Shown in pieces: positions 1-55,788 of a stretch of 55,788 nt of DNA. The stretch is taken from positions 1 through 55,788 of the forward strand of contig DSAS01000024.1 of the NCBI GenBank assembly GCA_011046365.1, given 5' to 3'. This DNA is from Fidelibacterota bacterium (GTDB taxonomy: Bacteria; Fidelibacterota; UBA2242). Below the pieces are notes generated by a model. The model was not told the origin of the DNA. It did not search any database and saw only the letters and a list, made by a program, of their open reading frames with translations. Positions within the stretch are counted from its first letter, which is position 1, and the number at the start of each line of letters is the position of its first letter. A program made the translations under genes and the position numbers.

Positions 1-288
1 ACGCCCTCGGAGATGGAATAAGGGCTGTCTTTGCGCGTAGCCCCTGTTCTATTACTAAGTTGATTAAAAATACTCAAAATTCTAAACAACTTGCTTTCTT
101 CTAAAATTTTGGGGGAAGTCCTGAAATCATAGGTTTGCACCATTCATTTTCTTTAAATACCATAATCGGAAAAGGTTTCGGATTTGCTCCACGGCGGGAA
201 CATTTTGTCACCATTAAGATTGAAAATTATCGAATTCTTGTTTGTCGTATTGCGAATCCGCCTTTTCACAATTAAATTTCTTAAACTG
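1..288. other. Upstream non-coding stretch, no gene called
   Basis: No convincing gene is visible here. Short open frames touch the left edge on both strands (one + strand frame is open to about 104), but none has a recognisable sequence. The first part holds a weak 6-bp inverted repeat (AGGGCT at 22-27, AGCCCT about 12 bases later) with no T-run after it. A weak promoter-like pair, TTGCAC at 135-140 and TACCAT at 158-163 with a 17-base spacer, could serve the gene starting at 289. Confidence 0.3.
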
Positions 289-3200
289 ATGAAACATCAA
301 ATCAAAGTAAAATATATCATCCTGTTCTGCCTGCCTCTTTTCCTGCTTACCTATCTGGATGCCTACCAGACGGAAATACTGTCCGAAACAGAGAACGGAT
401 TGCACTTGCGGGTAGCGGATATTTCTCAAGTCGAATGGCGAAATGCGGACGATTATCCCGATTCGGCATCAATGTTCTGTTTGGGACTGGCAGATGCTGT
501 CCCGATTAGTTCACAGTTAGCGATACCCTATTGGTCCTTTTCTCTCTCGCTACCGACGCCGGATCAGCCTCAGGTCCGGATCTCCAACGTAACAACAGAA
601 ATCGTGGCGCTTGAAAAGCCCCTCACCGTTGAGGATATCGAACGGATCAACAGCCGACCTGTTTGGGAGGTTTTAGAGATCGGCTACCTCCGTTTTAATC
701 CTGTGGGCGAGCTAATTATTTACCCGCTGAAAGCCTTGGATTCGCAACATTTACAAGTAATCCGGTCACTTGAAATCTCGGTAACCTATGCGCGCCGGGC
801 GGCTCCTGATAATGAGAGAACTGTACCGGCGAATAATTCGCTGAGATCAGCTTTCCTTAATCGAAAGTATATTCAAAAATGGCAGCGATATCCTTCCCGA
901 CAATTGGCGAAAACCGTGGCTTATCCAACCGGAACCTGGTTTCGGATCACTGTAAAAAAAGATGGTATCTATTCAATCAGCTATCAGGATTTAGTCGCAG
1001 CCGGGCTGACAAATCAGACCATTGACACGGATCAGATATTCCTATATTCAAACGTCACCGGCGGGCGTGAAATCAGCGCCACCCCCGGTATTGCTCTACT
1101 TGATAACCTGATGGAAAACAGTCGTAAAATCAGGGGCGGTGATGACGGCTCATTCGACCAGGATGACGCCATTATCTTTTACGGACGTGCTACGAGCGGC
1201 GTGGATGCCGGTCCCAACGGCGCACTCCAATTTCACCGCAATGCCTATTCCAACGTGAATTACTACTGGCTGTTGATTGCCGCTGATCCCGGTCAACCGA
1301 AAATCATGCAGCTCTTTTCCGGCTCCTCGGCAAGTCCCGACACAGCGGTGTCAAAATATGAAAAAATTGACCGGCACGAACTGGAACTGACCAATTTTTT
1401 ACGCTCGGGAAAGGACTGGTACGGCGAAAAATTCGCCAGTTCCGGAGCCAATCTTTCTATCGCTTTCCAAATCCCCGCCAAAACTGCTGAAGACCCACCT
1501 TCGTTTCAATATCCGGCAACCTTAAGCCTGAAAACCCGCGGAACCACCAACTCAACTGCGCATTCCTACAGGCTGTATTTAATCAATACAGCTACACCTT
1601 CAACTCTGATCGGCTCCTGGACCACCAATCACTGGTTTGTCTCCTCGAAAAGTTATGCAATCAATCTCAAGCCTGGCGAATCCAATATCATCAAGATCAA
1701 TTACTCCGCCAGTATTGCATCCGGATCGGCGCACCTCGATTTTATACAAATCCGCTACGAAGCGCCGCTGAAACCAAGGGGCAACGAACTGGATTTTTGG
1801 GGTCCGGCAAAATCCGGAGTTGTGGAGTATCAGCTCAGTGATATCGGCTTTAGCGAGGCAATCCTGTATGATATCACTGACTGGAAAAACGTCAGATACC
1901 TTGACATTAATCCGGTAAGTAACGACCATTTCACGTTCAGGTCCCAAAATTTACTCAGAAATCGCTCGCACTACCTGCTGACCAACAGCTCCAAATATTT
2001 ATCGCCCGAAAAGATTGTCGCCATTGAGCAGCCGCAGTGGAATTCCCTGCGGCGCCCGGATATTGCCGCTCAGTATGTCATTATCACCGACGAAGCATTC
2101 AAAGACGCCGCTCAGGAGCTGGCAAATCTCCATTCAGAAGAGGTCAAAAGCAGTGACCGGCTCAGTTCTCTTGTCGTTCTGCAGAGTCAAATCCTGCGGG
2201 AATTCAACGCCGATATCGTTGATCCTCACGCTATTCGCCAATTTTTCACCTATGCTCTCAACAACTGGGCGGTTCCACCGGAGTATGTTCTGCTATTTGG
2301 AGATGGTACCTTTGATTACCGTCATATTGAATCAAAAACCGGCAATCACGTCATGACCTACCAGGTGGAAGGGAGTAGTGGAAATTCCGGCTTTCATTCT
2401 TATGCATCCGATATGCGTTTTGCCTATGCTGTCGGGCCGGATCGTAAGATGGATGTAGCCATCGGTCGCATCAATATCCGGACACCGGCTGAAGCCAGCG
2501 CGGTCGTGGAAAAAATCCGCTCCTATATCCTGGAACCGGTTTACGGGGACTGGCGCAGTACCATCACCCTGGTAGCAGACGATCCCGTACGTCCCAACAC
2601 CAACGAACAGGAGCATATTACCGACACCGAAAACAAAATTGCCAACTATCTGCCGATGTCTATTGATATTAAAAAGCTGTATCTCCTGGAATACCCGGAG
2701 ATCCAGGACGCCACGACTTACGGTGTCAAAAAACCGGACGCCACCGTGGATATTTTGAAACAACTGGAAGACGGCACTACAATCATAAACTATTTCGGAC
2801 ACGGTAGTCCGACTGTCTGGGCTCAGGAGTATGTACTGGAAATGAACCGCGATCTGGGACGGATCAATACAGGAATGAAACTCCCTTTCTGGATCGCCGG
2901 TACCTGCAGCTGGGGACAGTTCGACGATATTTCAGGCAGTTGTTTCCCGGAAGCGCTGGTGATTGAACCCGACGATGGCGGAATTGCCGCTCTGGCTGCC
3001 AGCCGGGCGACTTACCCGGGTCCCAATGCTTCTTTTGTGAACCGTTGGATCACAACCTTATTCAACGATAAATCCGCCAATCGTCTCCGAATCGGAAAAG
3101 TGCTTCAGATTATCTCCAGCTTAGCCGGCGGCTTGAATGAAAACAACGAAAAGTATATCCTCTTCGGTGATCCGGCTCTTTATCTCGCCCTGCCCTACTA

Positions 3201-4239
3201 CGATCTCGAATTCAGTCCCCTGTCAAAAGATACGGTAAAAGCCCTATCCAGCGTCGTCGTTACTGCCGGAGTAGACGACCGTCTGTCAGACTATTCGGGT
3301 ACCGGAATCCTGAAATTGTACGACAGCAGCCGCCGGGTAACCCGCTTCTATCTAGACGGCAATCGCAAAGAACAATCGCTTTCCTACACCCTGCCGGGTG
3401 AAATTCTCTTCACAGGTCTGGTAAATATAAGCAACGGTCAATTGTTATCGAAATTTTATATCCCCAAAGATTTGAACTATGCCGGACTCACCGGTAAAAT
3501 CACGGCGATCGGCTGGAATGAAGAAACCGGAGAGACAGCAGCCGGTTATTATGCGCCGATATACTATTTCGGCTCCGCAGCGGTTTTCGATACCACCGGA
3601 CCGGAAATCGCAATCGGCTTCTTTGACCTTGATTTCAGAAATGGTGATGTGGTGACTCCTGTAAATCAGCTGGAAATCGTCATCCGCGATCCCATCGGAA
3701 TAAACATTGCCGGCAAGCTGGGACATAATATCACCCTTATATTCAATAATGATAAAAACCAATCCCACATCATTACTGATTATTTCACATATGACACGGA
3801 TAGTGACTCCTCCGGTTCCGTCATTTATCCGCTCCCCAATCTCCCTGAAGGTGAAAACAGCGTGGTTGTCACCGCCTGGGATAATAACAACAACCCCGCA
3901 ACTGCCTCGGCGAATTTCACACTCCTCCCCTCGTCTGATTTTGCCTTGGAAAGAGTCGTAAATTTTCCCAATCCCTTCACCGGTGCAACTGATATCACCT
4001 TTCAGCTGACCCACTCAGCCACCATCAGCTGCACCATCTACACTGTCAGGGGTCTCAAAATCCGGACACTTGATTCAGACCAGGTGTATCTGCCCGGTTT
4101 CAATATGCTCCACTGGGACGGAACAGATGATTTCGGCGATACCGTTGCAAAAGGCATATATATCTACAAAATCAAAGCTAAATCCAACCTCTCAAATACC
4201 AGAAATGACTATATCGGTAAAATGGTGAAAGCCGGATAA
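289..4239 (+). CDS. porU: PorU-like C25 (gingipain-type) cysteine peptidase with C-terminal sorting domain
   Basis: This exported 1316-residue protein belongs with the gingipain-type (family C25) peptidases. PorU is the member that acts as the type IX secretion sortase, cleaving C-terminal signals of cargo and attaching it to the cell surface. The ATG at 289 is chosen because a clear signal peptide follows (basic start, then a hydrophobic stretch of about 15 residues). An upstream TTG at 184 would add 35 residues before it. The likely catalytic His is residue 838 in NYFGHGSP and the likely Cys is residue 873 in AGTCSWGQ, both in the usual C25 contexts. The last 90 or so residues contain NFPNPF, TVRGLKIRTL and WDGTDDFGD, a FlgD-like type IX sorting domain. 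PorU of Porphyromonas also carries such a domain. It overlaps maf by one base. It could be a C25 cargo protease rather than the sortase; no other por gene is in the window. Confidence 0.75.
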   Translation: MKHQIKVKYIILFCLPLFLLTYLDAYQTEILSETENGLHLRVADISQVEWRNADDYPDSASMFCLGLADAVPISSQLAIPYWSFSLSLPTPDQPQVRISNVTTEIVALEKPLTVEDIERINSRPVWEVLEIGYLRFNPVGELIIYPLKALDSQHLQVIRSLEISVTYARRAAPDNERTVPANNSLRSAFLNRKYIQKWQRYPSRQLAKTVAYPTGTWFRITVKKDGIYSISYQDLVAAGLTNQTIDTDQIFLYSNVTGGREISATPGIALLDNLMENSRKIRGGDDGSFDQDDAIIFYGRATSGVDAGPNGALQFHRNAYSNVNYYWLLIAADPGQPKIMQLFSGSSASPDTAVSKYEKIDRHELELTNFLRSGKDWYGEKFASSGANLSIAFQIPAKTAEDPPSFQYPATLSLKTRGTTNSTAHSYRLYLINTATPSTLIGSWTTNHWFVSSKSYAINLKPGESNIIKINYSASIASGSAHLDFIQIRYEAPLKPRGNELDFWGPAKSGVVEYQLSDIGFSEAILYDITDWKNVRYLDINPVSNDHFTFRSQNLLRNRSHYLLTNSSKYLSPEKIVAIEQPQWNSLRRPDIAAQYVIITDEAFKDAAQELANLHSEEVKSSDRLSSLVVLQSQILREFNADIVDPHAIRQFFTYALNNWAVPPEYVLLFGDGTFDYRHIESKTGNHVMTYQVEGSSGNSGFHSYASDMRFAYAVGPDRKMDVAIGRINIRTPAEASAVVEKIRSYILEPVYGDWRSTITLVADDPVRPNTNEQEHITDTENKIANYLPMSIDIKKLYLLEYPEIQDATTYGVKKPDATVDILKQLEDGTTIINYFGHGSPTVWAQEYVLEMNRDLGRINTGMKLPFWIAGTCSWGQFDDISGSCFPEALVIEPDDGGIAALAASRATYPGPNASFVNRWITTLFNDKSANRLRIGKVLQIISSLAGGLNENNEKYILFGDPALYLALPYYDLEFSPLSKDTVKALSSVVVTAGVDDRLSDYSGTGILKLYDSSRRVTRFYLDGNRKEQSLSYTLPGEILFTGLVNISNGQLLSKFYIPKDLNYAGLTGKITAIGWNEETGETAAGYYAPIYYFGSAAVFDTTGPEIAIGFFDLDFRNGDVVTPVNQLEIVIRDPIGINIAGKLGHNITLIFNNDKNQSHIITDYFTYDTDSDSSGSVIYPLPNLPEGENSVVVTAWDNNNNPATASANFTLLPSSDFALERVVNFPNPFTGATDITFQLTHSATISCTIYTVRGLKIRTLDSDQVYLPGFNMLHWDGTDDFGDTVAKGIYIYKIKAKSNLSNTRNDYIGKMVKAG

Positions 4240-4838
4240 TGGACTCACTAATTAACTGGCATAATAAACCGGTCATCCTCGCTTCGGCATCTCCCCGTCG
4301 AAAACGGATTCTGGCACTGGCGGGAATTGACTTTTCGGTTCACCCATCCGACTATCACGAACCGGAAGACGAAACGGTATGTCCCGCATTGCTGGTTCAA
4401 AACCATGCCAGACAAAAAGCCCTGGATGTTTCAAAACACTATCGCGATGCCTGGATCATCGGGGCAGATACCATCGTCGTCAAAGACGGGCTGATTCTGG
4501 GAAAACCGGCAGACCGCACCCGGGCTGTTGAAATGCTCAATCTGCTCAGCGGTGCGACGCACCAGGTCTATACCGGTTACTGTATTCTGAATTCTCGGAA
4601 CGGAAAACTACTCACCGATGCAGAAAAAACCGACGTTACATTTTTCCCATTAAGTCCACCGATGATTAATATTTATGCGAACCGTTATCCGCCTTTCGAC
4701 AAAGCCGGCGCTTACGGGATTCAGGATTTCAGCGCCGTATTTGTAAAAGACATCGTTGGCTGTTTCTATAATGTCGTGGGCTTTCCAATCGCCCGGTTTT
4801 TCCAGACATGTCTGAATGAATTAAATTCACTGCTATAA
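4239..4838 (+). CDS. maf: Maf/YhdE-family nucleoside triphosphate pyrophosphatase
   Basis: A cytoplasmic Maf protein of 199 residues, the normal family length. Maf enzymes hydrolyse dTTP/UTP or modified nucleotides to monophosphates and act as house-cleaning enzymes linked to division arrest. Visible motifs are ASASPRRKRIL near the N-terminus (substrate loop), GADTIV around residue 76 (catalytic Asp), GKPADRTRA, and KAGAYGIQ near residue 156. The start ATG overlaps the stop of the preceding peptidase gene (TAATG), so the two are probably translated together. Maf genes often sit near mre/rod and dcw genes, which fits the RodZ-like gene and the dcw cluster downstream. Whether it prefers dTTP/UTP or 7-methyl-GTP cannot be read with confidence. 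Confidence 0.9.
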   Translation: MDSLINWHNKPVILASASPRRKRILALAGIDFSVHPSDYHEPEDETVCPALLVQNHARQKALDVSKHYRDAWIIGADTIVVKDGLILGKPADRTRAVEMLNLLSGATHQVYTGYCILNSRNGKLLTDAEKTDVTFFPLSPPMINIYANRYPPFDKAGAYGIQDFSAVFVKDIVGCFYNVVGFPIARFFQTCLNELNSLL

Positions 4839-4911
4839 ACTTTATATTGAATTTAATAACTTTATTTATAATATTTAGTCCGTTGTGGGTCAATAAAAAA
4901 CGGATGTTAAT

Positions 4912-5703
4912 ATGTTTTATGAGGAACTGAAAAAACTCCGGGAATCCAAGGGCATCTCGCTTGAACAGATTTCCAGCAAAATAAAAGTAAACAAATCAAT
5001 CCTGGACGCCTTTGAAAAAGGTGATTTTTCTAGATTGCCCGAGACATATATCCGTCTGTTTTTAAAGACCTATGCTTCCGAACTGGGCGCCGATCCGGTT
5101 TCGGTTCTAAAAGAATACGAGGCATATACCGGTAAAAATGTCCCCAAAAAGGTTCAGGAAACCGAAAAAGAAGAATCAAATTTCCTGACAGCCAAAGATA
5201 CACCGGTGACAAATGGCAATAAACGGCGCAATATCGCCGCCATTACTATCATCTTGGTCATTCTTATCTTTGTTATTTCGGTTCTCAAACAGGTGCTCAT
5301 GGAAGAGGAGAAAAACAAACCATCTCCCGTCAGTACCGTGACGGATAAAATTCCACCACCAGTTGATCTGGTTGATACTACAAACGTCGAACCGGAGACA
5401 AACATTGAGGAGATAGCACAGGAACCCGAATCCCAGCTGCTCTCTTTAGTCCTGATGACGAAAGACACCTGCTGGGTGCGAGTCATCACCGATGAAATTG
5501 ATACCACCGAAGCCAACTATCTCCCTAACATCCGCCGTGAATGGAAAGCCGAACGGCAGTTTGATGTGCGGGTCGGACGACCGTCAAAAGTCGAACTGTC
5601 CCTGAATAACCAACCGCTGGGCTCCATCGGTAAGACCGGCATACCGACCCGCTTGATTATTACCAAGGACGGAATCGTGCGGTCAATCCTGCTGCGCCGC
5701 TAA
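4912..5703 (+). CDS. rodZ: RodZ-like transmembrane helix-turn-helix protein
   Basis: The protein has the RodZ layout: a cytoplasmic Cro/CI-type helix-turn-helix of the HTH_25 kind (about residues 3-70, containing SLEQISSKIKVNKSILDAFE), a charged linker, one membrane helix (about 107-129), an acidic Pro/Thr-rich linker, and a periplasmic C-terminal domain of the DUF4115 kind (about 180-263). RodZ links MreB filaments to the wall elongation machinery in rods. At 263 residues it is shorter than E. coli RodZ but within the range of FCB homologues. The 73-base gap upstream is AT-rich and holds TATAAT at 4867-4872, a possible -10 box without a well-spaced -35. No mreB is in the window, so the role is inferred from architecture. 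Confidence 0.8.
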   Translation: MFYEELKKLRESKGISLEQISSKIKVNKSILDAFEKGDFSRLPETYIRLFLKTYASELGADPVSVLKEYEAYTGKNVPKKVQETEKEESNFLTAKDTPVTNGNKRRNIAAITIILVILIFVISVLKQVLMEEEKNKPSPVSTVTDKIPPPVDLVDTTNVEPETNIEEIAQEPESQLLSLVLMTKDTCWVRVITDEIDTTEANYLPNIRREWKAERQFDVRVGRPSKVELSLNNQPLGSIGKTGIPTRLIITKDGIVRSILLRR

Positions 5704-5751
5704 TTTTTCCCCTATAAAATCTCATTACGTCAGGTAAATGTAAAAATTTAC

Positions 5752-5780
5752 TTGACAATAACTCTATTTTATCCTATAAT
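5752..5780 (+). promoter_or_regulatory. Consensus sigma-70-type promoter of the dcw cluster (Pmra)
   Basis: TTGACA at 5752-5757 and TATAAT at 5775-5780 are separated by exactly 17 bases, a perfect housekeeping promoter. Transcription should start near 5787, inside the TGGG-box array that follows and about 45 bases before the mraZ start. It is the only strong promoter signal seen before the fourteen-gene cluster. The position upstream of mraZ matches Pmra of other bacteria. Confidence 0.85.
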
Positions 5781-5820
5781 TGTGGGTAGATGTGGGGAGA
5801 AATCCCAAAAATTCCCAAAG
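5781..5820. promoter_or_regulatory. Probable MraZ operator: four TGGG boxes in mirrored 10-bp repeats
   Basis: Four consecutive decamers read TGTGGGTAGA, TGTGGGGAGA, AATCCCAAAA and ATTCCCAAAG. The TGGG cores are at 5783-5786 and 5793-5796 on the + strand and at 5804-5807 and 5814-5817 on the - strand. The layout is symmetric about position 5800 and phased at one helical turn. MraZ of E. coli is known to bind repeated TGGG-type boxes at ten-base spacing in front of its own gene. The array covers the expected transcription start, so binding should repress. The mirrored arrangement differs from the purely direct repeats described for E. coli. Confidence 0.75.
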
Positions 5821-5830
5821 TTTTTCGGAG

Positions 5831-6286
5831 ATGATGATTACTACTTTTGCCGGCGAATCAAGACATTTTTTAGATGAAAAAAATCGTCTGAGTATTCCGG
5901 CAAAGTATCGCCGCTGGAGTGACGGTGCCGAGCCCGAATGTGCCTTCTTCATCACAAAAGGCTCCGATCCCTGTCTGGTGGCTTATCCGGAACCCGAGTG
6001 GGAGAATTTCACGGAAAAACTGCAAAAATTATCCCAGTTCAAAAAGAAAAACCGGGCGTTCATCCGAACCTTCTCGCGTAATTCCATCCGACTGAAATGT
6101 GATAAGCAGGGCCGTGTTCTCATCCCCCAGGAGCATCTGGATTTTGCCAACATCGAGAAGGAAGTCGTCATTATTGGCGTTCTGAATTACCTGGAATTAT
6201 GGGATCCGGAGACATTGGCTAAACACCAAGAATCCCAAATCCCACTGGATGATGATTATTATGAAGATTTAGCCGATATCTTATAA
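5831..6286 (+). CDS. mraZ: Transcriptional regulator MraZ
   Basis: First gene of the dcw cluster, encoding an AbrB-like DNA-binding regulator of 151 residues that forms ring oligomers and represses its own operon. The two tandem MraZ half-domains are visible through their D-x3-R signatures: DEKNRLSIPAKYR near residue 17 and CDKQGRVLIP near residue 83. The start is ATG 5831 or 5834; GGAG at 5827-5830 lies just before them. An upstream in-frame TTG at 5780 falls in the -10 box and is rejected. Family members usually begin MF-x-G, which matches TFAGE here with a four-residue extension. The TGGG-box array just upstream is the expected target. Confidence 0.95.
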   Translation: MMITTFAGESRHFLDEKNRLSIPAKYRRWSDGAEPECAFFITKGSDPCLVAYPEPEWENFTEKLQKLSQFKKKNRAFIRTFSRNSIRLKCDKQGRVLIPQEHLDFANIEKEVVIIGVLNYLELWDPETLAKHQESQIPLDDDYYEDLADIL

Positions 6287-6308
6287 TCGTTTAAGCGGAT
6301 TTAGGTCA

Positions 6309-7235
6309 ATGACCACCATTCATGAGCCAGTTTTACCCAAAGAAACTATACAGTATCTGGTCACAAAATCAGACGGGATTTATCTGGATGCGACGCTCGG
6401 TACCGGTGGTCATTTCAAAGAGCTCTCCGCTCATCTGAGTCAAAACGCTTTCCTGATTGGGATTGACGCCGACCCCACCGCGGTACAGTACTGCACCCAC
6501 CATCTGGACATTCCCCAAAAACATCTATTCATAAACTCGAACTTCGCCCAGCTCAAGAAAATCTGTTTTCGCAATGGTAACCTTAAAGTTGACGGAATTC
6601 TCATGGATCTGGGGCTGTCGTCCTACGGACTTGATGACCCCGAGCGGGGTTTCTCCTATGCGTGCGACGGACCGCTGGACATGCGCTTTTCCCCCACTCT
6701 TAAACAAACTGCTGCCGATATTATCAATCGGGCAGAATTGTCTGAACTAACCCGGATTTTTCAGGAATACGGAGAAGAACGCCATGCAAAAGCAATCGCC
6801 CGGTTGATTGTAAAGGAGCGCGAAAAATCAGCTATTCAAACCACCAGGCAGCTGGCTGCGCTGGTAAAACAGAAAGCGGCACCCCAATTCGCCAATAAAA
6901 CCCTAAGTAGAATATTTCAGGCATTACGAATTGCCGTTAATCAGGAGCTGGGGGCTCTGGAACAGGCTCTGAAGGATGCCCGCGACGTCATGAATCCCGG
7001 CGGACGACTGGTCGTCATTGCCTACCATAGTCTGGAAGACCGGATTGTAAAACAGCTTTTTAAAACGGAATCTACCGACTGTATCTGTCCGAAAGAGTTT
7101 CCAGTTTGCCGGTGCCATCATCGTGCCGCTTTTAAAATCCTGACGCCGAAACCAATTCTCCCCACCAAAGAGGAAATCAGCAATAATCCGCGCGCCCGCA
7201 GCGCCAAACTGCGGGTAGCTGAAAGACTGGATTAA
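6309..7235 (+). CDS. rsmH: 16S rRNA (cytosine-1402-N4)-methyltransferase RsmH
   Basis: RsmH (MraW) uses S-adenosylmethionine to methylate N4 of C1402 in the 16S rRNA decoding centre. The 308-residue protein has the family features in order: HEPVLPKE at the start, the SAM-binding DATLGTGGH (about 27-35), DLGLSSYGLDDPERGFSY (about 97-114), the insert domain, RIFQALRIAVNQEL, and AYHSLEDRIVK near the C-terminus. It lies 22 bases after mraZ, its usual place, and 13 bases before ftsL. Length is normal and nothing is missing. Confidence 0.97.
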   Translation: MTTIHEPVLPKETIQYLVTKSDGIYLDATLGTGGHFKELSAHLSQNAFLIGIDADPTAVQYCTHHLDIPQKHLFINSNFAQLKKICFRNGNLKVDGILMDLGLSSYGLDDPERGFSYACDGPLDMRFSPTLKQTAADIINRAELSELTRIFQEYGEERHAKAIARLIVKEREKSAIQTTRQLAALVKQKAAPQFANKTLSRIFQALRIAVNQELGALEQALKDARDVMNPGGRLVVIAYHSLEDRIVKQLFKTESTDCICPKEFPVCRCHHRAAFKILTPKPILPTKEEISNNPRARSAKLRVAERLD

Positions 7236-7248
7236 ACTGGATGAAGCT

Positions 7249-7557
7249 ATGAAAAAGAAAAAAATCAGTAAAAGCCGTCGAAAGAATCTCATCATGTCGG
7301 GATTGTTCTTTTTTCTGATTGGTTTTATGGTTTTTTACGTATGGATTTTTAACTATACCAATCAGCTATATAAAGAGATTGATGTGCTAAAACGGGAAGA
7401 AGCCAATCTGGTGACTCAGAATCGGCTATCTTCGGTGGAAATTGATCGTCTGGCGCGAGCGGATCGTATCAAACAGATCGCTATTCAGGAACTGAATATG
7501 TGGACACCACCTCCTGAAACGCTGGCAGTTGTGGTAGCGGAGTTAAAAACAGAATAG
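7249..7557 (+). CDS. ftsL: FtsL-like cell division protein
   Basis: A small bitopic protein of 102 residues: a very basic cytoplasmic N-terminus (KKKKISKSRRK), one membrane helix (about 15-37), then a periplasmic leucine-zipper-like coiled coil (about 40-75) and a short tail. FtsL is poorly conserved in sequence. The call rests on size, topology and its place between rsmH and ftsI, where ftsL normally sits. FtsL forms a complex with FtsB and FtsQ and activates FtsW-FtsI at the septum. The FtsL/DivIC-like motif near DRLARADRIKQIAIQELNM is consistent with this. Confidence 0.85.
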   Translation: MKKKKISKSRRKNLIMSGLFFFLIGFMVFYVWIFNYTNQLYKEIDVLKREEANLVTQNRLSSVEIDRLARADRIKQIAIQELNMWTPPPETLAVVVAELKTE

Positions 7558-7561
7558 AAAA

Positions 7562-9577
7562 ATGTCGGTTGTTTACTATCATATAAAGAGACGCACTGTC
7601 CTGATATCCGCCGTTCTAATCCTCTTTTGGGGCTTCGTTGCAGCGCGCCTCCTTTTCATTCAGGTGGTCAACACCGCTAAGTATCAGGCGTTATGCCGCA
7701 AACAGGCGGATTATCGTAGAACCATTCCCCCTATCCGGGGTTCTATTTTCGATCGTAACCACAAAGCCTTAACCGTTGACATCGTTCAGTACAATGTTGC
7801 CGTGCATCCCTACCTGATCAAAGAAAAGGAGCAGATAGCCAGGGAGTTGAGCAGCCTTTTACGTCCCAATTATTCAAAATATCTGCGCACTATGCAATCG
7901 GATCAGACGTTTGTCTGGCTTGAGCGCAACCTTCCGCACAAGGAAATCCAGGATTTCCTGGATAAATATCAGTATCACAGCGGCTTCGTCATTGAAAGGC
8001 GCATCCGCCGGAATTACCCATTCGGTGAAATTACGGGGCAATTGATCGGCTTTACCGACGTGGATAATCACGGCATTGTGGGACTCGAAAAGGAATTCGA
8101 ACCTTATCTTTCCGGAACACCCGGCTGGCAGGTGACCCTGAAAGATGGCTGGGGACGACTCAATAACCGTCCTGACCTGCCTTATCAGGAGACAATTGAC
8201 GGCAATGATATTGTATTGACCATTGACCATGAATACCAGGCGATCCTTTATGAAGAGTTGATGCTCGCGTATCAAAAACATAATGCGGATAAAGCCATGG
8301 GGATTATCATTGATCCGCAAAACGGTGAAATCCTGGCAATGGTCTCGATTCCCGGCTTTGACCCAAACAATCCGATGAAATATCCGGTATCCTATCAGAT
8401 CAATCGGGTGGTCACCGATATTTTCGAACCAGGCTCTACCTTTAAAATTGTCACGGCGACTGCCGCATTTGATCAAAACAGCATTCAACCTCAGGATACG
8501 ATTGATTGTGAAAAGGGACATATCGCTATCGGCAGACATGTGATCCATGATCATAAGAAATACGACCGCCTGTCATTTGCTGAGGTAATTAAGAAAAGCA
8601 GTAATATCGGCACGATCAAAGTTGCCCAGAAAATCGGAAAAGATGACGTTTTCAATTATACCAGACGCTACGGTTTCGGTGTTAAAACCGATATCCAGTT
8701 TCCGGGCGAAGAACAGGGCATTATTCATCCCCTGAAACAGTGGGATGATCTGGCACTGGCACAAGTTGCCATTGGTCATGGTGTCTGTGTTACGGCGCTT
8801 CAGTTAGCCTACGCCTACTCCGCCATCGCCAACGGCGGTTATCTGTTAAAACCGCAGCTGGTTAAATCCATCAAGACCAAGGATGGAATCGTCCTGCACC
8901 AAGGTAAGCCTCAGTATATTCGCCGGGTGGCTTCACCTGAGACCATGCAACTGATGCGCGACCTGCTGCGACTAACGGTCCAGAGCGGTACCGGTATTAA
9001 AGCCGACATCAACGGGATGACCATTGCCGGTAAAACCGGGACCGCCCAAAAAGTCATTGATACGGGCTACAGCCAGACCGACTATGTGGCTACCTTTGTG
9101 GGATTTTTTCCGGCGCATAATCCCCGGCTGCTCAGCGTTATCGTTGTTGACAATCCAAAGGGAATCGAACATACCGGCGGCAATGTTTCGGCGCCGGTAC
9201 TGCGGGAAATATTTAACCGCATTGTCAACCTTTCTGACGATCTTTTCCTTCCGCAAGAATATCTGGAAACTCCCGATATCAGAATTGCCGAAGCCATCAA
9301 CCTGAAACCGCGTCCGGATGTCCTTACGGCGGCTGCTCAAAAGCCACGTTCATCGAGGCAATTGCAGCTGTCCACATACCAATACGCCCGCCAGATGCCG
9401 GACCTTAGCGGAAAAACTTTACGACAGGCGATTGCGATTCTGCAGTCGCTCGGCTTAGATCCGGAAATCAACGGCAACGGCGTGGTGGTATCGCAATATC
9501 CACCCAAGAATGCCGTTATCACTGCCAATACCCGCTGCCGGATCGAATTGAAACCAAGCGAGTTCGGATTTGAATAG
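7562..9577 (+). CDS. ftsI: Division transpeptidase FtsI (PBP3 type) with C-terminal PASTA domain
   Basis: Class B penicillin-binding protein of 671 residues that crosslinks septal peptidoglycan in partnership with FtsW. After a short cytoplasmic tail and a membrane helix (about 12-32) comes the dimerisation domain (RGSIFDRN near residue 59), then the transpeptidase domain with all three active-site motifs: STFK at 292-295 (catalytic Ser292), SSN at 346-348 and KTGT at 491-494. A single PASTA domain follows at about 612-668 (MPDLSGKTLRQAI, SQYPP). PASTA tails are common in PBP2x/SpoVD-type enzymes but absent from E. coli FtsI. The gene starts 4 bases after ftsL and overlaps murE by 8. Confidence 0.95.
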   Translation: MSVVYYHIKRRTVLISAVLILFWGFVAARLLFIQVVNTAKYQALCRKQADYRRTIPPIRGSIFDRNHKALTVDIVQYNVAVHPYLIKEKEQIARELSSLLRPNYSKYLRTMQSDQTFVWLERNLPHKEIQDFLDKYQYHSGFVIERRIRRNYPFGEITGQLIGFTDVDNHGIVGLEKEFEPYLSGTPGWQVTLKDGWGRLNNRPDLPYQETIDGNDIVLTIDHEYQAILYEELMLAYQKHNADKAMGIIIDPQNGEILAMVSIPGFDPNNPMKYPVSYQINRVVTDIFEPGSTFKIVTATAAFDQNSIQPQDTIDCEKGHIAIGRHVIHDHKKYDRLSFAEVIKKSSNIGTIKVAQKIGKDDVFNYTRRYGFGVKTDIQFPGEEQGIIHPLKQWDDLALAQVAIGHGVCVTALQLAYAYSAIANGGYLLKPQLVKSIKTKDGIVLHQGKPQYIRRVASPETMQLMRDLLRLTVQSGTGIKADINGMTIAGKTGTAQKVIDTGYSQTDYVATFVGFFPAHNPRLLSVIVVDNPKGIEHTGGNVSAPVLREIFNRIVNLSDDLFLPQEYLETPDIRIAEAINLKPRPDVLTAAAQKPRSSRQLQLSTYQYARQMPDLSGKTLRQAIAILQSLGLDPEINGNGVVVSQYPPKNAVITANTRCRIELKPSEFGFE

Positions 9578-11030
9578 AGAAACTATAAAAATTCTGAAAG
9601 GGATAAAGTGTTCTCGCCATGGTAATCTGCCTGAGAGAATCAACTCGCTTCAGCTTAATTCCAAAGAGGTCAAAGCGGGTGATCTGTTCTTTGCTCTGCG
9701 TGGCGAACAAACCGACGGTCATAAATTTATCCCGGAAGCCGTCCGCAATAATGCCGCCGCTGTCGTCGCAGAAAAATTAACTGAAAATCTTGCCGTTCCC
9801 CAGATTATTGTGTCGGATAGCCGGGCAGCTCTGGCGCAAGTCGCCGCCAATTTCTACGGACATCCCTCCCGCCACTTGAAAATTATCGGCGTCACCGGCA
9901 CCAACGGTAAAACCACTACCGTTTATCTCCTGAATCAAATTTTTAAATCCGCCCAAAAATCAAGAGGAACGATCGGGACGCTCGGGTACTCCATCAACGA
10001 TCATTATCAGCTGCTGAATTTAACAACGCCCGACTCGATCCAGCTGCAGCAAATATTAAGCGAAATGGTGGTGGCGAAGGTCGAATATGTCGCCATGGAA
10101 GTATCTGCCCATGCCCTGTCGCTGAACCGGGTGGACACGATTGACTTTCTGGGCGGTATATTTACAAATATATCCCAGGATCACCTGGATTTTTACGGTG
10201 ATATGACTCATTATATCGCTGCCAAAACCCGCCTTTTTAAAGCGGTCAGCGATAAGGGTTTCCGTCTCTCCAACGCCGATGATCCTCATGCCCCGGATTT
10301 CAACCAGACCGGCAGCGCTCCTCTCTTTACTTACGGGATGAAAAAGACCGCGGATTTCAGCTGGAGTCCCGGTGTGGAATACCGTACCAGTATCTCCGGC
10401 ACAATAATTTATAAAAATAGACGAATTCCAGTGACATCAAAACTCTCCGGCTATTTCAATCTCAGTAATATTCTGGCTGCTGCGGGAACCGCTATCTGTT
10501 GCGGACTTTCCGCCGAGCAGATCAGCGATGCTCTGAGTAAAGTACAATATATACCCGGGCGGGTTCAGGAAATTACCCGACCAGGTGCACCGCGCGTATT
10601 CGTAGATTACGCCCACACCCCGGATGCAATCGTTAACGTATTAACCGCTCTGCGCAATCTTGTTCCCCCGGAAGGTAAATTGATCACCCTATTCGGTTGC
10701 GGTGGTAACCGGGACAGAAGTAAACGCCCACAAATGGCTGCTGCGGCTGCCACTCATTCTGACTTTGTCATTATAACGACGGATAATCCGCGTCATGAAG
10801 AACCTGAAGATATTATTTGCGATGCGCTTGCCGGTTTCCCGCCGGACTGCTCGTATAAAAAAATCGTCAATCGGAAAGCCGCGATTGAATCCGCTATCCG
10901 GAATGCGGCATCCAATGACATTATCGCCATTCTGGGAAAAGGGCACGAAAATTACCAGGAGATAAAAGGCGTTAAGTACCCCTTTAGTGATGTAGAAATT
11001 GTCAAAGAGTATATTAATGATAACCGCTGA
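9570..11030 (+). CDS. murE: UDP-MurNAc-L-Ala-D-Glu:meso-diaminopimelate ligase MurE
   Basis: Cytoplasmic ATP-dependent ligase adding the third residue to the peptidoglycan precursor. The 486-residue protein has GVTGTNGKTTT (P-loop, about 107-117), TTPDS (about 151-155), and DNPR at 405-408, the motif that selects meso-diaminopimelate over lysine. It therefore predicts a meso-DAP wall. The start is TTG at 9570, eight bases inside ftsI; it places the N-terminus where the family begins and no ATG is nearby. The gene overlaps the start of murF by 14 bases. Confidence 0.95.
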   Translation: MNRETIKILKGIKCSRHGNLPERINSLQLNSKEVKAGDLFFALRGEQTDGHKFIPEAVRNNAAAVVAEKLTENLAVPQIIVSDSRAALAQVAANFYGHPSRHLKIIGVTGTNGKTTTVYLLNQIFKSAQKSRGTIGTLGYSINDHYQLLNLTTPDSIQLQQILSEMVVAKVEYVAMEVSAHALSLNRVDTIDFLGGIFTNISQDHLDFYGDMTHYIAAKTRLFKAVSDKGFRLSNADDPHAPDFNQTGSAPLFTYGMKKTADFSWSPGVEYRTSISGTIIYKNRRIPVTSKLSGYFNLSNILAAAGTAICCGLSAEQISDALSKVQYIPGRVQEITRPGAPRVFVDYAHTPDAIVNVLTALRNLVPPEGKLITLFGCGGNRDRSKRPQMAAAAATHSDFVIITTDNPRHEEPEDIICDALAGFPPDCSYKKIVNRKAAIESAIRNAASNDIIAILGKGHENYQEIKGVKYPFSDVEIVKEYINDNR

Positions 11031-12369
11031 GATCATCCGCCAAACAGGATACGGAGAATTGACCAATTTCGATTCAGCAGCCACCGACGTGGTCATTGAC
11101 AGTCGGCAGGTATCCGGTAATTCGATCTTCGTGGCGTTACCCGGCGAACAAACCGACGGTCATCGCTTTGTCCGGCAGGCACTCGCCGGTGGTGCAGTGT
11201 TGTGCATTGTTGCCAAAAAGTGGGCTGAACAAAATCCTGGTCAACGGTTGCCATTGTGGATCACCGATTCACCGGTAACTGCTTTGCAGAAATTGGCACA
11301 AACCTGGCGCAATCAGTTTCAGATTCCCGTGCTGGCAATCACGGGAACCAACGGAAAAACCACCACACGGGCAATGTGTGCCGCCATTCTGGCGAAGAAA
11401 TTCAATCTGCACACCACGCCCGGTAATCTCAATAATCAATTGGGATTGCCGCTGACGCTGTTAAGGATAAAGTCCGAGAATACCTTCAGCCTTCTGGAAC
11501 TGGGCACCAATCACTTTGGAGAAATCGCCTTGCTGTGCGAATTAGCCAAACCGAGCGCCGGGTTGATCACCAATATTGGCTTTGGTCATACGGAGTTTTT
11601 CAAGTCGAAAGCGGGTGTGGCGAAAGCAAAGCGGGAATTGTTCGACGCCCTGGATACCGACGGTACCGCCTTTATCAATCTGAATGATGAATATATCCGC
11701 GAAATGAATCCCAAATGCCGTCAAATTACCTACGGAATGCAGGTGGAAGCTGCCGCTTATTCCGGCAAGATTGACGATTTTGACGATAACGGCTGTGCCA
11801 CACTGACCGTCAATCGAAATATTCGGATTAAATTGAATACTCCCGGAAAGGCAATGGCGCACAATGCCCTTGCGGCTGTAGCCGTTGGTCAGCATTTTGA
11901 AGTCGAGCCGAACGAAATCATTACTGCTCTGGAATCCTTCCGACCGTTACAGCAGCGATTTAATCAAATCAGGGCAGCCGGCTGCCGGATTATCAATGAC
12001 GCTTACAATGCCAATCCCGATAGCACCCGCTCGGCGATTGAAACATTTACAGCGATGCGGCTCCCCGGACGCCGGATTCTGGTGTTTGGTGATATGTTTG
12101 AATTGGGCACACTATCCGAAGCATGTCATCAGGAAATCGGAAAACTGATCGCCGAGTCTCCCATTGATCAGGTCTACCTGTATGGACCGCTAACAGAAGT
12201 CACTCATGCAGCCATCCGGGCTGCCGGTGGACCTGAATCCCGGCATTTTCACAACAAAAGCGACCTGCTGAAAGCATTGCAAAACGAGATCAGATCCGAC
12301 GATACGGTCCTGGTAAAGGGCTCACGGGGAAATCAACTCGAAGAAATCATAGAAGGGTTAATAAATTAG
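11017..12369 (+). CDS. murF: UDP-MurNAc-tripeptide:D-Ala-D-Ala ligase MurF
   Basis: The enzyme (450 residues) adds D-alanyl-D-alanine to the UDP-MurNAc-tripeptide. Motifs visible are VVIDSRQ and a PGEQTDGH element near the N-terminus (a related REQTDGH occurs in the preceding MurE), AITGTNGKTTT (P-loop, about 108-118), ELGTNHFGEI and the C-terminal NDAYNANPDS. The ATG at 11017 is preferred over a TTG six codons earlier because it gives the usual compact N-terminus. It overlaps murE by 14 bases and abuts mraY exactly. The D-Ala-D-Ala ligase gene ddl is not in this window. Confidence 0.95.
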   Translation: MITAEIIRQTGYGELTNFDSAATDVVIDSRQVSGNSIFVALPGEQTDGHRFVRQALAGGAVLCIVAKKWAEQNPGQRLPLWITDSPVTALQKLAQTWRNQFQIPVLAITGTNGKTTTRAMCAAILAKKFNLHTTPGNLNNQLGLPLTLLRIKSENTFSLLELGTNHFGEIALLCELAKPSAGLITNIGFGHTEFFKSKAGVAKAKRELFDALDTDGTAFINLNDEYIREMNPKCRQITYGMQVEAAAYSGKIDDFDDNGCATLTVNRNIRIKLNTPGKAMAHNALAAVAVGQHFEVEPNEIITALESFRPLQQRFNQIRAAGCRIINDAYNANPDSTRSAIETFTAMRLPGRRILVFGDMFELGTLSEACHQEIGKLIAESPIDQVYLYGPLTEVTHAAIRAAGGPESRHFHNKSDLLKALQNEIRSDDTVLVKGSRGNQLEEIIEGLIN

Positions 12370-13473
12370 ATGTTATACCACCTTCTCGTGCCATTAAAAA
12401 AATATGTCAGCGGTTTAAATCTGTTTCAGTATATCACTATCCGGGCTGCCATGGCAGCTATCACAGCGCTGTTGATCAGTTTTATCGTCGGTCCTTATGT
12501 ATTGAGAATATTACAGAAGAGACAGATCGGCGAGACTATTCGCGAGGACGGACCCCCTTCCCACCTTTCCAAAAGTGGTACTCCGACAATGGGTGGTATT
12601 ATTATCCTGAATGCCGTGATTTTTCCGGTTCTGCTGTGGGCAGATTTGAAAAGTATTTACATCATCCTCGCCGTTGTTGCTACGCTCTGGATGGGTGGCA
12701 TCGGATTTTTGGATGATTATTTAAAGGTAATAAAAAAATACAAAAAAGGGCTGATTGCCCGTTACAAATTATGCGGTCAGATCGGATTAGGGCTTATCAT
12801 CGGCGGCTATCTCTACTTTGCTCCGGAATTCGAAGCTGTTCGCGGACTGACTTCGGTACCCTTTTTTAAAAATCTGGAAATCAACCTGGGGCTTTTTTAT
12901 ATCCCCTTTGTGGTGTTTGTCCTGACTGCCGGCTCGAATTCCGTCAATCTCACCGATGGTCTCGACGGTCTGGCGTCAGGATTGATGGGAATTGCGGCAC
13001 TGACTTTTGCGGTTATTTCTTACGTCACCGGGCGAACAGACTTCAGTCATTACTTAAATACAATCTATCTGCCGGGAAGCGGTGAACTGACGGTTTTTTG
13101 CGCCGCTTTCACCGGCGGAATTCTCGGATTCCTGTGGTACAATAGCAAACCGGCAGAGGTTTTTATGGGCGATACCGGTTCGCTTTCCATGGGCACTGCA
13201 CTCTGGACTATCGCCATTTTGCTGAAAAAAGAATTGCTGTTCGTCCTGATTGGCGGCGTATTTGTCGCCGAAACCGCTTCGGTTCTGCTCCAGGTCGGAT
13301 ATTTTAAATATACACGACGTAAAACGGGAACCGGCAAGCGGATTTTTCTGATGGCGCCTCTGCATCACCATTTTGAAATGAAAGGTTGGGCGGAAAGCAA
13401 AATTGTCATCCGGTTCTGGATTATCGGAATTTTACTGGCGGTTTTAAGCTTGAGCAGTTTTAAGATATTATGA
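12370..13473 (+). CDS. mraY: Phospho-MurNAc-pentapeptide transferase MraY
   Basis: Integral membrane enzyme of 367 residues that transfers phospho-MurNAc-pentapeptide to undecaprenyl phosphate, making lipid I. About ten hydrophobic helices are visible. Cytoplasmic motifs in order are SKSGTPTMGG (about 66-77), GFLDDYLK (Asp pair, about 116-123), NSVNLTDGLDGLA (about 190-202), FMGDTGSLS and the His-rich PLHHHFE. All are characteristic of MraY rather than WecA. The ATG follows the murF stop directly, and the end overlaps murD by 4 bases (ATGA). Confidence 0.97.
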   Translation: MLYHLLVPLKKYVSGLNLFQYITIRAAMAAITALLISFIVGPYVLRILQKRQIGETIREDGPPSHLSKSGTPTMGGIIILNAVIFPVLLWADLKSIYIILAVVATLWMGGIGFLDDYLKVIKKYKKGLIARYKLCGQIGLGLIIGGYLYFAPEFEAVRGLTSVPFFKNLEINLGLFYIPFVVFVLTAGSNSVNLTDGLDGLASGLMGIAALTFAVISYVTGRTDFSHYLNTIYLPGSGELTVFCAAFTGGILGFLWYNSKPAEVFMGDTGSLSMGTALWTIAILLKKELLFVLIGGVFVAETASVLLQVGYFKYTRRKTGTGKRIFLMAPLHHHFEMKGWAESKIVIRFWIIGILLAVLSLSSFKIL

Positions 13474-14858
13474 TGGACGTGTCGAAATTACCTACTGATG
13501 TTTCGGGTAAAAAAATTACCGTGCTGGGAGCGCGCCGTAGCGGTGTTGCCGTCGCCGAGCTGCTGGCACACAAGGGCGCCGATGTCCTGCTGTCCGACAT
13601 CAATCCGGTCAGCTTCACCGCTCCGCAGCAGCAAGTCATCAAGTCACTGAACATTAAAACCGAGTTCGGAGAGCACAGCCTACTGGTTTTACGTGCCGAT
13701 CTGGTGGTCATCAGTCCGGGAATTCCGGCAACCGCCGCGGTGGTTCGAAAAATTGAGGCGGCGGCGATTCCAATCGTCAGTGAGATCGAGGCAGCTTACT
13801 GGTTCATGCCGGCGGCGGATATTATCGCGGTAACCGGTTCTAACGGCAAGACTACCACCACGACACTGATCTATGAAATGTTTAAAAACAGTCCGTACGA
13901 TGTCTACTGCGGCGGCAATATCGGGACGCCCTTTTCAGCCTTGATTCCGCAATCTCTCGACAATACCGGTAAATCTAAGGTGTTCATTCTGGAGATAAGC
14001 AGCTTTCAGCTGGAACGGATTATCCATTTTCATCCCAATGTTGCCATTATTCTCAATGTAACCGAAGATCACATGGATCGCTACGATCACAATATCAAGC
14101 GTTATCTGCAGGCAAAATTGAACATCAGTAAAAATCAAACGGAATCCGATCGCTATATCTATTTTTCCGATGACAAATTGCTGAAAAACAACCTGCCTGA
14201 GGGTCCAGAAAAATTGCCTTTCGGTTTAATAAATATTCCGGGCATGCATTTTACCGCAGACCGGAAAACCATTTACAAGGCGGATGGTCAGGCGTTGCTT
14301 GCCAGGAAAGATATTTCTCTGCTGGGCGAGCACAATTTGCTCAACATTCTGGCAGCCCTGAACGCCGTTGAAGGGTATACGCTTCCGGAAGAAAAGGTTA
14401 TCCAAACGCTGCGCCGATTCAGAGGAATCGAGCACCGTCTCGAATACGTGCAGACAATCGCCGGCGTAGAATATTATAACGATTCAAAAGCCACCAATGT
14501 GGAGTCGGTCAGATACGCCTTACGAAGTTTTTCCAAACCGGTCGTCATCATCCTCGGCGGACGGGACAAGGATGCAGATTTTACACTGTTGCTGCCTGAA
14601 TTGCAGCAACACGCCAAGCACGCAATCCTCATCGGGGAAGCATCCCCAAAGATTGAAGTGGTCATTCGGGACACAATCCCCTTCAGCCATGCCGATTCAT
14701 TGCAGGCGGCGGTGGAAACGGCGGCTCAAATAGCCGCAGCCGGTGAGATCGTCTTACTCGCGCCTGCCTGTGCCAGTTTCGACATGTTTGAAAATTATGA
14801 ACACCGTGGTCGGGTATTCAAGAAAATCGTGACAGCAATGACAGAAAAAGAAGCATGA
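13470..14858 (+). CDS. murD: UDP-MurNAc-L-alanine:D-glutamate ligase MurD
   Basis: Cytoplasmic Mur ligase of 462 residues adding D-glutamate, the second residue of the stem peptide. It shows the N-terminal Rossmann-like GARRSGVAVAELL (about 22-34), the P-loop VTGSNGKTTT (about 123-132), the EISSFQLE motif typical of MurD, NVTEDHMDRY and YNDSKATN. Either of two successive ATG codons (13470, 13473) could be used. It overlaps mraY and ftsW by 4 bases each, suggesting translational coupling. Confidence 0.95.
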   Translation: MMDVSKLPTDVSGKKITVLGARRSGVAVAELLAHKGADVLLSDINPVSFTAPQQQVIKSLNIKTEFGEHSLLVLRADLVVISPGIPATAAVVRKIEAAAIPIVSEIEAAYWFMPAADIIAVTGSNGKTTTTTLIYEMFKNSPYDVYCGGNIGTPFSALIPQSLDNTGKSKVFILEISSFQLERIIHFHPNVAIILNVTEDHMDRYDHNIKRYLQAKLNISKNQTESDRYIYFSDDKLLKNNLPEGPEKLPFGLINIPGMHFTADRKTIYKADGQALLARKDISLLGEHNLLNILAALNAVEGYTLPEEKVIQTLRRFRGIEHRLEYVQTIAGVEYYNDSKATNVESVRYALRSFSKPVVIILGGRDKDADFTLLLPELQQHAKHAILIGEASPKIEVVIRDTIPFSHADSLQAAVETAAQIAAAGEIVLLAPACASFDMFENYEHRGRVFKKIVTAMTEKEA

Positions 14859-15991
14859 AAACCCATCATAATCAGTCAATTGACCAATTTTTCTTTATTG
14901 TGACCATCCTCTTGATCGGTATCGGCTTCGTTATTCAATACAGTGCCAGTTCTTCCCTGGCGGCGGCTAAATTCAACGATCCGGGCTTCTATATGCGCGG
15001 ACATTTTATCCGATTAGTCTCTGGATTTCTGGTCGGTCTGTTTTTTCTGAGGCTGAATTATCACCACCTGGAAAAATTCGCCTTCTGGCTGGTTTTATTA
15101 GCCATGCTTACGCTGATTTTGACGCTGATTATCAATCGAACCGGTAATTCCGCAACGGCGCGCTGGTTGCAGCTGGGACCCTTTCGTTTTCAGCCGTCGG
15201 AGCTGGCAAAATTCGCTCTGATTGTATACCTCGCCTCCTTTTTTGACCGACACCAGCAAGACATTGATAATTTTCGAAAAGGCTTTTTACCACCGGCAAT
15301 TATTATGACGGTCATGATGGTTTTAATCGTGATTGAACCCGATTTCAGTACCGGGGCAGTGATTGCATTTATCAGCATCCTGATCATGATCATCGCCGGC
15401 ACCAAACTAGTCTATCTCTCTCCTTTCGCCGGACTTTTCATAATATTTTCCATCATCACGGTAATCCGGTCACCTTATAAAATGAGACGCATTCTGAGCG
15501 CTTTCAGCAACGAAGCAGACCTGCAGGGTGCCGGTTACCAGATTAACCAGTCGCTGATTACTCTCGGAAATGGTGGGTTTTGGGGACGCGGACTTGCCGG
15601 CAGCGTCGAAAAAAACCTGTTTCTGCCCGAACCGCACACGGATTTTGTCTTTTCGGTTGCCGGCGAAGAGTTTGGTTTCATTGGCGCCCTGTTTCTGATG
15701 GTTCTGTTTTTAGCACTGTTTATCCGGGGTATTCAAATATCAATTCGATCCGCCACGGTTTTCGGAAATTTAGTCGGCAGCGGACTGGCTCTCAGTATGT
15801 TTATTTATGTATTAGCGAATGTAGGAGTTGTCACGGGAATCCTGCCGGTAACCGGTCTGCCTTTACCATTTTTAAGCTACGGCGGTTCCGCAATGCTCTA
15901 CAACTTCGCCTGTATCGGCATCTTACTCAATATTTCCAAAACAATGATATCAAAAGAAAAACCTCTTAGATTGGTGACAATTAATGGCTGA
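14855..15991 (+). CDS. ftsW: SEDS-family septal glycosyltransferase FtsW
   Basis: Polytopic membrane protein of 378 residues that polymerises lipid II into glycan strands at the septum together with FtsI. SEDS hallmarks are the IQYSAS stretch in helix 1, RWLQLGPFRFQPSELAK (about 103-119), the large loop with HTDFVFSVAGEEFGFIG (about 260-276) and PLPFLSYGGSAML near the end. Its position between murD and murG identifies it as FtsW rather than RodA. It overlaps murD by 4 bases and murG by 8. Confidence 0.95.
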   Translation: MKTHHNQSIDQFFFIVTILLIGIGFVIQYSASSSLAAAKFNDPGFYMRGHFIRLVSGFLVGLFFLRLNYHHLEKFAFWLVLLAMLTLILTLIINRTGNSATARWLQLGPFRFQPSELAKFALIVYLASFFDRHQQDIDNFRKGFLPPAIIMTVMMVLIVIEPDFSTGAVIAFISILIMIIAGTKLVYLSPFAGLFIIFSIITVIRSPYKMRRILSAFSNEADLQGAGYQINQSLITLGNGGFWGRGLAGSVEKNLFLPEPHTDFVFSVAGEEFGFIGALFLMVLFLALFIRGIQISIRSATVFGNLVGSGLALSMFIYVLANVGVVTGILPVTGLPLPFLSYGGSAMLYNFACIGILLNISKTMISKEKPLRLVTING

Positions 15992-17126
15992 CAAAAGCGC
16001 AGATCAAAAGCTGTTGAAAATCCTGATTGCCGGTGGCGGCACCGGCGGTCACCTTTTCCCGGCGATTGCCCTGCTGGAGGAGTTTCGGACAAGAGGCTCT
16101 GAAAATTTGAAATTTGAGTTTCTCTTTATCGGTACGGAACACGGGCTGGAATCCTCAGTTTTGCCGAACCTGGGTTATCACTTCCGAAAAATCTGGATTC
16201 GCGGATTTCAGCGCGGCTTTTCGCCCCGAGATATTTTGGTCAATCTACTCTTCCCGGTGCGGCTGCTGGTCAGTTTGGTGCAATCCTATTTCCTGATCCG
16301 ACAGTTCGACCCGGACTTGGCTATCGGTACCGGCGGTTACACTGCAGGACCACCGCTCCGCATCGCCGCAATGCTGAAGGTGCCGATTTTTCTGCATGAA
16401 CAAAACGTCTTCCCCGGAAAAACAACGCGTATGCTCAGTAAACGGGCAAAACGCATCTATACGTCCTTTGAAGATACCCGGGAATATATAGACAACATTA
16501 TCTGTTACGGAACTCCTCTGCGCCGCTCGCTTGAGTCTGTACCCAGAGAGCAAGGAATCCAATTTTTTGAGCTGCAAAACGGTCTCACTACGATATTCAT
16601 TTTCGGTGGAAGTCAGGGCTCAAGGGCAATTAACAACTATTGGAGAGAACATTTGGACAACTTCACAGCCCGATTGACATGTCAATTTATCTGGCAAACG
16701 GGGCAGAATGATTTCGAAGAAATCAAATTTCGCTTCGCCGAAAATCCAAATGTCTACATAACGCCCTTTATTCACGAAATGGGAATCGCCTACTCTGCTT
16801 CCGATATTATTATCAGCCGCGCCGGCGCCCTGACTCTCGCAGAACTCTGTCTCTACGGCAAGCCGTCTATCCTGATCCCGCTCCCTACCGCCGCGGGCAA
16901 CCATCAGGAAATTAATGCCCGGATTATGGAAAAAGAGGGGGCTTCCATCATCATACCGCAGAAGAATCTGAATTCGGAATTAATGGAGATTTCCTTAAAG
17001 GAGATTGTCGAAAATCGGGAGAAACGAGAACAGATGGCACAAAATGCTAAAAAATTGGCTCGCGCGGATTCGGCTAAATTGATTGTTGATGATATTTTAA
17101 AAACCATGACGAGTGATGTTCGGTAA
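15984..17126 (+). CDS. murG: Lipid II synthase MurG (GlcNAc transferase)
   Basis: Peripheral membrane GT28 glycosyltransferase of 380 residues that adds GlcNAc to lipid I, producing lipid II. Motifs are AGGGTGGHLFPAIAL (about 14-28), GTGGYTAGPP, LHEQNVFPGKTTR (about 136-148), FGGSQGSRAIN (about 210-220) and the C-terminal SRAGALTLAEL with PLPTAAGNHQ (UDP-GlcNAc binding). It starts 8 bases inside ftsW and overlaps murC by 11. It has about twenty residues more than E. coli MurG, mostly at the N-terminus. Confidence 0.96.
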   Translation: MADKSADQKLLKILIAGGGTGGHLFPAIALLEEFRTRGSENLKFEFLFIGTEHGLESSVLPNLGYHFRKIWIRGFQRGFSPRDILVNLLFPVRLLVSLVQSYFLIRQFDPDLAIGTGGYTAGPPLRIAAMLKVPIFLHEQNVFPGKTTRMLSKRAKRIYTSFEDTREYIDNIICYGTPLRRSLESVPREQGIQFFELQNGLTTIFIFGGSQGSRAINNYWREHLDNFTARLTCQFIWQTGQNDFEEIKFRFAENPNVYITPFIHEMGIAYSASDIIISRAGALTLAELCLYGKPSILIPLPTAAGNHQEINARIMEKEGASIIIPQKNLNSELMEISLKEIVENREKREQMAQNAKKLARADSAKLIVDDILKTMTSDVR

Positions 17127-18495
17127 CCTGAAAAAAATGCACTTTATCGGAATTGGCGGCATCGGTATGAGCGGTCTGGCGGAGCTTTTAAACCACTGGG
17201 GATACACTGTCAGCGGTTCCGATATTAATTATTCAGACAATATTCTGCGGCTTGAAAAGAGTGGCATCCGTATATTTATCGGACATCATCCAAAAAATCT
17301 GAAGGACGCAGATGTCGTCATCTATACCTCCGCCGTAAGTTCCGACAATCCGGAGCTGTCGAAAGCCCGCAAGCTGGGCATCCCCACCATCAAGCGAGCT
17401 AAAATGCTTGGCGAAATACTCCGCATCCGACCAAACAGTATCGCTGTCTCCGGTACCCACGGGAAAACCACCACTACATCATTGATCGGTCATATCTTCA
17501 CCGAAGCCGGTTGCGACCCACTGATCATATCCGGCGGTGTGATTCAAAAGCTGAATTCCAACGTCCGCAGCGGCAACGGTGATACCATTATTCTGGAAGC
17601 CGACGAATACGATCAATCATTCCTGCAACTCTATCCCACCCACATTGTAATCACCACAATTGACGAGGAACATCTGGAAATTTACAGCGATATGGACAAT
17701 CTGAAGGTGAAATTCACGGAGTTCGCCAACCGGGTGCCCTTTTATGGTAAAGTAATAGCCAATGAAGACGATGCGCACGTGAAGGAAATTTTACCCGAGA
17801 TCACGGTCCCTCTTCTCACCTATTCACTAAAAAGAGAAGCCGATCTACAGGTAAAAAATATCACCCTGCAACAGTCTCACAGCACCTTCAATGTTTATCG
17901 TAATGGTAACCAACTGGGAACGATCAGCCTGCCATTACCCGGTCGGCATAACATTCAGAACTGTTTAGCAGCAATCCTGATCAGTATGGAATACGAACTC
18001 CCTTTCAAAACCATTCAGCAGGCGATTGAGACATTCCGTGGAGTCCAGAGACGCTTTGAAATAGTTTACCAAAGCGAAGACCTGGTACTGGTTGATGATT
18101 ACGCCCACCATCCCGGTGAAATCAAGGCAACCCTACAAGCCGCCCGCCTGGGTTGGAAACGGCGCATAGTGGCTATTTTTCAGCCTCATCTCTATAGCCG
18201 GACACAAAAACTATACAAACGCTTCGCCGAGGAGCTGGAGCACGCTGACGTGCTTATTATCCTCGATGTCTATCCGGCGCGTGAAAAACCGGTACCCGGC
18301 GTATCCGGTCAGCTGATCGAAGGTATTCTCCGGACCAAGGGAATGTCAAATGTCCATTATGTGCACAAACTTGCCGAGGTGCCGAATCTGATTAAGTCAC
18401 TCTACAAACCCGGCGATATGATTATTACCCTCGGCGCCGGGAATGTCAATACTATTATAAAAACAATTAAACAGGATTTAACAACCGGTGGATAA
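17116..18495 (+). CDS. murC: UDP-MurNAc:L-alanine ligase MurC
   Basis: First Mur ligase of the pathway, 459 residues, adding L-alanine to UDP-MurNAc. Visible are the N-terminal HFIGIGGIGMSGLAEL (about 9-24), GYTVSGSDI, the P-loop SGTHGKTTTT (about 113-122), EADEYDQSFL, DDYAHHPGE (about 331-339) and FQPHLYSRT. The ATG at 17116 is chosen; a GTG one codon earlier is possible. It overlaps murG. In many proteobacteria murB and ddl follow, but here a 159-base spacer with unusual properties leads straight to ftsQ. Bacteroidetes clusters also go from murC to ftsQ. Confidence 0.96.
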   Translation: MFGNLKKMHFIGIGGIGMSGLAELLNHWGYTVSGSDINYSDNILRLEKSGIRIFIGHHPKNLKDADVVIYTSAVSSDNPELSKARKLGIPTIKRAKMLGEILRIRPNSIAVSGTHGKTTTTSLIGHIFTEAGCDPLIISGGVIQKLNSNVRSGNGDTIILEADEYDQSFLQLYPTHIVITTIDEEHLEIYSDMDNLKVKFTEFANRVPFYGKVIANEDDAHVKEILPEITVPLLTYSLKREADLQVKNITLQQSHSTFNVYRNGNQLGTISLPLPGRHNIQNCLAAILISMEYELPFKTIQQAIETFRGVQRRFEIVYQSEDLVLVDDYAHHPGEIKATLQAARLGWKRRIVAIFQPHLYSRTQKLYKRFAEELEHADVLIILDVYPAREKPVPGVSGQLIEGILRTKGMSNVHYVHKLAEVPNLIKSLYKPGDMIITLGAGNVNTIIKTIKQDLTTGG

Positions 18496-18658
18496 ATTGA
18501 GTATTAGATCAACTGACAGGTTTACATCAGGGTTCTCAGGCTTTTTGGGGGGCGACCATAAAGGCAGCTGGCTCTATGGTTCGGACGATCGGACCGAATC
18601 CCTTATGGTTTATATTGAGAACCCTGATTTGCCTGTTAAGGACAGTTACAGACAATGA
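18488..18658 (+). CDS. Possible 56-residue small protein between murC and ftsQ
   Basis: An open frame fills the whole murC-ftsQ spacer. It opens at GTG 18488, eight bases inside murC (an in-frame TTG at 18497 is an alternative), and its TGA at 18656-18658 overlaps the ftsQ ATG at 18655 in the ATGA arrangement used at other junctions of this operon. The product is polar, Gly/Ser/Asp-rich and without a membrane helix or known motif (it includes GSWLYGSDDRTESLMVY). No Shine-Dalgarno sequence is evident. The same bases form an extensive inverted repeat, so the open frame may be fortuitous and the RNA structure the real feature. Function unknown. Confidence 0.35.
   Translation: MDKLSIRSTDRFTSGFSGFLGGDHKGSWLYGSDDRTESLMVYIENPDLPVKDSYRQ
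18511..18647 (+). repeat. Nested inverted repeats, likely folded RNA or palindromic element, between murC and ftsQ
   Basis: Three nested stems can be drawn by eye. Outer: AACTGACAGG (18511-18520) plus ATCAGGGTTCTCA (18526-18538) pair with TGAGAACCCTGAT (18616-18628), CCTGT (18632-18636) and CAGTT (18643-18647), leaving one internal loop and one 6-base bulge. Middle: ACCATAA (18555-18561) with TTATGGT (18603-18609), extended by GG/CC. Inner: GG-TTCGG (18578-18584) with CCGAA-T-CC (18594-18601), loop of 9. No T-run follows, so it is not a standard terminator. It could be a leader or attenuator for ftsQAZ, a processing site, or an inserted palindromic repeat. No second copy was noticed in the window. 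Confidence 0.7.
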
Positions 18659-19437
18659 AAACCACAGAAGAAACCAAATATCCGGTAATTAAACTGATTT
18701 TTCGACTGCTTTTCGGGTTGGGATCATTGACCAGCTTCGTTTTCCTGATTTATGGCGCCATTTCCTGGTGCAATTACATTGATCTTTTTAAAGTAAGCGC
18801 AATCAATATCCAGGGCATTTCGATTTTAACGGAAAACGATATTCTCCAGATGGCTGATATCGGTCTTGATATTCATATTCAGTCGCTGGATCCGGCAACC
18901 ATTCAAGCCCGACTTGAACAAAATCCATATATCAAAGCCGCCGCCGTGAGCAAAGCCTATCCCAACCAGGTCAATATTCTCATCAGCGAACGAATACCCA
19001 TTTGCTACATCCATCACAAAGAACTCTTTCTCGTTGACGCTGAGGGTATTGTATTACCCATCCCCAAACAGCCGCTGGGCAGCAATCCACCGGTGATTTC
19101 CGGTTTTGACGATGACTCACTGGACTACCTGCCCGGCTACTATGTGCCCAATCAAAAATTACGGGATATTGTTGAGATTGTTCATGCGACTCTCATATCT
19201 GCACCGGAGCTCTATGCCGAAATATCGGAAATGCATTATTGGGAGAACGGCAATTTTATTTTATATACAGTCAACAGTGGCACACCCATCTATCTGGGTA
19301 ACGGTAATTTGCCCGATCAGCTCAGTATTTTGGCAAATTTTCAAAACCGGTTAAACGGCAGACGCAATTTAAGCGATTATCAATATCTTGATCTTCGCTG
19401 GAATAAACAGATCGTTGTAAAAGAAAGACGTTCATAG
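18655..19437 (+). CDS. ftsQ: Cell division protein FtsQ/DivIB
   Basis: Bitopic division protein of 260 residues: short cytoplasmic tail, one membrane helix (about 14-40), a POTRA domain beginning FKVSAINIQGISILTENDI (about 45-115) and a C-terminal beta domain (about 120-250). FtsQ scaffolds the divisome and binds FtsL-FtsB. Sequence conservation is low, but topology, POTRA signature (Q-x-G-x-S-x-L) and location before ftsA make the call firm. Its ATG overlaps the stop of the small open frame upstream. Confidence 0.92.
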   Translation: MKTTEETKYPVIKLIFRLLFGLGSLTSFVFLIYGAISWCNYIDLFKVSAINIQGISILTENDILQMADIGLDIHIQSLDPATIQARLEQNPYIKAAAVSKAYPNQVNILISERIPICYIHHKELFLVDAEGIVLPIPKQPLGSNPPVISGFDDDSLDYLPGYYVPNQKLRDIVEIVHATLISAPELYAEISEMHYWENGNFILYTVNSGTPIYLGNGNLPDQLSILANFQNRLNGRRNLSDYQYLDLRWNKQIVVKERRS

Positions 19438-19449
19438 GATGAAAAACCG

Positions 19450-20712
19450 ATGAGATTAAGAAATCAAACGCTTACCGGTGTTGACATCGGTACCCATAAG
19501 ACCTGTGCATTAATCGCCGAGGTAAATCCCGAAACGGGAAATCCGCTGATCAAGGGCTACGGATTTGTCGAGACCAGGGGCTTGAAAAGAGGCGCCGTAG
19601 TCAATATCGAGAAATTAAGTCAGACGATCAGTCAGGCGGTGAATGCCGCTGAGACCATGGCGGGAACATCCGTATCCAGCTGTTATGTCAGCATCAGCGG
19701 TGATCACATTCGCAGCATGAATACCCAGGGAATGATTGCCATCTCCCGGGACACCCGCGGCGGTATCGGCGAAGCCCGCGAAATTGAACAGGAAGACATT
19801 GATCGCGTCATTGAACATACCCGTGCCATCCCCCTGCCCGTTGATCGCCAGATTCTGCATGTAATGCCTCAGGAATTTACGGTTGACGAACAGAGCGGGA
19901 TTAAAAATCCGATCAATCTGCTAGGGAGACGACTGGAAGCCAAAGTCCACATCACAACTTACAGCACAACTGTAGCATCTAATCTGACCCGCTGTTTCAA
20001 AAACATTGATTTGACAATCAGAAACTTCATTCTCCAGTCTCTTGCGTCCTCAGTCAGTGTTTTAACGCTTGCCGAAAAAGAGGCGGGTTCTATTCTGATT
20101 GACATCGGTTCCGGCACTACCGATGTAATTGTCTACGCCGACGACGGGATTCACCATACCGGCGTTGTGAATTTTGGCGACCAACTGGTGACCAGCGATA
20201 TCGCCTATCTGCTGCGCATACCTCATGAGAATGCAGAAAATATTAAGAAAAATCACGGCTACTGCTTCACTAAAAATGTAGACCGGGAAGCAATAATTAA
20301 AATCGAAAGCATCGGAAACCGACCTGCTCGGGAGCTGCCGCTGCTGAAATTAGCCGAATATATCGAACCCAGGATGGAGGAAATCCTGCGGGAAGCCTTT
20401 ATGGAAGCGAAAAAAGCCGATGTCCCCTTCACCTCAATCCAGTCCGTCGTCATTACCGGCGGTGGTGCTCTGATAAAAGGTTGTGAAGAGCTGGCGGAGT
20501 CAATTTTTCACATGCCGGCGCGGATCGGCTTTCCGACCAACTATTCCGGGTGCGAAGAGGAATTGAATCATCCTGGCTATGCTGCCGCCATCGGAATGCT
20601 GCAGTTTGCCTTACAGGAAAAATTAAACAATCGGATAAAGCCGGCAGGTTCCGAATCATGGTTGAGCAGAATCTGGGACTGGCTGAAAAACTTAACCGAA
20701 AGCATCATGTAA
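19450..20712 (+). CDS. ftsA: Cell division actin-like ATPase FtsA
   Basis: Actin-family protein of 420 residues that tethers FtsZ to the membrane and recruits later division proteins. Motifs: VDIGTHKTCALIAE near the N-terminus (phosphate 1), the 1C domain with LHVMPQEFTVDEQ, DIGSGTTDVIVY (phosphate 2, about 217-228), VVITGGGALIKG (adenosine motif, about 334-345), and a C-terminal amphipathic tail (SRIWDWLKNLTESIM) that should bind the membrane. The end matches what FtsA needs for membrane targeting. It lies 12 bases after ftsQ and 23 before ftsZ. Confidence 0.97.
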   Translation: MRLRNQTLTGVDIGTHKTCALIAEVNPETGNPLIKGYGFVETRGLKRGAVVNIEKLSQTISQAVNAAETMAGTSVSSCYVSISGDHIRSMNTQGMIAISRDTRGGIGEAREIEQEDIDRVIEHTRAIPLPVDRQILHVMPQEFTVDEQSGIKNPINLLGRRLEAKVHITTYSTTVASNLTRCFKNIDLTIRNFILQSLASSVSVLTLAEKEAGSILIDIGSGTTDVIVYADDGIHHTGVVNFGDQLVTSDIAYLLRIPHENAENIKKNHGYCFTKNVDREAIIKIESIGNRPARELPLLKLAEYIEPRMEEILREAFMEAKKADVPFTSIQSVVITGGGALIKGCEELAESIFHMPARIGFPTNYSGCEEELNHPGYAAAIGMLQFALQEKLNNRIKPAGSESWLSRIWDWLKNLTESIM

Positions 20713-20735
20713 AAAAATTATATGTGGAGGTAAAA

Positions 20736-21944
20736 ATGTTATTTGAATTTGACGATTTAGCAAACCAGCAGGCAAAATTGAAGGTAATCGGCGTCGGCGG
20801 TGGCGGCGGCAATGCCATCAACCGGATGATCGAATCTGGATTGACCGGCGTTGATTTCATTGCGGTCAACACCGATGCCCAGGACCTGGACAACAATCTG
20901 GCACCGACCAAAGTACAGATCGGTAAAGACCTGACCCGGGGTCTGGGAGCAGGCGCCGTTAAAGAGGTAGGTAAAATGGCGATGGAAGCCGATCGCCAGC
21001 CGGTTGCCAATACCCTGAACGGCGCCGATATGGTCTTTATTACCGCCGGTATGGGTGGTGGAACCGGAACCGGTGCTTCACCCCTGATTGCCAAATTAGC
21101 AAAAGAGCAGGGTTGCTTGACTGTCGGCATCGTGACCAAACCTTTTCATTTCGAAGGACCAAAGCGGATGCAACGCGCCGAAGAAGGCATCCGCGAATTG
21201 CGTGACAATGTGGATACTCTGATCACCATCCCCAATCAGCGGCTACTGAATATTGTCGATCGGAAAACATCTATCCGACAGGCTTTTCAGACGGCGGACA
21301 GTGTCCTGTATCAGGCTACCAAGGGAATTTCCGATCTGATCAATCGCCACGGAATCATCAATCTCGACTTCGCCGATGTCAAAACTATTATGAAAAACAT
21401 GGGCGATGCCATTATGGGTACTGGTCTGGCAACCGGTGACGAACGAGCCGTCCTGGCTGCCCAGCAGGCGATCTCCAGTCCGCTGTTGAACGATATGAAT
21501 ATCGCCGGCGCCAACGGATTACTGATTAATGTGACCGGTGGAGAAGACCTAAACCTGTTTGAGGTTGATGAAGCCTGCAAAATCATCACTGAAGAAGCCG
21601 GCAGCGATGCCGATATCATTATCGGTGCCGTGATTGACGAGAATCTGACCGATGAGATTATGATTACGATAATTGCAACGGGATTCGGTGGTAAAACAAG
21701 AACCGAGGACAATCAAAAGAGTAAATCGGTCACCATCCCTGCAAAAGAGGAAATGTTCGCTGAAGAAATCTCCTCAGTTGAGGGCAAGCGGGAATGTGAG
21801 GCAAATTCTTACGAATCCAATGAATACCGTAAACCCAATATCAAGATATCTTTTCCGGAAGATGAAAAAAGTCTGGTGGATCAGGTGACCGACATAAATG
21901 ACCGCAACATACCGGCAATCCTGCGGAAGATGATGAATAAGTAG
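20736..21944 (+). CDS. ftsZ: Cell division GTPase FtsZ
   Basis: Tubulin homologue of 402 residues that forms the Z-ring. The ATG at 20736 is fixed by TGGAGG at 20725-20730 with a 5-base gap, the clearest Shine-Dalgarno site in the cluster. Motifs: KVIGVGGGGGNAINRMI, VNTDAQDL, the tubulin signature GGGTGTGASP (about 104-113), and the T7 loop NLDFADVKTIM. After a variable linker the protein ends with the conserved tail IPAILRKMMNK, which binds FtsA. It is the last gene of the cluster and is followed by a hairpin terminator at 21973. Confidence 0.98.
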   Translation: MLFEFDDLANQQAKLKVIGVGGGGGNAINRMIESGLTGVDFIAVNTDAQDLDNNLAPTKVQIGKDLTRGLGAGAVKEVGKMAMEADRQPVANTLNGADMVFITAGMGGGTGTGASPLIAKLAKEQGCLTVGIVTKPFHFEGPKRMQRAEEGIRELRDNVDTLITIPNQRLLNIVDRKTSIRQAFQTADSVLYQATKGISDLINRHGIINLDFADVKTIMKNMGDAIMGTGLATGDERAVLAAQQAISSPLLNDMNIAGANGLLINVTGGEDLNLFEVDEACKIITEEAGSDADIIIGAVIDENLTDEIMITIIATGFGGKTRTEDNQKSKSVTIPAKEEMFAEEISSVEGKRECEANSYESNEYRKPNIKISFPEDEKSLVDQVTDINDRNIPAILRKMMNK

Positions 21945-21972
21945 TTCTCTCTCTCCACATCTGATAAAAGAA

Positions 21973-22007
21973 GAGCCCCTGTTTTCTCCCAGGGGCTCGG
22001 CTTTTCT
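21973..22007 (+). terminator. Bidirectional rho-independent terminator between ftsZ and rpmB
   Basis: GAGCCCCTG (21973-21981) and CAGGGGCTC (21990-21998) form a perfect 9-bp GC-rich stem with an 8-base loop. On the + strand GGCTTTTCT follows and ends the dcw transcript. Read on the - strand, TTCTTTTAT follows the same hairpin and would end rpmB transcription. Confidence 0.88.
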
Positions 22008-22021
22008 ATAGCGTAAATAAA

Positions 22022-22213
22022 TTAGACCGCTTTCTTCAGATTGCCCTTTTTCAGACAGGAAGTACATACTTTAGCCGTTTTGACCGAACCGTTTATTTCA
22101 ATTCTCATTTTGGTAAGGTTCGGTTCCCAGCGACGGCGCGTCTTATTATGAGCATGACTGACATTATTGCCGTAGATCGGTCTTTTACCACATATTTCAC
22201 ATACTTTCGACAT
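22022..22213 (-). CDS. rpmB: 50S ribosomal protein L28
   Basis: A basic 63-residue large-subunit ribosomal protein. It begins [29 protein letters not shown], the standard L28 start, with RRRWEPNL in the middle. Two CxxC pairs (Cys5/Cys8 and Cys50/Cys53) should bind zinc, so this is the zinc-ribbon (C+) form rather than the C- form made under zinc shortage. An AAAGGAG Shine-Dalgarno lies upstream. It converges on ftsZ and shares its terminator. Here L28 is not paired with rpmG. Confidence 0.96.
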
Positions 22214-22325
22214 AATTTTAGACTCCTTTAAAAACCTGCGGAATTTGCAGATATTTCTTCAGAATGTCAAAGCTTTTTCAACACGTACAGCATTCTTTTA
22301 TCTGATTGATTATTCCCGCCTCAAT

Positions 22326-23321
22326 ATGCTATATTACACCGTGAAAATAACCAATCTGGAAATAAATAATTCCGTTTTCCTGGCACCAATGTCCGGCTAC
22401 ACCGATTCCTCCTTTCGTCAGCTATGCAAAAAAATGGGCGCCGGCATGGTTTATACGGAGTTTGTCAGCTCTGAAGGAATCGTCCGGGAATCGGAGAAAT
22501 CCTTCAACTATCTTAAATTTTGCACCGCCGAGCGACCAATCGGTATCCAGATGTTCGGACACAATCCGCAAGTCATGGCTGACGCAGCGGTTATCATTGA
22601 AGAACGTTATAAGCCGGATTTAATTGATCTGAATTTCGGCTGTTCAGTCAGGAAGGTTGTCAGTAAAAATGCCGGGGCAGCGTTGCTAAAAGACCTCCCG
22701 CTTCTCGAATCCATCACGAAAAGCGTGGTCCACGCGGTTCAGACACCCGTGACGGCAAAAATCCGCGCCGGCTGGAACCAGCAGTCAATTGTGGTTCAAA
22801 ATGTCGCTGAAATCCTCCAAAACGCCGGCATCGCCGGCATTACGCTTCACCCCCGCACCGCTTCCGACGGATTTCGCAACAAAGCCAATTGGACTTTGAT
22901 TGCCGAACTAAAAAAAATGGTCTCGATACCGGTCATTGGTAATGGTGATATCAGAACTCCCGAAGATGCGCTGCGAATGGAGAAAATAACCGGCTGCGAC
23001 GCCGTAATGATCGGTCGGGCAGCTATCGGCAATCCCTGGATTTTCCGGCAGATTGGGCAACTACAGCGCGGAGAACAGGGTTACACTGGACCGACTCTGG
23101 CGGAAAAAGTGGCGATGTGTCTATCGCAGATTCGGCTCGAACGGCAATTTTCCGATGATGATCACGTCAACCGGATTATGAAAAAATTCTATCGCTATTA
23201 CGTGCACGGCTTCCCCAACGCCGCTGAAATCCGGAATCGGTTAGTGAATTCAAAGTCTCTGGATCAGACAGTTGAGACACTCCAGAATTTACTGGAATCT
23301 GTTCGTGAAAAGGTGGATTAG
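22326..23321 (+). CDS. dusB: tRNA-dihydrouridine synthase (DusB-like)
   Basis: FMN-dependent enzyme reducing uridines in tRNA D-loops, 332 residues from ATG 22326. Motifs: LAPMSGYTDSSFRQL near the N-terminus (FMN binding), DLNFGCSVRKV with the catalytic Cys, AKIRAGWN, LHPRTASDGF, and IGNGDIRTPEDAL in the barrel, then a helical C-terminal domain. A GTG at 22341 is an alternative start and fits the usual family N-terminus well. TTGATT (22306-22311) and TATATT (22330-22335), 18 bases apart, would put transcription at about that GTG, implying a leaderless message. Substrate specificity (DusB versus other Dus) is by overall likeness only. Confidence 0.9.
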   Translation: MLYYTVKITNLEINNSVFLAPMSGYTDSSFRQLCKKMGAGMVYTEFVSSEGIVRESEKSFNYLKFCTAERPIGIQMFGHNPQVMADAAVIIEERYKPDLIDLNFGCSVRKVVSKNAGAALLKDLPLLESITKSVVHAVQTPVTAKIRAGWNQQSIVVQNVAEILQNAGIAGITLHPRTASDGFRNKANWTLIAELKKMVSIPVIGNGDIRTPEDALRMEKITGCDAVMIGRAAIGNPWIFRQIGQLQRGEQGYTGPTLAEKVAMCLSQIRLERQFSDDDHVNRIMKKFYRYYVHGFPNAAEIRNRLVNSKSLDQTVETLQNLLESVREKVD

Positions 23322-23340
23322 AAATATCTTTTTCTCCCGC

Positions 23341-23868
23341 TCATCGCTGTGTTTCAAACCGCTGAACGTCATCAAAGCTTAGTTGTTTTCCTGCGCGTTT
23401 CGAATTCAGGATGTAATCCAGCGTTTCTCCGGCATAATTTGCCCGGATGGCTTGTACATTGGATTGCAGCTCCACCGGTTCAACCCGCCAGAATTCGACA
23501 TACAAGGTATTGACCGACCCGATTTTGGAATTAAATGTTCTTTGCAGTGTAACCGGCTGCCGAGGATAATCAATTTCCAAATCCACCACAAAAACACCTT
23601 CGGGAACCGGATAGAGATTCCAGGAGCCGGCATTAAACCTATCACTGATAATAGTCTGTCCTTCCTGGATGATATTGACCGAAACAGCAGTCGGTTCAAA
23701 TATCTCTTTTACTTTCGAATCTTTAGGATACAGCTCGTTGTAAAACAGGGCAAAATGACCGGTTTCAATTTGCGCATCCGGCGGCGGTATATAGCTGAAG
23801 TGATGGCTGCAAAACCGCAACAGTAGCAACAAACAGAAAATGACGAGTGAATGCAGAAAGTTTTTCAT
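23341..23868 (-). CDS. Exported protein of unknown function
   Basis: A 175-residue protein not recognised. It begins with a strongly hydrophobic stretch (about 5-20), then RFCSHHF, which could be a poor lipobox (Cys21), so it may be an anchored or exported protein. The rest is predicted mainly beta with alternating hydrophobic residues (for example YVEFWRVEPVELQ) and a polar C-terminal end. It follows the M24 peptidase gene by 13 bases on the same strand and is probably the last gene of that operon. It converges with dusB across only 19 bases. Confidence 0.65.
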   Translation of the reverse strand: MKNFLHSLVIFCLLLLLRFCSHHFSYIPPPDAQIETGHFALFYNELYPKDSKVKEIFEPTAVSVNIIQEGQTIISDRFNAGSWNLYPVPEGVFVVDLEIDYPRQPVTLQRTFNSKIGSVNTLYVEFWRVEPVELQSNVQAIRANYAGETLDYILNSKRAGKQLSFDDVQRFETQR

Positions 23869-23881
23869 TACTAACGTCTTA

Positions 23882-25063
23882 CTACTTCAGTAAAAGCAAT
23901 TCCTCCTGCTCCGCACCGGCGACGACTACCTGTCTGTCCTCAGTGATAAAGACATTGATCTCGGAACGTACCGCCATCTCATCGGGCAGATAGATACCCG
24001 GCTCAATGGAAAAACAGATTCCCGGTACCAGCTGGCGGTCGTCTTTGGTTTCCAGATTGTCAATATGGACCCCATTACCATGAACCTCCCGCCCGATGGA
24101 ATGCCCGGTACGGTGTACAAAATAGTCCCCATAGCCGGCGTCAATAACCACCTGCCGGCAGACATCATCTACTTCGAATCCGTAGCAGGGTTCATTTTTT
24201 CTAAAGCGCTCACGAATAAAATCCCGGGCGGCGTTACGGGCATCCCGGACGATATTAAAAATCTGCCTATATTTTGCCGGCGGCACAGCGCCGATGAAGC
24301 CGCACCAGGTGATATCATAATAAATACCGTTGGGATCATTCTTCCGTGCCCACAGATCAATCAGCACGGTGTCACCCTGCTTAATCGTATACGTATTCTC
24401 AGGCGTCGGTTCAAAATGGGGGTCCGCCGGGTGATCATTTACGCCGACGATCGGATGATCACCATCATCGGTCAAGCCCTCCTCTTCAAACCGCCGGACA
24501 ATGTACTGCTGTACCGCATATTCGGTAATCGCTTCACCCTGTCTGATTTTTTCGGCAATCAGTGCGAATGCCTGGTCTTTGATGCGCTGAACCTTTGCAC
24601 CTGCTTCCAGATGCGCCTCGTAACCAGCCTCGTCTATTACTGCTTCAAAGGATTGCACCAAATCCGCCGAGGATACGATTTCCACACCGTAAGAACGAAT
24701 CAATTCAACCGTCCCGGCATCCACCACCGAGATATAGGGAATATTGCAGCTGGGTGAATACTGCATTGCGATTTTCCTGGCGTTCACCAGGGTTTCTCGT
24801 AACATCCGGTGCAAATCACCCCAGGAGCAGTATACCCTCTTGTCACCGGGCAGTGAATCCAGCTTTTTCGCCTCGACGGCTGATACAATCCGGACCGCCT
24901 TTCCCTGTGCCGGTACAAAGTAAAACCAGCGCCGGGTGGTAAATTTCGAAGCGTCCAGCCCCAATATCCGGTATGCCATGGCGTCTGAATGATGAAAATC
25001 ATAGAACAGCCAGCCGTCAATCTTTTTCTCAGAAATTGCCTTTTGAATTCGTTTCAAGTCCAT
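23882..25063 (-). CDS. M24-family metallopeptidase (Xaa-Pro aminopeptidase-like)
   Basis: A 393-residue pita-bread-fold peptidase. The N-terminal creatinase-like domain (about 1-150) is followed by the catalytic domain, which retains the five metal ligands of the family: Asp in VLIDLWA, Asp in YYDITWCG, His in GHSIGREVHG, Glu in SIEPGIY and Glu in RSEIN. It should therefore be an active dinuclear metal aminopeptidase or prolidase acting in the cytoplasm (no signal peptide). Exact substrate, Xaa-Pro peptide or dipeptide, cannot be told. It lies 8 bases after the isochorismatase-family gene, in one operon. Confidence 0.88.
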   Translation of the reverse strand: MDLKRIQKAISEKKIDGWLFYDFHHSDAMAYRILGLDASKFTTRRWFYFVPAQGKAVRIVSAVEAKKLDSLPGDKRVYCSWGDLHRMLRETLVNARKIAMQYSPSCNIPYISVVDAGTVELIRSYGVEIVSSADLVQSFEAVIDEAGYEAHLEAGAKVQRIKDQAFALIAEKIRQGEAITEYAVQQYIVRRFEEEGLTDDGDHPIVGVNDHPADPHFEPTPENTYTIKQGDTVLIDLWARKNDPNGIYYDITWCGFIGAVPPAKYRQIFNIVRDARNAARDFIRERFRKNEPCYGFEVDDVCRQVVIDAGYGDYFVHRTGHSIGREVHGNGVHIDNLETKDDRQLVPGICFSIEPGIYLPDEMAVRSEINVFITEDRQVVVAGAEQEELLLLK

Positions 25064-25071
25064 TAATTCAC

Positions 25072-25617
25072 CTATTTGATTATTGTTGATACTTCTTTGA
25101 ATTTTTCATGTCGGGAAGTCCGGAGCAGCTCAAACAGCGCCATTTCGGTACTGCGCAGATTTATCCCGCTCCTTTCCAGTACCCGGATCGCCAGATTTTG
25201 ATCACTTTCTCTGCGACTGGCGCTGGCGTCGGCGATCAGATAGACATCATAACCGGCTTCCAGCAAATCTTGACAGGTCTGGAAAACACAGACATGGGCT
25301 TCAATACCTGCGACCAGAATCTGTGGGCGCTGACGCTGTTTCAGAGCCTCATTAAAATCCGTATTGAGGCAGCAGGAAAAGGATTGCTTTTCAAATCGTT
25401 CCTTGTTTTTAAGTAAACCCAGAATTTCAGGAACCGTCGGTCCCAAGCCTTTGGGATACTGTTCTGTATAAATGATCGGAATATGCAACAGTTGCATACC
25501 TTTGATCAATGTAATCAAACGACCGATCAGCTGCTTTGCATCGGACATGACCGGGACCAATTTCGCCTGAACGTCAATGATTAAAAGCAGTGCCTGTTCC
25601 GGGTTCAGCTGTTTCAT
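25072..25617 (-). CDS. Isochorismatase-family cysteine hydrolase
   Basis: A 181-residue hydrolase of the isochorismatase superfamily, closest in appearance to the YcaC branch. The Asp-Lys-Cys triad is present: Asp15 in LLIIDVQ, Lys77 in FEKQSFSCC and Cys110 in GIEAHVCV. Substrates in this family range from nicotinamide to biuret and isochorismate; this one is unassigned. Its ATG overlaps the stop of a 46-residue membrane protein gene (ATGA), and it precedes the M24 peptidase gene by 8 bases. Confidence 0.88.
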   Translation of the reverse strand: MKQLNPEQALLLIIDVQAKLVPVMSDAKQLIGRLITLIKGMQLLHIPIIYTEQYPKGLGPTVPEILGLLKNKERFEKQSFSCCLNTDFNEALKQRQRPQILVAGIEAHVCVFQTCQDLLEAGYDVYLIADASASRRESDQNLAIRVLERSGINLRSTEMALFELLRTSRHEKFKEVSTIIK

Positions 25618-25754
25618 TGTTGCTCCGTGGTGGTTTCCCTTTGATGGGAATTAATAATATCCTGCCGGACCCGCCGAAAATGGAGAAAGAAGAGGATCGC
25701 AATGATTAAGAAAAGTAAAAAAAGATTGATCTTGGCGTTCGGTTTGGGTCTCAT
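25614..25754 (-). CDS. 46-residue single-span membrane protein
   Basis: A short open frame, ATG at 25754-25752 and TGA at 25616-25614, coding for a basic N-terminus (MRPKPNAKI), one membrane helix of about 19 residues (NLFLLFLIIAILFFLHF) and a polar, positively charged C-terminal half. Its stop overlaps the ATG of the isochorismatase-family gene in the ATGA arrangement typical of this genome. A promoter-like pair lies just upstream. No family is recognised. Topology, coupling and promoter make it more likely real than chance. Confidence 0.55.
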   Translation of the reverse strand: MRPKPNAKINLFLLFLIIAILFFLHFRRVRQDIINSHQRETTTEQQ

Positions 25755-25762
25755 CTTTTAGA

Positions 25763-25790
25763 ATATTAACTCTTTTTCCTATAATTTCAA
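25763..25790 (-). promoter_or_regulatory. Probable promoter of the small membrane protein/isochorismatase/M24 operon
   Basis: On the - strand TTGAAA (25790-25785) and TAATAT (25768-25763) are separated by 16 bases. Transcription would begin only a few bases before the ATG at 25754, giving a very short or leaderless message. Confidence 0.45.
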
Positions 25791-25868
25791 TAAAAATATG
25801 CCGAAATATTTGATATTCGATCCTTATTTCCTAATTTTCAAATAATTTAATTCACGGGGGATGTCTTA

Positions 25869-27128
25869 ATGAATCAAAAAGTACTGGTTTATTTTAAAAA
25901 GATACCACTGACCGCCTGGATTTTCATTGGCATATTCCTGGGACTTCTGTCGGGTATTTTTCTCGGTCAATCAATTCTACCCCTTGCGACAGTCGTCGGT
26001 GATCTATTTCTGCGCTTATTGAAAATGATCATCGTTCCACTGATTTTCACCTCCATTACATCGGGTGTTTTGGGAATCGGAGATTCTAAAAACCTGGGGC
26101 GGCTCGGTTTAAAAACTATGCTTTACTATATGGCTTCTAGCCTGTTGGCTATTTTAACGGGACTATTTCTTGTCAACTTGATACAGCCGGGGAAAAACGC
26201 CGACATCACCCTCTCCGCAAATCCGGACGCCGATTCTCTGGCAGTCGGCAGCCTACAGGATTTGTTGTACCGCATTATTCCCACCAATCCTATTTCATCT
26301 ATGGTCAACAGCGAAATATTACCGATCATTTTCTTCTGCATTATCCTCGGGATTTTCATTTCCCGCCTGAACGGTTCCTATAAAACACTCCTGACCGATT
26401 TTTTCTACGCTGGTTTTGAGGTCATGATGAATATCACCCATTTTATCATTCTCTTTGCACCGTTGGGAGTTTTTGGTTTGGTTGCCAAAATCACCGCCAC
26501 CACCGGTCTGGAGATTTTCCAATCCCTGGGGCTCTATTTCATTACCGTCGTCATCGGTTTGCTTTGGCACTATTCGATCAACCTGCCACTGATGATTATC
26601 ATTTTGGCGAAGGAGAATCCATTAACTCACCTGAAAAATATGAGTGTGGCTTTGTTAACCGCTTTTACAACCTCATCCAGCTCGGCGACGCTTCCGCTGA
26701 CCATGGAGTGTGCCGAGAAGAAGGCTGGCATTTCCAATAAAATATCAAGTTTTGTTCTACCACTCGGCGCAACGGTCAATATGGATGGAACGGCTCTTTA
26801 CGAATGTGTGGCGGCGATGTTCATCGCCCAGGTCTATGGAATCGAGCTGAGCATCACCGCCCAGTTTACTGTCGTTGTCACGGCGCTGCTCGCCTCTATC
26901 GGAGCTGCCGGTATTCCAATGGCAGGGCTGGTTATGATGTCCATTGTCCTGAAAGCGGTCGGTCTGCCGCTGGAGGGCATCGGAATGATACTGGCGGTTG
27001 ATCGGATACTGGATATGCTGCGCACCTCAACCAACGTCTGGAGCGACAGCTGCGGTACATTAATCATTGCCAAATCTGAAAAAGAGTTGGCAAAGCCCGG
27101 CAAAGACGAAAAAAGGATTTTTGAATAG
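25869..27128 (+). CDS. Dicarboxylate/amino acid:cation symporter (DAACS family)
   Basis: A 419-residue secondary transporter of the glutamate/C4-dicarboxylate family (GltP/DctA/GltPh fold) that takes up acidic amino acids or dicarboxylates with Na+ or H+. About eight helices and two re-entrant loops are suggested. Diagnostic motifs: the serine-rich TTSSSSATLPLTM hairpin, LGATVNMDGTALY (ion and substrate site), the second hairpin around SIGAAGIPMAGL, and DRILDMLRTSTNVWSD. A GGGGG tract at 25856-25860 lies 8 bases before the ATG. It stands alone, divergent from the M24 operon. Glutamate versus dicarboxylate preference is not assigned. Confidence 0.93.
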   Translation: MNQKVLVYFKKIPLTAWIFIGIFLGLLSGIFLGQSILPLATVVGDLFLRLLKMIIVPLIFTSITSGVLGIGDSKNLGRLGLKTMLYYMASSLLAILTGLFLVNLIQPGKNADITLSANPDADSLAVGSLQDLLYRIIPTNPISSMVNSEILPIIFFCIILGIFISRLNGSYKTLLTDFFYAGFEVMMNITHFIILFAPLGVFGLVAKITATTGLEIFQSLGLYFITVVIGLLWHYSINLPLMIIILAKENPLTHLKNMSVALLTAFTTSSSSATLPLTMECAEKKAGISNKISSFVLPLGATVNMDGTALYECVAAMFIAQVYGIELSITAQFTVVVTALLASIGAAGIPMAGLVMMSIVLKAVGLPLEGIGMILAVDRILDMLRTSTNVWSDSCGTLIIAKSEKELAKPGKDEKRIFE

Positions 27129-27157
27129 TTGACATTCATGAAAATAAATATTATAAT
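27129..27157 (+). promoter_or_regulatory. Perfect consensus promoter of the 59-residue membrane protein gene
   Basis: TTGACA at 27129-27134 and TATAAT at 27152-27157 with a 17-base spacer, starting directly after the transporter's stop codon. Expected start near 27164, about 38 bases before the small gene's ATG. Confidence 0.85.
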
Positions 27158-27201
27158 AGTAATGTGTGAAAATCATTAACCAAAAACATTAAGGAGGGGT
27201 T

Positions 27202-27381
27202 ATGAAAACATGGATTCTTGTCGCACTTTTAGCCGGTTTGGTTGCGCTCTTACTGGGAATTATCACTCAACTCTCGGGTGGAGCGATTATTATTTCGGCG
27301 GCGGGCTGGAATAATTTCTCACAAACTCTCATTCTGATCGCCATCGGACTCGGCGTTCTGGAATACTTCAACAAGAAGTAA
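27202..27381 (+). CDS. 59-residue two-span membrane protein
   Basis: The ATG at 27202 is preceded by AAGGAGGGG (27191-27199), one of the best ribosome sites in the window, and the frame ends with TAA at 27379-27381. The product has two hydrophobic segments (about 4-22 and 41-54) joined by a Gly/Ser/Ala-rich stretch with GWNNFSQ, and ends EYFNKK. It is framed by its own consensus promoter and a 12-bp perfect hairpin terminator, so it should be made as a single-gene, well-expressed transcript. No family is recognised. It could be a small holin-like or envelope-stress peptide; that is speculation. Confidence 0.8.
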   Translation: MKTWILVALLAGLVALLLGIITQLSGGAIIISAAGWNNFSQTLILIAIGLGVLEYFNKK

Positions 27382-27401
27382 ATTACGACTTCCCTGACTT
27401 T

Positions 27402-27435
27402 ACGGACAGATAATCTCGGTTATCTGTCCGTTTTT
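27402..27435 (+). terminator. Rho-independent terminator reaching into the 3' end of yjbQ
   Basis: ACGGACAGATAA (27402-27413) and TTATCTGTCCGT (27420-27431) are a perfect 12-bp stem with a 6-base loop, followed on the + strand by TTTTT. The right arm contains the last codons and stop of yjbQ (which reads the other way). On the - strand the hairpin is followed by AAAG, so it terminates only rightward transcription. Confidence 0.88.
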
Positions 27436-27821
27436 ATTAATGATACCCATACTTTGCGGGTGCGGGGTCCGTCAAATTCACAGAAGTAGACCCCCTGCCA
27501 GGTTCCCAGTCGCAGAGAACCGTTGTGGATTATAATCTGGGCGGAGTTTCCTACCAGTGACGATTTAATATGCGCATCAGAATTACCCTCGATATGTCGG
27601 TAATTTTCCCGGGTCGGGATCAAGGTACTTAATTTTCGTAAAATATCTTCTGTCACGTCGGGGTCGGCATTTTCGTTAATGGTGATGGCGGCAGTGGTGT
27701 GCGGGCAATAGACCGTGCAGAGTCCCGCCTCAACTTCACTTTCTTGAACCAGAGCCCGTACCCGATCAGTTATATCTACAAACTCATTCCGGCTGGATGT
27801 TTTGACAATGAATTCGTGCAT
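27420..27821 (-). CDS. yjbQ: YjbQ/UPF0047 family protein
   Basis: A 133-residue cytoplasmic protein of the YjbQ family, for some of whose members a weak (secondary) thiamine-phosphate synthase activity has been reported. Conserved features: PHTTAAITINENADPDV (about 45-61), a HIKSSLVGNS stretch near residue 84 and LGTWQGVYFCEFDGPR (about 107-122) with the expected His and Asp/Glu residues. GGAGG at 27831-27827 is 5 bases from the ATG. It follows the exported-protein gene by 15 bases. Its last four codons are also one arm of the opposing terminator. Confidence 0.92.
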   Translation of the reverse strand: MHEFIVKTSSRNEFVDITDRVRALVQESEVEAGLCTVYCPHTTAAITINENADPDVTEDILRKLSTLIPTRENYRHIEGNSDAHIKSSLVGNSAQIIIHNGSLRLGTWQGVYFCEFDGPRTRKVWVSLIKTDR

Positions 27822-27836
27822 TATATCCTCCGCTGA

Positions 27837-29099
27837 TTACGTTTTCTGCTCCTTTTTCCGGGCTGACGGAAAAAGCACATTGTTGAGAATCAAGCGGTAA
27901 CCGGGAGAATTCTTGTGCAGTTCGAGCCTGGTGGGCGGATCACCAACATAGTGCCGGTAATCTTCCGGATCGTGACCACCCAGGAAGGTAAATGTCCCGC
28001 GCCCGTAATTGCCATGAATATATTTCACCTGTTCGCCATCCACTACTTCGCCCATAACGACCACCGTCTTTTTGATTTTTTCCCGCCGATAACCGGTTGT
28101 TTGTCCCATAAAACCCTTGATAATCCCCACATGGTTCTGTGTCAGCATCGTCGGTACCGGATCATATTTTGCCGAAAATTCAAACAGCGTAAAATAATCC
28201 GCCTCCGCTCCGGGCGTCACCGCCTGAAAACTGGGCGGGTAATCAATATCGGAATATTCGTAGATCATCGGATCTGGATATAACGTAAAATTTTCAAACG
28301 CCAGCGTTTTTTCAAAATCCAATTTCGCCTGAGCGTTCGGGTCTACCGGATCGCCATCGAATACCGAAGCCACGATATCCACACCTTCTGCCGCCAAGGC
28401 AATGTCCAGAGCATCCGTTGCCGAACACATTGCAAAGAGGAAACCGCCCTGCCCGACATATTCTTTGATTTTGCGAGCAACTGCTTTCTTTTCTTCTGAA
28501 ACTTTCTCAAAACCCAATTGACGCGCCGTTTTCTCAAATTCCTGCTGCTGTTCCTGGTACCAGGCTTGGTGGCGGTAGTTTGCATAAAATTTTCCGTATT
28601 GCCCGGTAAAGTCCTCATGGTGCAGGTGCAGCCAGTCGTACTCCTTTAATCGCCCTTCCATCACTTCAACGTCCCAGATAACGTCATAATCAATCTCGCC
28701 GTAGGTCAATGCCAGCGTCACGGCATCGTCCCAGGGCTGCATATTCGGCGGTGAATAGACGGCGATTTTCGCCGCCTTTTCCAGGAGTGCGATGTCCATA
28801 TTGCTTTCTTCAATCACGGAATATATTTCCAGCAATTCTGCCGCAGAAACCGTTTCGAATTTAACACCCCTGAGACGCAGCTCTTTCTCGATACCACTAT
28901 AGTGATCCATTAAAAACGAACCGCCCCGATAGTTAAGTAACCATTCAACCCTGATATCCTGTTTAAGGACCCAGTATACGATCCCGTAGGCTTTCAGATG
29001 ATCTGTCTGCGTTAAATCCATGGGAATCAGCAATTTCTGAGCCGTTAACGGGGCTGTTCCCAGAATTATCAATAGTATGAGCAGATATTTTTTGATCAT
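27837..29099 (-). CDS. Exported protein of unknown function in DUF4159/DUF4175 operon
   Basis: A 420-residue protein with a clear signal peptide (cleavage likely after LTAQ near residue 21). The mature part is a soluble alpha/beta protein. GGFLFAMCSATDALD near residue 230 puts a Cys after a beta strand in a nucleophile-elbow-like setting reminiscent of class I glutamine amidotransferase or ThuA-like folds, and GTFTFLGGHDPEDYRHYVGD near the end looks conserved. Similar exported FCB proteins have, as far as I recall, been labelled 'asparagine synthetase B', but none of the AsnB domains is visible here and I do not use that name. It is the last gene of the four-gene envelope operon starting at 35135. 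Confidence 0.65.
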   Translation of the reverse strand: MIKKYLLILLIILGTAPLTAQKLLIPMDLTQTDHLKAYGIVYWVLKQDIRVEWLLNYRGGSFLMDHYSGIEKELRLRGVKFETVSAAELLEIYSVIEESNMDIALLEKAAKIAVYSPPNMQPWDDAVTLALTYGEIDYDVIWDVEVMEGRLKEYDWLHLHHEDFTGQYGKFYANYRHQAWYQEQQQEFEKTARQLGFEKVSEEKKAVARKIKEYVGQGGFLFAMCSATDALDIALAAEGVDIVASVFDGDPVDPNAQAKLDFEKTLAFENFTLYPDPMIYEYSDIDYPPSFQAVTPGAEADYFTLFEFSAKYDPVPTMLTQNHVGIIKGFMGQTTGYRREKIKKTVVVMGEVVDGEQVKYIHGNYGRGTFTFLGGHDPEDYRHYVGDPPTRLELHKNSPGYRLILNNVLFPSARKKEQKT

Positions 29100-29105
29100 A
29101 ATCCG

Positions 29106-31073
29106 TTATAACTCCTGTTGAATGTGCATTTCAGTCTGCATATTGCGTAATCTTTTCCTGACAATGTCGGTCATAAAGGAATTTGGATGTTCCTGTAACA
29201 AACGATGGTACCAATGGGCGGCATATTCCCGATCACCGTCCCGATAATCGGCGATTTCTGCCATCATGAACAGGGCATCATCGGCAAATTGATTTTCTTC
29301 CTTGAGAATCTGATTAAGCACTGTTGCAGCTCTTTCCCGGTTGCGGAAAAAGAGCTCGATCTGCAATAACCGATATTGCGCCGGCAACGCGACATTCGTA
29401 TTCTCTGCATTCTCGGTCAGGTATATCAAAATCTCCCGGGCTTCGGACAATTTACTCTGGCGAATCAGCCGTTCGCTGTTCAGGAATTCCCGCCCAAGTC
29501 GGCGGTCGTCATCACTACGGCTGTTTAAAAATTGTTCGCTAAAATTACGAAATTCCAGGGCGTCGTTAAACAGCGGATCGGCGACCCCTACCATGCCCAT
29601 CAACTCGTTTGCATAGACTAAAGCAGAATCCACTTCACCGCGATAAAACCAGGACAGAATGTGCCGTAACATCAGGGCTTTTTCAACGTCCGTACCCTGG
29701 AATTTTGACCGGCTCAGACGGATATATTCCACCGCCTTCTCCAGGTCTCCCCGGGCAATCATCAGATCAGCCCGGCGAACAATACAGCGGGACCGGATAT
29801 CCGCATCCCCGCCGGCTTTCAGCGCGTCGTCATAGAGCCGGGCAGCGCCGTCAATATCATGCAGAACCCGATAACGCAATTCAGCCAGCCGATAAAGCGC
29901 TCTGGCGGTATATGCTGATTTCGGCAGGGTGACAAGCACCGAATCGTAGATCGAAAAGGCTTTCCTGATATAAAAATCATCGGCGTCAATGCCGTAAACA
30001 TATTCCGGTACAAAAAAGAAATTGTCACGGTAAAAATAGTCAAAGGGTGAATAGGACTGCTCCGCCAGCATTTCCCGTTCAAAAGCGTCCGCCAGCCCCA
30101 GCAGTGCCTGAGGCACGACGTTCCGGAATTCCGGCTCCCGGATAATGGTCGTATACAGCTGCTCCGCCAGGGTAAATTCACCGACATTCAGCAAATCGCC
30201 CGCTAAATCCAGTACCGCATCACCCCGATTGTTGCCCAGTGCTTCAACCATTAAAATCTGCTCAACGGCGGCTGTGTAATTTTTATATCGGAACAGCAAA
30301 TCAGCCCGAAGCCGGTATAGCTCTTTGACCTCCGGTGATGACTCGATTTCCTGCCGAATCAGCGAATCAATCCGGACAAACAAACTGCTGTCCGCCGGAA
30401 AGCGCAGAATCTGGTCGCTTACATACTGGTAATTGCGCGGTTGCTGTCTGCCGTAGTTCAGGTATTCACAGGCACTCCTGACATATTCACCACGTGCCCT
30501 GAAAAAATTTGCCAGCTCTACGGCAAAAAGGGTCTCTTTTTGGTAATAATCCCGCGCCGTTTGAATGACCTTCTCAGCCCGATCGTAGTCCTGCAGCATT
30601 AACAGACCGTTAAATAGCTGGCGGGTGTAATTCTGGGAATAATTCGACTCCTTCCAGCGTCGCTGCCAATGCTGTTCCGCCTTGAGTGTATCGCCTTGCA
30701 GAAAATAGAGCTTGCCCAGGTCAATCTGGGCACCTTCGTCGCGCGGCTGATGGGCTAAATAGGCAGTTATCACCCGCTCCAGTTCGGAATAATCCTTTTG
30801 CCTGAAAAGCAGATAACTGTAGCGCGCATAATAATTTCCGTTTTGCGGCTCCTGTTCGAACAGCTCCCGGTAGAGACCGATAGCCCGGTCAATTACTCCC
30901 TGGCGTTCATACTGAAGTGCCAATCTGTATTTCGAATCCCGTTCCCGCTTCAGAATTTCCGGGGATTTCCAGCTGCTTTGCGCTAAACTCGTAATCTGTC
31001 CCAGCAGCAGGATTGCAGTAATTATGATAATTATCCGACCGGAGCGTCGTTTGTTACTATTCATTGGTTTCAC
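29106..31073 (-). CDS. Exported tetratricopeptide-repeat protein
   Basis: A 655-residue protein with a signal peptide (about 10-32, hydrophobic IIIIITAILLLGQ) followed by helical repeats over nearly the entire length. TPR-type patterns are seen at about 45-140 (AIGLYRELFEQEPQNGNYYARYSYLLF), 380-480 and near the C-terminus (AHWYHRLLQEHPNSF). It probably acts as a periplasmic scaffold. The second Met (residue 4) is an alternative start. It overlaps the DUF4175 gene by 17 bases and precedes the unknown exported protein by 6, so the four genes form one unit. Confidence 0.8.
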   Translation of the reverse strand: MKPMNSNKRRSGRIIIIITAILLLGQITSLAQSSWKSPEILKRERDSKYRLALQYERQGVIDRAIGLYRELFEQEPQNGNYYARYSYLLFRQKDYSELERVITAYLAHQPRDEGAQIDLGKLYFLQGDTLKAEQHWQRRWKESNYSQNYTRQLFNGLLMLQDYDRAEKVIQTARDYYQKETLFAVELANFFRARGEYVRSACEYLNYGRQQPRNYQYVSDQILRFPADSSLFVRIDSLIRQEIESSPEVKELYRLRADLLFRYKNYTAAVEQILMVEALGNNRGDAVLDLAGDLLNVGEFTLAEQLYTTIIREPEFRNVVPQALLGLADAFEREMLAEQSYSPFDYFYRDNFFFVPEYVYGIDADDFYIRKAFSIYDSVLVTLPKSAYTARALYRLAELRYRVLHDIDGAARLYDDALKAGGDADIRSRCIVRRADLMIARGDLEKAVEYIRLSRSKFQGTDVEKALMLRHILSWFYRGEVDSALVYANELMGMVGVADPLFNDALEFRNFSEQFLNSRSDDDRRLGREFLNSERLIRQSKLSEAREILIYLTENAENTNVALPAQYRLLQIELFFRNRERAATVLNQILKEENQFADDALFMMAEIADYRDGDREYAAHWYHRLLQEHPNSFMTDIVRKRLRNMQTEMHIQQEL

Positions 31074-34000
31074 TCGATATTAATTCAAAATATTTCCGGA
31101 TCAACTCCTCATACTCCCGGGTATAGCCCTCTTTCATAGCCTGCTCCAGATTTTGTCTGAGAACAGTCTGCCGCTCCCCCAGATCGGCGGGCAATTGCCC
31201 CGGCGATTCCCGATAAATATCTTCTCCGGTGATACTCTTGCGTTCTTTTTTAAAATCCTGAGTTCGCAATGATTTCTGGGCATCCAGCAGACGGGACAGA
31301 ATCCGCTGCTGGCGTTCAAGGGTTTTGCGGAGCACCCGGTTCTGCTGCAAATCTTTGATCACCTCATCCATATCTTTGGCAACGCCACCCAGATCACCAG
31401 TTTGCTCCGAACTTTCGCTGATCTCATTTTGCAGCTCTTCCAGAGACTTGCGCAGTTGCTGCTGGCGGGCAGCCAACCGTTGCAGCGCCTGTCGGCGCCC
31501 TTCGCCGCCACTCATACCCAACAGCTGGGTTTCATCATTAATTCCCTGCTGCTGTCCAGCCATATTCTCCAGTTGCTTCAGATACTGTTCAAAGCCCGAT
31601 GCCGAGCCGCTTTGCTGGAGTTCGTTCATGGAGTTGATCAGGTTCAGTGCGGCACTGTTCAGAGCGGCTACCGAACTGTTTGCGGCGCTGGCGGCGGCGT
31701 GAGTATTACGCTCTTCCATCTGCCGGATCGCTTCATTCATTCCGGCAGCCGCCTGCCCGAATCCTTTACCGGCTTTGGAAGACAGACCAAAAGTCTTATT
31801 GGATAATTCAATCAGATCATTGATAACCGACGACAGATTTTGCCGGATTTGCTGTTGCCGGACTGCCACATCCATCAATTGCTCGCTCTGGCGCGGCGTA
31901 TTTCTTATCATCTGGCTGATTTTTTCCTGGCTTTGGGACACTTGCATGGTTTTATAAATCACCTCCCGAAAACCACTCATCAGCTCTTCCATCTGTCCGG
32001 AGTTGAAATCGGTCTGAAACTGGCGCATTTTTTCCAGGTATTCCTGCAGCCGCTGCTGCGCCGTTTGCGAATGTTTGCCCGCCCGGTTTTTTTCACTGTT
32101 CTGCAGCGCTTTGCGGGTCTGATTCATTTGACTTTTAACGTCGGAATTTTCAAAATCCTGTTTATGCGCCGCCAGCTCGCGGGACGGCATCAGCGGAAAA
32201 TCCTGCATATTCTGGCTGGTTCGCTCCATCACATCCAGCAGAACATCCGTATCGCGCTCAACCGTTTTCTCCTCCTGCGCCAGCTGACCCATTTTGGCTT
32301 TTTCGGTTTCAGCGGTGCGTTCAATTTCCTGGCTGATATTATCCTGGCGATTCACCAAATCCTCCAGACGACGGACAATCTCATCCACCGCCTGCTCGAT
32401 TTTCACCCGCTCCAGCAGTTGCAGCATCCGATCAATCTCTTCTGAAAATTGCTCGCGGTTCGTGCGAAACTGATTCAAGGCGTCCTGTATCTCTTTGCGA
32501 TCCATTTTTTCCAGGGCTTGCTGGAGTTTTTCCATCGCCGCCCGCAGTTCAGGTGTCATAATATCCTGAAAAGACTGTTGCAGCTTGGCATACTTTTCCA
32601 GGGTCTCCTCATCAAACAGATTGTTTTCCCGGCTTTCTTCAATCATTTGATCCAGCTGCTCAGATATTTGGGACAGCTTTTCTGCGGCTTTTTCAGTACG
32701 TTGGATTTCCGTTGTCAGCTGCTTTTTTTGCTCCCAGTTAAGATCAGGATTCTTTAAAAGTTCCCAGGATATTTGTTCGAGAACCTGCTCGGCGTTCTGC
32801 AGTTCCCGCAGCAGTTCTTCGCTCTGCTCCACGACATTGTCTTGCTGCTCGTAGAACCCGCTGAAGAGGTCATTCAACGAAGGAAAACGTGCCCGGAGTG
32901 TTCGGGAAGTGGCAGATTTGGGTCCGTTGATGGGGTCATTATCGTAAGCGATCACTTGAAACTCGATCAGGTCTTCCGGCGACAATTGCATATTTTTTAC
33001 CGACCAGGTGTAATACAACTCCTGGAGCGTCAGTCTCCGGTTTTTAAGTGGAAATTCAAGCGAATCCGACTGCGTCTGATCGGGTGCATATTTTTTTATC
33101 AAGCGGTATCGAATCAACACTTTTGAAAAGCCGTAATCATCACCGATCCGGATACCCAGCGGAATCTCCATTGCCTCATTCAACTCAAGGTCCGCATCCG
33201 GTGATATCAGCTGGCAGATGGGATAGGAATCCGGAATAATTCTAATCGAGTAATTCAATGGATCCAGATTCCGAACTCCATTTTGATCAAATATCAATAT
33301 CTTAAACTCATCGGTATTGGTAACAGTCAGATTGCCGGTGGCGGAATTATCGGCTACTCTCAGTTTCAGCTGATTTCCCGATTTCAGTTCCAGCCGGGCG
33401 CTCTGCAGCGGTTTGCTGGCAATCGCCGCGAGCCCCAACCTGGTTCCCGGCAAAACCATCAGTTCCAAATTGTTGGATTCCTGAATTTCCGTCGGCAAGC
33501 CGGTGTATTCCGGCGGATCAATCTGGATCTTAACCGCCAGTAATGTCGGTCGGTCTGTGACCCGAATTGTGTCGCAGCCGCTGCTGATTCGCTGCCAGGG
33601 TCTGAAAATCGAGCGATTTTCCACAAAGGCTTCATAAAAAACCGTATTGCGAACAGCGCCCAGATGCAGCCTGATCCTGCCGGAATCGTCGGGAGTGATT
33701 TTCGTTTCAGTAACATAATCCTGATAATTCTCACGAAATGTGATCTGTTCGGGATACCTGCCTGTGCATTGAAAAACAACCACTGTCGTATCACCCCCGA
33801 ATACCTCCAAGGAGCCGGTCAGAGATTGAATTTCAAAGGGTAGTGGAATTTCAAAAGACTGGCGGGGCTGCAGCAGACGCCGAAGGGATTGCTGATAATA
33901 GTCTGAATTGAATCCCCCAATAGCGGCGAGGATTACCAGTACAACACCGCATTGAATCAGCGATTTTCGCAACTTCTTCCGGGGGATGATCTCTGTAAAG

Positions 34001-34446
34001 TTATAATTCCCAATGTCCCCAGCCACTGTTTGTACCGAATAATCCGCCAACTCCAGCGAAAAGCCCGAATCCCGTTGCTGGCTCATTTCATAGAGCTGTA
34101 AACCGTTCAGCAGGCGGTCACCTAAACCAGGAAAATGATTACCCAGCATCCGGGCGAGTTTCAGATTAGAAAATGACGCCATCTGGTTGGTCCGGACCAG
34201 GAGTGCCAGGATAATTGGTATTAGAAAAAAAATAATCAGAAAACCGCTGGAAAACCGCAAAATACTCAGTCGTACCGGTGAATCAAAATAGCGAAAGCCT
34301 TCAACCGTGGCAATGATGAATCCAAGTCCTACTACCAGCATCAGCGCCCGTACGAAGCCATTTAAAAGAATAAAACCACTCCACCTCCTGCGCAGAGCAT
34401 CCAGTCTGGCTTCGATAATCTTAATATTTTGACCGGAATAATTCAT
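31057..34446 (-). CDS. DUF4175-type membrane protein with long Gln/Glu-rich coiled coil
   Basis: A large 1129-residue membrane protein. Two hydrophobic helices near the N-terminus (about 24-50 and 63-85) and a third at about 160-178 are followed by a beta-rich extracytoplasmic region (about 190-510, repeated strands such as PPEYTGLPTEIQ) and then a very long helical region to the end, rich in Gln, Glu, Leu and Arg (for example LEQISWELLKN and MGQLAQEEKTVERD). This matches the DUF4175 architecture, whose function is not known. It overlaps the DUF4159 gene by 4 bases and the TPR gene by 17. Confidence 0.8.
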   Translation of the reverse strand: MNYSGQNIKIIEARLDALRRRWSGFILLNGFVRALMLVVGLGFIIATVEGFRYFDSPVRLSILRFSSGFLIIFFLIPIILALLVRTNQMASFSNLKLARMLGNHFPGLGDRLLNGLQLYEMSQQRDSGFSLELADYSVQTVAGDIGNYNFTEIIPRKKLRKSLIQCGVVLVILAAIGGFNSDYYQQSLRRLLQPRQSFEIPLPFEIQSLTGSLEVFGGDTTVVVFQCTGRYPEQITFRENYQDYVTETKITPDDSGRIRLHLGAVRNTVFYEAFVENRSIFRPWQRISSGCDTIRVTDRPTLLAVKIQIDPPEYTGLPTEIQESNNLELMVLPGTRLGLAAIASKPLQSARLELKSGNQLKLRVADNSATGNLTVTNTDEFKILIFDQNGVRNLDPLNYSIRIIPDSYPICQLISPDADLELNEAMEIPLGIRIGDDYGFSKVLIRYRLIKKYAPDQTQSDSLEFPLKNRRLTLQELYYTWSVKNMQLSPEDLIEFQVIAYDNDPINGPKSATSRTLRARFPSLNDLFSGFYEQQDNVVEQSEELLRELQNAEQVLEQISWELLKNPDLNWEQKKQLTTEIQRTEKAAEKLSQISEQLDQMIEESRENNLFDEETLEKYAKLQQSFQDIMTPELRAAMEKLQQALEKMDRKEIQDALNQFRTNREQFSEEIDRMLQLLERVKIEQAVDEIVRRLEDLVNRQDNISQEIERTAETEKAKMGQLAQEEKTVERDTDVLLDVMERTSQNMQDFPLMPSRELAAHKQDFENSDVKSQMNQTRKALQNSEKNRAGKHSQTAQQRLQEYLEKMRQFQTDFNSGQMEELMSGFREVIYKTMQVSQSQEKISQMIRNTPRQSEQLMDVAVRQQQIRQNLSSVINDLIELSNKTFGLSSKAGKGFGQAAAGMNEAIRQMEERNTHAAASAANSSVAALNSAALNLINSMNELQQSGSASGFEQYLKQLENMAGQQQGINDETQLLGMSGGEGRRQALQRLAARQQQLRKSLEELQNEISESSEQTGDLGGVAKDMDEVIKDLQQNRVLRKTLERQQRILSRLLDAQKSLRTQDFKKERKSITGEDIYRESPGQLPADLGERQTVLRQNLEQAMKEGYTREYEELIRKYFELISSETNE

Positions 34447-35135
34447 TGAGTCAGAGAATAGATGATGATGTTGGCACCCATTTGTAGGGCTTTTTCATGC
34501 TTTTCAGGAGGATCATTATGGACTTCGGGATCCTCCCAGCCGTCGCCTAAATCGCTCTCATAGCTGTAAAATACGACCAGCCGGTTGTTATGAAAAATGC
34601 CGAATCCCTGAGCCGGCTTATTGTCATGTTCGTGTATCTTTGGCAATCCCGAGGGAAAATCGTAGAAGCAATGATAAATAGCATGATCAAAAGGCAGCTC
34701 CACCAGATCGTTATCGGGAAAGATACGTTTCATCTCTCGCTGAAAAGATTTGTCCATGCCGTAATTATCGTCAGCATGCATAAACCCACCGGCATTAAAA
34801 TATTGGCGCAGCCGTAAAATCTCCTCATCGGAAAAGCGAATATTGCCGTGCCCGGTCATATACAGATAAGGGTAAGAAAAAAATTCCTTGTCCATGACGG
34901 AGACGCGATACTCCTTCAGATCGGTCACAACCGGTGTATTCTGGGCGACAAATTCCAGCAGATTGGGCAGCGAACTCGGATCGCAGTACCAGTCGCCGCC
35001 GCCGTCATATTTGAGACGAGCAATAAAAAATTTCCCCAACCGGCTGTCGGCTCCGGCAAGATTGCCGGTCATCATTACACCGAATGAAAGAGTAATGATT
35101 AACAGGTGAAGCGCGTTGATTCGTTTGGCATACAT
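34443..35135 (-). CDS. Exported DUF4159-type protein
   Basis: A 230-residue exported protein. The ATG at 35135 is chosen because a signal peptide follows at once (NALHLLIITLSFGVMMTGNLAGA); a further upstream in-frame start would add 27 unlikely residues. The mature part has the DUF4159 features: FFIARLKYDGGGDWYCDPSSL, YLYMTGHGNIRFSDEE, and GGFMHADDNYGMD, then FPDNDLVELPFDHAIYHCFY. The fold is thought to resemble glutamine amidotransferase-like domains; no function is established. DUF4159 genes often accompany MoxR/DUF58/von Willebrand-type modules, but none of these is adjacent here. First gene of the operon, divergent from the gene at 35272. Confidence 0.8.
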   Translation of the reverse strand: MYAKRINALHLLIITLSFGVMMTGNLAGADSRLGKFFIARLKYDGGGDWYCDPSSLPNLLEFVAQNTPVVTDLKEYRVSVMDKEFFSYPYLYMTGHGNIRFSDEEILRLRQYFNAGGFMHADDNYGMDKSFQREMKRIFPDNDLVELPFDHAIYHCFYDFPSGLPKIHEHDNKPAQGFGIFHNNRLVVFYSYESDLGDGWEDPEVHNDPPEKHEKALQMGANIIIYSLTQ

Positions 35136-35271
35136 GGTCTTTATACAAGTAATGAAATTGTTTGTTTCATGGTCGAAATTTAAAGAAAGGCGCAGCAGCC
35201 GGGAGCTAATATACACAATTTCAGTGTAATTTTTGCTTACTTTTCACCTCGTAACTATTTATTTTTAAGCA

Positions 35272-37002
35272 ATGAGATTCCGGCATCTAATATTATGGCT
35301 GATCGTGACGTTTACAGGACGGCTGTACGCCCAGAATTTCGTCTATAAAATCGCCGACTTCTTCCAAAATCCCATCGAATATCGTAAACCCTTCGGCGTG
35401 ACACCATTCGAAATCAAAGCCGGCGGTCACCTGCTGGGTGCCGCTGCGATCCGATTCGATTCCACCGAAACAGCCCTGGAGGGCTTTGATCAACTCCTCA
35501 ACCGCTACATCCACAACCTCGAAGTGGATTTGGTAAAATATAACCTGCTCGGTTTGCTGATTCCCCAAAATTTTATGGATTTTCAAACCGGGCTGGGATT
35601 CAAATACAAATCATCGCTCATCAACCAGGGGCTACCGGAAGCCTGGCTGCAGTATGCGCCCGGAACCAAGGAACAACTCTACTTCGCACCCCGCCTGATT
35701 GAGGCAAACATCAATCAGTCGCTGGCTTTTCAATGGTCAAAACACTTTTATAATTACGTTCAGTTTAATATTGGGCGGGCTTATACGTCGGTTTACCGGA
35801 CGCGCCCCGGAGACCGCTTCCTGACCCAGGACGGCTGGACCTTTTCGGTGACCACAGGTCTGAAATTTTTGTCCAACATTAATTTCAACTTCAAGGAAGC
35901 TTACGGCATCGAACTTCAGTATCAGATTGCCCGTTTCGACGATTTGAGCGATCGTCACAATCTTAGCCCGATTAAAAATGTAGATTTCAGCAGCTTCGGT
36001 ATCTCGCTGACCTTCAGCATGATCAACGGCGGGAATCCTACTCAGGGCGATGTCGCCAAAGCGCTGTTCAGACAGAGCGATTATATTGCCGCGAAAGCCA
36101 ACTTCAGGGATTTTATCAAAAATGAACCTGCGCATCCCCGCCTCTTCAAAGCCCACCAAATGATAGATAAATGCGACGAACTGGTGGTCTATCAGTATGC
36201 CGAACTGGCTGATCATTTCATCGAGGCAAAAAACTTCTCAAAAGCGTCACAATACCTGGAAATGGCTGGTAAATCAAGTGATTCGACACTGCTGAACAGA
36301 ATTGACAGCAGTTATCAGCAAATCGTCAGCTGGTGGCAAGAAACATTGGATTCACTAATCCTCTCCAGTTCTATTAACCGGGCAGAGAAATTTTTAAAAG
36401 AGACCGAGCGTCTCAAACTTCCCCAAACTGAAGATTTAAAAAAACTCTACCTGAGTGAAATCTACCTATATCGCGGTGTGGTCTTCACCGACTATCAAAT
36501 CTGGGATAAAGCCCTCTACTTCTTCGATCTGTCGGTTCAGCACAATCCTGCAATCCGGGAGCGGATTGAACCCTACCTCTCAAAAATTGCCTATGGCTAT
36601 ATTCAGGACGCCAATCTGTCAGTGGATCATAAAAACGTCGAACTGGCGCTGGAATCATTGCGACAGGCGACCGAAATTCGCCCTGAAATTCTCTTTCTGA
36701 CCCGTGAACATATCGAGACTCTCGAACAGGGCATCCAATATCTCAAGGAGCAGGCGGCGATTGAAAAATTGCGTAACGCCGTTGAGGAAGTCCGGAGTAT
36801 TCCGGTGCAGAGCGGTTTCTCCCCGCAAATAGGAATGACCTGCGAACAGATTCAAGCGGAATTGGGGCGACCGTCATATAAAAAATCGCTCAACACAGCC
36901 GGCAATCAAGCCTACGAATTGTGGATTTACCAAACCGAAGATGCAAAAGAAATATTCTTCTATTTTAAAAACAGCGTCCTTTCAAAAATTGAAAAACTTT
37001 GA
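35272..37002 (+). CDS. Outer-membrane-like protein with TPR-type helices and C-terminal BamE/SmpA-like domain
   Basis: A 576-residue exported protein (signal peptide about 1-20, ending RLYAQ). Residues about 25-250 are rich in alternating aromatic strands (FNIGRAYTSVYRT, GIELQYQIARF, FGISLTFSM), suggesting an outer membrane barrel or beta domain. Residues about 255-500 are helical with TPR-like pattern (DYIAAKANFRDFIKNEPAHPRLFKAH). The final segment from about residue 521 (GMTCEQIQAELGRPSYK, then YELWIYQ and FFYFKNSVLSKI) resembles the BamE/SmpA/OmlA fold. The combination is not one I recognise. It is divergent from the DUF4159 operon with 136 bases between starts and lies 25 bases before rnhA. 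Confidence 0.6.
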   Translation: MRFRHLILWLIVTFTGRLYAQNFVYKIADFFQNPIEYRKPFGVTPFEIKAGGHLLGAAAIRFDSTETALEGFDQLLNRYIHNLEVDLVKYNLLGLLIPQNFMDFQTGLGFKYKSSLINQGLPEAWLQYAPGTKEQLYFAPRLIEANINQSLAFQWSKHFYNYVQFNIGRAYTSVYRTRPGDRFLTQDGWTFSVTTGLKFLSNINFNFKEAYGIELQYQIARFDDLSDRHNLSPIKNVDFSSFGISLTFSMINGGNPTQGDVAKALFRQSDYIAAKANFRDFIKNEPAHPRLFKAHQMIDKCDELVVYQYAELADHFIEAKNFSKASQYLEMAGKSSDSTLLNRIDSSYQQIVSWWQETLDSLILSSSINRAEKFLKETERLKLPQTEDLKKLYLSEIYLYRGVVFTDYQIWDKALYFFDLSVQHNPAIRERIEPYLSKIAYGYIQDANLSVDHKNVELALESLRQATEIRPEILFLTREHIETLEQGIQYLKEQAAIEKLRNAVEEVRSIPVQSGFSPQIGMTCEQIQAELGRPSYKKSLNTAGNQAYELWIYQTEDAKEIFFYFKNSVLSKIEKL

Positions 37003-37027
37003 AATCCTTATGTAATGGAATCTCCTG

Positions 37028-37474
37028 ATGAAAATTTTTTATACTGACGGTGCCTGTTCCGGAAATCCCGGACCCGGCGGTTGGGCGGTGATTCTCATTG
37101 AAAATGACCAACCGGTACGGAAATGGGGCGGCTTTCAGAAGGACACGACCAACAACCGGATGGAGCTGACCGCTGTTATCGAGGCTTTAAAATATTTACA
37201 GCCCGGCGAATCCGCCACGATATATACCGACAGTGAATACGTCCGCAAGGGAATCACCGAATGGATGTTGAACTGGAAACAAAAAAACTGGAAAACTGCC
37301 TCGAAAAAACCGGTGAAAAACCGAGATTTTTGGGAATTACTGGATTCGCTGAATCATGCCAAAATAACTTGGCGGTATATCGCCGGTCATTCGGGTGACA
37401 AGTACAATGAGATGTGCGATCGGCTGGCGCGGCAATTTATCCGCTCCCGCCAGGCATGGGCAGTGATGGATTGA
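37028..37474 (+). CDS. rnhA: Ribonuclease HI
   Basis: Cytoplasmic endonuclease that removes RNA from RNA-DNA hybrids such as R-loops and Okazaki primers. The 148-residue protein has the complete DEDD active site, Asp7 (YTDGACSGNPGPGGW), Glu46 (NNRMELTAV), Asp68 (IYTDSEYV) and Asp131 (MCDRLA), plus His121 in the flexible loop (AGHSGDKYNE) and the basic handle region (NWKQKNWKTASKKPVKNRD). It is full length and close to E. coli RNase HI. Confidence 0.97.
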   Translation: MKIFYTDGACSGNPGPGGWAVILIENDQPVRKWGGFQKDTTNNRMELTAVIEALKYLQPGESATIYTDSEYVRKGITEWMLNWKQKNWKTASKKPVKNRDFWELLDSLNHAKITWRYIAGHSGDKYNEMCDRLARQFIRSRQAWAVMD

Positions 37475-37478
37475 CATT

Positions 37479-37622
37479 ATGGAAAGCCCCGGATTGCCGG
37501 TCAAGAGCAAAACCTTTGATTTATCTAAAATCACAAAACGGATGTCAATAGTCAAACCCGACAACCATCACTATTCGCGGTCATCTAAACTGTATGAATT
37601 CACAAAAAGGAAACCGACATGA
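37479..37622 (+). CDS. Possible 47-residue basic protein (uncertain)
   Basis: An open frame of 47 codons starts 4 bases after the rnhA stop (ATG 37479) and its TGA overlaps the ATG of the next gene (ATGA). It would fill the otherwise empty 144-base spacer. The product is basic and Ser/Lys-rich (KPDNHHYSRSSKLYEF) with no recognisable motif or membrane segment, and no Shine-Dalgarno site is evident. The neat end overlap is the only support; it may be chance. Confidence 0.25.
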   Translation: MESPGLPVKSKTFDLSKITKRMSIVKPDNHHYSRSSKLYEFTKRKPT

Positions 37623-38857
37623 AGATAATAAAACCGCAAGGATTGATCGGAATTCTTGCACTCCTGTTCACATTGAATTCGCTGACGATTGCTTACCCGC
37701 CGGAAGATGATTTCCGAATAGTGGTGTCCTGGTCAACTTTCGGCTCCGAGCTGGAAGCCGCACTGGTGGAACCCGATCCGGAGAGTGGTGTGGGCTACGT
37801 CCTCAGCGGCAGCATTCCCGGCGAAACGCCCGGCGGCTCGGCAACCACTAGCGGCGATGTCACCGATGACCCTGAAACCGGCAAGGAGACGTTTACTATA
37901 AAGCGCTTTAAGTCAGGAACTTACCAAATTTGGGTAAAGAACAAGTTTATCGAAGAGGGCTTTGGTGAGACAGAGCTTTTCGGCACCGCTGAAGATGTTT
38001 TTGCAAACTCAAATGCCCGGGTCGAATTTTACGAAAACAACCAAAAGGTCAAATCCATCAGCATCCAGCCTGATGCGCTGGGATTGGTCTGGCTGGCGGC
38101 TGAGATTGACGGCAGCAGCCGAACCGTAACCGCAGTAAACAAAACCTACCCCCGCCTGCGTGCCATTTATGGCAGGGTAATTGATGCGGTCAACGGCGAA
38201 GCTCTCGAAAACTCCTTAATCATCGTTAAAAACAGAGACACCAAGGAGACGGTGGGACGCGCCATCAGCGACGTCAAAGGTAATTTTATAGTGCCGGTTG
38301 ATCACGGTCGCTTTACCGTTTATATTGGAAAAAAGCAGTATATCTCCGACCGTTTCAACGCCGATGTCTTCCTGGACTTCCCCCGCACTGTACACGCTGT
38401 ACTGACCAAAATAATTCCACCGCAGGATTACCGGATTGTCCTGACGTGGGGACGGTACCCGGTGGACGTTGACGCCCATCTGCGGGGTCCTCACCCCGGT
38501 CATGAGGATTTTCATATCTACTGGAATCGCCGCACAATGATCAAAGGGAAAAAATTTCTTGACCGCGACGACACATCCTCCTTCGGTCCTGAGACCATTA
38601 CCATCTATGGACTCGATCCCGGCGTCTACCGCTACACAGTTCACAATTACAGCGGACGCAATAAGACCGACGGTGACAATCTTTCCAGAGGCAATGTCAC
38701 CGTTAAAATCTACAATGGTGACCAATTGCTGAAAGAGTACCGCATGCCGCCTGGTACACCCGGCAACTACTGGAAGGTTTTCGAAATTGACGGAGAAACC
38801 GGTCAGATCAGCGATATCAACCAAACCGGCTTTGAAAGCGATCCGGAAAAGCTCTGA
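37619..38857 (+). CDS. Exported protein with two DUF2135/YfaP-like modules around a CarboxypepD-regulatory-like domain
   Basis: A 412-residue exported protein (signal peptide about 1-25). It has an internal duplication. The first module (about 31-165) and the second (about 270-400) share the order RIV-V/L-S/T-W near the start, ET-F/I-TI then Y-x-x-x-V-x-N, a strand with F/I-Y-x-N/G near residues 137 and 366, and EIDG at the end. The second module has TWGRYPVDVDAHLRGP, the DUF2135/YfaP hallmark; the first has lost the Asp-rich part. Between them, residues about 184-245 look like a carboxypeptidase regulatory-like beta sandwich (GRVIDAVNGEALENSLIIV, DVKGNFIVPV). A surface or periplasmic binding role is likely, but no ligand is known. 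Confidence 0.65.
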   Translation: MKIIKPQGLIGILALLFTLNSLTIAYPPEDDFRIVVSWSTFGSELEAALVEPDPESGVGYVLSGSIPGETPGGSATTSGDVTDDPETGKETFTIKRFKSGTYQIWVKNKFIEEGFGETELFGTAEDVFANSNARVEFYENNQKVKSISIQPDALGLVWLAAEIDGSSRTVTAVNKTYPRLRAIYGRVIDAVNGEALENSLIIVKNRDTKETVGRAISDVKGNFIVPVDHGRFTVYIGKKQYISDRFNADVFLDFPRTVHAVLTKIIPPQDYRIVLTWGRYPVDVDAHLRGPHPGHEDFHIYWNRRTMIKGKKFLDRDDTSSFGPETITIYGLDPGVYRYTVHNYSGRNKTDGDNLSRGNVTVKIYNGDQLLKEYRMPPGTPGNYWKVFEIDGETGQISDINQTGFESDPEKL

Positions 38858-38914
38858 TATCTGTTAATATTGATTATCCTCGAAGTGCATTACACCGGAT
38901 ATTGTAGTAAAAAT

Positions 38915-41074
38915 CTAAATCCGGGTGACAAACTTCGCTACAATTGTCTTTACCCCACAGCTGCGGAAGCTGATCCGCAGTTTTGCCTGTTTCCCACAGC
39001 CGTTAACGCTTAAGACCTGTCCAACACCGAAGATTTTATGCGACACCCGGCAGCCAGCGCTGATTTCAGAGCTATGCGCAAAGGAGGTTGAATCCCGCCG
39101 ACTGCTGCGCTTTGTCTGCGGCTGTCGCGATGCAGATATCACTCCCTCCCGACCGTAAGCCGTTTCCAGCAATTCCGGAGGAACTTCGCTGAAAAACCTG
39201 GATTCCGGAAGATACTCGATTTCACCGGCGCGACTGCGTCGTTGAGCCGTCGTCAAAAATACCTTATCCATCGCCCGGGTCAATCCAACGTAAAACAGAC
39301 GACGCTCTTCTTCAAGTGCTTTATCACTGGTATCCCGCTCCAGCGGAAAGAGCCCCTGATTCAATCCGCAAATAAAGACCACGGGAAATTCCAGTCCTTT
39401 GGCACTGTGCAAGGTCATCAATGAGACGCTGTTTTTCTGATCCTCCCAGGTATCAATATCGGTAATCAGCGAGACCCGCTCGAGATAATCTTCCAGATTG
39501 GCATCATCCACGGTATGACAGTATTCAGAAATATCGTTCAGTAACTCATCAATATTTGCCAGACGCTGAATGGCTTCTTCCCCGCCCTGATCTTTATAGT
39601 ATTTCCGCAAACCGATTTCGTCAATGACAATCCGCGACCACTCTTCAAAATCCAGCTGTTCACGTGCGCCCCTGATGCGCGCTAGCATGTCCAGAAATCC
39701 CCGAATGGCATTCGTGGCGCGGGTAGACAGGTCAATGAACTCCAGGTAAGCCAGGGCATCAAACAGGGTAATCCCTTTTTTGCGCGCAAAATCATCGAAC
39801 TGTTGCAGGGTTTTCTCGCCGATCCCACGCGGCGGAAAATTCAGAATCCGGCGCAGACCTATTTCATCCTGGGGATTTGAAAATATGCTAAAATAAGCCA
39901 GAATATCCTTGATCTCTTTGCGCTCATAAAACTTGGTCCCGCCAATGATATTATAAGGAATGTTATTGCGGCGCAGAATTTCTTCGAGAATGCGGGTCTG
40001 GGCGTTGGTGCGGTAAAGAATGGCAAAATCTTTAAAAGCCCGCTTATTTTTTATAATCTCTTTTTGAATATGGGCGGCAATTCCGGCGGCTTCGGCGTAA
40101 TCGTTTTCTGCTTCGATCTTGACCAGCCGATCGCCGGCGGGTTTCTTCGACCAGAGCGTCTTTTGCGCCCGATTGGGGTTATTGACAACCACGGCGGTGG
40201 CGGCATTTAGGATATTATTGGTAGAGCGATAATTCTGTTCCAATTTAAAAACCCGGCATTCGGGATAATGGGCATCGAATTTCAGGATGTTTTCCACATT
40301 GGCGCCCCGCCAGCCATAAATACTCTGATCATCGTCTCCGACGACACAGATATTGCGATGCTCTTTTGCCAGAATATCAATCAGGTCAAATTGCGGCCTG
40401 TTGGTATCCTGGTACTCATCCACCAGGATGTACCGGTATTTCAGACGATACTTTTCCAGCGTCTCCGGAAATTCGCGAAAGAGTCGCAATGGCAGGAGCA
40501 GCAGATCGTCAAAATCCACTGCATTGGATCGTGCCAGGGCTTTTTGATAGAGCGGATAAAACTCTTTGACAATAAAATCCAAACGGGCACCCTGCCGCGG
40601 TTTAAATGCTTCCGGACTGGTCTGCCAGCTTTTCAAATAGGAAATCCGTGCCAAAATATTCCGGGGTGTGTAGCCTTCCGGATCGAAATCGGTGTTACTG
40701 ATGATCTTCTTGACCAGCTGCTGCTGATCCGCATCATCGTAAATCGAGAAGTGGCGGGTGTATTCATCAAGGTTTTCAATCTCCCGCCGCAATATTCGGG
40801 CACAGATCGAATGAAATGTTCCCACCGTAATAAATGCCGACTGTCTGCCGACAAATCGGGCGACCCGCGTCTGCAGTTCCTGGGCGGCTTTATTGGTAAA
40901 AGTGACCGCCAGAACATATTGCGGCATCACCCGCCCGGACTCGATGACATAGGCGATTTTATGCGTCAGGACTTTGGTCTTGCCGCTGCCTGCTCCGGCA
41001 AAAATCAGCTGCGGTCCGTCACAGTATGCGACCGCTGCCTGTTGTTGAGGATTGAGACCGTCTAAAGGATTCAA
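38915..41074 (-). CDS. pcrA: UvrD/PcrA-type 3'-5' DNA helicase
   Basis: Superfamily 1A helicase of 719 residues for repair and for clearing proteins from DNA. Motifs are in order: LNPQQQAAV (Q motif), IFAGAGSGKTKVLTH (Walker A, about 24-38), AVTFTNKAAQEL (Ia), VDEYQDTN (II), DDDQSIYGWRGA (III), EQNYRST (IV), LMTLHSAKGLEFPVVF (V) and EERRLFYVGLTRA (VI). The C-terminal end, SHKIFGVGQVLSVNG, is the PcrA-type Tudor-like domain that contacts RNA polymerase. The start is TTG at 41074, the position where the family begins (NPLDGLNPQQQ). PcrA versus UvrD naming is conventional. It is 12 bases after mltG. Confidence 0.93.
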   Translation of the reverse strand: MNPLDGLNPQQQAAVAYCDGPQLIFAGAGSGKTKVLTHKIAYVIESGRVMPQYVLAVTFTNKAAQELQTRVARFVGRQSAFITVGTFHSICARILRREIENLDEYTRHFSIYDDADQQQLVKKIISNTDFDPEGYTPRNILARISYLKSWQTSPEAFKPRQGARLDFIVKEFYPLYQKALARSNAVDFDDLLLLPLRLFREFPETLEKYRLKYRYILVDEYQDTNRPQFDLIDILAKEHRNICVVGDDDQSIYGWRGANVENILKFDAHYPECRVFKLEQNYRSTNNILNAATAVVVNNPNRAQKTLWSKKPAGDRLVKIEAENDYAEAAGIAAHIQKEIIKNKRAFKDFAILYRTNAQTRILEEILRRNNIPYNIIGGTKFYERKEIKDILAYFSIFSNPQDEIGLRRILNFPPRGIGEKTLQQFDDFARKKGITLFDALAYLEFIDLSTRATNAIRGFLDMLARIRGAREQLDFEEWSRIVIDEIGLRKYYKDQGGEEAIQRLANIDELLNDISEYCHTVDDANLEDYLERVSLITDIDTWEDQKNSVSLMTLHSAKGLEFPVVFICGLNQGLFPLERDTSDKALEEERRLFYVGLTRAMDKVFLTTAQRRSRAGEIEYLPESRFFSEVPPELLETAYGREGVISASRQPQTKRSSRRDSTSFAHSSEISAGCRVSHKIFGVGQVLSVNGCGKQAKLRISFRSCGVKTIVAKFVTRI

Positions 41075-41086
41075 AAAGGTTACTTT

Positions 41087-42148
41087 CTACTTTTTCGAAT
41101 TTCGAGCGACTTCCCGGCGCACTTTCTGAAAGCGACGTTTGGCTCTCAAGAAACTATTGTAGTCGCTGTGGAATGAATGGGTGCCATCGCCCACGGCTAC
41201 CATGTAAAGGAAATCGGTTTCAGCCGGCCAGGTGGCGGCTTTAATTGATTCCAGCCCGGGATTATTGATCGGACCCGGCGGCAGACCCCAGTTACGGTAA
41301 GTATTGTAGGGTGATTGAATCAGCAGGTCTTCCTTCAGCAGACGCCGGGGACCGTCGGGAATGATGTATTGGATCGTGGGGTCCGATTCCAGGCGCATCC
41401 GCTTTTTCTGCCGATTTATGTAGACCGAAGCCACCAGGGTGCGTTCGCTGTCCACGATACATTCACCTTCCACAATAGACGCCAGCGTCAGTACCTCATG
41501 CAGCGTACGTCCGGATGACTGAATTGCCTGCAACAGCGAATCATCCACCATCTCATGAAAGAGCGTCACCATGCGCCGAATCACGTCAATCGGTTGATCG
41601 GAATCGTTAAAATAGTACGTCTCCGGGAAGAGATATCCCTCCAACGACGGTGACTCAATCTGCAGTTCCTCCAGAATCACCGGATCGTCAATTAATTTCA
41701 GAAAATCCTCTGCCTCGAAATCGAGTTGCCGGGCGACCAGTGCGGCGATCTGCCGGGCTTGATAGCCTTCGGGAATCGTGACCTTAATGGCATGATTCTG
41801 CGACGTGGACAAGGTTCTGAGGAGGGAACGGTAATTATGGACATTCTGTAGATTGAAAAAACCGGCTTTCAGCGACCGGTTTTTCAGCATGAGATGGGCA
41901 GCCAGCACGAAAGATTTCTGATTTTTAATGATCCCCTGCTCTGTCAGCTGGTCGGCAATCTGACTTAGATTCGATCCGCGGGATATGGCTATTTTCGTTT
42001 TTTCAGCGGGAATCGTCACCGGAGTATAGATGATCAAGAGGCGCAGCGTGTACAGAATTGCCAGCAACACAATGGCAACCGCGAGATAGTTATTCTTATT
42101 GATATCATTTAAAAAGATTTTAATACGCTCTAACTTAGATTTATCCAT
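41087..42148 (-). CDS. mltG: Endolytic murein transglycosylase MltG
   Basis: Inner-membrane lytic transglycosylase of 353 residues that cuts nascent glycan strands and so sets their length. One N-terminal membrane helix (about 18-38) is followed by a LysM-like region and the YceG catalytic domain with LASIVEGEC (catalytic Glu), LESDPTIQYIIP, SPYNTYRNWGLPPGPINNPG and FLYMVAVGDGTHSFHSDYNSF. These are the family signatures. It sits between the M50 protease gene (8 bases) and pcrA. Confidence 0.95.
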   Translation of the reverse strand: MDKSKLERIKIFLNDINKNNYLAVAIVLLAILYTLRLLIIYTPVTIPAEKTKIAISRGSNLSQIADQLTEQGIIKNQKSFVLAAHLMLKNRSLKAGFFNLQNVHNYRSLLRTLSTSQNHAIKVTIPEGYQARQIAALVARQLDFEAEDFLKLIDDPVILEELQIESPSLEGYLFPETYYFNDSDQPIDVIRRMVTLFHEMVDDSLLQAIQSSGRTLHEVLTLASIVEGECIVDSERTLVASVYINRQKKRMRLESDPTIQYIIPDGPRRLLKEDLLIQSPYNTYRNWGLPPGPINNPGLESIKAATWPAETDFLYMVAVGDGTHSFHSDYNSFLRAKRRFQKVRREVARNSKK

Positions 42149-42156
42149 ACAGACAA

Positions 42157-43203
42157 TTAAAATTTAAAGGGTACCGGTATAAATGTAAGGATAAAAATGA
42201 TTCCTGCCGTAATCCCGATCAATTTTTCATGCCGGTTAATCGGTGCGTGTTCATCCATAATCGGCGGATGTTTCATGCGGGTCAAAAAGTAGACCAGCAA
42301 CGCCCAGATGAGCCAGTTTGCGGAAAAAAGACTCAAGACCAGAATTGCACCCAGGGCGCCCCAGGCTATTTTTTTATACCATTTTCCCAGCAAAGCATAG
42401 GCAATATGACCGCCATCCAGTTGCCCGATGGGCAACAGGTTTAGCATGGTTACCAGCATTCCAATCCAGGCAGCAAATCCGACGGGATGCAGCATAATAT
42501 CCGCATTTTCAGGCAACTCCGGATAGATGATCGCCGTTGCGATTTTCATCAAAATTGATTCACCCAGTTGCACGCCCGCCTGGTCAGTAACCGGCGCTAC
42601 CGAGGAAAGGGACAGCCCGATAAACAGCGCCGGTACGGCTACCAGGAACCCGGCAATTGGTCCGGCAGCTCCGATTTCCACCAGCGCCCGGCGACGCCTG
42701 ACCGGTGAGCGCATTTTAATAAAGGCGCCAAAAGTTCCGATGATAGTCGGCGCCGGCAGAAAATAGGGCAAAGTAGCATCTACGTGGTGTTTGCGGGCTG
42801 TCAGAAAATGCCCCGTCTCATGCACACCGAGAATCAGCAGCAGTGTCAGCGAGAAGGGAATCCCACGGGAAATTTCGGCTGGATTATTCAGTGGGTTGCC
42901 TCCTTCCATCAGCGCCCCTGCCAACAGCGTTGTAAAGACCGTCGCGATAAACAGCAGCAGGTTGACTCGGGGAATTCCGAATAGCGTCTTTTGAAAATAC
43001 ACAATGAAAATATCCTTTCCGCCGGAATGATGATAACGCAATCGGGGAACCAACGGTTTGATTCTGAAATGAACTGATTCGGCGGTTTCGCCAGGCAGTA
43101 GATATCCCCGGACAATCAGCTTATCCCTCTTTTCAAGGACATCGCTAACCTGCATCCAGTTGGTAAGTAAGATCAGGAGCTGTTGTTTATCTGTATCATT
43201 CAT
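42157..43203 (-). CDS. M50-family (site-2 protease-like) membrane metalloprotease
   Basis: Polytopic membrane protein of 348 residues. ATG 43203 is preferred to a TTG one codon earlier. The zinc site is HETGH at 128-132 with a second ligand region in LDGGHIAYAL about 140 residues later, typical of site-2 proteases. A FTRLGR-like region and several helices follow. The N-terminal soluble domain (about 1-75, RYHHSGGKDIFIVYF) resembles the leading domain of group III-type archaeal/plant EGY-like proteases. No PDZ domain is apparent. Substrate, possibly an anti-sigma factor, is unknown. It heads the pcrA operon. Confidence 0.88.
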   Translation of the reverse strand: MNDTDKQQLLILLTNWMQVSDVLEKRDKLIVRGYLLPGETAESVHFRIKPLVPRLRYHHSGGKDIFIVYFQKTLFGIPRVNLLLFIATVFTTLLAGALMEGGNPLNNPAEISRGIPFSLTLLLILGVHETGHFLTARKHHVDATLPYFLPAPTIIGTFGAFIKMRSPVRRRRALVEIGAAGPIAGFLVAVPALFIGLSLSSVAPVTDQAGVQLGESILMKIATAIIYPELPENADIMLHPVGFAAWIGMLVTMLNLLPIGQLDGGHIAYALLGKWYKKIAWGALGAILVLSLFSANWLIWALLVYFLTRMKHPPIMDEHAPINRHEKLIGITAGIIFILTFIPVPFKF

Positions 43204-43344
43204 CAATCGTCACAAAAACTTGGGTTGTAAATTACAATCCAATCCCTTTGAAATCAATCGGGAATGCAAAAAACACAAAATAAACCGTGGTTTAAAACGG
43301 ACACCGGTCGTAATTTCCGGGGATTTTTTCTGGGAACTCAGCTT

Positions 43345-44784
43345 ATGTCGTTGCTTGGCAACATAAAGACCAGATACCGTGCCGCTGCCGGGTACCGGGA
43401 GCTGCTGGCAATTGCCATTCCCCTCATCCTCAGTACCAGCGCCTGGTCAATTCAGCACTTCGTTGATCGGATGTTCCTGACCTGGTATTCGCCGGAATCC
43501 ATCGCCGCGGCAATGCCAGCGGGGATTTTCAACTTTTCCATTATGACCCTTTTCATCGGGACAGCCAGCTATATCAGCACCTTTGTTGCTCAGTATTTCG
43601 GCGCTCACCAGTACCGGCAGATCGGTCCCATCGTCTGGCAGGGTATGTATATTGCCATCATCGGCGGGATTTTCCACCTGCTGCTGATCCCACTGGCGAC
43701 GCCGATTTTCAATTTCATCGGTCACGAGCCGGCTATCCGGGAATTGGAAATCATCTATTTCCGGGTGCTCTGTCTGGGGGCTTTCCCGGTAATTGCCTCT
43801 TCGGCTTTTGCGGGATTTTTCAGCGGGCGCGGCAAAACCTGGCCACTGATGTGGATTAACATCACCGCCACTCTGACGAATATCATCTTTGACTATCTGC
43901 TGATTTTCGGGAACGGCGGTTTCCCGGAAATGGGCGTTCGGGGGGCAGCCATCGCTACGGTGCTCTCAAGTTGTATCTCGTTGATTATTTACCTGAGTAT
44001 CATCTTCCGACCGTCATTTTGTAAAACCTACTGCATTCTCACCGGAATCCGATTGGACTGTGCGCTTCTCAAACGACTTATCTATTACGGATTTCCCAAC
44101 GGCGTTCAGTTCTTTATAGATGCAGCCGGTTTTACCGGATTCCTGTTTATTGTGGGCAAACTCGGTCGTGATGCACTGGCTGCCACTAATATCACTTTCA
44201 ATATCAATAGTCTCGCCTTTATGCCTATGATGGGATTCGGAATCACCGTTTCGGTAATGGTCGGGCAATATCTCGGAAAAAACCGACCCGATCTTGCCCA
44301 CAAAGCCGCTTACTCCGGTTTTCACATCACCTTTTTTTATATGGCTGTCATGGTCGCCCTTTACCTCGGTTACCCTACACTGTTTATCAAACCCTTTATG
44401 GCTGGTTCCGACAGCAGAGAGATGGTGGCGATCCGGGAAATCGTAATAAGGCTGATTCGATTTGTGGCGATATACTCCCTTTTCGATACCCTGAATATTA
44501 TCTTTGCGGCAGCCATCAAAGGCGCCGGCGACACCCGCTTTGTTATGCGCATGCTGAGTGTTCTGTCGGTGGTGCTATTAATCATCCCCAGTTACCTTGC
44601 GCTGATTATCTGGAAGCAGAGTGTTTATGTCGGCTGGATCATCATTACCATTTACATTAGCAGCCTGGGTATCGGTTTCTATTTGCGTTTTCTGGGCGGA
44701 AAATGGAAATCCATGCGCGTTATCGAACCACCTCCGCCCGGTCTGCCGGCGACCTTTGCGGAAACTCCCACACCAGATATATAA
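43345..44784 (+). CDS. MATE-family efflux transporter
   Basis: A 479-residue multidrug/toxic compound extrusion protein with about twelve helices. The first repeat begins ELLAIAIPLILSTSAWSIQHFVDRMFL and the linker holds GRGKTWPLMWINI; GNGGFPEMGVRGAAIATVLS is a typical MATE signature. The ATG at 43345 gives a usual-length N-terminus; an earlier ATG at 43264 would add 27 residues. MATE pumps export cationic drugs or metabolites using Na+ or H+. It is divergent from the M50-pcrA operon. Confidence 0.92.
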   Translation: MSLLGNIKTRYRAAAGYRELLAIAIPLILSTSAWSIQHFVDRMFLTWYSPESIAAAMPAGIFNFSIMTLFIGTASYISTFVAQYFGAHQYRQIGPIVWQGMYIAIIGGIFHLLLIPLATPIFNFIGHEPAIRELEIIYFRVLCLGAFPVIASSAFAGFFSGRGKTWPLMWINITATLTNIIFDYLLIFGNGGFPEMGVRGAAIATVLSSCISLIIYLSIIFRPSFCKTYCILTGIRLDCALLKRLIYYGFPNGVQFFIDAAGFTGFLFIVGKLGRDALAATNITFNINSLAFMPMMGFGITVSVMVGQYLGKNRPDLAHKAAYSGFHITFFYMAVMVALYLGYPTLFIKPFMAGSDSREMVAIREIVIRLIRFVAIYSLFDTLNIIFAAAIKGAGDTRFVMRMLSVLSVVLLIIPSYLALIIWKQSVYVGWIIITIYISSLGIGFYLRFLGGKWKSMRVIEPPPPGLPATFAETPTPDI

Positions 44785-44846
44785 AGCCTTGCACATTTGA
44801 AAAAATTGATTTATTCTACTTTACAGCAAAAGGAGGAGGGCTCGTC

Positions 44847-45221
44847 ATGGGATTATCGGTATTTATCGCTAAAATCTTCGCACTCATTTACGTCGCATCG
44901 GGAATTGCCGTATTAATCGGCAATCTGGATTTGAACGGAATTGTCAGCAATCTGAAAGAATCAACGGCGCTGACTTTTTTAGCCGGTTGCGCTGGAATTA
45001 TCGCCGGAACCGCACTTGTTCAATATCATAACCTGTGGGTCAGTCACTGGCGCATCATCATTACCATCATCGGATGGATTATGCTGATTGGCGGGGTAAT
45101 AACAGTCATTATCCCCAATCTTCTCGTTCGGCTGAAGGGATTAATCAGTTACAGCAAACCTTGGGGAGTCTTTATGATCTTCTTCGGTCTGCTTATGGGG
45201 TATTTTGGTTTTTTTGCGTAG
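44847..45221 (+). CDS. 124-residue small integral membrane protein
   Basis: ATG 44847 is fixed by AGGAGGAGGG at 44831-44840. An in-frame start upstream would fall inside the MATE gene and is rejected. The product has four hydrophobic segments (about 5-25, 39-58, 66-88 and 103-123) with short basic loops. No family is recognised with confidence. A weak promoter-like pair in the gap (TTGCAC 44789-44794, TATTCT 44812-44817) suggests it may have its own transcription. It converges on the large metallopeptidase gene. Confidence 0.75.
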   Translation: MGLSVFIAKIFALIYVASGIAVLIGNLDLNGIVSNLKESTALTFLAGCAGIIAGTALVQYHNLWVSHWRIIITIIGWIMLIGGVITVIIPNLLVRLKGLISYSKPWGVFMIFFGLLMGYFGFFA

Positions 45222-45264
45222 CCGGACTGACTTCGGTCGAAGAAATCCGACGATTGCGGCTATC

Positions 45265-47985
45265 TTATTTCAGTAATAACATTTTCTGGTGAGCAACCCG
45301 GTTACGCTGTTCCAATGTGATGAAATAGACGCCACTGCTGACCTTTTGTCCCTGGTAATTGCGACCGTCCCAGGTATAAATATGCAGTCCGGTCTCCGGC
45401 TGAGCGATTGTCAGCGACTGAACCTGTTCGCCGCGCAGACTAAAAATCCGCAGCTTCCCGGGCGAATCGTCCATCAGACGGAAGCGTATCAGGGCTAATT
45501 TACCGCCGGACGAAACATACGGATTGGGAAATACGGGAAACAGCTTCAAAGTGACGGCTGATACCGGAACCGAGCCACTGTAACGGAACGAATACTCCAG
45601 CGTATCAATTCCATCGAAGAAGCGAAAGGGAATCCGAGTTGAGCCGATATTTTCCCAATCAAGCATGACTTTTACTATGACCGTATCGGTTTTGCTGACA
45701 ACGCCAGTCTCGGGATAAAAGGTAAGGGCGTCATCGTTACTGAACAGGGCAAATTGTGCGGCAGCAGTCCCGATATTCAGCACCTTTATCGCTTTAACTA
45801 ACTGGGAATTTGGGAAAGCCCAGTCCCGCACAAACAGACCGGCTTGAGGATTATACCGATTGCGCTGCATCACTGATATCAAGAGCGAGTCCGTGCCGGC
45901 AGTTGATGAATTCACCTTCAGCAGATGGTCATATAGTCCGGGATCAAGACTCGTGCGGTCAATATTGACTGTAACTTTCTGGATACTCTCCAAACCCGTG
46001 CCACTCGTCGCCGAGAGACTCAGCCAGGCAGGAAAAGGCATATCAATCCACCAGTCAATGGCACCGCTACCGAGATTACGGATATCGAACTGACGGCTAT
46101 ACTCATTTGCCCAGAAATAGAGCACGTCCGGCGAGATTTTTAATAACGGTTCAACGGTCATTTCCCGGTGCAGAATCGCGCCGATCATCCAGTCGCCCTC
46201 CAGACTGGTACTACCGACCTGGTAATCACTGAGATTCCGATAACCGGACCCCGTGTTAAGATAGGCTCGCCCGAAACCGGCGCCCGTTTCACTATAACCG
46301 AGGCTCTGGGGTAAATCAGCGCTGCCGACGGCAATAATCAGCTCCTTGGAATCAGGGAAATTAAGGGCTGCGGGCAGATAGTAACTCGTCCACTCGCCTG
46401 CACTAGGTACGATTTCATAGGTCGCTACCGGCTCCTGATTGAGCGCCTCCAGAATCCGGATTGTACAACCAAAATCGTACCCGACATTGAATTTAATACC
46501 CGCTAAACGATTGCCGTAATTACCGGTTGCAGAAAATTTCTCGGCTGCCAGGGCATTATTGAGTTGGATGTAATAAGTCAGATCGTCGCTATATACGATT
46601 TCGGTTTTTTCGATGCCGCCAATCACATGGGCTTTAAAGGAGCATTCCTTATTTCTCTCCAGCGCGGATATCTGCGTCCAATAGGGTATAAAGGTCACTT
46701 TACTGTGGGTTAGACCAAAAGATGGATCATCATAAATAAAAGGACTTTTACTCAAATTCACCAACTCCACCGCCGTCCCGCCATCATCTTTCACGATTGC
46801 TAAGTTAAAATTCGGGTCCTCGGTAAAACTCAGTTCGAAAGACAGATTCTTGCCGGCAAAAAACTGAATATACTGCGCGGCTGAATTCTTAACAGTAAAA
46901 TTGATTTTCTCGCCTGCTTTAAAGCTACCATAAAAATAATCGGAATAGAGATCGAATATCTGCAAATCACCGTATCCGAAAATACCATCCTGCAGCCCGG
47001 AATCATTGATCAGATTCGCAATAAACCAGTTTCGCATTAAGGTACTGATATTGGAATTGTATCCGTAACTCGTCAATACCTGTTGATAACTGTCCAGCGA
47101 ATTGGCGCTGTTTGCAACGACGCTTCCGATAAAATCCAATCCGAATTGTCGGTAACAGTACTGTGTCCACAATCCGACTTTGGCGTAATCGGCGATGCTG
47201 TTATCGAAGGAGGTCAGCGGGCGGTTTGTGTCCCGCAGGAAAGGTCCGTGGGAGTGGGCATCAAAACCCAGAATGGACATAGCAAATTCAGACATACCCT
47301 CGTTCAGCCAGGTACTTTCGTTCGGATCGGCGCCGTAGTGAATCAAATGCTGTAATTCATGCGCCACAATACCCAGCGTATGGGGATCGGCGGTATTGCC
47401 GGGATTGCTGTCAATATACATAATATCGCCGAAATTGCCTTTGCCGGGTGAATTGATCTGATCCAGCGGATCAAAATAGCCAGCCATGTAAACCGGATTA
47501 TCAGTCTGGTCGAAATTGTCCCGGATATCGGTCAGTAAGACGATTAACTTGCCATCCCGGTTAACATCCGGGAGCGGTCCGAAAATTTCAATTTCGTTAG
47601 TCAAAATACCCCTGGCAGGATTGATTGATCCGGCTGGCGTCTCAAAAAGCAGCGCCTGGATAATCTGCTCGGCATCGCTTGGACTGATCCGGTTCGCCTC
47701 AATTTCGGACAGCTCGCCATAGACGATAATATTGTCCCGCTCCATTAACTTGTCGAAAACCGCTTCGATAAATCGCGGAGACGATTCGGAAATATTTTCG
47801 TAGATAAAAAATGTCGTGTCGCCGGCTGCCGGCTTCACAAGTCGTTTGACGATTTCAATTTCGCCGGTTTTAGAGATTACATTGGGATAACCACAGATGG
47901 GCACCGGACGGTCCAGGGAAAGGGGCATTGCAAAGCTGGTCACCAATTGAAAAACAGCGCCGATCAGGAGTCCGAACTTCCGCAT
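45265..47985 (-). CDS. Secreted M30-like zinc metallopeptidase with C-terminal sorting domain
   Basis: A 906-residue exported protein (signal peptide about 1-20). The catalytic region shows HELQH at 209-213 followed by WLNEGMSEF at 226-234, so His209, His213 and probably Glu229 bind zinc, Glu210 being catalytic; the context AHELQHLIHYG resembles hyicolysin-type (M30) peptidases. Two large beta-rich regions follow (about 380-650, with an ig-like repeat near 650-760). The last about 95 residues (VFPNPYVSSGGKLALIRF, SLRGEQVQSL, YTWDGRNYQGQKVSSG) are a FlgD/type IX sorting domain. It is therefore a probable cargo of the type IX secretion system and substrate of a PorU-type sortase. It overlaps gpsA by one base. 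Confidence 0.8.
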   Translation of the reverse strand: MRKFGLLIGAVFQLVTSFAMPLSLDRPVPICGYPNVISKTGEIEIVKRLVKPAAGDTTFFIYENISESSPRFIEAVFDKLMERDNIIVYGELSEIEANRISPSDAEQIIQALLFETPAGSINPARGILTNEIEIFGPLPDVNRDGKLIVLLTDIRDNFDQTDNPVYMAGYFDPLDQINSPGKGNFGDIMYIDSNPGNTADPHTLGIVAHELQHLIHYGADPNESTWLNEGMSEFAMSILGFDAHSHGPFLRDTNRPLTSFDNSIADYAKVGLWTQYCYRQFGLDFIGSVVANSANSLDSYQQVLTSYGYNSNISTLMRNWFIANLINDSGLQDGIFGYGDLQIFDLYSDYFYGSFKAGEKINFTVKNSAAQYIQFFAGKNLSFELSFTEDPNFNLAIVKDDGGTAVELVNLSKSPFIYDDPSFGLTHSKVTFIPYWTQISALERNKECSFKAHVIGGIEKTEIVYSDDLTYYIQLNNALAAEKFSATGNYGNRLAGIKFNVGYDFGCTIRILEALNQEPVATYEIVPSAGEWTSYYLPAALNFPDSKELIIAVGSADLPQSLGYSETGAGFGRAYLNTGSGYRNLSDYQVGSTSLEGDWMIGAILHREMTVEPLLKISPDVLYFWANEYSRQFDIRNLGSGAIDWWIDMPFPAWLSLSATSGTGLESIQKVTVNIDRTSLDPGLYDHLLKVNSSTAGTDSLLISVMQRNRYNPQAGLFVRDWAFPNSQLVKAIKVLNIGTAAAQFALFSNDDALTFYPETGVVSKTDTVIVKVMLDWENIGSTRIPFRFFDGIDTLEYSFRYSGSVPVSAVTLKLFPVFPNPYVSSGGKLALIRFRLMDDSPGKLRIFSLRGEQVQSLTIAQPETGLHIYTWDGRNYQGQKVSSGVYFITLEQRNRVAHQKMLLLK

Positions 47986-49016
47986 TAATTCCCCGGAATG
48001 GAATGCCGCTCGTCAACCGGATCGCGTGTCATCAGATCATTGAGTGCCAGCCGCGGGTCCTTCTCCTCAAATAACACTTTATGGATTTCCGCTGAAATGG
48101 GCATTAAAATCCCGTACTTTGCGATCATTTGTTGAACGGTCCGACAAGTCTGAACACCCTCCGCCACCATGCTCATTCCGTTGATAATATCATCTAATCT
48201 TCTTCCTTTTCCAATCTCCTCACCCACATATCTGTTGCGACTATGCTTGCTGCCGCAGGTTACAATCAGATCGCCCACCCCGCTGAGCCCCGCAAAAGTC
48301 GCTTCCTCAGCACCCAGATACACACCCATGCGGGTGATCTCCATTAAGCCCCGCGTAATCAGCGCCGCTTTGGAATTATCGCCCAGCCCCAACCCGTCAC
48401 ATATTCCCGCTGCAATGGCGATGACATTTTTCAGCGAACCGCCCAATTCCACACCAATTATATCGGTACTGGTATAGACTCGCAAATAATGGGAATTGAA
48501 AAGCTCCTGGACGCCTCGGGCGCTTTCAATATTTTCCGAAGCAGCCACCACAGCCGTGGGAATTTCACGCGCAACCTCCTCGGCATGACTCGGACCGCTA
48601 AGGGTTACAATCTTTGCCAGCGGATGTGGCAGAACATGATGGATGAGCTCACTCATCCGGAACAGGCTGTCCTGTTCGATGCCCTTGGAAAGATTGACAA
48701 TGAATGCATTCTCAGCAACCAGACCACTCAGATTCAGGAGCAGCTTACGCATGGTATGCGACGGCACGGCGATGACAATGAAAGCCGAATCCACCACGGT
48801 TTTTTCGAGATCATTGGAAATCTGAATGCCGGCGGGAATCGGGATGCCTTCCAGCAGCGGATTCCGCCTGGTTTTACTTAGCAGGGCGACATTTTCGGGG
48901 TAATACTCCCAGATTGCCACCGGGTGGTTTAAATTATGCAGGTGAATCGCAATCGTGGTACCCCAGCTGCCCGCACCCAAAACCGCGACTTTTGCCAGTT
49001 TGTGCTGAAAACTCAT
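47985..49016 (-). CDS. gpsA: Glycerol-3-phosphate dehydrogenase [NAD(P)+]
   Basis: Cytoplasmic enzyme of 343 residues that reduces dihydroxyacetone phosphate to sn-glycerol 3-phosphate for phospholipid synthesis. The N-terminal Rossmann motif VLGAGSWGTTIAIHL (about 13-27), the catalytic GVELGGSLKNVIAIAAGICDG (about 184-204) with Lys, and AALITRGLMEI are present. Length is normal. It ends one base into the metallopeptidase gene and follows purM by 18 bases. Confidence 0.96.
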   Translation of the reverse strand: MSFQHKLAKVAVLGAGSWGTTIAIHLHNLNHPVAIWEYYPENVALLSKTRRNPLLEGIPIPAGIQISNDLEKTVVDSAFIVIAVPSHTMRKLLLNLSGLVAENAFIVNLSKGIEQDSLFRMSELIHHVLPHPLAKIVTLSGPSHAEEVAREIPTAVVAASENIESARGVQELFNSHYLRVYTSTDIIGVELGGSLKNVIAIAAGICDGLGLGDNSKAALITRGLMEITRMGVYLGAEEATFAGLSGVGDLIVTCGSKHSRNRYVGEEIGKGRRLDDIINGMSMVAEGVQTCRTVQQMIAKYGILMPISAEIHKVLFEEKDPRLALNDLMTRDPVDERHSIPGN

Positions 49017-49034
49017 TTTCTGCGAATATTCTGT

Positions 49035-50027
49035 TTAAGCAATCCGACCGAGGATTACCGGGTTTTCACCCTTTTCTCTGAGTGCGGCGCTGAATTTTTC
49101 CCGGGCGGTGGCAGCCACTATCAAGATCAGACCAATCCCCAGATTGAAGACCTCGCGCATCTCCTCTGTAGCAACGTTGCCCAGTTGCTGAATATATTTA
49201 AAAATCGGCAGCCAGTCCCAGGCGTCCCAGTCAATGGACAGCTGCAGACCTGCGGGGATGATCCGGACGGTATTTCCTTCAATTCCTCCTCCAGTGATAT
49301 GGCTGATCCCGTGCAGGTCACGCTCGGTCAGAAGTTCTTCGACAATCGGATAGTAAGAGCGATGTACACGCAGTAATACATCGCCCAGAATGTCATTTAA
49401 CTCCTCAACAAAATCGGTCACCTTATGTTTTTTCAACAGTACAGCGCGCGCCAGCGAATAGCCGTTCGTATGCAAACCGCTGGAGGTCAAGCCGATTAAC
49501 AGATCACCGCGTTGAATATTGCGCGGAAGAAGCTGCTTTTTTTCCACAACACCGGTAATCGTTCCCACCAGATCAAAATCCTTTTCCCGGTAGATTCCCG
49601 GCATTTCCGCCATTTCGCCGCCGATCAGGGTGCAGTGGTTTTCCCGGCAGGCTTTTGCCAGTCCCGCTACGATCTGCGCAACTTTCGGCGGCTCCATTTT
49701 CCCCAGACCGATATAGTCCAGAAAGAAAAGCGGCTTTGCCCCCGCTGTTAAAATGTCATTGACGCAGTGATTTACGAGACACTGACCAACCGAATCGTAG
49801 CGCTCCATCAGGTTGGCGATCATCAATTTGGTGCCGACGCCGTCGGTGCTGGCTACCAGAACCGGCTGTTGATATTGCGACACCGGTAATTCATAACAAC
49901 CCCCAAAAGAGCCAACATCGGTCAGGACATTGGCATCGTAAGTCTGTTTGACCAGCTCTTTGATACTCGTCACGGCATCCCGACCCGCCTGAATGTCAAC
50001 ACCCGATTCCTTATAACTGCTTTTCAC
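49035..50027 (-). CDS. purM: Phosphoribosylformylglycinamidine cyclo-ligase PurM
   Basis: AIR synthetase, step five of purine synthesis, 330 residues. Motifs: KESGVDIQAG at the N-terminus, STDGVGTKLMIA (about 65-76), HCVNDILTAGAKPLFFLDYIG (about 92-112), LIGGEMAEMPG and TSSGLHTNGYSLAR. Start is GTG at 50027 and overlaps the stop of the preceding acyl-CoA synthetase gene by 4 bases (GTGA). No other purine genes are adjacent. Confidence 0.96.
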   Translation of the reverse strand: MKSSYKESGVDIQAGRDAVTSIKELVKQTYDANVLTDVGSFGGCYELPVSQYQQPVLVASTDGVGTKLMIANLMERYDSVGQCLVNHCVNDILTAGAKPLFFLDYIGLGKMEPPKVAQIVAGLAKACRENHCTLIGGEMAEMPGIYREKDFDLVGTITGVVEKKQLLPRNIQRGDLLIGLTSSGLHTNGYSLARAVLLKKHKVTDFVEELNDILGDVLLRVHRSYYPIVEELLTERDLHGISHITGGGIEGNTVRIIPAGLQLSIDWDAWDWLPIFKYIQQLGNVATEEMREVFNLGIGLILIVAATAREKFSAALREKGENPVILGRIA

Positions 50028-51841
50028 TGTTCATCAACCTCGGAATATAATTTTTCGATGATATCACGATACCGCTGAACGACAATATTGCGGCGGATTT
50101 TTAGGGAAGGCGTCAGCTCGCCGCTCTCAATTGTGAATTCATGGGGTAATAAGATGTATTTCTTGATTTTTTCAAACTGGGCAAAGCCTTCCATGGACTC
50201 TTCAATCACCCGATCATATAATTGTTTTACCTCTGGCAATTTTATCAGTTCTTCGCGGTTTTCAAACTGGAGTCTTTGCTCTTCTGCCCAGGCTTCCAGA
50301 TTGGGAAAAGACGGCACAATCAGTGCCGAGACGAATTTCTGCTTATCGCCCAGCACCAGAATCTGCTCAATCCATTTGGAGGTCACCAGTGTATTTTCCA
50401 TCGGCTGTGGTGCCACATTTTTGCCACCGGACGTAACTATCAGGTTTTTCTTGCGATCGATAATGACCAGGTAGCCGTCTTCATCGAGTAGTCCGATGTC
50501 ACCGGTATAAAACCAGCCGTCTTTATCGAGAACTTCGGCTGTCGCATCGTCATTTTTAAAGTAGCCTTTCATGACATGCGGACCGCGGGTCAGGATTTCA
50601 CCATCTTCGGCAATCCTGACTTCGACGCCGGGTATCGGCGGTCCCACCGTTCCGATTTTGGGCTTTTCGAGGGGATTTACTGAAATCACCGGTGACGTTT
50701 CCGACAACCCATATCCTTCCAGGATCGTAATTCCGGCAGCACTGAAAAATTCTCCTACCTCTTTGGAGAGCGGCGCTCCACCGGAAACGAAGAATCTCAG
50801 GTTGCCACCGATCCGCTCATGTAATTTATGAAAGACCAGTTTATGGGCTAACTTCAGTTTGCTTCCCAGAAGCGGACCGATTGCTTTGCCGGCTAACTTT
50901 TTATGCACGGTTTTGCGCCCGTTATTAATTGCCCACCAGAATATTTTCTGTTTAACTGCCGATCCGGCGGCAATACTGTCAATCACTTTCCCGTACACTT
51001 TTTCATAAAACCGGGGAACGGCGGTCATCAAGGTGGGATGCACTTCCTGCATATTATCCGCCACTGTATTGATACTTTCTGCATAATAGATCGCCGCACC
51101 CACGGAAGTCGCCAGAAAATGACCAGCCATCCGCTCAAAGCTGTGACTCAATGGAAGAAACGAAAGAAAGGTGTCTTTCTCATCGGCGGTAATGACATTC
51201 AGACTGGCTACGATGTTGGAAACGAGATTACCATGAGTCAGCATGACCCCCTTGGGTTCGCCGGTTGTGCCTGATGTATAGATCAACGTCAGCACATCTT
51301 CTTTATGAATGGACATGGCGTCTTTCTCGAATTCATCAGGGTGTTCGGCATTGTACTGCGTCCCCATTTCAAGCAGTTCATTCAGGGTAATCACATTTTC
51401 ATCATCAAAGACGCTGTTATCCAGCACGATGACTTTTTCGATTTTCTGCGCCTCATGGAGGAATGAGAGCACCTTTTCGGTCTGTTCCCGGTCTCCGGCA
51501 AAAACGAACCGGCATTCGGCATGTTGCGCAATCCACTTGACCTGTTTCGTTGTTAACATCGGGTAAATAGTCACAACGGCAGCCCGGGCGCAGATCGTGG
51601 CATAATCGGACATAGCCCACAGGTGACTGTTGTTTGCGACAATTCCAACGTGGTCACCGGCTTTAATTCCCAGAGATTTCAAGCCACCGGTCATTTTTTC
51701 AACCTGAGACCGGGCTTCCGCAAACGTTAGAGTCTTCCAGTCATTTCCATCCTTATATCCATAGGCGACTTTATTTGCATACCTATTGGTGACGGAAATA
51801 AACATTTCCGAGATTGTATCATACCTATTTTTTACCATCAT
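50024..51841 (-). CDS. Long-chain fatty acyl-CoA synthetase (AMP-binding)
   Basis: A 605-residue adenylating enzyme of the FAA1/FadD15 type that activates fatty acids to acyl-AMP and acyl-CoA. The AMP-binding motif LIYTSGTTGEPKGVMLTHGNL (near residue 185) is intact, followed by LEGYGLSETSP, GWFYTGDIGLLDEDGYLVIIDRKKNLIVTSGGKNVAPQ (A8 hinge) and an extended C-terminal domain. Two consecutive ATG codons (51841, 51838) are possible starts. It is at the head of the minus-strand group running to gpsA. Substrate chain length is not assigned. Confidence 0.9.
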   Translation of the reverse strand: MMVKNRYDTISEMFISVTNRYANKVAYGYKDGNDWKTLTFAEARSQVEKMTGGLKSLGIKAGDHVGIVANNSHLWAMSDYATICARAAVVTIYPMLTTKQVKWIAQHAECRFVFAGDREQTEKVLSFLHEAQKIEKVIVLDNSVFDDENVITLNELLEMGTQYNAEHPDEFEKDAMSIHKEDVLTLIYTSGTTGEPKGVMLTHGNLVSNIVASLNVITADEKDTFLSFLPLSHSFERMAGHFLATSVGAAIYYAESINTVADNMQEVHPTLMTAVPRFYEKVYGKVIDSIAAGSAVKQKIFWWAINNGRKTVHKKLAGKAIGPLLGSKLKLAHKLVFHKLHERIGGNLRFFVSGGAPLSKEVGEFFSAAGITILEGYGLSETSPVISVNPLEKPKIGTVGPPIPGVEVRIAEDGEILTRGPHVMKGYFKNDDATAEVLDKDGWFYTGDIGLLDEDGYLVIIDRKKNLIVTSGGKNVAPQPMENTLVTSKWIEQILVLGDKQKFVSALIVPSFPNLEAWAEEQRLQFENREELIKLPEVKQLYDRVIEESMEGFAQFEKIKKYILLPHEFTIESGELTPSLKIRRNIVVQRYRDIIEKLYSEVDEQ

Positions 51842-51902
51842 CCTCTTCCCTATATTTATTTTTGTTTTTCAAGATGGAACTGTTAATTTTAGCCTGCTTT
51901 TT

Positions 51903-51987
51903 GCCGAGGTGGTGAAACTGGTAGACGCAGCGGACTCAAAATCCGCCGGTTCTTGGAACCATGGGGGTTCGATTCCCCCCCTCGGCA
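51903..51987 (+). tRNA. tRNA-Leu (anticodon CAA)
   Basis: A complete class II tRNA of 85 bases. Acceptor GCCGAGG (51903-51909) pairs with CCTCGGC (51980-51986), discriminator A at 51987. The D arm is of Leu type (GTGAAACTGGTAGAC). The anticodon stem GCGGA/TCCGC encloses loop CTCAAAA, giving CAA, which reads UUG. A long variable arm with GGTTC/GAACC and a T arm GGGGG-TTCGATT-CCCCC follow. CCA is not encoded. It lies between the divergent acyl-CoA synthetase gene and the convergent lipoprotein gene. Confidence 0.96.
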
Positions 51988-52032
51988 CTCGTAATTTATT
52001 TTGTTTTTGTATTCCCATAGTACCAATATATT

Positions 52033-52075
52033 AAAAATCGGCAGATTTCAAATATTTAAGTACCTTAAGCTGCCG
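52033..52075 (-). terminator. Probable terminator for the Pal-like lipoprotein gene
   Basis: Read on the - strand, CGGCAG (52075-52070) and CTGCCG (52044-52039) form a 6-bp stem, with an inner TTAAG-TAC-CTTAA hairpin (52056-52068), followed by ATTTTTAA at about 52038-52031. It lies about 15 bases past the lipoprotein stop at 52090. Confidence 0.5.
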
Positions 52076-52089
52076 GTATGTCGTTTGGA

Positions 52090-53394
52090 TTAATAATTTC
52101 TGATTTTTGATAAAACCAGGTTGGAGCGGCGGATTTCTTCCGATGCGTTCGGATAATTTTCAATCACCTTTCGGAATTCGATGACAGCCTGATCCAGTTT
52201 GTTCAGGCGGAAATAACAGTAGCCAAGCCGCATTTGGGCAGCCGCCTCTTTGTTCGCATTCCCGGCGCCGAACACCTTATGGTACTCATTCAGGGCTTCG
52301 GAATAACGCCCCTGATAGTAATAGGCTTCACCAATCCAGAAATGGGCATTATCAACCAGCGAATGGGAAGGATCAATAACGAGAATTTCCTCAAAGATAT
52401 CAATCGCTTCATTATAACGTTTCTGGTTAAATAGCATCATCGCTTTGTCATAAAGCTTCTGTTGAATAGAGGTCGCGGCTTGACTGGCTCGCAGGGAGGG
52501 CACTGCAGAAGCAGTCGTTCTTTTCGGGGGTGCGCTCATATAAACCGCATAGGGATTGTTTTGAAGGTCACCGTAGAACAGTTCAAACGAGACCCGCCGG
52601 TTTAATGTCCGCCGTGCCTTGTTGCGGCTCTCAACCAGGAGTTCATTGGCGCCTTCGGGAATAATTTCGATTCGCTGCGCAATGTCAGCCTGCATCTCGG
52701 CAGGGAAAAGGTCTACTAAAATTTTGGCGAAAGTCGTCGCCCTCTGTTCCGACAATTCGTAATTTAGCTGTTCATTTCCCTCGTAATCAGTATGACCGGA
52801 AATCCGTACCTTGACTTCCGGATCGCTACGCAGCGCTTTAACAATCTTGCCGATGGTCACATAATAGTTAGAATTGAAAGTTGTACTGGGCATGGCAGAT
52901 TTTTCTTCAAAATAGATATCATCAAAGGTCAGTTTCTGGAGCAGAAAATCCCCAGATGGTGCCCCGGTTTGCAAAGTCGCCGGTTCCTCGACCACCGTTA
53001 CAACAGCCGCTTCTTCGGCAGCTTTGACGGTGTCCTGAATGGCGGTACGTATCATATCAGCCGGTTCAGTTTTTTTGACTGTCTCCGTAACTGTCGCTAC
53101 GGTATCGGCTTTTACTGGTGGCTTGGTTTGAGCGCTCGGCGCAGCCTCCGGCTGAACCTCTTTTGGTTTTGCCACTGCAACGACGGGTGTTTTCTGAGAT
53201 GATGAGATAATTTTTTGCGGGGGTACTTTGGGATTGAGCGTTTCGGGATTGATATCCGGACGCTCACCTTGTTGCTGAATGATTGACCGTGCAATGATAT
53301 CTTCCCGGGCTGAAATGTCGGAAACCGCCTCTTTGCCACCACCGCAATTCAGGAGATAAATACTGCCGATAAGTAAGATTGTTAAACGCTTCAT
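52090..53394 (-). CDS. Lipoprotein fusing OmpA/Pal-like and YbgF/CpoB-like TPR domains
   Basis: A 434-residue lipoprotein. The ATG at 53394 is chosen because GGAGG (53406-53402) lies 7 bases before it and a lipoprotein signal follows, ending LLNC with Cys17 lipidated (Asn before Cys is unusual). A Pro/Lys/Ala-rich linker (about 45-125) leads to an OmpA-family domain (about 154-275) with RISGHTDYEGNEQLNYELSEQRA, which should bind peptidoglycan. The C-terminal part (about 315-425) has three TPR repeats matching YbgF/CpoB (AYYYQGRYSEALNEYHKVF, GYCYFRLNKLDQAVIEF). In proteobacteria Pal and CpoB are separate products of the tol-pal operon. No tolQRAB genes are adjacent. Confidence 0.85.
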   Translation of the reverse strand: MKRLTILLIGSIYLLNCGGGKEAVSDISAREDIIARSIIQQQGERPDINPETLNPKVPPQKIISSSQKTPVVAVAKPKEVQPEAAPSAQTKPPVKADTVATVTETVKKTEPADMIRTAIQDTVKAAEEAAVVTVVEEPATLQTGAPSGDFLLQKLTFDDIYFEEKSAMPSTTFNSNYYVTIGKIVKALRSDPEVKVRISGHTDYEGNEQLNYELSEQRATTFAKILVDLFPAEMQADIAQRIEIIPEGANELLVESRNKARRTLNRRVSFELFYGDLQNNPYAVYMSAPPKRTTASAVPSLRASQAATSIQQKLYDKAMMLFNQKRYNEAIDIFEEILVIDPSHSLVDNAHFWIGEAYYYQGRYSEALNEYHKVFGAGNANKEAAAQMRLGYCYFRLNKLDQAVIEFRKVIENYPNASEEIRRSNLVLSKIRNY

Positions 53395-53468
53395 CCCATT
53401 GCCTCCAAAGATGAAAGCACCCGACACGAATTTAATCTGCCAGATGCTCTATATTGGTATGCCAATCA

Positions 53469-53975
53469 TTATCTTTTCTTGGTTTCTTTTGGCGGAGTCT
53501 CCAGAACTTTAACCCGTTTCTCAAGATCGCTCAATTCGCGATTTATGCGACTGGCAGCTGTCTGAAGATCTGTGAGAGTACGATTGGTCTGACGCTGAAA
53601 TTGACTGAGTCTCTCGGTCACTCCGTCAAGATCACGTTTCAAAAGAGCCATCTCTGCCTCTGTATTCGTCCGGAGTTCCCGGATCAGGAGACCCAGTGAA
53701 TCAACTTTTACATCGAACCTGCGAACGGTTGCATCTAACCTATTATCAAAATCATCCTGCCGGGCTTGAAACTGCTGAATATGCTTGCCACGTCCCTGAA
53801 AACGCAGTTCCAGATCGTGAACAGTATGATCGAAGCGTTCAATATTCAGCACATGCAGTGAGTCGGCAATATTCAGCTGATCCATCCGGTCATTAACTTT
53901 GTTGACAACAAAGGTGAAATAGACGGCAACAACCACAAGCAGAACCAAAACAATAGTCTTAATCAGTTCTTTCAT
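53469..53975 (-). CDS. Membrane-anchored coiled-coil protein
   Basis: A 168-residue protein with one N-terminal membrane helix (about 7-24, IVLVLLVVVAVYFTFVV) and a long coiled coil through the rest (about 28-160), rich in Asp, Arg and Leu heptads, ending in a Lys-rich tail. GGGAG lies 6 bases before the ATG. The shape suits a periplasmic or cytoplasmic spacer, but no family is recognised. It is the gene before the Pal-like lipoprotein and may be co-transcribed with it (74 bases apart). Confidence 0.75.
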   Translation of the reverse strand: MKELIKTIVLVLLVVVAVYFTFVVNKVNDRMDQLNIADSLHVLNIERFDHTVHDLELRFQGRGKHIQQFQARQDDFDNRLDATVRRFDVKVDSLGLLIRELRTNTEAEMALLKRDLDGVTERLSQFQRQTNRTLTDLQTAASRINRELSDLEKRVKVLETPPKETKKR

Positions 53976-54043
53976 TAACTACTCCCATATTTACAATTCG
54001 ATAATTTCCTATATTTTAATTAATTTGAATCAAAGGGTGCATG

Positions 54044-54322
54044 CTATTGATCTTGATGAGTCTCCTCTTGCGCAGGCTCAGGCGTAACGGAATTAGCCGA
54101 GCGCATAGATTGTTTAGCCTCCGGACTTTGAATTTCAGCAATCAAAGTCTTGAGGTCCTTGTGGAATTGAGCAATCGTCTTTTCCAAACGCAAAATCAGC
54201 TCATCCATTAACGCTTTTCCATATAAATTGTTGATACCGGTCAAAAGATCATCAAATTTCGACATCAGATAGGCGTTGCAACTTTCAGTGCTGCCAAAAT
54301 CAATTTTCAGATCGTCAGCCAT
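54044..54322 (-). CDS. 92-residue protein of unknown function
   Basis: A small acidic helical protein without a signal peptide or membrane segment (MADDLKIDFGSTESCNAY at the start). The central part (about 20-70) suggests amphipathic helices (LRLEKTIAQFHKDLKTLIAEI) and the tail is polar (Pro, Glu, Gln). No family is recognised. A GAGGAA sequence lies about ten bases upstream of the ATG. It lies between two other small genes in a minus-strand run. Confidence 0.6.
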   Translation of the reverse strand: MADDLKIDFGSTESCNAYLMSKFDDLLTGINNLYGKALMDELILRLEKTIAQFHKDLKTLIAEIQSPEAKQSMRSANSVTPEPAQEETHQDQ

Positions 54323-54400
54323 TCCACTATTTCCTCATAAAAATACCATTATCGAATTTACAAAACTCATTTTAATTATCAATGTTTTTTGACAGGCTTT

Positions 54401-54586
54401 TTACCATTTGTCGCTTTTAAATGTTTCCCATTTATCAATATCCTTCAGAATCAAACGGCAGATACCCCGAATCGTAGGATTAAGCTTAATCTCCACGCTC
54501 GGCTGGCTGGAGGTCAATTTTTGAAGGACCTCCTTGAATTCCAGCAATTCGTTGCGATCAACTTCAACACTTAACCGGGTCAGCAT
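54401..54586 (-). CDS. 61-residue protein of unknown function
   Basis: ATG 54586 is fixed by GGAGG at 54595-54591 with four bases between, while an upstream in-frame start would run into the AmrS gene. The product has two helical patches (VDRNELLEFKEVLQKL and ICRLILKDIDKWETF) around a short beta-like segment (PSVEIKLNP), no membrane segment and no known motif. It lies 34 bases after the AmrS gene, in the same direction. Confidence 0.65.
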   Translation of the reverse strand: MLTRLSVEVDRNELLEFKEVLQKLTSSQPSVEIKLNPTIRGICRLILKDIDKWETFKSDKW

Positions 54587-54620
54587 CTTTCCTCCTCTAT
54601 TGTATAATTTCCAAAATATT

Positions 54621-55622
54621 TCATGCCAATATAATGGCATTCCGGGCACCACAGACACAGACATTCCCCCGGAGGTTCATTAACTCTACCTGATAGCCCT
54701 CCCGGCGGATTAAGAGCCGTCCACAGGAACGACAATATGTATTGCTTTCATCAGCGGTCATGACGTTGCCTTCATATACATAGTGTATACCATTATCAAG
54801 GGCAATATTTCTGACCCGATCCAGGGTAATTTTCGGCGTGCGATCCAGATAGGTCATTTTATAACTGGGATGAAAGGCTGAAAAATGCAGTGGTGTATCG
54901 GCGCCCAAATTTTTTAAAATCCAGTGGATCATATTTAGAGTTTCAGTCTCATTATCATTAACACCCGGGATAATCAAAGTCGTCAGTTCCAGAAATGTTC
55001 CCTGATTTTTAATGGCAATGATTGCCTCTAGCACCGCCTGAAGGTCTCCCTTACAATAGCGCCGATAGAAATCCGCTGAAAAGGATTTCAGATCAATATT
55101 GGCGGCATCAATATGGGGATAGATATCGGCGATAGCCTGCGGGGTGATATATCCGTTAGTGACCATGACCGTTTTTAATGCAGATTCATGGGCTAACCGG
55201 GCGATATCAATGACATATTCACCGAATATGGTCGGTTCATTGTAGGTAAAGGCAATTCCCATCGCATTATAATTAACGGCAGCCGTGACTATCTTTCCCG
55301 GGCTGACTGTCTGGCTCCTGATCTCTCCCGGTTTAGCCCGGGCGATGTCCCAATTCTGACAAAACTCACAAAACAGGTTACATCCGATCGTTCCGACGGA
55401 GAGAATATCCGAACCGGGATAAAAATGGTACAGCGGCTTTTTTTCAATCGGATCCATTTGCACAGCGACGGGGCTCCCATAGGCGCTCGTGAAGAGTTGA
55501 CCACCCCGATTCTGTCTGACGTTACACAGACCGAACTGACTCTCCGCCAGTTTGCACCGATGTGGACAGAGTTCACACTGAACCTGATGATTTATTGACT
55601 TCCACCACAACGCCTGTTTCAA
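54621..55622 (-). CDS. amrS: AmmeMemoRadiSam system radical SAM enzyme (AmrS)
   Basis: A 333-residue radical SAM protein. The cluster motif is C-x3-C-x2-C at Cys81, Cys85 and Cys88 (GCNLFCEFCQN), after an N-terminal Cys-rich segment (Cys16, 19, 23 and 33). GIAFTYNEPTIFGEY and DAANIDLKSF follow, with YCRSCGRLLI and CVCGA at the C-terminus as a zinc-ribbon-like end. These match AmrS, usually encoded near AMMECR1 and MEMO1 proteins; neither is in the window. Start is TTG at 55622, preceded by CGGAGAG. The reaction is unknown. Confidence 0.88.
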   Translation of the reverse strand: MKQALWWKSINHQVQCELCPHRCKLAESQFGLCNVRQNRGGQLFTSAYGSPVAVQMDPIEKKPLYHFYPGSDILSVGTIGCNLFCEFCQNWDIARAKPGEIRSQTVSPGKIVTAAVNYNAMGIAFTYNEPTIFGEYVIDIARLAHESALKTVMVTNGYITPQAIADIYPHIDAANIDLKSFSADFYRRYCKGDLQAVLEAIIAIKNQGTFLELTTLIIPGVNDNETETLNMIHWILKNLGADTPLHFSAFHPSYKMTYLDRTPKITLDRVRNIALDNGIHYVYEGNVMTADESNTYCRSCGRLLIRREGYQVELMNLRGNVCVCGARNAIILA

Positions 55623-55788
55623 TAGTTTCTCTCCGATTCTAATTGAATTAAACTACTAAAATGTAACTGAGATGTCAATAGCCATATTTTTGAATACCGG
55701 GAACAATTTTATTTTTTTGCTGTTTCAAGTACCAATAATAATGACTATATTTTGATTCAGTATATTAACACAACGAAAAGGATAATCC
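55623..55788. other. AT-rich upstream region of amrS, no gene called
   Basis: An AT-rich stretch of 166 bases at the right edge with no open frame worth calling. On the - strand TTGACA (55678-55673) is a good -35 candidate, but only a poor -10 (TAGTTT, 55655-55650) sits at 17 bases, so the amrS promoter is uncertain. Confidence 0.3.

Follow-up and report, generated by a model that had tools for sequence, protein, structure and literature searches.

What occupies the junction between murC and ftsQ in a Fidelibacterota genome (GCA_011046365.1), and what might it do there? The window, i.e. the whole stretch of DNA analysed here, comprises 55,788 nucleotides of contig DSAS01000024.1, and in it the two genes are separated by a sequence that is both palindromic and open to translation. 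An initial annotation, made from the letters of the window, had suggested a structured leader, a processing site, a small division protein or an inserted palindromic repeat. The comparisons reported below point to a conserved predicted RNA fold, lying inside an open frame that runs from murC to ftsQ (hereafter referred to as the relay ORF). The features of the junction are as follows.

17113..18495, + strand: murC, the gene 5' of the element; Pfam Mur_ligase, Mur_ligase_M and Mur_ligase_C above cut-offs
18488..18658, + strand: relay ORF, GTG start, TGA stop, 56 aa; peptide not conserved
18515..18520, + strand: 5' arm of predicted helix P0 (GACAGG), partner 18632-18637; double-sided changes in 2 of 7 pairs
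18526..18538, + strand: 5' arm of predicted helix P1, 13 bp, partner 18616-18628
18547..18552, + strand: G-run of the loop motif GGGGGGYRA, conserved
18554..18560, + strand: 5' arm of predicted helix P2 (GACCATA), partner 18604-18610
18567..18574, + strand: loop motif GCTGGCTC, conserved; 8 of 8 columns invariant (7 sequences)
18578..18583, + strand: 5' arm of predicted hairpin P3 (GGTTCG), partner 18590-18595
18590..18595, + strand: 3' arm of P3
18604..18610, + strand: 3' arm of P2 (TATGGTT)
18616..18628, + strand: 3' arm of P1
18632..18637, + strand: 3' arm of P0 (CCTGTT)
18655..19437, + strand: ftsQ, the gene 3' of the element; Pfam POTRA_1 and FtsQ_DivIB_C above cut-offs

The annotated open frame, with its start in murC and its TGA over the ftsQ ATG, is real, and extends from the GTG at 18488 to the TGA at 18658. 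The start lies inside murC, overlapping the murC stop (18495) by 8 nt, and the stop overlaps the ftsQ start in an ATGA, at a spacing of -4 (TGA 18658, ftsQ ATG 18655). No terminator-like site was found in the window, and the three promoter-like sites are all on the - strand.

Predicted fold of the element

Three nested inverted repeats had been described between 18511 and 18647. This span is matched by a perfect 13-bp repeat found by program (18526-18538/18616-18628) and by two outer repeats identified by eye, GACAGG/CCTGTT (18515-18520/18632-18637) and AACTG/CAGTT (18511-18515/18643-18647), with base 18515 usable by either. The folding calculation that the annotation had called for gave a z-score of -2.47 for the 171 nt, with 2 of 200 shuffled sequences equally stable, and of -4.39 for the 123-nt core, with none of 200 as stable; the cores of six relatives scored -4.10, -2.60, -5.24, -2.14, -3.68 and -4.41. 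The minimum-energy fold of the window pairs the P2 region differently from the helices listed above, and several minimum-energy folds differ inside P1. No family of direct repeats was found in 18400-18760.

Covariation and conserved motifs

For the pair counts I used alignment A10, in which seven junctions are aligned end to end, because the MAFFT alignments A1 and A3 shift P1 by one base in genus g6; alignments A2, A4 and A11, in which the distant genera are poorly aligned, were left out. On A10, the structure listed above (33 pairs) has 89.8% of its 225 cells paired, 10 pairs with double changes and a covariation score of 0.276, while a control with partners slid by 1-3 columns reached at most 45.3% of cells, 4 pairs and a score of 0.117. 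RNAalifold recovered essentially identical P0, P1, P2 and P3 from the alignment alone. With ten sequences aligned to model R1, 92.9% of the cells are paired and 11 pairs carry double changes, the alignment itself being fitted to the structure. I also employed a simple null, with each column evolving on its own along the tree of the seven sequences. Its means are 78.6% of cells paired, 2.8 double-change pairs and 4.1 double-change cells, against 89.8%, 10 and 15 observed, and none of 1,000 such alignments reached any of the three observed measures, the structure having been drawn from the same sequences, which somewhat favours it.

The compensatory changes fall in P0, P1 and P3. Double-sided changes are seen in 5 of the 13 pairs of P1 among seven sequences (6 of 13 among ten), and in three of the six pairs of P3, of which 73.8% of the cells are paired. 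P2 is conserved, with all its cells paired, two pairs varying by G-U only, and no double change among the seven sequences. Reading the structure on the two strands gives 202 (+) and 188 (-) of 225 cells paired, with 21 G-U cells on the + strand and 7 on the - strand, and this excess of G-U favours an RNA read toward ftsQ.

Two loop motifs, GGGGGGYRA and GCUGGCUC, hardly vary. Mean identity across the G-run (columns 35-42) is 0.95, with 6 of 8 columns invariant, against 0.55-0.69 in the neighbouring joiners, and GCTGGCTC has the counterparts GCCGGCTC in L016 and GCTGGTTC in L017. As judged from these comparisons, the element is more than a chance palindrome. Both the covarying pairs and the open frame, whose joint absence from relatives had been named as grounds for abandoning the idea, are present in relatives, and the suggestion of a structured RNA before ftsQ is upheld as a predicted fold with covarying pairs kept among them.

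An invariant 9-mer, AGCAACGCC, marks the element's 3' half in L016, L017, L018, L037 and L019, and is absent from genera g1 and g6, which suggests two putative subtypes of the RNA core. A pairing between the GGC of GCTGGCTC and the GCC of AGCAACGCC, noticed by eye in the distant genera, was dropped; g1 keeps one side only.

Distribution of the element

Junction reading and covariance models together identified the element in 13 of the 23 genomes of the order (G000-G004, G007-G010, G013-G015 and G017). Two of these were counted as carriers by position, P1 sequence and shared motifs, namely G007, with a score of only 18 bits (E 1.61), and G017, which the covariance model missed. The element stands before ftsQ in 11 of the 13 carriers; in the remaining two, G004 and G015, the contig ends before ftsQ, and the end of murC lies just 5' of the element.

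A palindromic repeat present at many unrelated sites, as had been considered, is not supported by this distribution: among the candidates scored, the element occupies one place per carrier genome. In the window's own genome (89% complete) the window holds the only real match, the next being 21 bases long (E 0.36), and covariance model R2 yields one match at E up to 2, with 128 of 1,963 first-look candidates scored. A scan of the phylum (245 genomes, stricter filters, 12 candidates scored per genome) gave matches at E up to 0.01 in 11 genomes, all of them in the element's own family. Echoes on the - strand of the window (E 0.0155) and of L005 were removed before counting.

Several candidate matches were rejected. 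A loose pattern matched 15 of the 245 genomes, five of which are carriers, and the other ten were judged by eye to be without P1. Weak DNA matches were obtained in 16 of 100 genomes, and the 11 outside the family were set aside by eye, while a match in G021 (E 1.98), on a contig other than that of its ftsQ, was taken as chance. A phage origin was discarded, with no match in the phage collection. Rfam has no family at the element (E up to 1, 3 and 5 in separate scans), and the sole listed Rfam match, SNORA49 in L017 (E 1.1), lies elsewhere in that locus.

By covariance model, the element is absent from all four members of genera g2 and g3: ftsQ overlaps the murC stop in L011 and L012, L014 has other sequence, and murC is absent from the locus in L013. 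In the FtsQ tree, where the deeper branching order is not resolved, g2 is placed beside g6 and within the carriers (support 86/82, not among the tree's strongest), a position that suggests the element was probably lost in g2, and would then be dispensable. In G017 (L019/L099) the element sits between ftsQ and a gene with an end resembling that of the window's murG, and murC has no match within the 6 kb read, indicating that the element tracks ftsQ and not murC.

An open frame from murC to ftsQ

The relay ORF was analysed in the ten carriers with readable murC and ftsQ ends. Each of the ten junctions keeps one frame open all the way between the murC stop and the ftsQ start, across gaps of 153-309 nt. 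This is the +1 frame in nine junctions and the +2 frame in L017; L006 has the +2 frame open as well. The relay starts overlap the murC stop (GTG at -8, ATG at -11 or -4), with the exception of L016, where the first start candidate is a TTG at +4 from the murC stop. At the other end, the relay stop lies at -4 from the ftsQ start in six junctions, -1 in L016, +1 in L018 and L037, and +5 in L006. I selected these ftsQ starts from the start codons available in frame, and confirmed that each agrees with the reading frame of the FtsQ match; later in-frame starts exist in L008, L016, L018 and L037. In L008 the murC frame is also open past the murC stop, in frame with ftsQ, so that a longer FtsQ start is possible there.

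Counted as far as 12 nt short of the ftsQ start, the relay frames of the ten junctions contain no stop in 587 codons, while the other two frames contain 73 in 1,173. I estimated the chance that either frame is open by shuffling each junction outside the motifs and P1 arms. With a single junction taken from each genus, this chance is 0.253 (L005), 0.182 (L009), 0.372 (L018), 0.006 (L016) and 0.012 (L017), with a product of 1.2e-6 that ignores shared ancestry among the genera; the other five junctions gave 0.260, 0.073, 0.260, 0.087 and 0.287.

The three carriers left out of these counts are G004, where the relay frame passes P1 and then stops, the contig ending before ftsQ; G015, whose element is disrupted close to where the contig ends; and G017, where no single frame is open through the element. 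The last shows that the predicted RNA can exist without a relay.

The relay peptide

The openness of the frame is conserved, and its peptide is not. Relay-frame pN/pS was calculated for seven pairs (the stopped frame of G004 figures in two) and came to 1.03, 0.93, 1.12, 1.35, 1.26, 0.93 and 0.66, compared to 0.19 (L006/L007) and 0.26 (L009/L010) for ftsQ. The dN/dS-type test that had been proposed for the frame therefore gives a range of 0.66-1.35, with no purifying selection on amino acids. In the other two frames the same pairs span 0.36-2.24, and the relay frame is lowest only in L018/L037. The conserved bases are moreover read differently between lineages, the G-run being split into codons as G-GGG-GGY in L005-L007, L018 and L037, as GG-GGG-GYA in L008-L010 and L017 (L009 has GGGGGAC), and as GGG-GGG-CAA in L016. 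A word-based protein search found no homologue of the relay peptide, and there was no Pfam match. Since pN/pS is near 1, the frame shifts relative to conserved bases and the search gave no homologue, the small division protein envisaged in the initial annotation is not supported.

ftsQ starts and coupling distance

Forty-three ftsQ loci from the order's and the phylum's other families were surveyed, with computed rather than annotated starts and upstream ORFs; in 40 of them an in-frame start lies between -23 and +16 nt of the upstream stop. The exceptions are L121 (+53) and two loci of family f10, L024 (+107) and L027 (+106). In the two genomes of element-free genus g2 there is an 8-nt overlap between murC stop and ftsQ start, the spacing that the relay start has in g1, and in element-free L014 (g3) the ftsQ frame extends to an ATG at -11 of the murC stop, with another ATG further in. 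PMC10666635 reports a steep fall of coupling with distance in native E. coli and H. volcanii gene pairs, with very little left at about 20-38 nt, compared to gaps of 153-309 nt at the junctions here; it also cites other studies in which coupling operates over 73-850 nt, and if the latter is general, no relay would be needed.

The Shine-Dalgarno match of ftsQ is mostly weak or none, as scored with a generic anti-SD sequence, not one taken from the 16S of this genome. The window's ftsQ has the best match of the ten, at -5.8 (background median -2.5, 5th percentile -6.4). The mean unpaired probability of its start region (-20 to +5) is predicted at 0.46 with the element and 0.53 without it. A drop of at least 0.2 is seen only in L037 (0.35 with, 0.65 without) and L017 (0.24 with, 0.53 without), of ten junctions, which argues against a plain start-hiding switch. 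Start sequestration was rejected as a general mechanism, the ftsQ start not being predicted hidden in 8 of 10 junctions.

Two other oddities were observed at these junctions. In family f10, a different palindromic element of about 107 nt lies between murC and ftsQ in L024 (G028) and L027 (G033), with stem changes GCCTCCGAA/TTCGGAGGC versus TCCTCCGGA/TCCGGAGGA. Its core, GAANCCGGCGTACGAGGCAAAGGRCTAAC, is present in 2 of 245 genomes (up to 3 mismatches), only at murC-ftsQ, and an Rfam match to it was not found. It was rejected as being the same RNA as that of the window, as its core differs, and is possibly a second, independent ftsQ leader RNA. In genus g3 (L013 and L014) the ftsQ frame extends far 5', in L014 up to the murC stop, across repeat-like sequence, which in L014 includes TTCGTGTAATTCGTGGAT; this resembles an insertion that has kept the frame and extended the N terminus of FtsQ.

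Discussion

The explanation that I favour, and regard as moderately probable, is that a conserved predicted RNA fold lies within a relay ORF through which ribosomes pass from murC to ftsQ, with the fold setting how much FtsQ is made per MurC. Ribosomes finishing murC would reinitiate at the relay start, unwind the fold as they proceed, terminate at the overlapping relay stop and start anew on ftsQ. With few ribosomes on the message, or with a factor bound to the loop motifs, the fold would hold and slow the relay, and could thereby set the amount of FtsQ, and of the division proteins encoded behind it, relative to MurC. Such a relay accounts for a frame that stays open while its peptide drifts, and I infer from it translational coupling and gating at the murC-ftsQ junction. 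As a model, the original suggestion of a leader setting ftsQAZ expression is plausible. An objection to the fold as a gate is that translation would keep the RNA open for much of the time. I put forward more tentatively that the fold may be an RNA sensor of the wall or division state, held in a peptide-free ORF, and metering the murC ribosomes that reach ftsQ and the division genes.

Other explanations can be weighed against the same observations. The element could be a leader RNA for ftsQAZ that binds a ligand or a protein, riboswitch-like or autoregulatory, with the open frame as a secondary adaptation. The near-invariant loop motifs within covarying helices and the location before ftsQ are as expected for such an RNA, as is G017, which has the element without the relay frame. 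However, no Rfam family matches the element and no terminator-like site is present in the window, the fold clearly lowers ftsQ start access in only 2 of 10 junctions, and the single gene context gives no hint of a ligand, so that I find this reading rather doubtful. It is unlikely that the element is instead a processing or stability site of the mRNA, where an RNase III-type enzyme would cut the long P1 and separate the message levels of murC and ftsQAZ: P1 has 13 bp and is conserved across genera, but the loop motifs would seem more conserved than a cleavage helix needs, and the open frame would be left unexplained.

A mobile element of MIRU type that once landed at the murC-ftsQ overlap, with coupling kept, and is now a functionless relic would have the architecture given for mycobacterial MIRUs in PMC12548453, and the ftsQ frame in g2 and g3 opens at a matching overlap. 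The one place per genome, the absence of direct repeats and base pairs kept across genera, which are unexpected of a relic, make this quite improbable. Least probable is a small division protein: each of the 10 complete junctions has an open frame that reaches the genes on either side, but pN/pS is near 1, three frames are used relative to the same conserved bases, compensatory changes alter the peptide, and the word-based search gave no homologue. This also serves as a caution that conservation of the two ends of an ORF does not by itself imply a functional protein product.

In the literature, titles and abstract openings among the matches listed, mostly without subscription papers, contain no description of the murC-ftsQ element, and the main text of PMC2864571 does not mention ftsQ, murC or ftsZ. 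Structured RNAs and coupling ORFs are each known, while here a conserved fold is apparently wrapped in an open frame that is indifferent to its peptide. The favoured relay would make this junction a natural setting in which to ask whether selection can act on an ORF for ribosome delivery alone. It may also be a point of control linking wall synthesis to division, in a phylum (Neomarinimicrobiota) represented here only by metagenome-assembled genomes.

Comparison with known systems

The spacings between relay stop and ftsQ start (-4, -1, +1 and +5 nt) resemble those of termination-reinitiation coupling at ATGA or TGATG overlaps, with the difference that the relay is a frame around a predicted RNA fold, and not a protein gene. 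Cis-regulatory leader RNAs and riboswitches share with the element covarying helices and near-invariant loop motifs located just before one gene; the element differs from these in having no Rfam match or terminator-like site, in mostly not being predicted to cover the ftsQ start, and in lying inside an open frame within an operon. Attenuator leader-peptide ORFs are known from trpL, tnaC and ermC. These have in common with the relay a foldable RNA that is translated ahead of the controlled gene, whereas the relay peptide is not conserved and the window has no terminator-like site.

MIRUs have direct repeat units. Short ORFs that serve to deliver ribosomes are discussed in a review (PMC12548453), with MIRUs as a possible example. 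The likeness to MIRUs, as described there, consists in a short insert at a start codon, with an ORF coupled to the downstream gene at a spacing of -4 nt; in the murC-ftsQ element, the ORF overlaps or abuts the downstream start in 10 of 10 junctions (-4 to +5 nt, -4 in six). MIRUs are however repetitive and apparently mobile according to PMC12548453, whereas the murC-ftsQ element is found at one place per genome, and is orthologous across genera, with covarying helices and near-fixed loops.
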